DNA from: a virus
Reading direction: 5' to 3' (one strand)
IMG/VR virus record: IMGVR_UViG_3300009705_000113
Span: 1-24,395 of that record
DNA length: 24,395 nt
Part shown: positions 1 to 24,395 of the stretch, piece by piece
Layout: each line of letters starts with the position of its first letter
Position numbering within the stretch: the first letter of the stretch is position 1
Translations under genes and position numbers: made by a program
The notes under the pieces: generated by a model
Told to the model about the DNA's origin: nothing
What the model saw: the letters and a program-made list of their open reading frames with translations, nothing else
Database searches by the model: none

Positions 1-845
1 AAAATAAACTTCCCTGCGTTGGACGCACCTGCAAACTTATCTGTTAGTTGTTTCTCTATTTGTTGTCTTTCCTCAGCAGTAGGTATTCCGTTATTCATTG
101 ATACAAAATAACTAGGTGCTAAACCATTTGAAATGTTTGCTAAATGAAATTCTGAAACCTGTTGGTCAGTAAGACACCAATTAGTTGCAGCCACATAATC
201 AGGTGTGTGGTAAATATCCATACCTGGACTATAAGTTCCTGTATAAAGTATCTGACTTGGTGCTTGACTTTTTTTATCAAAAGCAGGTACAGGTGTAGGT
301 GTGTTCTGTGGCTTTCTCCAATCACTCCAATCAGGACAAACCCAATACGTGTCCGTTACGCCCATTTCGTTGGGTTTTCCGACACGCAATCTCTCCACAG
401 GAACGTGATATATCTCGGAGATACCTAAACCATCTTGGCTCCAAATTATATTAAGTGCAAAAGAGCCGTGCAATTTTAAGTCAAAAGCTACTTTCTTAAT
501 TAACTCGTGTAAAGTTTCCTTATTATTTATGTTAAGTAAAAACTGATTTAACTCTACTAAATTCTCAGGACTTAAATTTTCTTCTTCTATGTCTAAAATA
601 ATATCCTCTCCTGCAATCATCTCTGCCGTAGCATTTACTATTGCAGCGTGAGTACTAGAATTATAATATAAGTCAATTAAAAACTGAGGGTATAGATTTT
701 CATAACCTCCCTCCCCAAACAATATCCAATCCTGCCCTATGCTTTCGTGAATTTTAGGTGCAGTTGCTTGTGCCAAATGAACGGACATTATTTGACTAGC
801 ATTTGTGTTAAATATATCTTTAGCTTTTACTTTCTTTTTACTCAT
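1..845 (-). CDS. Phage portal protein, N-terminal part (runs off window)
   Basis: An open frame starts at the ATG at 843-845 and runs to the left edge without a stop, giving 281 codons; the C-terminus lies outside the window. Near residue 45-75 it reads FGEGGYENLYPQFL, then STHAAIVNATAEMIAGE. This is the pattern of tailed-phage portal proteins near their N-terminus: a short lead-in, then a helix where chain crossing of the dodecamer begins. Further on, a stretch with HELIKKVAFDLKLHGSFAL and a region rich in W and P (VCPDWSDW) fit the portal family seen in Bacteroidota phages. The portal forms the ring at the capsid vertex through which the terminase pumps DNA. It follows the 65-aa cysteine-rich gene by 4 nt, so it is probably co-transcribed with it. 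Family assignment is by motif memory, not a search. Confidence 0.8.
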   Translation of the reverse strand, partial: MSKKKVKAKDIFNTNASQIMSVHLAQATAPKIHESIGQDWILFGEGGYENLYPQFLIDLYYNSSTHAAIVNATAEMIAGEDIILDIEEENLSPENLVELNQFLLNINNKETLHELIKKVAFDLKLHGSFALNIIWSQDGLGISEIYHVPVERLRVGKPNEMGVTDTYWVCPDWSDWRKPQNTPTPVPAFDKKSQAPSQILYTGTYSPGMDIYHTPDYVAATNWCLTDQQVSEFHLANISNGLAPSYFVSMNNGIPTAEERQQIEKQLTDKFAGASNAGKFI

Positions 846-849
846 AATT

Positions 850-1047
850 TTATCTTTCACATCTACAAGTGGCAGGGTTCCAAGTCCAACCTAATGCACA
901 TTCTATTACTTCTTCACATTGACATTCACAACTATCGGCATTCCAAATTTTTCCCTCCTCACATTCTACTACCTCACATTCATCTTCTACTTTTGCGGTA
1001 TTCTTAATAGTTTGCATAGACTGTTTTAATGAGAGTTGCATAACCAT
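850..1047 (-). CDS. Cysteine-rich 65-aa protein with two CxCxC-type repeats
   Basis: A 65-aa protein with no signal peptide. After about 20 residues of ordinary sequence come two repeats of similar design: ECEEGKIWNADSCECQCEE, then ECALGWTWNPATCRCER. The shared plan is E-C-x2-G-x2-W-N-x3-C-x-C. This spacing resembles the Balbiani-ring-3/VEGF-C silk-type cysteine motif, known mostly from eukaryotes, but so short a match may be convergent. The start codon overlaps the stop of the 102-aa gene (TAATG), and the portal follows 4 nt after its stop, so it sits in a structural-gene operon. A small virion or assembly protein, or a zinc-binding peptide, are possible roles; none is shown. Confidence 0.75.
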   Translation of the reverse strand: MVMQLSLKQSMQTIKNTAKVEDECEVVECEEGKIWNADSCECQCEEVIECALGWTWNPATCRCER

Positions 1048-1355
1048 TATTCAGATAATCTTAAATCTTCCTCTGTATAACACATTGCCATACCTGTCGT
1101 TACTCCGATTGTCTTTATGTTAGTAAAGAGTGTCGTACCTGCTGGACAACTCATTGTTTGGAAAGCAAGTAATGCACCTGCGGTAATTGTCATATTACCT
1201 CCGAAAGCTATACCATTTAAAACTGTATCAATAGGGAAGTATACGCAATAGAAGTCTTGTTCTGTTGAAATGCTTTCTAATGTTTTGATTACGTGAATTT
1301 TTCCTTTCCCCATACTCTCTCTAAGTAGGACGTTGTCATTATCAAATTTACTCAT
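1047..1355 (-). CDS. Small structural-type protein, 102 aa
   Basis: This 102-aa protein has the look of a beta-rich virion protein. A short polar N-terminus is followed by alternating hydrophobic strands (DFYCVYFPIDTVLNGIAFGG, then a Thr/Ala/Gly-rich stretch, then TNIKTIGVTTGMAMCY). Comparable short proteins with a YFP-I-D sequence near the middle occur in structural modules of Bacteroidota phages, where head decoration is one suggested role; that is recollection rather than a search result. Its ATG lies 4 nt downstream of the 218-aa gene, and its stop overlaps the start of the 65-aa gene. I do not assign a definite function. Confidence 0.75.
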   Translation of the reverse strand: MSKFDNDNVLLRESMGKGKIHVIKTLESISTEQDFYCVYFPIDTVLNGIAFGGNMTITAGALLAFQTMSCPAGTTLFTNIKTIGVTTGMAMCYTEEDLRLSE

Positions 1356-1359
1356 ATTT

Positions 1360-2016
1360 TTATGTTTTTATATATATTGTGTTATTACTCTTTTTATTTA
1401 TGTTTTGATTATATGTAACCTCTACTGTACCCCCATCTCCCTCAGTTGCATTATCTGATACTAACATTTTTCCCTCCTCTACTAATACAGGTGGTTGAGC
1501 AGCCGTCTCATCTCTACATTCTTCCTCAGGAGGTACAAGGAACCCTGCACAAGCTATTCCCTCTTTTTGCCTTTCAAGTAAAGTACAATGAGTGCCATTT
1601 TCGTCTAATGGTAAAAAACAACAAGTGCATATATCTAAATCTCCAGGGCTTAGAATTGTAGGAGGGTTATTACCTATACCTTTAAACGAAACTTCATATA
1701 TCCAATAGTACCAATATCCTGATGGTCTTAAATTAACTTTTGAATTTAGACCATAAAGCAACGTGTTATTCGGAGTACCTGCTGCTAACCATTCAAACCA
1801 AACTTTTGTGTGTCTTTCTCCTATCGTCTGAAAATGTGAATGTAAAGGACTAAAATAAGGGTAAGCGTAAACAACTTCATTAGTCATATCGTTTTTGAAC
1901 TTGAAAAGAAACCTAATAGAAGATTTAGGAGTTCCTGTTTCAACCCTTTTTTCCTCTGTCGTTACCCAAAAAGGAAACTTAGTACCTGCTACTGATTGTT
2001 CAGTCGTGTGTATCAT
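1360..2016 (-). CDS. Conserved-looking structural protein, 218 aa, with Cys cluster
   Basis: The N-terminal 130 residues are aromatic-rich and look like beta strands (for example SSIRFLFKFKNDMTNEVVYA and GYWYYWIYEVSFKG). They are followed at about 130-170 by a cysteine cluster: CTCC, a further C about 15 residues on, CAGF and EEEC. The C-terminus is Asn/Thr-rich. Neighbours are head genes (portal and capsid), so a head, neck or adaptor role is likely, but I do not recognise the family firmly. The start at 2016 is preceded by the conserved leader motif described separately. This is the first larger gene after the terminator that follows the tail-tube candidate, so it may head its own expression unit. 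The cysteines may bind a metal. Confidence 0.75.
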   Translation of the reverse strand: MIHTTEQSVAGTKFPFWVTTEEKRVETGTPKSSIRFLFKFKNDMTNEVVYAYPYFSPLHSHFQTIGERHTKVWFEWLAAGTPNNTLLYGLNSKVNLRPSGYWYYWIYEVSFKGIGNNPPTILSPGDLDICTCCFLPLDENGTHCTLLERQKEGIACAGFLVPPEEECRDETAAQPPVLVEEGKMLVSDNATEGDGGTVEVTYNQNINKKSNNTIYIKT

Positions 2017-2019
2017 AAG

Positions 2020-2030
2020 TAGTAATGGGT
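2020..2030 (-). promoter_or_regulatory. Leader motif ACCCATTACTA, copy D
   Basis: Read on the minus strand this is ACCCATTACTA, 3 nt before the ATG at 2016. The same word occurs before the starts at 15756 and 23640, and a variant occurs before 5001. It lies in the short gap after the 53-aa gene, downstream of the terminator. It could be a translation-initiation element, a promoter element or an operator. Confidence 0.55.
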
Positions 2031-2046
2031 AATAAAACTAAATATG

Positions 2047-2208
2047 CTACTTTTCTTTTGACTTTTTAACTTCTTGTTGAAAAAGATAGCCGTACCCTAC
2101 TGACGCAAGATATTTTTTCTCATTCTCTTTAAGTGTATCAAATTCATATCTATTACCTCCATAATGAATTGATGAACCTTTATACTCGTCTTTTAATTTT
2201 AGTGCCAT
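2047..2208 (-). CDS. Small hypothetical protein, 53 aa
   Basis: An ATG at 2208 opens a 53-codon frame ending in TAG at 2047, filling what would otherwise be an empty stretch. The protein begins MALKLKDEYKGSSIHYGG, has YEFDTLKENEKKYLASVGYG in the middle and ends in a Lys-rich tail. Small proteins of this form (KLKDEYKGS, then a Lys-Glu helix, then Y-F) occur next to capsid and tail-tube genes in Bacteroidota phages, which supports it being real. The leader is A/T-rich and follows the terminator directly, so expression needs read-through or a nearby promoter. Function unknown; a small capsid-associated protein is a guess. Confidence 0.7.
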   Translation of the reverse strand: MALKLKDEYKGSSIHYGGNRYEFDTLKENEKKYLASVGYGYLFQQEVKKSKEK

Positions 2209-2224
2209 ATTATATTTTTAGGTT

Positions 2225-2255
2225 AAAAGAAAAGGGGTGGCATAACGCACACCCC
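2225..2255 (-). terminator. Intrinsic terminator after the tail-tube gene
   Basis: On the minus strand GGGGTG pairs with CACCCC across a 10-nt loop (arms 2250-2255 and 2234-2239), and is followed at once by TTTTCTTTT. It lies about 30 nt downstream of the stop at 2286, the expected place for a Rho-independent terminator closing the capsid/tail-tube unit. Confidence 0.85.
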
Positions 2256-2285
2256 CTATTCTTACAAAACAAAACAATCCTTATT

Positions 2286-2849
2286 TTACAGTTGTCCGAA
2301 CGCTCCTGGAGTAACAGTAATCGCTTCAGAGGCAACAGTTGCATCTCCATAATATGAAGGGTCTTGCTCCATACCTTTGAAAGTAAGTTCAAGTCCTGTA
2401 AAATCTCCAAATGCCGTTCCTGATTGATTATTACTACTCTCTAACATCATACCATTGTTATATCCACATAGTACCCATTCGTTCTTAGTACCATTATTGA
2501 TATTCATTTCTGCTATGATAATTAGCCGTGCTTGTCCTAACTCGATTAATTCATTCCTTAGCTCTTTACAATGTTTATGTAGTTTCAAAGTAATAGTTGG
2601 CTCGTAAAAAATCGTGCCGTTACTTCTACTTTGTGCTACTGTTTCTGAGAATGAAGCGTTACCCATAGGCATATCGTATTCAAACAACGCTCCTCCCGTT
2701 GAGCCCAAAGCAGTAACCTCTCCACCTGATACTGTTACTGCGGTTTTAATCTCATTAAGTCCATCAAAGTTTCCTATATAGATTTTGTTTATTCCTCCGA
2801 CATTATCTCGGCACCCTAAAGCAAAACCTCGTGTTAAATTACAAGCCAT
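2286..2849 (-). CDS. Probable major tail tube (or related major structural) protein
   Basis: A 187-aa protein that starts MACNLTRGFALGCRDNVGGI and continues with KIYIGNFDGLNEI. It has a Gly/Thr-rich beta core, a SFSETVAQSRSNGTIFYEP segment and a DFTGLELTFKGMEQDP segment near residue 150-165. This layout (IYI-xNFD, then a strand with NGT and FYE, then a D-x-x-G-x-x-LTF-x-G-x-E ending) is what I associate with tail-tube-like proteins of Bacteroidota phages, which stack as hexameric rings around the tape measure. It follows the capsid gene by 33 nt and is closed by an intrinsic terminator, consistent with a highly expressed structural unit. A head-completion role is the alternative. Confidence 0.65.
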   Translation of the reverse strand: MACNLTRGFALGCRDNVGGINKIYIGNFDGLNEIKTAVTVSGGEVTALGSTGGALFEYDMPMGNASFSETVAQSRSNGTIFYEPTITLKLHKHCKELRNELIELGQARLIIIAEMNINNGTKNEWVLCGYNNGMMLESSNNQSGTAFGDFTGLELTFKGMEQDPSYYGDATVASEAITVTPGAFGQL

Positions 2850-2882
2850 ATTTTTATTCTTTTATTAAGTTAATTACTAGTC

Positions 2883-3800
2883 CTATTGATAGATAACGCA
2901 ATCTGATACAATTCCTGTTTGCGTACCTGCACTAAACTTAACAACTAATCTTAAATTATCTGAGCCATCTAATTCAGACATATCTAAAATTTTGATTTGC
3001 GTTTGGTCTGATACTAAATCTGTACCAAAGTATAATTGTTTAGGTTGTGCAATAACATAACTGTCATCTAACATTCCTGGACATACTACAATTTTAACAC
3101 CCTCAAAGAATGCAGTGTATTCTCCATCAGTATTCATAGACCCCATTCCAAACCAAGAAGTACCATTTGTAGATTGTGATTGAACATATAATCTAAACGT
3201 CTTAGTGTTCATATATATACATAAGTCCTCTTGTCCGTAAACTGCACCTGGTACTAAATCAACTCCTAATCTTAATTGAGTGATAATGTTTGCAGCAGTC
3301 AAAGCACCTGTACCTGCGTTCAATACACCTGCTGCCGAAGTTAATGTTCCAACTGCAGCGTCTTGGAAACCATTCCATTGACCTGTCGTTGCAGTATTCC
3401 CTTGCCAAACGTTTGTTTCAACGTGTGCTGCAATTACTTCTCCAACTCTACTCATTAAGTATGTGTTGAAATCTGAGCCGAACCCATTATTCCAAGCACC
3501 AGAACTTAACTGTTGAGCCTGCCAATCTGATAACATTGTAGTTTTACAAAACTGAGTATTGATTTGAAATAACTCAGGAGTTAAATGTTTCTCATCTGTT
3601 GAGAACCCACCTGCGTTGAAAAAATCACAATTTTGGTCTACGATAAGACCTGTTTCAGTTACAGTATTGATAACCTTTTTATGCTTAATGTTTTCAATTA
3701 CTGTTAAAAAATCTAAACTCTTACTAGCGTGGAGTGCAGCCCCTATGTATACCCCTGCGTGTTCTCCTGCGTAAGTTGTGTTGTTAATAGTTAATGCCAT
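2883..3800 (-). CDS. Major capsid protein
   Basis: A 305-aa protein preceded by scaffold and prohead-protease genes, the classical position of an HK97-fold capsid protein. Features that fit are an N-terminal arm, a VINTVTETGLIVDQNCDFF segment, the QFCKTTMLSDWQAQQ helix, and a P-domain-like helix (YLMSRVGEVIAAHVETNVWQG). A late stretch follows with ILDMSELDGSDNLRLVVKFS and a terminal T-G-x-V-S-D-x-V-I-Y. The C-terminal ending is typical of capsid proteins of Bacteroidota phages. Processing by the XkdF-like protease would be expected for the scaffold and perhaps for the capsid N-terminus. The start is preceded by a run of ten A, consistent with strong initiation without a Shine-Dalgarno sequence. 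Confidence 0.85.
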   Translation of the reverse strand: MALTINNTTYAGEHAGVYIGAALHASKSLDFLTVIENIKHKKVINTVTETGLIVDQNCDFFNAGGFSTDEKHLTPELFQINTQFCKTTMLSDWQAQQLSSGAWNNGFGSDFNTYLMSRVGEVIAAHVETNVWQGNTATTGQWNGFQDAAVGTLTSAAGVLNAGTGALTAANIITQLRLGVDLVPGAVYGQEDLCIYMNTKTFRLYVQSQSTNGTSWFGMGSMNTDGEYTAFFEGVKIVVCPGMLDDSYVIAQPKQLYFGTDLVSDQTQIKILDMSELDGSDNLRLVVKFSAGTQTGIVSDCVIYQ

Positions 3801-3829
3801 TTTCTTTTTTTTTTATTTTAAAATTATTA
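3801..3829 (-). promoter_or_regulatory. A-rich leader of the major capsid gene
   Basis: The whole 29-nt gap before the capsid ATG is A/T-only apart from a single G. It contains a run of ten A (3805-3814), then GAAA directly before ATG. No Shine-Dalgarno word is present. A-rich leaders without Shine-Dalgarno are the known efficient initiation context in Bacteroidota, so this decides the capsid start and hints at the host. Confidence 0.6.
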
Positions 3830-4582
3830 TTATTTTATCTGTCCCATCATATATTGAATACGCTCCGTAGTAGATAGTCCTTGAAATTCTTTTTTATTTA
3901 ATTTCTTAACTGCTCCTGCATTACCAAACTTCCTAGTATTTACAGGTTTTCCACTTGGGCGTTTACCGAACTTCTTAACCTTTCTTTTTAAGTAAGCATT
4001 TTCTTTAGACATTTTAGAAAGCTTTTTATCCTTAGCTTTTACTGACTTTCTAATCATTGATAGGATAGCTTTCATTTCTTCTCCCTCAGCTACTTCTCCT
4101 CCAACCTCAGCAATCACTTCTTCTGCTTTCTCTTGTAAAACCCCTACTGCAATTTCTGCTGCTGCCGAAGCAACCTCTGGTGTAACTTCATCTCCTGTTG
4201 CCTCATCTATTGCTGCTGCAATTTCTTCAACTGCCTCCTCAACTGTTGCTACAACTTCTTCAACTACTTCCTCAGGTGCTACTGCCTCTGCTCCATCTTC
4301 TTCTGCCTCTACTTCTTCCGTTTCTTCGGTTTCTTCCGAGTATATTTCTGCCACGATACCATCTTCCTCTACGGAAAACCCTACACCGTCCTCAGTTTCA
4401 TATTCCCCAACTGGTAAGGGCATTGTAGTTCCGTCCTCCGCTAAGATAGATATATCTCCACCTGCAACTAAGTCTTCACCTGTTGAAACGATAATCGTTC
4501 CGTCTGTGAGTTTTGCTTGGAATTGAAGTTTTATTTCATCTTCTATTCCTAATGCAATCCTGATTTGTTTTTTCAAATTCAT
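3830..4582 (-). CDS. Prohead scaffolding protein
   Basis: A 250-aa acidic protein. Residues 1-85 form a compact domain with AKLTDGTIIVSTGEDLVAGG, then MPLPVGEYETEDG and VEEDGIVAEI, a pattern I know from scaffold-type proteins of Bacteroidota phages. Residues about 85-170 are low-complexity Glu/Ala/Val repeats predicted to be helical. Residues 170-200 are a Lys-rich coiled coil (KSVKAKDKKLSKMSKENAYL), and the C-terminus is basic, as expected for the capsid-binding end of a scaffold. It lies just before the capsid gene and after the XkdF-like protease, whose probable substrate it is. The Glu-rich stretch produces long shadow frames on the plus strand. Confidence 0.8.
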   Translation of the reverse strand: MNLKKQIRIALGIEDEIKLQFQAKLTDGTIIVSTGEDLVAGGDISILAEDGTTMPLPVGEYETEDGVGFSVEEDGIVAEIYSEETEETEEVEAEEDGAEAVAPEEVVEEVVATVEEAVEEIAAAIDEATGDEVTPEVASAAAEIAVGVLQEKAEEVIAEVGGEVAEGEEMKAILSMIRKSVKAKDKKLSKMSKENAYLKRKVKKFGKRPSGKPVNTRKFGNAGAVKKLNKKEFQGLSTTERIQYMMGQIK

Positions 4583-4605
4583 TTTCTTACAATTTTTGTT
4601 TATTA

Positions 4606-5001
4606 TTAAATTAGTTTATAGTCCTTTAAGAATTGCTCTGCACTACCCATTGCAGCATCTGCCTCATCTATTTTTTCTCTCATTATTGTGTACTCTGCAC
4701 TACCCCATATATCTACTCCAAGCCCCTCCAACTCATTACCAATATTATTCCACATTCTCTCGGCTTGTATTGTTAATTCTTCCAATTGCACATAAGGGTC
4801 TGCTATTTCTAGAAGTAAGGAGTATACTTGACTATCAATCTCCATTCTTTTACTTTCTCCTATCTGGGAAGTCAATTCTCCTATTTCCATAGTGATACTC
4901 TCTAAATCAGCAAAACTCTCTAACTTAATTTTCTTATGCTTTAGAGTATATGCTTTCTTCCGTAATTTTATCTGCTCGTTTATATCAATTCCTTTCGCCA
5001 T
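4606..5001 (-). CDS. Hypothetical helical protein between protease and scaffold, 131 aa
   Basis: A 131-aa, mostly helical, charged protein (for example IKLRKKAYTLKHKKIKLE, then ADLESITMEIGELTSQIGES, then QLEELTIQAERMWNNIG). It has no cysteines and no membrane segment. It sits between the prohead protease and the scaffold, so a head-assembly role such as a core protein is a reasonable inference, but I do not recognise the family. The start at 5001 is supported by the conserved leader motif copy 3 nt upstream. Confidence 0.7.
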   Translation of the reverse strand: MAKGIDINEQIKLRKKAYTLKHKKIKLESFADLESITMEIGELTSQIGESKRMEIDSQVYSLLLEIADPYVQLEELTIQAERMWNNIGNELEGLGVDIWGSAEYTIMREKIDEADAAMGSAEQFLKDYKLI

Positions 5002-5004
5002 AGT

Positions 5005-5014
5005 TAGTAGTGGT
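5005..5014 (-). promoter_or_regulatory. Leader motif variant ACCACTACTA, copy C
   Basis: Reads ACCACTACTA on the minus strand, then ACT and the ATG at 5001. This is the divergent copy of the ACCCATTACTA motif with the same 3-nt spacing as copies B and D. It opens the head-gene block after the protease gene. Confidence 0.45.
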
Positions 5015-5042
5015 ATTAAATTAGTTATATTTTGATTTCAAT

Positions 5043-5666
5043 TTACTTTTCGTTTATCACATCTAAAAGATTTTTCAGCAGAACCTCGTTTGTAGGGACT
5101 TTTGTACTCATTTTCTCCATTCTATCTACAAACACTCCCTCAATGCTTAAACCCTTTACACCCTTACCTAATTTTATCTCGTCCCAAATTTCATCATTGT
5201 CTATTTTCATTGATACGAACCAAGTGCCTATTGGTAAATCATAACCATAGTGATTAGACTTATCCTCGTCTGAAACTTTAACCCAACTTTCTACTGTTGT
5301 TACTCCCTCTAACTTTGTTTCGTGTTCATAGGTTGCTTTATGGTGGTTATTATGTTGTAAATATAACTCACTTGCTTTTTTAACTGTATCTCCTGAGAAA
5401 TATACATAATAATCTGTATCGGTATCAGCGTCATACCTATAAATCTGCTTATAAGGTATAAGTGCAGGGCTAATTAAGGTTCTCTTTTCCTCATCTGCTT
5501 TTGCAAACGTCATATTAAACCCTTTTTTCTTAAAGTAAACAAAGTCCTGCTCTATTGCAGGGGACGTTACTAAACTGATTGCGTCTATTGCTAACTCTTG
5601 GTATTCATCATCTATCAATAACTCTACGATAGGTGTATTTTTCTTTTTTCTTTTTTTATACGGCAT
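5043..5666 (-). CDS. Prohead serine protease, XkdF-like
   Basis: A 207-aa protein. After a basic start (MPYKKRKKKN), residues about 15-50 read ELLIDDEYQELAIDAISLV, then SPAIEQDFVYF, the hallmark opening of the XkdF-like phage protease family (related to the S78 prohead proteases). A His-rich stretch (HNNHHKATYEHE) and the late KGLSIEG segment with S174 match the expected catalytic His and Ser regions. It would cleave the scaffold during capsid maturation inside the prohead. Its position just before the scaffold and capsid genes supports this. The catalytic residue assignment is by motif only. Confidence 0.82.
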   Translation of the reverse strand: MPYKKRKKKNTPIVELLIDDEYQELAIDAISLVTSPAIEQDFVYFKKKGFNMTFAKADEEKRTLISPALIPYKQIYRYDADTDTDYYVYFSGDTVKKASELYLQHNNHHKATYEHETKLEGVTTVESWVKVSDEDKSNHYGYDLPIGTWFVSMKIDNDEIWDEIKLGKGVKGLSIEGVFVDRMEKMSTKVPTNEVLLKNLLDVINEK

Positions 5667-5686
5667 ATCTTTAATTTTTTTAATTA

Positions 5687-7651
5687 TTACATTGTTGCTC
5701 TATCTCTAATATCTCCCATTTGCTTTTGACTATCCGTCATATCATCTGTTATAACGTATGCTCTTACAGGTTCGTCCTCATCTTCCTTAATACTTCCTGA
5801 GAAATCTAGTGTATCTAGCCCTGATACCATAGGTGTTGCCTCCTCTTTCGGTGCCATATCTGAACCCCCACTATCTGAACTACCCTTATCAGTAGAAGTG
5901 ATAGATTTAACGGCTGCAAGTCCAGAAATTAAACTGATACCTGCCTCAATATATCCGTGGGGTGCACCTTTCTTTATACCTGCCGAAACCCCTAAGTAAG
6001 TGTTAATAAGTGCCTCTGCTATTGCGAACTCTTTTGCCTCTCCAAACAACCCTCCCATTGCACCTGCTAAATCTCCATAAAGTCCTAGTGTTGCACGTTT
6101 AGTATCTTCTCGTGCTATCTTATCATTCTTCGCTTGTTTCTTTTTTCCTTTATCCTCAGTCTTTTTTAACTTTCCTTGTAGTTTGGCTTTCTTTATTTCA
6201 AATGCCTCCTCTATTGCGTATAATGCTTGTTTCTGCATTTCAGTATCTTCTATTTCATACGCCCTACGTTCTTGGTCTGCTAACCAAAATTGTAATTTCA
6301 TTTCCTCAATCGCCCTCATATCCTCCTGCTCTCTTAATAACTTCTCCATAGCACTCTCTCCCTCCACCGCATCTCTTTCTAAACTTGCAAGTAATGCGTC
6401 CCTTTCAATGTCCTCTATTTCTCCATACATATCGTTGGCAATATCCTCCATCATTTTTGCCTGGTTCTGTCCCCAAGCCATAGCGTCATCATCTATCTTT
6501 TGCTTTGTTGCTGCACGTTTATCGGCTGCCTTTTCATCAATAGAATTTATATTTAACTGAAACCCTGCTCTTTGATTTTGAAGCTTTAGTAAAGCACTCT
6601 CACTTTCAGCAATCAATGCGTCTCCCTCTGCTCCAACTTCACTAGCGTCAAAAAAGAATGTTGCAATGCTATCACTTGCATACTCTATATCGCTCAATCC
6701 TGGAATTAAATTATAAGCATAAATCAATGCGTCAATAGGTGCCGTTAAGAACTTTAACATACCTGCTAGTATTCTTTGATTTCTTTCTGCGGCAGCAACC
6801 TGTGAGTCTTTCATAGATTTCTGTCTTGTTATCTCTATCTCTGAAGCCATAATTGCTGCATCAATATCTTTCATTTTGATTAGCAAGATTTCTCTCTGTG
6901 ACTTGCCTTGTAATTTTAAGATATTCTCGGTATCACTTGTTGTCTGCATTTGAGCAAGTGCAGCCTCTTTATTCTTTGTGGCTAATGTAAGTTGTCCTTG
7001 CATTTCTGAACTTACTCCACTTACCGCACCTTTAATATCGTCCCAATATGCAGCGACTGCTCCCAACGCAATAAGTATTAGCCCTATACCTGTTGAGGCA
7101 ATAGCAATTTTTAATAACTTAAACCCTGTTGATGTGGTGTTTGCAGCAATACCCATCACTCCTAATGTAGCCGTTGTAATTCCATTAGCAACAGCACTTG
7201 CTTTCGTTACAACCAATGCTGCTTTCTCAGAAAGTGTACGTGATAATTGTGCAGCCTGCACCCTATATTCTGCTAATTCTCTTATACCTAAAACCAACGC
7301 AATAGAACCCTGTACTTGCTTCATCATTCTACCCATTTTCTCACTCTCTCCTCCAAATAAAGCTAGAGCTCCTGTCGCAGTTGCAAAAGAACCTGCTACC
7401 ATTTTACCCATAGTTGCAAATGCTTTCCCTGTGGACATAGGTGCTAGGTCTTTTAACTTTTTGTTAAGTTTTTGTGCCTCTACCTCTGCCGTTGCTATGT
7501 TCTCGGCTAAGGTGTTAAATGCCTCACTCCCAATTTCTAAATTTTCTAACTCTTTCTTACTATCTGAAATAAAAGTTTTAAGGTCTTTCATTGACTTAAT
7601 AGCCTTATCGCTACCAGTCAATTCTATATTCATTCTTATATCTTTAGCCAT
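5687..7651 (-). CDS. Tail tape-measure protein
   Basis: A 654-aa protein. The N-terminal ~65 residues form charged helices (SDKAIKSMKDLKTFISDSKK), followed by a Gly/Ala-rich region and a hydrophobic segment with GIGLILIALGAVAAYW at roughly 185-205. Residues about 395-510 form a long coiled coil (IERDALLASLERDAVEGES, then EMKLQFWLADQERRAYEIED) ending in a Lys-rich stretch. A terminal AEALINTYLGVSAGIKK and ISLISGLAAVKSITST motif is typical of tape measures. The protein sets tail length: at about 0.15 nm per residue it predicts a tail near 100 nm. It starts 2 nt after the previous stop. Shorter than many tape measures, but complete. Confidence 0.88.
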   Translation of the reverse strand: MAKDIRMNIELTGSDKAIKSMKDLKTFISDSKKELENLEIGSEAFNTLAENIATAEVEAQKLNKKLKDLAPMSTGKAFATMGKMVAGSFATATGALALFGGESEKMGRMMKQVQGSIALVLGIRELAEYRVQAAQLSRTLSEKAALVVTKASAVANGITTATLGVMGIAANTTSTGFKLLKIAIASTGIGLILIALGAVAAYWDDIKGAVSGVSSEMQGQLTLATKNKEAALAQMQTTSDTENILKLQGKSQREILLIKMKDIDAAIMASEIEITRQKSMKDSQVAAAERNQRILAGMLKFLTAPIDALIYAYNLIPGLSDIEYASDSIATFFFDASEVGAEGDALIAESESALLKLQNQRAGFQLNINSIDEKAADKRAATKQKIDDDAMAWGQNQAKMMEDIANDMYGEIEDIERDALLASLERDAVEGESAMEKLLREQEDMRAIEEMKLQFWLADQERRAYEIEDTEMQKQALYAIEEAFEIKKAKLQGKLKKTEDKGKKKQAKNDKIAREDTKRATLGLYGDLAGAMGGLFGEAKEFAIAEALINTYLGVSAGIKKGAPHGYIEAGISLISGLAAVKSITSTDKGSSDSGGSDMAPKEEATPMVSGLDTLDFSGSIKEDEDEPVRAYVITDDMTDSQKQMGDIRDRATM

Positions 7652-7652
7652 A

Positions 7653-8513
7653 TTATATATCTTGTGTTGTTGTGATTGTATTTATATCATACGATACATA
7701 CCAATCTACCTGTGCACACGCTATACCTGTACACCCTAAAATTATTCCGTCCCCTAAATCTCTCATAGTACAAGACAAGCCCTCATTTGTTCCATTCACT
7801 CTTATAAAAGTATTGTCCTCTTTTGTTATAGTTCCTGCGTTATCCTTTTTTACAATTAAAGGGTTCTTTGCCATATTAGAGGAATTTCTAAAAATAGAAT
7901 AATCTCCAACGGCTACCCCATCACATTCTACACCCTCATTCAATGCTATTACAACTGCTATGACATTACACTCTATTATGTTTATAGTATTATTATCTAA
8001 CGATATTACATTCCTACTATAATGATTAGCAATATTCTCATCTGCTACTGAACCTAGTAGGTAAGCATACTTTTCTACTGCGTCTGTTGTTATTACATTC
8101 CCAATCATTGATGACTTAATATACCCACCTAAGCGTATGCCTCCGCCTTGCATAACCTCGCCCTGTCGCATTAACTTTGCGTGTGAACCCCCCAACACCG
8201 CAGCGTTCTTTATGCCTGATAAAACCTCATTTTTAGAACCATTTACTAAAACTCCTAATACATCATCTGCTAACTTATTATTACTTCCAAAGTCCTGTAC
8301 TTTTCTCTGCCTTTTCTTTATCTTCGCTACTTTCTGCCTACTCATCTTTCTTTGCACTCTACATATAGAACAAGATTTTTCATAAATATAGCCGTAACTA
8401 AGACAATGAAATAAATCTGCTTGGTGTTCTAATCCCTCTTTATCTTCAAAAACAACCTCTCCTGTTTGTCTGATAAATTTCGGCTTTAAACTATGATTTT
8501 CTCTAAATCTCAT
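7653..8513 (-). CDS. Hypothetical tail-region protein, 286 aa
   Basis: The N-terminal ~45 residues contain an HQADLFHCLSYGYIYE stretch and a CSIC pair, followed by a very basic segment (RKMSRQKVAKIKKRQRKVQ). The rest is Gly/Asn/Val-rich and beta-looking: repeated strand-like stretches such as GGGIRLGGYIKSSMIGNVIT and NNTINIIECNVIAVVIALNEG. No family is recognised. The start overlaps the stop of the 997-aa tail-hub gene (TAATG) and the tape measure follows by 2 nt, so it belongs to the tail operon. A tail-tip, receptor-binding or chaperone role is possible; nothing in the sequence decides this. Confidence 0.7.
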   Translation of the reverse strand: MRFRENHSLKPKFIRQTGEVVFEDKEGLEHQADLFHCLSYGYIYEKSCSICRVQRKMSRQKVAKIKKRQRKVQDFGSNNKLADDVLGVLVNGSKNEVLSGIKNAAVLGGSHAKLMRQGEVMQGGGIRLGGYIKSSMIGNVITTDAVEKYAYLLGSVADENIANHYSRNVISLDNNTINIIECNVIAVVIALNEGVECDGVAVGDYSIFRNSSNMAKNPLIVKKDNAGTITKEDNTFIRVNGTNEGLSCTMRDLGDGIILGCTGIACAQVDWYVSYDINTITTTQDI

Positions 8514-11506
8514 TATTCATTTATCCTTACGTTAACTGTAATCAATTCACACTTACTCAGTTCTCCTGATTTATACTCAATTTTATTAACTCTGTACAAT
8601 TTGTTTTTTATCCTAACCAAGTCCTTAAATTCAAAATGGTGTATATCTCTACCTGATAGCATAAAAGACGCTTTCAATACCCTTGTATCTTTGTGGTATA
8701 ACTCTTGAATATAAGCGTCCCAAAACTCTGTATAAAGATTTTCAGCAGGGCTAATAAACCCTCCAAAATAACTATATGAATATCCAAAGGTAGCTACCAT
8801 ACCTGTCCCTGTTGTTGGGAAGTTTTCAAATGGAGTAAATAGTCCGTATTTATTTTGGTTAGTCATCCACGTACCACTTGCAGTATTGTCTGTATCATAC
8901 GTCATTAGTCCTGTTTGCTCTCCGTTGTCAAATAGTATACGTGGTAAATTCTCACAACCCTCAGGTTCTTCGCCACTATCATCTGCGTCAAAAATTCTTG
9001 GGACAATAGCACTTCCCCAATTCGTTTGGTCTATTTGGTCTATTATTGTTGGTGCAAAAGGTGTCGCTATCACTTCCATCTCCTCTCCAACTCCAACCTC
9101 GTAAGTATTCCCTACTGTTGCTTGTCCGTATACTTCTCCTGTTTGTCTTGTGTAATGTCTTAAATACCAATCACTATCATCTGGCTCAAAAGAGAATAGT
9201 ATATTCTTTGAAAGCCCTGGCACAGGTTTCAACTCCATTTTCATAGTGTCTATCTTGCCTGTCCAATCGTGAATTACTCCGCTATCGGAATAATCTCTCC
9301 AAGGTATTATCTCTATATGTTTGTGGTCGTCCTTAGAGGGTATAACCATTAGATTAAACATAGTCAATAGACCTTTAGTAAATTCCCATTGTGTCATATC
9401 CCCCCTCAGAGTTGTTAATAGGTTTGATACGTTTACACTATTATATGATTGTGTGCTGAATGTTACATTAGTACAATCTCCAGGATAACCATTACAATCT
9501 TTATTAGATAACTTGGTTACTTGTGAGTACCCTGTGTTCTGATTAAATTGAAATCTTATCTTATCAGGAGCACCTGAGTTCTCGTCCATATTTAGTGAAA
9601 AGTTTCCGCTTGGCGACCAACTATCGCCAGAACCGACATAATCTGTGCCAGTCGTTTGATTAGACCAAGTCCCTGCTACTCCATCATAGATTTGTATTCT
9701 ATAATTTATAGTCCGTGAACTTGCACCATCATTGTAAAATCTAAAACTCCACTCTACATAAACTTGTTGTCCGTCTATTGTTGCTGAGAATTCATCTGTA
9801 CTTGTGTCCCACCAACCCTGATTTGATGGCGACACTCCATTGAGGTTCATATTTTGCCACGATTGTGTAGCCCATTGACTACCGCTCCAATTAAAAGCAT
9901 TGAAGTTAAAGTTAAAGTTACCGCCTGATATGTTTATTCCTGACCCCCAATTCATATCCATATATAACTTTGCGAATGGGTTGCTATCCATAAAAGGAGA
10001 GGTGTAAGTAAACCCTGCGTCTTTTATTATTCTTCTCATTAGATATAAACAATTTACCCAAGGACGAAAGGCACTCTCTAAACTTGGGAAATGTGGGGTG
10101 GTATCAGTCGTTATATCTACAAGTCCTGTCCAATCAACTAATGGGTATTTAAGAACCTGTGTATCGTTACTACCTACTACTCCATTAAGTGGTGCTATAC
10201 ACGCAACGCTATCAGAATAAAAGTTATTTAGTGTCTGTAAATTTCCGCTCCAACTCTCCTCTATATTTGTTGCCGTATATTCGTGGTTTATTTCGTTAAA
10301 ATTTATATCACTTAATCGTTTGTTTGCAACTTCTGTTTGTAAACTAACATTGTCTGCGAACACTACAACCTCATAAGATTGTTTTCCTTTTATGTCTTTA
10401 ATGTTTATTAACTGCATAAAGCCACTAAATATATCTAGGCTATCGTCCTTAATTAAACATTTAGTTTTCTTATACACATTGAAGTCGTGGTCCATAGTAA
10501 CCTCAAATGCGTGTTTGAAAAAGAGGTTGTTCTTCTTTGTCATTGGCAGTAAGAAGTTCTTTGAGTAACTACCAAACTTTGTATTAACTTTCTTAAAGTC
10601 ATCTACATTTAGAACCAAAGGAATATCCCCTGATGTATATAGGTCTAATGACTTGGCTCCTGATTGTCCCTCTAACGTGAACATAGATGTACCTGATGTT
10701 ATACTTAGATTATCTATTTCTATCTTATCATATTGTGGAGCAAAGAATTGTGTGCTTTGTCCGTTCCAACTTGGCACGTGTCTAAACCTTACTTGCAATA
10801 CTCCCTCTCCTGTTGCACTTGAACAGAAATAATCTACTGCCGTATTACTTGTAAGTATAGGTGTATCTGCGTAACAATATGCGTTCAAAAAACTCAGAGG
10901 AGAGTGTATTCCAGTCGGCTGACAGGCAGTATTATTAGCAGCAGCATTTGGTACATTACCTGCATAATAAGGTTGAGTTGTTCCCGAAGCCAATGGTAGT
11001 GAGTTCCAACCAACTCCTGTGTCTAACACCCCACACCATTCATAGCCAGAATTCTGATTTCCAGAAATTGGGTGGTTAGGGTACGAATAAGGATTTAGAC
11101 TTGTTACATCAAACGTAATTGTATAATGCGTTAAAGGTATCATACCTGTTACTTTCAAATAGAACCCTGATACATTAGGTTTCTGAGAACTAGCAGGTGC
11201 ACCTGGTCCCCCACCATTTACTCTGTGCGAACCATCTACTTCTAAAATACATTTCCCTGCGGTAAAGGTTGGAGGTATACCATCACTAAAATTAGAGTTG
11301 TCCACGGAATAAAACCCCTGCATAGACATTGTAGGTTGTTTCCCTGCCTCTTGAAACTTATATACGTTTCCGTTAGTATCATAGTCCCAAGCCTCACTTG
11401 TAAACGTAGAATTGAATTGTCCGTTAGTAACTCCGCCACCAAAGATTGGTACCCCTGTTATAGTATCTCCATAGTCCTGAGGGTATGCAATTAGTTCTAT
11501 TGCCAT
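8513..11506 (-). CDS. Tail hub / tail-associated (Tal-like) structural protein, 997 aa
   Basis: The second largest class of signal in the window. A hub core can be seen in three parts: residues about 290-420 (KVNTKFGSYSKNFLLPM, then LFFKHAFEVTMDHDFNVYK, then GFMQLINIKDIKGKQSYEVV), about 720-800 (MTQWEFTKGLLTMFNLMVIP, then HIEIIPWRDY), and the C-terminus (FEFKDLVRIKNKLYRVNKIE). This layout is typical of tail-hub/baseplate proteins of Bacteroidota phages. It is interrupted by two large beta-rich, Trp/Asn/Gly-rich stretches at about 20-285 and 525-700. The first ends in a YDKIEIDNLSI strand like those closing carbohydrate-binding jelly rolls. Role at the tail tip is inferred from this and from the neighbouring tail genes. 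Confidence 0.7.
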   Translation of the reverse strand: MAIELIAYPQDYGDTITGVPIFGGGVTNGQFNSTFTSEAWDYDTNGNVYKFQEAGKQPTMSMQGFYSVDNSNFSDGIPPTFTAGKCILEVDGSHRVNGGGPGAPASSQKPNVSGFYLKVTGMIPLTHYTITFDVTSLNPYSYPNHPISGNQNSGYEWCGVLDTGVGWNSLPLASGTTQPYYAGNVPNAAANNTACQPTGIHSPLSFLNAYCYADTPILTSNTAVDYFCSSATGEGVLQVRFRHVPSWNGQSTQFFAPQYDKIEIDNLSITSGTSMFTLEGQSGAKSLDLYTSGDIPLVLNVDDFKKVNTKFGSYSKNFLLPMTKKNNLFFKHAFEVTMDHDFNVYKKTKCLIKDDSLDIFSGFMQLINIKDIKGKQSYEVVVFADNVSLQTEVANKRLSDINFNEINHEYTATNIEESWSGNLQTLNNFYSDSVACIAPLNGVVGSNDTQVLKYPLVDWTGLVDITTDTTPHFPSLESAFRPWVNCLYLMRRIIKDAGFTYTSPFMDSNPFAKLYMDMNWGSGINISGGNFNFNFNAFNWSGSQWATQSWQNMNLNGVSPSNQGWWDTSTDEFSATIDGQQVYVEWSFRFYNDGASSRTINYRIQIYDGVAGTWSNQTTGTDYVGSGDSWSPSGNFSLNMDENSGAPDKIRFQFNQNTGYSQVTKLSNKDCNGYPGDCTNVTFSTQSYNSVNVSNLLTTLRGDMTQWEFTKGLLTMFNLMVIPSKDDHKHIEIIPWRDYSDSGVIHDWTGKIDTMKMELKPVPGLSKNILFSFEPDDSDWYLRHYTRQTGEVYGQATVGNTYEVGVGEEMEVIATPFAPTIIDQIDQTNWGSAIVPRIFDADDSGEEPEGCENLPRILFDNGEQTGLMTYDTDNTASGTWMTNQNKYGLFTPFENFPTTGTGMVATFGYSYSYFGGFISPAENLYTEFWDAYIQELYHKDTRVLKASFMLSGRDIHHFEFKDLVRIKNKLYRVNKIEYKSGELSKCELITVNVRINE

Positions 11507-11507
11507 A

Positions 11508-13214
11508 TTAAGGTCTTAATGTTTTAATGTCTATTGCTATATCTAATTTTAGAGTGTATTGAATTAAACCTTTCTCTTTCATACCTCTCACTCTTTTTCT
11601 CTTGAATTTCTTATCTGCTATATTAACAGGTATAGGTTCTTGTGGGGTTCTATAAAAATCAGTTCCTGTTCTTTGAGGTATAATGAAAACCTCTGGACTT
11701 AAAAATAGTTCTTCTAGCCATTGAGAGTGTTCTTCTGAATGTACCCAATCAGAGTTTACAGTCATCTGATAACTACTATCATTCTTATAAACTTTATTAG
11801 CCCTTTGCTGATGTGGAGAATTTCTATAATAATCTCCTGACCACTTACCTTGCAACGGCTTATATGTCTTTGATTTATTTGATACTGTCATTGAACTCTT
11901 TTTTGTAAATGTCATATAGTCCCAAGCACCGAAAGGGTTTATCCAAGCAAGACGTATAGGTTCACTCTCACACCCAACTGTTGGGCTTTCTGCAACGTGG
12001 TCGTATAGGATAAAATACTGCTCCTGTCCGCAGGTTTCATAAACATTACTACCACTACAATCATCTCCCCAATACATAGGTTGAACAGAATACATATAAC
12101 AATCAGCTTCAAATGTAAAGCCCCCTGCTTGTAGATTAGCAGGTCCACAACCAAACCAAGCAGTAGCGTCTTTTCTCGTTGTACTTATAACGTCAGCGTG
12201 ATACCCTCCATTTGCAATAGTATTAGCAATATATGTTGTTGGGTTAGAGGCAGTTCCAGAATGGTTGTGCTTATATTGGTTTATCTTCATTGCATAAACT
12301 CCAAACTCAGTACCCCCCCAATTATTCCCAGACCAAGGGGTATAAAAGCCACTTGTAATAGTTATATTATTTACATAACTAAATGTGTGATAGTCATTCA
12401 TAGTTACAAAATTCCTACGAGGTGCGTAGGTCATAAATACATTACTTACTTGCTCTCCCCAAGTACAATATACATTATCGTACCAAGGTTGTAAATAACT
12501 ATTATGGTTCTCATAAGTAGTATGCTGCTGAAAAGGGCTCATAAATGTCCATTCACTCTTTCCCCATCTCCCTGCTAAACCTGTTGTAGTTGCGAGTGTA
12601 TAATAATCATTCCAAGCCTCAGTAGTATTAGTCCCCTCCCCTTTGTTGCTACCTGTTCTAAATATCTCTGTATTGTAAAAAGAAGATGGCTGAAATTGTC
12701 CGTTAAATATAAAGAAATCGTCTGTATCTTCATATATACCTGATAAGACAGGTTGTCCATCAGCCGTAGTAGAAAACTCTGAATAGAAATGTAAGTGATA
12801 CCAGGCGGTATACCCAACTTTCTCATCTACTCCTACCTGACAAAATTTATCTATATAGTGTATTGAGTGTTGCTTGTATTGATTAGTGGTATGTGTATCA
12901 ACATAACTATTCCCCTCTTGCTCTGATGGATTGGAGTTACTAAACCCTAAATTTCCCTCATACTGCGTAGTCGTATAATCTTTCAATATAGAACCTATAT
13001 CAAAAAAGCCGTGTCCACTTTCGTTTGGAGATACTTTAATAGATAAATTCCCTAAGTCTGCCGTACCTTTTGATGTAGATACAAGAACCTTACAAACATA
13101 TCTAAACTTATAATTACCTATAACGTCATCATCATATACTACCCATACATTATCCATTGAAGAACTATGTACTGTTGCGTGTTTATCAGGTTGTTGTTTT
13201 ATTGTAAAAGCCAT
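11508..13214 (-). CDS. Large tail / baseplate structural protein, 568 aa
   Basis: Residues 1-110 look like the start of a beta-sandwich tail protein (DNVWVVYDDDVIGNYKFRYV, then a segment with SPNESGHGFFDIGSI). A long middle part is rich in Tyr, Trp, Asn and Thr. The C-terminal third has IRLAWINPFGAWDYMTFTKK and a conserved-looking end with SPEVFIIPQ and IPVNIADKKFKRKR. This arrangement is what I recall from distal-tail or baseplate proteins of Bacteroidota phages; the Trp/Tyr-rich centre could bind carbohydrate. The gene ends 2 nt before the 997-aa hub gene and starts 3 nt after the gp10-like gene. Exact role unproven. Confidence 0.65.
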   Translation of the reverse strand: MAFTIKQQPDKHATVHSSSMDNVWVVYDDDVIGNYKFRYVCKVLVSTSKGTADLGNLSIKVSPNESGHGFFDIGSILKDYTTTQYEGNLGFSNSNPSEQEGNSYVDTHTTNQYKQHSIHYIDKFCQVGVDEKVGYTAWYHLHFYSEFSTTADGQPVLSGIYEDTDDFFIFNGQFQPSSFYNTEIFRTGSNKGEGTNTTEAWNDYYTLATTTGLAGRWGKSEWTFMSPFQQHTTYENHNSYLQPWYDNVYCTWGEQVSNVFMTYAPRRNFVTMNDYHTFSYVNNITITSGFYTPWSGNNWGGTEFGVYAMKINQYKHNHSGTASNPTTYIANTIANGGYHADVISTTRKDATAWFGCGPANLQAGGFTFEADCYMYSVQPMYWGDDCSGSNVYETCGQEQYFILYDHVAESPTVGCESEPIRLAWINPFGAWDYMTFTKKSSMTVSNKSKTYKPLQGKWSGDYYRNSPHQQRANKVYKNDSSYQMTVNSDWVHSEEHSQWLEELFLSPEVFIIPQRTGTDFYRTPQEPIPVNIADKKFKRKRVRGMKEKGLIQYTLKLDIAIDIKTLRP

Positions 13215-13216
13215 AT

Positions 13217-13750
13217 CTATTTTTTCGTTAATAAGTGTTCAACTGCCGTCTCAAATTGTTTTGCAAACCCAATAGGGAGTTCTTTAAGTCCCAATGCTAA
13301 CGGCTCCGTGAACCATCTCTTACTCTTTATTCCTTTCTTCCCTATACTCCGTGCTATTAAAAAGTCTAAACTCTTTCTCGGCATAAATCTTCCTTTCTTT
13401 GTTCTCGGTGCTATCCCTCTTGTTACTACCCATTTATCTAAAGCACTACTTGGTGGTTGAGAATGTCCTGCTGCTTTTTTATAACCAAAAGGACTTATCT
13501 TGTTTACCATATCTACATCAATATAGTGTTGTTTCTTTTCTGTTCCACTAACTCCTTTGTCAATATATTCTCCATACGGAGGCATTGTAAATGTTATCCG
13601 CCAAGTGCCGTTATCGTCCTTTACTGACACTTTTAGGTTCTTTCCAAGCCCTCCCTTTGAGAACTTACTTGCGTTATCCTTAGCCTCATTTACTATATCG
13701 TTCCCCCAATTCTGTAAGTATTTCTCTATACCTTTAAAGTCCTTAGACAT
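13217..13750 (-). CDS. HK97 gp10-like tail-completion protein (candidate)
   Basis: A 177-aa basic protein. The opening is helical (FKGIEKYLQNWGNDIVNEAKDN), followed by strands (KNLKVSVKDDNGTWRITFTM), a PPYGEYIDKGVSGTEKK turn, a Lys/Pro-rich insert with GIAPRTKKGRF, and a final helix. Proteins of the HK97 gp10 family, which sit at the head-tail joint, have this same helix, strand, Y-G-x-x-x-D-x-G layout. The match is by pattern only. Its start overlaps the stop of the 147-aa gene (TAATG). Confidence 0.55.
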   Translation of the reverse strand: MSKDFKGIEKYLQNWGNDIVNEAKDNASKFSKGGLGKNLKVSVKDDNGTWRITFTMPPYGEYIDKGVSGTEKKQHYIDVDMVNKISPFGYKKAAGHSQPPSSALDKWVVTRGIAPRTKKGRFMPRKSLDFLIARSIGKKGIKSKRWFTEPLALGLKELPIGFAKQFETAVEHLLTKK

Positions 13751-14193
13751 TATGCTGAGGCTACAAGTACATCTAATTTACAAGGTAGTGTGTTAGCGAT
13801 TGCAGTTATATCTTTTATACTTCCCTCTGACGCTATTGCTTGGACGGCATTATCTATTGCGTCTAAACTACTTGCGTGGTTGTATAGTACAAATGTTTCC
13901 CCTGCTCCTAACTTATATAACACCTCATCATTGTCATCATTGGAAATTCGTAAGGTTACAAAGTTAGTAGCGTCTTTGTTTGTTATTCTTGCGTACTTTA
14001 TTAAGTCCTCATCAAGAGTTGAGCCTGATACTAATGTCCTGTCTGTACTATAAACATTTGTTTCTGTCACAGGTATAGTTATAATTCTATTGTATACATC
14101 ATTGATACCTGTAATAAGTTGTATAGAGGTATTACCCTTATTCTTTCCCTCTATCTTTACCTCATCTGTAATTGTTACTGTTAAATCTGCCAT
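13750..14193 (-). CDS. Probable virion protein, beta-rich, 147 aa
   Basis: A 147-aa protein with a clean alternating pattern (MADLTVTITDEVKIEGKNKG, a GINDVYNRIITIPVTETNVY stretch, then KDATNFVTLRISND and LGAGETFVLYNHAS). It looks like an all-beta virion protein, comparable in size to minor tail or fibre-like proteins, but no family is recognised. The ending is Ala/Ile-rich. Its stop overlaps the start of the gp10-like gene, so the two are co-translated. Confidence 0.65.
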   Translation of the reverse strand: MADLTVTITDEVKIEGKNKGNTSIQLITGINDVYNRIITIPVTETNVYSTDRTLVSGSTLDEDLIKYARITNKDATNFVTLRISNDDNDEVLYKLGAGETFVLYNHASSLDAIDNAVQAIASEGSIKDITAIANTLPCKLDVLVASA

Positions 14194-14262
14194 TGTTATA
14201 ATTTTATTGTTATTTTAAATTTCTTCCAACCTATCTCTATTATCCACTTACCTATTCTAAAC
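14194..14262 (-). other. Gap with no clear gene
   Basis: This short stretch between the 27-aa and 147-aa genes is A/T-rich on the minus strand. It holds a possible GTG-start basic peptide of about 22 residues (from about 14267, ending near 14200) with a WIIEIGWKKFKI segment. It has no ATG and no clear leader, so I do not call it a gene. No hairpin terminator is seen. Confidence 0.4.
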
Positions 14263-14346
14263 TTAAACACAAGCCCAAATTATTAGACCTGCTAAGATTA
14301 GTAAGTATACTCCAAATATCTTTAAGTGTGCTTTGTCTGTTTCCAT
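14263..14346 (-). CDS. 27-aa single-pass membrane peptide
   Basis: An ATG at 14346 overlaps the stop of the 199-aa gene (TAATG) and opens a 27-codon frame. The peptide has a short charged start (METDKAHLKIFG) followed by a hydrophobic span (VYLLILAGLIIWACV) to the end. Such tiny one-pass peptides are common in phage operons. A role in the host membrane is possible but unproven, and the coupling with the upstream stop is the main support for translation. Confidence 0.5.
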   Translation of the reverse strand: METDKAHLKIFGVYLLILAGLIIWACV

Positions 14347-14945
14347 TATTTTCTACAATCGTTTATGTCTTGTGGTATGTCGCAAGTCTGATACTCAAAT
14401 TGTACTACTACCCTGAGGTTAAATACCCACCCTGATACCGCATTTGCAAATCTCTCGGTAAAAGGTTCTAATGTTATATCGCTTTCTGCTAACCAATACC
14501 TACGAGGTTGTTCTGACGTGTGATGTCCTGTATGTGTTGGGTTCTGTGGGCTACCTGCTGGTGTGTTACCTGCACCCATATTGTGAGATAAAAGTGTGCC
14601 GAATTTATACTCTGATATTAAATCAGTACATATCTGCATTGTGTCTGATAACACTTCTTGCTCGTTACTCTCGTGAGGTTCTACTAAATCACAAACAAGT
14701 ATCTGCAAATCAAACTCTAATGTCTTTGCACCTGCAATTACATTGAGAGGGTTTATATGGCATAAAGGGAATAGGGTGTTCTTCTCTAAATCTATCTCCC
14801 AAATATCTCCGACTGTTGTAGCTTTGATTTGATGGTGGCTCTCAGAAATACACCATATAGTATCTATAACATTATTATAGTCCTTTCCTCTATTGCTATC
14901 AACCCTAACTACTCCGTCCTTATCTGCTAATCCGTATATTGTCAT
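14346..14945 (-). CDS. Tail-completion-like structural protein, 199 aa (candidate)
   Basis: A 199-aa protein lying directly after the tail-assembly-chaperone pair. The start ATG overlaps the stop of the frameshifted chaperone extension (ATGA). Visible features are an N-terminal IWCISESHHQIKATTVGDIW region, a LEFDLQILVCDLVEP strand with HESNEQEVLSDTMQICTDLI helix, and a late strand GWVFNLRVVVQFEYQTCDIP. In Bacteroidota phages such a protein with this EVLSDTMQI-type helix is found in tail modules, and a tail terminator/completion role is plausible; I am not sure of it. Confidence 0.6.
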   Translation of the reverse strand: MTIYGLADKDGVVRVDSNRGKDYNNVIDTIWCISESHHQIKATTVGDIWEIDLEKNTLFPLCHINPLNVIAGAKTLEFDLQILVCDLVEPHESNEQEVLSDTMQICTDLISEYKFGTLLSHNMGAGNTPAGSPQNPTHTGHHTSEQPRRYWLAESDITLEPFTERFANAVSGWVFNLRVVVQFEYQTCDIPQDINDCRK

Positions 14946-15756
14946 AACTTACTTTTTAATCTGTGTTGTCTTTCGTAGTGTTCTTTCTGTTTCCTTAAAT
15001 CAAACTCATACGTTAGCCAAGTTAAACACTTATCTATTGGCTCTAATAATACCTTATCCATATTTGTTATATCCTCTTTGCATAATGAATATACTATTTG
15101 GTACCAACCCCACCCTCCAAGGAAGTCTGTGTCAAAACCTTTTTCTTCAAGTGCTTCATCAGAATGGGAGAATAAGTCGCTATATTTTTCATAAGTTCCT
15201 CTCCGAAATTCAAAAAAAAAACGGAGGCTCCTGTTAGCCAACCTACATTGAATTTCTCTAAGAATATCTTCTCGGCACTTTCACTATCATAGTCCTCGTA
15301 CTTCTCTATTGCGTATTTATCTCCCTTTTTCTTAACAATAGGTCTATAAAGTAATGCTATTAACTTATGTAGATTATCCGTAGCATTTTCCTTTGAGTAT
15401 GTTTCTAAATCTACATATTCTCCCAACGTCATTTGTGATAGGTTAGGGTGGAACCCATACTCCACTCCATCCATCTTTATAATGTTGTGTAATTTTGCAT
15501 TGGGTTCTTCCTTTAACAATCCCTCTATCTCCCTTTGTATCTTCATTATACTATCTATCGGAATTCTGTTAGCCTCTTTCTCAGGCATATCACAAAGAAT
15601 GCAGATGATTTTTATCATTCTTTCTATATCTCCTATTGTATTTTTTTGTCTTTCTATCTTTTGAATTTCTTGAAATTGTCCGAGCATAACATCATTCCAA
15701 TGTATAGGGAGGTTGTAATCATTCTTCTTTCCCTCATAGTGTGTTGTCAATATCAT
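14942..15756 (-). CDS. Tail assembly chaperone, long -1 frameshift product (GT-type)
   Basis: Translation from 15756 can slip by -1 on the T10 run at 15212-15221. About 181 residues of the short form would then be joined to a 90-residue extension that begins F-EFRRGTYEKYSD and ends at 14942, giving roughly 271 aa. The extension frame has no ATG of its own (only a TTG at 15241 lies upstream of the slip site), overlaps the short form by almost 150 nt, and ends exactly in the ATGA overlap with the next gene. The extension contains GWGWYQIVYSLCKEDITNMD, then LLEPIDKCLTWLTYEFDLR, like the T part of tail chaperones. Overlapping frames with a slippery run in a tail module are the classical lambda G/GT arrangement. 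Confidence 0.65.
15094..15756 (-). CDS. Tail assembly chaperone, short product (G-type)
   Basis: A 220-aa protein. I choose the ATG at 15756 rather than a GTG 78 nt upstream, because the upstream part would lie inside the terminase gene and the ATG is preceded by a conserved leader motif. It contains IHWNDVMLGQFQEIQKIERQ, a helical MIKIICILCDMPEKEANRIP region, a GYHPNLSQMTLGEYVDLET-like segment (GFHPNLSQMTLGEYVD), and NLHKLIALLYRPIV. The fold is mostly helical, as in tail chaperones, which coat the tape measure during tail assembly. Its last 40 residues are replaced by another frame in the predicted frameshift product. Confidence 0.65.
   Translation of the reverse strand: MILTTHYEGKKNDYNLPIHWNDVMLGQFQEIQKIERQKNTIGDIERMIKIICILCDMPEKEANRIPIDSIMKIQREIEGLLKEEPNAKLHNIIKMDGVEYGFHPNLSQMTLGEYVDLETYSKENATDNLHKLIALLYRPIVKKKGDKYAIEKYEDYDSESAEKIFLEKFNVGWLTGASVFFLNFGEELMKNIATYSPILMKHLKKKVLTQTSLEGGVGTK
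15211..15222 (-). other. Slippery run T10 for -1 frameshifting
   Basis: The minus strand reads G-T10-G here. In the chaperone frame the codons are GTT TTT TTT TTG; a one-base backward slip gives TTT followed by GAA and enters the extension frame. Ten identical bases make re-pairing of both tRNAs possible. A downstream stimulating structure was not evident by eye. Confidence 0.6.
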
Positions 15757-15759
15757 AGT

Positions 15760-15770
15760 TAGTAATGGGT
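15760..15770 (-). promoter_or_regulatory. Leader motif ACCCATTACTA, copy B
   Basis: ACCCATTACTA on the minus strand, followed by ACT and the ATG at 15756. It lies in the 35-nt gap after the terminase gene, at the start of the tail block. Same word and spacing as copy D, which favours a functional element over chance. Confidence 0.55.
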
Positions 15771-15791
15771 TTAATTTATAAATAGTTTGTC

Positions 15792-17102
15792 TTAATGAAT
15801 AAAGTATTGTCCTGTACTTCCGAACTCGTACCACATTCTCATCATTATAGCGTCTGCATAATCAGGACTTCTGCCTAATACTTCTTTAACTGCGTCTTTA
15901 TGTAGTATAGATAACTTACTATCCCTATCTATATTGGTTCTTCTTACTTGTTCTAGTTCTGCTATTGTTCTTTGCTTCACATCTATATCGTGTGTATGCA
16001 GACATATCTTATTATCATTTATAAGTTGTGCTAATTTGTAATAGCATTGTGTCTTTAGGTTTGCATAGTTCTCTTTCTTTAATGCACGGCTATTATTTAC
16101 AAAGCCCTTGCACCTAAGTATGTCTTTAACTCCTCCACCCACTCCGTCCTCGTCCACGATTACATTGTATAAAGCTACTTCATACTCTAATCGTAGTTTG
16201 GTAATTAAATCAGCTGCCTCAACAACGGTGTTTACGTCCATTTTAACGTACTTTAATACCTTTAACCCCCTCCACACTACAACAACTGTTTTGTCGTTCC
16301 CAAAACGAGCAATATCTGCACTGATAAAATGTGTATCTCCCTCTAAATCTCTGTCATCAAAAGCGTTTACAAGCCTATCATACTCCATTAACCTGTCATC
16401 ACTATCATCATACTCCCAATTTCCGTGTAGTAATCTTTCCTTAGATATTACATCTAACTTTTGTAGTTGTTCTTCATAGTGTTTTGATACGTGAGGATTG
16501 TCTGTAACTAAACTCTGTATAAACTTCCTATACTCTGGTAACTTACCTGCTTTGCTTGGACGGTAGAATTCTGTATAAACCCAATTCTTTGCAGGGTTAC
16601 AAGTTAATAGTATCTTCGGCATAAGTCCGTACTCATCTAACTTATATCTCAGACGTGAAGTCAATACCTGCTTTGCCTTTTCCTTTATCTGATTGCACTC
16701 ATCTACAAATGCACAAGTTAATTCAAGTGAGCCCAGACTATCGAAGTGAGGGTCTGAGGGGTAGAAGAACAAGTCTTTCAGTAATACCTCGCTACCATTA
16801 TAAAACTTTACTATAATACTACTTGCGTTGTATGTGTAATGCTCATTGATACGCAAACCAAATTGTCCACACACTTCAAAGAATGTATTAAGTGTAGTTA
16901 TCTTTAAGTTAGATAGTTTACTCCTGCCTATTAAACACCTGATACCTTTGTATTGTAGGCACATTGTTATTATCCAAGCACACCCTACCCAAGATTTACC
17001 TCCTCCTGCTGCACCCCCAAAAAGAACCTCGCTTGTTTCATTATCGTAGAGGTGCTTAAAGCAAGTCTTTTGTTTTATCGTCAGGTCTGGCTTTATCCTC
17101 AT
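15792..17102 (-). CDS. terL: Terminase large subunit (packaging ATPase/nuclease)
   Basis: A 436-aa protein with both terminase domains. ATPase: the Walker A GGAAGGGKS (residues 29-37), Walker B LTCAFVDE with D134/E135, and a coupling motif LLTCNP (165-170). Nuclease (RNase H-like): SADIARFG with D263, IVDEDG with D317/D319, and SPDYADA with D414/D417. The linker has a LLHGNWEY segment. All key residues are present. It packages DNA through the portal ring and cuts the concatemer. Its start overlaps the small terminase gene by 47 nt. In this genome the portal is not next to it but about 15 kb further on. Confidence 0.95.
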   Translation of the reverse strand: MRIKPDLTIKQKTCFKHLYDNETSEVLFGGAAGGGKSWVGCAWIITMCLQYKGIRCLIGRSKLSNLKITTLNTFFEVCGQFGLRINEHYTYNASSIIVKFYNGSEVLLKDLFFYPSDPHFDSLGSLELTCAFVDECNQIKEKAKQVLTSRLRYKLDEYGLMPKILLTCNPAKNWVYTEFYRPSKAGKLPEYRKFIQSLVTDNPHVSKHYEEQLQKLDVISKERLLHGNWEYDDSDDRLMEYDRLVNAFDDRDLEGDTHFISADIARFGNDKTVVVVWRGLKVLKYVKMDVNTVVEAADLITKLRLEYEVALYNVIVDEDGVGGGVKDILRCKGFVNNSRALKKENYANLKTQCYYKLAQLINDNKICLHTHDIDVKQRTIAELEQVRRTNIDRDSKLSILHKDAVKEVLGRSPDYADAIMMRMWYEFGSTGQYFIH

Positions 17103-17454
17103 CTAAGTTTATTTCTATTGTAATTCTTTCGTCTCCACTTGTTACATCTACTTGTTGTTTCTCATAATAACCTCTTGACTTCCCCTTACATTTTAGATAA
17201 AAGATAATGCTAGTAGGGTTTGGGTTATCTCCCTGCATAAGAGAATGTAATTGGCTTTCAGCAAAGTCCAATGCTATATTACTTACATCATCTACGTTTT
17301 TCTTAAACTCTAAGTCCTCCTTGTAGTATGTGTAAAATGTTGTCCTCCCTATATCTGATTGTCTACAAGCAGTTGTTACTACACCTAAACTTCTTTCAAG
17401 TGCAATTAGTAGTTTCTTTTTTATGTGTTCGGTTTTGTTCTCTTTATTACCCAT
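17056..17454 (-). CDS. terS: Terminase small subunit (candidate)
   Basis: A 132-aa protein. Residues about 10-45 form a helix-turn-helix (IKKKLLIALERSLGVVTTAC, then QSDIGRTTFYTYYKEDLEF), the DNA-recognition part of the small terminase. A helical middle with FAESQLHSLMQGDNPNPTSI and FYLKCKGKSRGYYEKQ follows, a sequence typical of phage small terminases, and an acidic tail. It overlaps the large terminase by 47 nt in another frame and the upstream zinc-ribbon gene by 8 nt. Confidence 0.85.
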   Translation of the reverse strand: MGNKENKTEHIKKKLLIALERSLGVVTTACRQSDIGRTTFYTYYKEDLEFKKNVDDVSNIALDFAESQLHSLMQGDNPNPTSIIFYLKCKGKSRGYYEKQQVDVTSGDERITIEINLDEDKARPDDKTKDLL

Positions 17455-17650
17455 TTCTTTCTACTTTTTGTTTTCTAGTTAAACTAGCTTCAGTCCTTAT
17501 TAAATTTGGTATACCCTCTCTCGGCTCACTATCCATATACTTTCCACAATCACATAATGCCTCTACTGTTTCCCACTCTCCATCAATGTATGTTATAGTT
17601 GCCTTATCTAATTCTCTACTATTTCCACACTTGCATTTATATTTTGTCAT
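17447..17650 (-). CDS. Small zinc-ribbon-like protein, 67 aa
   Basis: C6-x-C8 and, 25 residues later, C33-x-C35 (KCKCGN and LCDCGK) suggest a zinc-binding ribbon. The middle is a strand-rich linker (KATITYIDGEWETVEA) and the tail is basic. An earlier in-frame ATG at 17692 would add 14 charged residues but would overlap the membrane-peptide gene much more; the start at 17650, preceded by AAAAAGAA, is the better choice. The gene overlaps small terminase by 8 nt. Function unknown; small zinc ribbons just upstream of terminase genes are a recurring phage feature. Confidence 0.65.
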   Translation of the reverse strand: MTKYKCKCGNSRELDKATITYIDGEWETVEALCDCGKYMDSEPREGIPNLIRTEASLTRKQKVERNG

Positions 17651-17798
17651 TTCTTTTTGGTATTGATGTTCTTTCGTGTTGCCTTTCCTCATAGTTCTTC
17701 ATATTCTCTATAAGTTTATTGTCGTTCTTTTTCTTATCCATATAAAGATTAAAGAGTAATAGTGCTATAATACATATCAATCCTACTGTTTGTATCAT
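17637..17798 (-). CDS. 53-aa single-pass membrane protein
   Basis: An ATG at 17798 overlaps the stop of the IbrB-like gene (ATGA). The first ~19 residues are a hydrophobic span (MIQTVGLICIIALLLFNLY), followed by a Lys/Glu/Asn-rich cytoplasmic-type tail. The frame ends at 17637, 14 nt inside the next gene. The hydrophobic start and polar tail resemble small phage membrane proteins such as spanin-like or holin-like peptides, but no such role can be assigned and no lysin is in the window. Confidence 0.6.
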   Translation of the reverse strand: MIQTVGLICIIALLLFNLYMDKKKNDNKLIENMKNYEERQHERTSIPKRNDKI

Positions 17799-18451
17799 TT
17801 ATTCTTTTCTCTTAGTGCCTTTCTTTCATCTGCTATATGTTTCTTAAACTCTTTGTCTGTACCTCCGTGTGCCTCATACTTCTTTCTAAGTTTTATTTGG
17901 TCAGGAGTTTCCCACGCTTTTGAGATTACTTTATCCTTATATAATTTAGAGTAACCTGTTAGGTGTTTCAGTCGTATTAGTTCTTCCGCCTCCATACCTA
18001 ACTCATTACAAATATCTACATCTCCCCAACCATTCTCTAACATTGAGAATACCATATTTGCCATACCACTAACTGAATGTTTACCTCTTGCTCTATTATG
18101 TCTTACTGTACTTGCCATTCTATCGTTTATATCTTTCTCAATTACAACGATTGGCACCATTCCACCTGTACTCTCAGAAATATCTTTATTTGTTTTGCAA
18201 GTAAAGTATCTATGAAACCCATCTACAATAATATACTTATCTGTTTCTTCATCATAAATTGTAACTATCGGTTGAGTATAGCCATCGTGCTTTATACTCG
18301 TGTATAATAGTTTCATCTCTACTCTTGCAACACTATTAGGATTGTAGTCATTTGCCTGTACTTGTTCAAGCGGTACCCATTTCATCTTATTAACAGGGTG
18401 TTTATCTAAATCGGCTACCTCCTCTCCGTAAAAATTCTTTTTCTTAGTCAT
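17795..18451 (-). CDS. ibrB: IbrB-like ParB-domain protein
   Basis: A 218-aa protein with a ParB/sulfiredoxin-type domain: the opening strand WVPLEQVQANDYNPN (25-39), a helix to about 56, IVDGFHRYF with D77/G78/H80/R81, and the signature RHNRARGKH at 117-125. The RHNRARG stretch is typical of IbrB proteins, which are paired with IbrA; here the two genes overlap by 8 nt, the same pairing. In E. coli the Ibr proteins affect expression of eib genes; the biochemical activity is not established. ParB-type domains bind CTP or act as nucleases in other proteins. A helix-turn-helix region (GWGDVDICNELGMEAEELIR) follows, so DNA binding is likely. Confidence 0.8.
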   Translation of the reverse strand: MTKKKNFYGEEVADLDKHPVNKMKWVPLEQVQANDYNPNSVARVEMKLLYTSIKHDGYTQPIVTIYDEETDKYIIVDGFHRYFTCKTNKDISESTGGMVPIVVIEKDINDRMASTVRHNRARGKHSVSGMANMVFSMLENGWGDVDICNELGMEAEELIRLKHLTGYSKLYKDKVISKAWETPDQIKLRKKYEAHGGTDKEFKKHIADERKALREKNK

Positions 18452-19592
18452 ATATATATTTGTTTTTTAATTGTTGCTTGTGGTATTTCCCTACTTGGAA
18501 TTGCCTCCAACCGTGAACGGCAGGACCTTTCTCCCAATTATTAAGTTTAGTAAATTCATAGTCATTTATTATAATACTCTGTATCTGTACTTTGTATAAA
18601 GAGTTTAATTGTTTCATACCCTCATCTTCATACTTCAATTTAAGACGTGCTATTTCCTTTCTGAATTTATCCTGACTATCAGGTGGGAGCATATTGTCTA
18701 CTAAATAATCTCTATACTCAGCCCAATCTTCAAACATATAGGGTAATTCTTTCGGCATCTCATAACTTGCTTTGTTCATTTGCCCTGCGGTGTTAATACC
18801 TTTGAGCCGTTTAGTTAAAGCATTCCACGTATTCGGCTCAATTTCTTGCAGATAATATAGATGTGCTATTGCAGTTTCGTGGTGTACATTTGATACTCTC
18901 ATATTTCTATTAGGCACTCCGTACTGATAGAACCTGTCATAGATTTCGCAATAGTCTAAATCATTATCGTATATGTATTTCCATACATCATCTAACCTCC
19001 AATCATAAATAGGATATAATACCATTTGTTGCCTAGCCGTGCTATAACACCTCCCATAAGTCAAGTGCTTATAGGTTGCACCCTGTGTTAAAGCAACAAA
19101 TCTCGTAGGGCTCTCGTCTGTACGCACTCCTGCTAAATAACAAACCGATTTGTCTGGGTAATCTTTCTTTAATATATCTCCAAACAATTCTTTAAACCTA
19201 TACTGATTATAAGTATTCTCTTTAATACTGATAGGGTCTTTCTCTCTTATCCACTCCTTTCCCTCCTCCCAACAATTCAGCCAATCCTCCTCAGTTGAGG
19301 TAGAGTTTGTCATACTTAAAGGCATTTGATACCATAGTGGTTCTACATCTTCTCGGTACATTACACGCTTAACATAATCAATAGTCGCTCCCCACTCTGC
19401 CTCTTGGTCTATAAAGCATACCTTTAACGGAAGTCGCCCTAACTCCGTAGCAACTTCAAGTGCCACGTGAAACGTGCAAGTGCTATCTTTCCCACCACTA
19501 AAGCCAACTATAACCTCATCAAATTCGCTGAACAAATAATGCATACGTTTTTTTGCAGCTTCAATTACATTGTCTTTAAGATAGATTTTCAT
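18444..19592 (-). CDS. ibrA: IbrA-like PAPS-reductase-family protein (DUF3440 type)
   Basis: A 382-aa protein of the adenine-nucleotide alpha-hydrolase/PAPS-reductase superfamily. The PP-loop SGGKDS lies at residues 32-37, preceded by FDEVIVGF. Then come the FIDQEAEWGATIDYVKRVMY segment, CYLAGVRTDESPTRF, and YPIYDWRLDDVWKYI, all typical of IbrA and related proteins. Its C-terminal ~110 residues match the DUF3440-type extension by length. Enzymes of this superfamily activate ATP to adenylate a target before sulfur transfer or reduction; the target here is unknown. It is translated together with IbrB (8-nt overlap) and with the GNAT gene (17-nt overlap). Confidence 0.85.
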   Translation of the reverse strand: MKIYLKDNVIEAAKKRMHYLFSEFDEVIVGFSGGKDSTCTFHVALEVATELGRLPLKVCFIDQEAEWGATIDYVKRVMYREDVEPLWYQMPLSMTNSTSTEEDWLNCWEEGKEWIREKDPISIKENTYNQYRFKELFGDILKKDYPDKSVCYLAGVRTDESPTRFVALTQGATYKHLTYGRCYSTARQQMVLYPIYDWRLDDVWKYIYDNDLDYCEIYDRFYQYGVPNRNMRVSNVHHETAIAHLYYLQEIEPNTWNALTKRLKGINTAGQMNKASYEMPKELPYMFEDWAEYRDYLVDNMLPPDSQDKFRKEIARLKLKYEDEGMKQLNSLYKVQIQSIIINDYEFTKLNNWEKGPAVHGWRQFQVGKYHKQQLKNKYIYD

Positions 19593-19956
19593 ACCTGATT
19601 TTTGTTATTCCGTTTTTATATACTTTGATTACATCTGCTCCCATTTGAACGTGTGCTCCAATAGACATCTCGGTACAATGTCCGTGTAAATATCTTATCC
19701 CCCTATCAAAAGCCATCTGTTTTTTCATAGGGTATACTTTTAAGTACAAACCTTTACGTCTATACTCAGGGAATATCCAATCTGATTTAGAGGTTGCGTC
19801 TTGTCCTTTGTATAGTACGGCTCCAAAGCCAAAAAACTCTCCATCAATATAAAACCCATAGTAATCTGAGTTGCTTGAAAAGAGTATGCCGTCTTTCTCA
19901 GCAGGTTTTTGGTAGTGCTTTATACTATCCCAAAGTATCTCCTTACATTCTATCAT
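19576..19956 (-). CDS. Short GNAT-family acyltransferase
   Basis: A 126-aa protein with the GNAT fold signs: a beta hairpin with YYGFYIDGEFFGFGAVLYKG, a central WIFPEYRRKGLYLKVYPMKK carrying the CoA-loop motif (R-R-K-G), and a final GADVIKVYKNGITKIRYE. It is short for a GNAT but includes the CoA-binding core. Neighbours are a DNA methyltransferase (overlap ATGA) and the IbrA-like gene, so a substrate that is DNA, RNA or a modified base is conceivable; Mom of phage Mu is a precedent for a GNAT-fold enzyme acting on DNA. Ordinary small-molecule or protein acetylation is equally possible. Confidence 0.75.
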   Translation of the reverse strand: MIECKEILWDSIKHYQKPAEKDGILFSSNSDYYGFYIDGEFFGFGAVLYKGQDATSKSDWIFPEYRRKGLYLKVYPMKKQMAFDRGIRYLHGHCTEMSIGAHVQMGADVIKVYKNGITKIRYENLS

Positions 19957-20603
19957 TCGTTATGAAATTTCATTGGAAGTTTTGCTATTGCTTTTTCTAA
20001 TCTTGCAGCATTCAGTTCGTTCCCTATAATATCAAAGCCGTATTTATCTAGGACTTTTGCATAATATCCTATCCCTACGAACATTTCAAGACAACTTCTG
20101 AATTTACCCTTGAACATTTCGCATACTGTTTTCAAACTTTTAATACCATTCTGTCCGTTTAGTTCTGAGAAGTCTCGCACCTCTGCATTATTTAGAGTAA
20201 CTATGATTATACAATTCTCATACCACTTGCTACCTGATTGATACTTCTTCTTTATATACTGTACATCTTTCACGTTAGGTTTCGCTTTGAACTTCTTCAT
20301 TAAACTTTCCGCCTCTCTTATTCCGTATACTATGAAAGCGTAGTTGATTACGTTATCACAAATAGTATCTGCAACAATTACCTCCAACTGCTCTTGGTCT
20401 AGTTGCTCAGTCATATTTATTGGGTTGGCTTTATTGTTCATTGTTTTCCAATAGTTAAGATTTCCTGTTCCCCAAGGAGGGTCGGTGTAGCAAAAGTCAA
20501 TTCCCTCAGGGTATCTCTCTTTTATCATCTCATTTACTTGGGGGTGGTTTATACCTCCTTGTGTGAAATAATGTTTTCCGTGCTTGTGTTGTACTTTGTT
20601 CAT
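19953..20603 (-). CDS. DNA methyltransferase, permuted DPPW type
   Basis: Motif IV DPPWGTGN lies early in the protein (near residue 41 with the chosen start) and a motif-I-like EMFVGIGYYAKVLDKYG, then NELNAARL, lies near the C-terminus. This order is a circular permutation typical of beta-class amino-methyltransferases (N6-adenine or N4-cytosine). A second ATG 24 nt upstream (20627) would overlap the previous gene; I prefer 20603, with ACTAAAACT just before it and a 4-nt gap. Its length (about 216 aa) leaves little room for a target-recognition domain. Partners may supply specificity, notably the ParB-like protein two genes upstream. It overlaps the GNAT gene by 4 nt. Confidence 0.8.
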   Translation of the reverse strand: MNKVQHKHGKHYFTQGGINHPQVNEMIKERYPEGIDFCYTDPPWGTGNLNYWKTMNNKANPINMTEQLDQEQLEVIVADTICDNVINYAFIVYGIREAESLMKKFKAKPNVKDVQYIKKKYQSGSKWYENCIIIVTLNNAEVRDFSELNGQNGIKSLKTVCEMFKGKFRSCLEMFVGIGYYAKVLDKYGFDIIGNELNAARLEKAIAKLPMKFHNE

Positions 20604-20607
20604 AGTT

Positions 20608-20955
20608 TTAGTCTTTAGAAAATTCATCTACATTATATTTAGGGTTTAGCATTGTGAACTCCTCGTCTGGTATCGGCTCCACAACTTTCGCCCTGTTAAT
20701 TAGTTTTGTTGTTGGTAGGTCATAGCCCATAGTCCAATACTTATATCCGTCAAGGTAATAGTATATATAATACTTGCCATAATTCCAATGCTCTCGCTTT
20801 CCGTTGTCCCTTATAAATTGTACTACCGCTTCAAATGTTTTCCTACTACCCCAATCATAAAACATAGTATAAGCGTGGGGGTCTTTCGGCATACTTTTAG
20901 CAAACTTATAATCTTTGCCCTTTAATAATCTGTCTGCTTTTTCTTTATTCATCAT
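20608..20955 (-). CDS. Hypothetical protein next to the methyltransferase, 115 aa
   Basis: A 115-aa protein starting MMNKEKADRLLKGKDYKFAK, with WGSRKTFEAVVQFIRDNGKR in the middle and YYIYYYLDGYKYWTMGYDLP after it. Rich in Tyr and Trp, compact, without membrane segments or cysteines. I recall similar Tyr-rich proteins (with a YKYWTMG-like stretch) beside phage methyltransferases, but know of no function. It lies between the ParB-like gene and the methyltransferase, 4 nt from the latter, so a helper or specificity role can be imagined. Two adjacent ATG codons are possible starts. Confidence 0.7.
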   Translation of the reverse strand: MMNKEKADRLLKGKDYKFAKSMPKDPHAYTMFYDWGSRKTFEAVVQFIRDNGKREHWNYGKYYIYYYLDGYKYWTMGYDLPTTKLINRAKVVEPIPDEEFTMLNPKYNVDEFSKD

Positions 20956-20973
20956 ACCAAGATACGCTTTTAT

Positions 20974-21507
20974 TTATTGAATGCCAAATTCATTTCCACA
21001 TTCTGGACATATTATTTCTCTTGTTGCCTCAGCCATTTTATTCATTCTTTGCTCCATTTCATTTGTACGTCTATCAAATTCTTTCTGAGTGATTTCGTTG
21101 TCCCCACTCTCAGGGTCATAGTTTGGTATGTACCCTGTTGTTTCTCCCTGCCAAACATCTATACCCCAATCTGCAATCTTTACATTGTCCCAATCATTAG
21201 CAAGTAAAGCCCAATCCCACTCTCCTGACTGAACATTATCCTTAATCATAAACTCTTTTTGTTTAGCGTCATTCAAATCTTTAGCTATAATTACAGGCAC
21301 CTCTTTTAAACCCACCTCTCTACAAGCTCTATACCTCATATTCCCTCCAAGTATCTCCATTTTCTCATTGACTATGATAGGTCTTAACTCTAACATCTCA
21401 GGAAAATCTTTAATACTTTGTACTAATTTCTTGTACTTCTTATCCTTTATCATTCTAGGATTGTTTTCTGTTGGCTTAATGCTTGTTAGTTTCTCTCGTG
21501 TTATCAT
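20974..21507 (-). CDS. ParB-like protein with C-terminal CxxC
   Basis: A 177-aa protein. Residues 1-90 form a ParB-type domain: the SIKPTENNPRMI opening (9-20), a helix with YKKLVQSIKDFPEM, and the ILGGNMRYRACREVG motif (52-66; G54, G55, N56, R58). A middle with GEWDWALLANDWDNVKIADWG follows, as in phage ParB proteins that are often fused to a methyltransferase. The C-terminus ends ICPECGNEFGIQ with C167/C170, half of a zinc finger. In this genome it is a separate protein from the methyltransferase. It overlaps the 78-aa gene by 4 nt. Confidence 0.82.
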   Translation of the reverse strand: MITREKLTSIKPTENNPRMIKDKKYKKLVQSIKDFPEMLELRPIIVNEKMEILGGNMRYRACREVGLKEVPVIIAKDLNDAKQKEFMIKDNVQSGEWDWALLANDWDNVKIADWGIDVWQGETTGYIPNYDPESGDNEITQKEFDRRTNEMEQRMNKMAEATREIICPECGNEFGIQ

Positions 21508-21740
21508 TTTATATAATTTTTATTAACCTTATCGTTTACAATATCGTCAGCAATACCTAAGTAATAAGCGTTCCAACAATTCTTTATGTTATGTTTTGCC
21601 TCACCCTGATACCTACCTGGAAATGCGTAGAGTGAACATATATCTTTCTGCTCTTGCAAGAACCTGAGTACCAACTCTTTACTCTTGTCCATAGAAAGCT
21701 CACCAGAATTTATTCTCTCAATCAGTTTCTCTAATGTCAT
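21504..21740 (-). CDS. Hypothetical protein, 78 aa
   Basis: A small protein with a helical start (MTLEKLIERINSGELSMDKS), a KELVLRFLQEQKDIC stretch and a KHNIKNCWNAYYLGIADDIV segment. No known domain. It overlaps the 61-aa gene by 23 nt and the ParB-like gene by 4 nt (ATGA), so it belongs to the same polycistronic unit. Function unknown. Confidence 0.6.
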   Translation of the reverse strand: MTLEKLIERINSGELSMDKSKELVLRFLQEQKDICSLYAFPGRYQGEAKHNIKNCWNAYYLGIADDIVNDKVNKNYIK

Positions 21741-21903
21741 CTAATCTATTTAGTAATTGAATGGGTGTATAAATAGTTAGCCCATCTGAATACGCTTTAT
21801 ATATCTGCGTGAAATGATTTGCTGCTTCGTCCCAAGTCCACAATACTTTAACTCCAGATTTTATATTACTCCTTAGCACCGCCTTTATCCCCTTGTATTT
21901 CAT
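21718..21903 (-). CDS. Hypothetical protein, 61 aa
   Basis: A short basic-to-neutral protein with KVLWTWDEAANHFTQIYKAY in the centre. No domain recognised. It starts with ATG inside the end of the 142-aa gene (38-nt overlap) and overlaps the 78-aa gene by 23 nt. The tight overlap of three frames is consistent with dense phage packing, but this is the least certain of the three. Confidence 0.5.
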   Translation of the reverse strand: MKYKGIKAVLRSNIKSGVKVLWTWDEAANHFTQIYKAYSDGLTIYTPIQLLNRLDDIRETD

Positions 21904-22294
21904 TATATAATTTATTTATTCCCTCCCTTACGTTTTTATGACAACTTCCACAAGTTGTGTTAGTAGCATAGTTTGTTCCGTATATAGTATTATGCAGAGT
22001 TATCACTCTTTGCTTATTATCGTTCTCATTTAAGTTTCCGCTTTGAAGTGCTTTATACAATTCTATTATTTCCTCCCTAAACTCTGGCGGAACCTGTAAT
22101 GTATTTTCGTTTACCTCTACAATTCTATCCCACTTCCTGTTATTTGTGTCGGCACATTGCATAGTAGCAATAGCAGTTTTTACTTTCATAAAACAACCAC
22201 ATAATTTGCAGTTACCTAAAAATGAATGGTAATGCTCACACCCTTTACAGATGTCTAGTCTCTCTTTCCTTATCTCCTTACTTGCGTAGAACAT
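21866..22294 (-). CDS. Zinc-motif protein with N-terminal DUF6171-like fold, 142 aa
   Basis: Two cysteine modules. Near the start, C16-x2-C19, then C29-x2-C32-x-C34 and C47 (ICKGCEHY, NCKLCGCFMKVK), a pattern I associate with DUF6171-type phage proteins. The middle contains VPPEFREEIIELYKALQSG, and the C-terminus has a second pair C115-x2-C118 (TTCGSCHKNV), followed by a helix. The second module is a separate CxxC element seen in many Bacteroidota phage proteins. Function unknown; nucleic-acid binding is plausible. Overlaps the sigma-like gene by 17 nt. Confidence 0.7.
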   Translation of the reverse strand: MFYASKEIRKERLDICKGCEHYHSFLGNCKLCGCFMKVKTAIATMQCADTNNRKWDRIVEVNENTLQVPPEFREEIIELYKALQSGNLNENDNKQRVITLHNTIYGTNYATNTTCGSCHKNVREGINKLYNEIQGDKGGAKE

Positions 22295-22838
22295 CTTTTA
22301 TGTATTTTCTTGCACGTTTAATTGTCTTGAACAAACTCCCTCTTGGAATTCTTGTTTCTTCGTGTAGTGTGTCTAGTGTGTTTCCTTTATAATAATACCG
22401 GTATAGTATTTCTTTATCATACCAATACATTTTTGCCATAGTCTCCTCTATATCATCTATCAGTATATCTTTTAAAGGTCGGCTATCATTAGGTATGTTG
22501 GCTAACATATTTCTATTGTCAAAAGTATCGTCTGCATATCTATCATCTATAATTGTATAGTACTTATTATAAAGAGAGTAAAACTTATTCTTCTTACTAA
22601 TACAGGCACGTCTTATAATTATAGCGGAATAACAATGTATGCCCTCCAATCCATCTTTATTATAAATATCTCTCAGAGTGTGAGGGTTCATACTTAATAA
22701 TGCCATCATAGTTTCCTGCACCAAATCATCTATCTTATTTTTGTCCGTTGTAAATAGTCGGCACATATCTTCAAACTTAGGACGTGATAGCCCTATCTCA
22801 ATGTGTATCTTAGAATTATCCAATTTATTCTTTTTCAA
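22278..22838 (-). CDS. Phage-encoded sigma-70-like factor (ECF-like)
   Basis: A 186-aa protein. A region-2-like helix (NKIDDLVQETMMALL, about 34-48) and a region-4-like helix-turn-helix at the C-terminus (GNTLDTLHEETRIPRGSLFK, then TIKRARKYIKDVL) match the small two-domain sigma factors. A linker with DDIEETMAKMYWYDKEILYR joins them. The start is a TTG at 22838; the first in-frame ATG is codon 25, and the preceding in-frame codon but one is a stop, so TTG (or another TTG at codon 6) must be used. It is translated together with the upstream gene (14-nt overlap). It could redirect host RNA polymerase to late phage promoters. Confidence 0.75.
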   Translation of the reverse strand: MKKNKLDNSKIHIEIGLSRPKFEDMCRLFTTDKNKIDDLVQETMMALLSMNPHTLRDIYNKDGLEGIHCYSAIIIRRACISKKNKFYSLYNKYYTIIDDRYADDTFDNRNMLANIPNDSRPLKDILIDDIEETMAKMYWYDKEILYRYYYKGNTLDTLHEETRIPRGSLFKTIKRARKYIKDVLRK

Positions 22839-23184
22839 TTTCTAAGTCTTGCAATTCTTTGACACAGTCCCAACTTGCTTCATTAACTGCCTTTCTAATA
22901 TGTGTCATTATATTCATATTCTTTTCACTTGACAATCCTATAAGATAACCTTGTGCTGCACAGGTAATGTTGATTGGTATTATATTTAAGTAATCTTGTA
23001 AATACCCTTGATGTCCTCCGTCTTTGTTAAACTCGTTATGATAATCTATTACTATGTCTATCACTTCCATTATGTTTCCAAAACTCTCATCTGTTCCTAC
23101 TTCGTCTATGTGCAGTATAACATCTCCCAAAAACTTGTCTACGATAATCTTATGTTGGTATGAAATATAGTCTGCTTTTTTCAC
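22825..23184 (-). CDS. Hypothetical protein with GTG start, 119 aa
   Basis: A 119-aa protein beginning with GTG (23184), since the next in-frame ATG is at codon 39. It is helical and acidic (YQHKIIVDKFLGDVILHIDE, then NIMEVIDIVIDYHNEFNKD) and has PINITCAAQGYLIGLSSEKN and a final helix. No domain recognised. It precedes the sigma-like gene and overlaps it by 14 nt, so it may act with it, for example as an anti-sigma or accessory factor, but this is only a guess from position. Confidence 0.6.
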   Translation of the reverse strand: MKKADYISYQHKIIVDKFLGDVILHIDEVGTDESFGNIMEVIDIVIDYHNEFNKDGGHQGYLQDYLNIIPINITCAAQGYLIGLSSEKNMNIMTHIRKAVNEASWDCVKELQDLEIEKE

Positions 23185-23232
23185 TTGTTAAAACTATGCC
23201 TTAAATTCCATTGATTAAACCTCAACGCTAAT

Positions 23233-23640
23233 TTAGTTATCAATACCTTGTGTTAGCAACTGCACTTTTGCAGTATACTCCTTGATTAACTCGTCATAGT
23301 CGCAACGCATAAATTTGACAGTAGTCCTTGATAATCGTTCTAATCTCTCAGACGTTCCCTCTTGGTATCTTAAGTCTAGTAATTTACTGAAAGCGTATTG
23401 TTGTCCTTGCATAAACATATTACATTTTACACACTGAACCTGACAATTTTGTTCGTGAAATCTTGTTGGTAAATATCTTCTACTTTGAAAGTGTCCGCAT
23501 TGTAATTTTTTCCAATGGTCTTTCTTATCACAGGTAAAGCAGGTTACATACCCCTGCTCATCTGCCGTTCTCATTCTCACAAATACTGAGAATATCTTAT
23601 CTAATTGTTTCTTTAGTGCTGATAATGTTTTGTTCCCCAT
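23233..23640 (-). CDS. ninG: NinG/Rap-like recombination nuclease
   Basis: A 135-aa protein with the NinG zinc-and-HNH-like core: C34-x2-C37 (TCFTCDKK), CGHFQSRRYLPTRFHEQN (48-65) and C70-x2-C73-N74 (CVKCN). The N-terminal helix is basic and the C-terminal half is helical (QYAFSKLLDLRYQEG, then YDELIKEYTAK). NinG (Rap) of lambda is a Holliday-junction-targeting endonuclease of phage recombination. All key Cys/His residues are in place. The start is supported by a leader-motif copy 5 nt upstream. Confidence 0.85.
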   Translation of the reverse strand: MGNKTLSALKKQLDKIFSVFVRMRTADEQGYVTCFTCDKKDHWKKLQCGHFQSRRYLPTRFHEQNCQVQCVKCNMFMQGQQYAFSKLLDLRYQEGTSERLERLSRTTVKFMRCDYDELIKEYTAKVQLLTQGIDN

Positions 23641-23645
23641 ACGTT

Positions 23646-23656
23646 TAGTAATGGGT
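23646..23656 (-). promoter_or_regulatory. Leader motif ACCCATTACTA, copy A
   Basis: ACCCATTACTA on the minus strand, 5 nt before the ATG at 23640; a second TTACTAA lies just upstream (TTTTTACTAAGTTTACCC). The element fills the 36-nt gap between the winged-helix and NinG genes. Confidence 0.5.
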
Positions 23657-23676
23657 AAACTTAGTAAAAAGTTTTC

Positions 23677-23952
23677 TTAAAACAGATTACCTTGATGAAT
23701 TTTCCGTTGCGGTTCGCGGTAAAAGTATCTTGTAACTTTCGTTGTTCTTCCAAACCTCGTTGTGTGTGGCTCATCTATTCCGTCTAATTGGTAGCCCTCA
23801 TTTCTAAGGTTGAAAATGATTGCTGATAATCTAGTAGCACCATATTCTTTTATTGCCTCCCAACTAATAATGTTGCCATACGTTTTGAGGTGCCAAAGGA
23901 CTGCGTCCCTCTGCGTTTTTACCTCTCCCTCTGTAATTATTATTCGTTTCAT
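23677..23952 (-). CDS. Winged-helix / HTH DNA-binding protein, 91 aa
   Basis: A 91-aa protein with a helix-turn-helix (TQRDAVLWHLKTYGNIISWE, then AIKEYGATRLSAIIFNLRNE) followed by a wing (GYQLDGIDEPHT, then TKVTRYFYRE). The GATRLSAIIFNLR helix is the kind seen in small helix-turn-helix proteins of phages. It is likely a transcription or replication regulator. It is separated from the NinG gene by a gap holding the leader motif, and its stop leaves room for a regulatory element there. Confidence 0.75.
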   Translation of the reverse strand: MKRIIITEGEVKTQRDAVLWHLKTYGNIISWEAIKEYGATRLSAIIFNLRNEGYQLDGIDEPHTTRFGRTTKVTRYFYREPQRKIHQGNLF

Positions 23953-23971
23953 ATTACAAGATAAGAAGTTT

Positions 23972-24196
23972 CTAACACTTTTCCAAATTCTTATTGTTTT
24001 TTATTCTCGTAACATTAGTTTCTAAGAACCAATCGTATTTTCTTATATCTCCTTTACACTTCCAACACGTTAGTGATGAGAAAGTTAAATGATAAACTAC
24101 TGTCGGCATATCACACTTGGGACAATGTATCATTCTCCCCTCTCGGCTACACCTCGTTGTTTTTAAGACCCTTTTTCCTGCTTTCTGTATTGCCAT
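23972..24196 (-). CDS. Small zinc-ribbon protein, 74 aa
   Basis: C25-x2-C28 and C44-x2-C47 (HCPKCDMP, LTCWKCKGD) form a zinc ribbon; an extra C16 and a basic N-terminus (MAIQKAGKRVLKTTR) precede it. A second start at codon 22 (24133), M-I-H-C-P-K-C, would leave just the ribbon and cannot be ruled out. Such ribbons in phage early regions often bind nucleic acid or RNA polymerase. It starts about 70 nt after the 31-aa peptide gene; a strong hairpin lies in the gap. Confidence 0.7.
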   Translation of the reverse strand: MAIQKAGKRVLKTTRCSREGRMIHCPKCDMPTVVYHLTFSSLTCWKCKGDIRKYDWFLETNVTRIKNNKNLEKC

Positions 24197-24212
24197 ATCT
24201 ATTTCTGTATTG

Positions 24213-24249
24213 ATGAGGGTGGGGGGCAGATGGGCTACCCCCCTCTCAT
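24213..24249. other. Strong G/C hairpin between small early genes
   Basis: ATGAG (24213-24217) pairs with CTCAT (24245-24249) and six G (24221-24226) pair with six C (24238-24243) across an 11-nt loop, with a small internal loop between the two stems. On the plus strand it is followed by five T, so it looks like a terminator for rightward transcripts. On the minus strand, the coding direction, no T run follows, so there it would be a 5' leader structure. Confidence 0.6.
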
Positions 24250-24269
24250 TTTTATAAATGTGTTACTAA

Positions 24270-24365
24270 TTATTTAGTATTATCATCTATATGTTTATCA
24301 ATTTGACTTTCTATATAAATTCCTATTACAATTCCCATTACGAAAAATACTATATTACTTATCAT
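24270..24365 (-). CDS. 31-aa single-pass membrane peptide
   Basis: An ATG at 24365 opens 31 codons ending in TAA at 24270. The sequence is a hydrophobic span (MISNIVFFVMGIVIGIYIE) with a short charged tail (SQIDKHIDDNTK). The frame stays open upstream to the right edge, so a longer N-terminal form starting outside the window cannot be excluded. It is one of three such tiny membrane peptides in this window. Function unknown. Confidence 0.5.
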   Translation of the reverse strand: MISNIVFFVMGIVIGIYIESQIDKHIDDNTK

Positions 24366-24395
24366 TTCAATAATTTTAGTTTTGTTTCTATTAAA

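Follow-up and report, generated by a model that had tools for sequence, protein, structure and literature searches.

IbrA and IbrB of E. coli (ybdN and ybdM in strain K-12), like the pairs formed by PHROG families 2302 and 2159, consist of a PAPS_reduct plus DUF3440 protein encoded beside a ParB-like protein, and known IbrA/IbrB pairs have been described only as regulators. A PAPS-reductase-like PP-loop enzyme with a ParB-superfamily partner also acts on DNA in the Dnd and BREX type 4 systems (DndC and BrxP). The Mom protein of phage Mu, which modifies adenine, has a GNAT fold and is not known to have a PP-loop partner. Iyer et al. (2013) reportedly predicted phage pyrimidines comparable with lysidine, as well as bases made with SAM derivatives; we know of no experiment on these predictions. 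In the Dpd 7-deazaguanine system, the enzyme DpdA has a ParB-like ATPase partner, DpdB (PMC12839542).

The viral DNA analysed here (the window, i.e. the whole stretch of 24,395 nucleotides) encodes a pair of the same families as IbrA/IbrB. Unlike the known pairs, it is part of a cassette with a 115-residue protein (u115), a DPPW methyltransferase, a GNAT acetyltransferase and a second ParB-like protein, next to the terminase genes. DNA would be the substrate, as in Dnd and BREX type 4, but cysteines are not conserved in the PP-loop family, neither a desulfurase nor a DndD/E-like gene was seen among the recurrent cassette families, and the partner enzymes are different. With Dpd it would share a base-modifying enzyme with a ParB-like partner, although no TGT-like enzyme is seen in the cassette. 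A literature search found no paper describing such a cassette; multi-enzyme hypermodification of phage DNA as such is already known.

Gene content and junctions of the cassette

Six genes had been listed in a preliminary description, and reading of the sequence bears out their coordinates and order. All are on the minus strand and run, toward the packaging genes, as ParB1 – u115 – methyltransferase – GNAT – IbrA-like PP-loop protein – IbrB – TerS – TerL. The overlaps reported among the last four cassette genes measure 4 bp (ATGA) between methyltransferase and GNAT, 17 bp between GNAT and PP-loop protein, and 8 bp between PP-loop protein and IbrB; a 78-residue ORF upstream of ParB1 overlaps it by 4 bp. 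A 20-bp overlap of u115 with the methyltransferase gene holds only if the first ATG is the start of the latter; the alignment of relatives favours position 20603 as the start, which lies 4 bp beyond the u115 stop. Directly downstream of the cassette lie the genes for the small (17056..17454, minus strand; phrog_309, 1.3e-7) and large (15792..17102, minus strand) terminase subunits; the homologue of the latter in phage Laroye is annotated as terminase large subunit. The position of the terminase genes was absent from the preliminary description, as were the family status of u115, the swapping of enzymes and the link to host nucleases.

The two ParB-like proteins said to bracket the methyltransferase, GNAT and PP-loop enzyme are indeed different and belong to separate phage families (phrog_620 versus phrog_2159). 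ParB1 (20974..21507) matches Pfam ParB_N at 2.1e-10, phrog_620 at 1.5e-29 and the ParB part of the phrog_498 ParB-methyltransferase family at 1.2e-28; it has a zinc-ribbon-like CPEC in its C-terminal part, and G55, R58, N91, C167 and C170 are conserved across 89 relatives. IbrB (17795..18451) matches phrog_2159 at 1.8e-73 and ParB_N at 9.6e-6, slightly short of the family cut-off. Its DGFHR and RHNRARGKH sequences contain the motifs DGxHR and NRARGxH, which are nearly invariant among 117 relatives.

The IbrA-like protein (18444..19592) shows the expected architecture, with PAPS_reduct (3.9e-18) and DUF3440 (1.4e-7) both above cut-off, and matches phrog_2302 at 2.3e-91. With the IbrB gene directly adjacent, the proposed IbrA/IbrB pairing stands. 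The SGGKDS motif of the IbrA-like protein is kept at a level of at least 99% in 139 relatives. The AF2 model of the PP-loop protein (pLDDT 88.5) has as its nearest fold neighbours FAD synthase (3.1e-7), CysH (2.8e-5), CysD (2.0e-4) and, weakly, the tRNA lysidine synthetase TilS (3.2e-4, TM 0.31 by query). The fold neighbours, which work on small molecules or tRNA, also include TtuA and further RNA enzymes of the PP-loop class.

The methyltransferase (19953..20627, probable start 20603) was described as permuted, and this was confirmed: TDPPWGTGN occurs early and the motif-I-like EMFVGIGYY late, and the family alignment has DPPW followed by DPxCGxG. Beta-type amino DNA methyltransferases are defined by [DNS]PP[YFW] ahead of the AdoMet-binding motif together with a DNA methyltransferase fold. 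This family shows both, the order of motifs in its alignment being accompanied by a full-length match of its profile (positions 21-196 of 198; 4.3e-7) to the DpnA-like DNA adenine methyltransferase 5hfj.

For the GNAT protein (19576..19956), the window sequence on its own has no family match, and the assignment is supported through its relatives. One of them (L038) is an Acetyltransf_1 protein at 1.7e-9, and the family profile matches solved GNATs (2.8e-13), including a polyamine acetyltransferase (2.1e-10). R66 is invariant across the family alignment, in line with the R-x-x-G-x-G/A-like CoA loop that, with the fold, characterizes GNATs. The comparison with Mom survives as a functional analogy only, i.e. 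a GNAT-fold protein in a putative phage DNA-modification context; as a homologue Mom was rejected, since hhalign comparison of the two profiles gave a probability of 0.1% and no sequence similarity is detectable.

The u115 protein (20608..20955) has no match in Pfam, PHROG or NCBIfam and represents a new small domain family with the pattern FAKxM..PHxY...YKYWTMG...INRA. A19, P26, H27, Y73, W74 and N87 are invariant in an alignment of 28 members. Its AF2 model (pLDDT 87) matches no PDB entry at E<0.1 and a single viral model, A0A516LRX9, at 3.2e-10. Matches to spermine synthase were weak (E about 0.6) and were not counted as evidence of relationship.

Linkage and exchange of genes in related phages

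Relatives could be reached only by starting from a PP-loop profile and continuing with alignments of the families. Neither the methyltransferase, GNAT and u115 of the window nor, as query, the methyltransferase or u115 of one relative found close relatives in isolated phages, and pattern scans of IMG/VR with methyltransferase and GNAT alone gave nothing; the broad u115, methyltransferase and GNAT alignments are too diverse for such scans. Reciprocal linkage was anchored on u115 and the methyltransferase. A PP-loop gene was found within 4 kb in 55 of 57 non-redundant (NR90) viral loci with u115 and in 31 of 37 with the methyltransferase, compared with any PP-loop match in 216 of 50,697 phage records. 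Conserved linkage, set as a check in the preliminary description, is thus strong in both directions, and it exceeds chance, as dozens of other contigs preserve the linkage. IbrB is nearby in all 36 close-group and all 38 distant loci; in non-redundant loci overall it is near the PP-loop gene in 131 of 133, within 150 bp in 105. In 29 of the 36 close-group loci, IbrB is followed downstream by a homologue of the terminase large subunit. The order seen in the window recurs beside the packaging genes of many environmental phages, with the methyltransferase and GNAT as variable members.

Around this core methyltransferases, GNAT, AdoMet decarboxylase and glycosyltransferases are repeatedly interchanged. 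Fusions could be identified of u115 with a class I methyltransferase (14 ORFs), of SpeD with u115 (2 ORFs) and of a glycosyltransferase with the PP-loop protein (1 ORF). The SpeD proteins are AdoMet_dc members (3e-22), and the glycosyltransferases match phrog_854 in seven of ten cases and GT2 structures at 7e-4. Along the PP-loop tree the tailoring genes vary frequently, with 27 changes for GNAT (shuffled mean 37), 17 for GTa (18.1) and 8 for GTb (7.9). Many IbrA/IbrB pairs of Streptococcus and Flavobacterium phages have no neighbouring tailoring enzymes, and 17 of the 133 non-redundant loci have none at all, implying that the two proteins must also do something on their own. In the isolated Microbacterium phage Hendrix, in which the cassette reading could be put to the test, GT-GT-u115:MTase-GNAT-PP-loop stands at one end and IbrB-ParB-ParB-TerL at the other, and four tRNA genes are near the cassette. 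Genes for u115-MTase and the PP-loop protein are also present in its relatives Leaf, Dewdrop and Rasputia.

A proposed modification route and its alternatives

The gene set of the relatives (a DNA-methylase-like methyltransferase, AdoMet decarboxylase, GNAT, glycosyltransferases and ParB proteins, with terminase nearby) fits what one would expect of a base-hypermodification module, and the occurrence of u115 beside bacterial nucleases of the modification-dependent kind points the same way. We consider it probable that the cassette is an IbrA/IbrB-centred module for nucleic-acid hypermodification, acting most likely on the phage's own DNA before packaging and possibly protecting it from restriction. 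The IbrA/IbrB pairs that stand apart from tailoring enzymes count against this, as do the small-molecule and tRNA substrates of the PP-loop fold neighbours. IbrB and ParB1 would bind or clamp DNA and recruit the enzymes there. The PP-loop protein would then spend ATP on adenylating an oxygen of the target, more likely a base carbonyl than the backbone, and an amine rather than sulfur would replace the activated oxygen, as in tRNA lysidine synthetase; this step is preferred only because the family has no conserved cysteines and the partners suit amines. u115 may hold or recognise a nucleotide, either the target or its modified form. An exocyclic nitrogen would next be alkylated by the DPPW methyltransferase, and GNAT would acetylate an amine of the adduct. 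In related phages the swapping in of a class I methyltransferase, AdoMet decarboxylase (to supply decarboxylated SAM as the aminopropyl donor) or glycosyltransferases may yield different decorations on one core. IbrA/IbrB would thereby gain a specific, testable biochemical role, i.e. ATP-dependent nucleic-acid modification.

Weak matches of the PP-loop protein to DndC (3.9e-9) and BrxP (2.9e-8), and the presence of the ParB-superfamily protein DndB in Dnd systems (PMC10853773), could point instead to action on the phosphate of the DNA backbone in a phosphorothioate-like system. We regard this as unlikely, since DndC needs cysteines and an Fe-S centre (PMC10853773), whereas neither the Fe-S cysteines nor the cysteine dyad are conserved among the 139 PP-loop relatives, in which the best cysteine column reaches 61% and CxxC occurs in four. 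Moreover, no cysteine desulfurase (DndA) or DndD/E-like gene was seen among the recurrent cassette families, and methyl, acetyl and glycosyl transferases better match a base or adduct.

It is similarly improbable that the IbrA/IbrB pair serves as a co-activator of gene expression, the role put forward for E. coli, and that the other genes are unrelated cargo. Phage records do annotate IbrAB as co-activators of prophage gene expression, and ybdN-ybdM of E. coli K-12 is a regulated operon (PMC9068703), but reciprocal linkage and the fusions involving DNA-methyltransferase-like, SpeD, glycosyltransferase and u115 proteins argue against mere cargo. An altered nucleic acid would also shift expression, so that the older regulatory phenotype is compatible with modification.

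We likewise doubt that tRNA or another RNA is the substrate, a reading suggested by the PP-loop RNA enzymes among the fold neighbours (TilS and TtuA included) and by the tRNA genes of Hendrix: DNA adenine methylases, not RNA ones, come nearest to the methyltransferase family, both ParB families are of a usually DNA-binding kind, the cassette adjoins terminase, u115 is tied to GmrSD, and no tRNA gene was found in the window. Sulfur metabolism, with the PP-loop protein as a PAPS reductase (CysH), is hardly credible despite the names PAPS_reduct and 'phosphoadenosine phosphosulfate reductase' (phrog_2302) and the fact that virome studies (PMC9301287) count phage cysH among sulfur genes, and was rejected as the main reading because the CysH catalytic motif ECGxH occurs in 0 of 139 relatives, which have a DUF3440 region instead, and the neighbours are nucleic-acid enzymes, not those of sulfur assimilation.

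Phage 'PAPS reductase' genes of this PP-loop family have probably been misread as sulfur-metabolism genes. Among the auxiliary metabolic genes that viruses conserve globally, cysH is listed and interpreted in terms of sulfur cycling (PMC9301287); that ecological claim would need revision if much of the viral cysH signal is IbrA-like.

u115 and host nucleases

More tentatively, hypermodification by such cassettes may form a widespread, unrecognised class in phage DNA, in which an ATP-using IbrA core adds an amine-bearing group to a base and interchangeable methyl, aminopropyl, acetyl and glycosyl enzymes decorate it. Phage 'cysH' genes of this family would then be genes for DNA modification, not for sulfur, and u115 a modified-base recognition domain, with which phages build the modified base and bacteria, through fusions to GmrSD-type nucleases, detect it. 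GmrSD-type nucleases belong to a family that attacks modified DNA. As u115 occurs with modifying enzymes on the phage side and with GmrSD-type and PD-(D/E)XK nucleases on the host side, it would be a new marker for modification systems and for nucleases that may target them. In bacterial genomes, 10 Bacteroidales loci have u115 either as a fusion with GmrSD_N, as in Segatella copri, or next to it, an unexpected association, and u115 adjoins PDDEXK_4 nucleases in 6 further loci.

Gene layout and conserved linkage

All plausible genes of the 24.4-kb window, a viral contig recorded in IMG/VR, lie on the minus strand, and the six cassette genes (21507-17795) follow in the order given in the preliminary description: ParB1 (177 aa), the small domain protein u115 (115 aa), a permuted DPPW methyltransferase (MT; 224 aa, or 216 aa if translation begins at 20603), a GNAT of 126 aa, a 382-aa IbrA-like PP-loop protein and a 218-aa IbrB-like ParB protein. 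Neighbouring genes in the stretch from MT to IbrB share 4, 17 and 8 bp at their junctions, and downstream of IbrB lie an 81-aa ORF and the terminase genes TerS and TerL (17692-15792, minus strand). Upstream of the cassette lie two candidates noted by eye: a putative NinG-like zinc protein (23233-23640, minus strand) and a putative sigma-factor-like helix-turn-helix protein (22278-22838, minus strand).

A PP-loop profile scan of IMG/VR yielded 80 loci. The close group (36 non-redundant loci, 41-55% identity to the window) contains IbrB in 36, ParB1 in 33, u115 in 32, TerL in 29, GNAT in 14 and MT in 12 loci. Since these loci had been fetched by the PP-loop itself, the test was reversed, and a PP-loop was sought within 4 kb of loci fetched by u115 or MT. 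It was found at 55 of 57 non-redundant u115 loci and at 31 of 37 non-redundant MT loci, with five of the six misses being contigs that end near the anchor; the counts are given without a p-value because the loci are partly dependent on one another. As a rough background, any PP-loop match occurs in 216 of 50,697 isolated phage records. Sequence comparison establishes a conserved modular cassette, and the initial observation is confirmed and extended. In a more distant group the IbrA/IbrB pair often lies beside an SF2 helicase-like gene (L009, L010, L056, L059, L060, L066, L094 and others), whose protein cluster occurs in 17 loci.

Among isolated phages, the actinophage Microbacterium phage Hendrix shows the same design: one end of its genome carries glycosyltransferases, a u115-MTase fusion, a GNAT and a PP-loop protein, and the opposite end three ParB proteins with the terminase. 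PP-loop, ParB and class I MTase also occur together in Arthrobacter phage Laroye and in a Bacillus phage.

The IbrA-type protein and its partners

The window PP-loop protein has the PAPS_reduct and DUF3440 domains of the IbrA architecture and belongs to phrog_2302 (2.3e-91). The nearest fold to its predicted structure (pLDDT 88.5) is that of human FAD synthase (3.1e-7); next come PAPS/APS reductases (2.8e-5 at best), CysD (2.0e-4) and TilS (3.2e-4). Across 139 relatives, conservation reaches 99-100% at SGGKDS, D62, E64, G155, R157, E160, R164 and D202. None of the 139 has the CysH motif ECGxH, and no cysteine column in their alignment exceeds 61%. We infer an ATP-using activating enzyme, neither a CysH nor a cysteine-relay sulfurtransferase. 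Two family PP-loop proteins lie near each other at L055, L070, L087, L204 and L205.

By the features tested, the PP-loop and ParB pair is IbrA/IbrB, and E. coli K-12 ybdN-ybdM likewise encodes DUF3440/PAPS-reductase-like and ParB-like proteins (PMC9068703). In phages, descriptions of IbrAB range from co-activators to possible virulence factors (PMC4541368; PMC4490671). Of the sediment auxiliary genes "not involved in DNA modification", a virome study names cysH as the most abundant in occurrence (PMC9301287); for the IbrA-type family the evidence points to the opposite.

Along its full length, the profile of the MT family aligns with beta DNA adenine methylases of the DpnA type (4.3e-7). The GNAT family shows similarity to solved GNATs (2.8e-13), including a polyamine acetyltransferase (2.1e-10), but none to Mu Mom. 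The u115 protein has no matches in Pfam, PHROGs or NCBIfam; its family signature is clear in the alignment, and its structural model is confident, without a solved relative. One 249-aa protein (L030:7255-8004) has u115 at its C-terminus and an N-terminal part that is GNAT-like by eye (ARHKGHY), with the GNAT profile below threshold.

Gene exchange, fusions and a possible role

In relatives, an AdoMet decarboxylase (SpeD; AdoMet_dc 3e-22) and class I MTases are found between the constant cassette genes. Other exchanged genes encode two glycosyltransferase-like families, GTa and GTb (phrog_854 in 7 of 10 members; GT2 structures, 7e-4), a cupin-like protein and another protein, uncharacterised, that may be dioxygenase-like (the name is a guess). 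MT occurs in one to three copies. On the PP-loop tree, at least 27 changes are needed to explain GNAT presence (37 on average after shuffling), 17 for GTa (18.1) and 8 for GTb (7.9), while u115 (19 versus 45) and MT (23 versus 44) track the tree more closely; these counts are approximate, as the tree is quick and weakly supported in places and contig ends inflate them. Fusions join u115 to class I MTase (14 ORFs), SpeD to u115 (2 ORFs) and glycosyltransferase to PP-loop (one ORF of 644 aa, L044:2854-4788). The cupin-like protein (about 267 aa), encoded just upstream of the PP-loop gene (about 800 bp) in L074, L079, L080, L081, L084 and L089, marks a second clade of IbrA phages, with a single change on the tree.

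We consider DNA hypermodification the best, and a fairly likely, reading of the cassette. The ParB proteins would load the enzymes on DNA, u115 would recognise the nucleotide, and IbrA would adenylate a target oxygen, allowing its replacement by an amine; MT could then alkylate an exocyclic nitrogen and GNAT acetylate an amine, the end product shielding phage DNA. The amine step is proposed because cysteines are missing and partner enzymes (GNAT, SpeD) are amine-directed, and it could be wrong. An RNA substrate is possible instead of a DNA base, as is the DNA backbone. The interpretation in the preliminary description, modification of a base or another nucleic acid to evade host defence, is partly supported; the chemistry is a proposal. 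Lysidine-like and SAM-derivative bases were reportedly predicted in phage DNA by Iyer et al. in 2013, which may lower the novelty of the cassette.

The u115 domain in bacterial genomes

Scanning of bacterial genomes with u115 identified the PP-loop cassette itself at four loci (L223, L228, L229 and L233); the remaining loci are of another kind. At ten Bacteroidales loci u115 is fused or near to GmrSD_N proteins (1.6e-29 in L226), often with a HIRAN domain gene. The fusions, from Segatella copri and other Bacteroidales, are L226:8001-9833, L227:8001-9860, L242:3874-6393 and L244:5784-8258. The GmrSD nuclease family attacks modified phage DNA. At six loci from Alpha- and Gammaproteobacteria and one verrucomicrobial genome (L254:8912-10009, L256, L247, L251, L258 and L261:6759-7967), mostly with u115-class I MTase fusions, u115 adjoins a PDDEXK_4-like nuclease, possibly as an uncharacterised defence pair. 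Other u115 loci have neither nuclease, and profiles of both gave no matches in the viral loci. These circumstantial data, from genomes that are mostly MAGs, fit a domain for binding either a modified nucleotide or a target one, used on both the phage and the host side. In L226 and L227 a second GmrSD_N protein adjoins the fusion.
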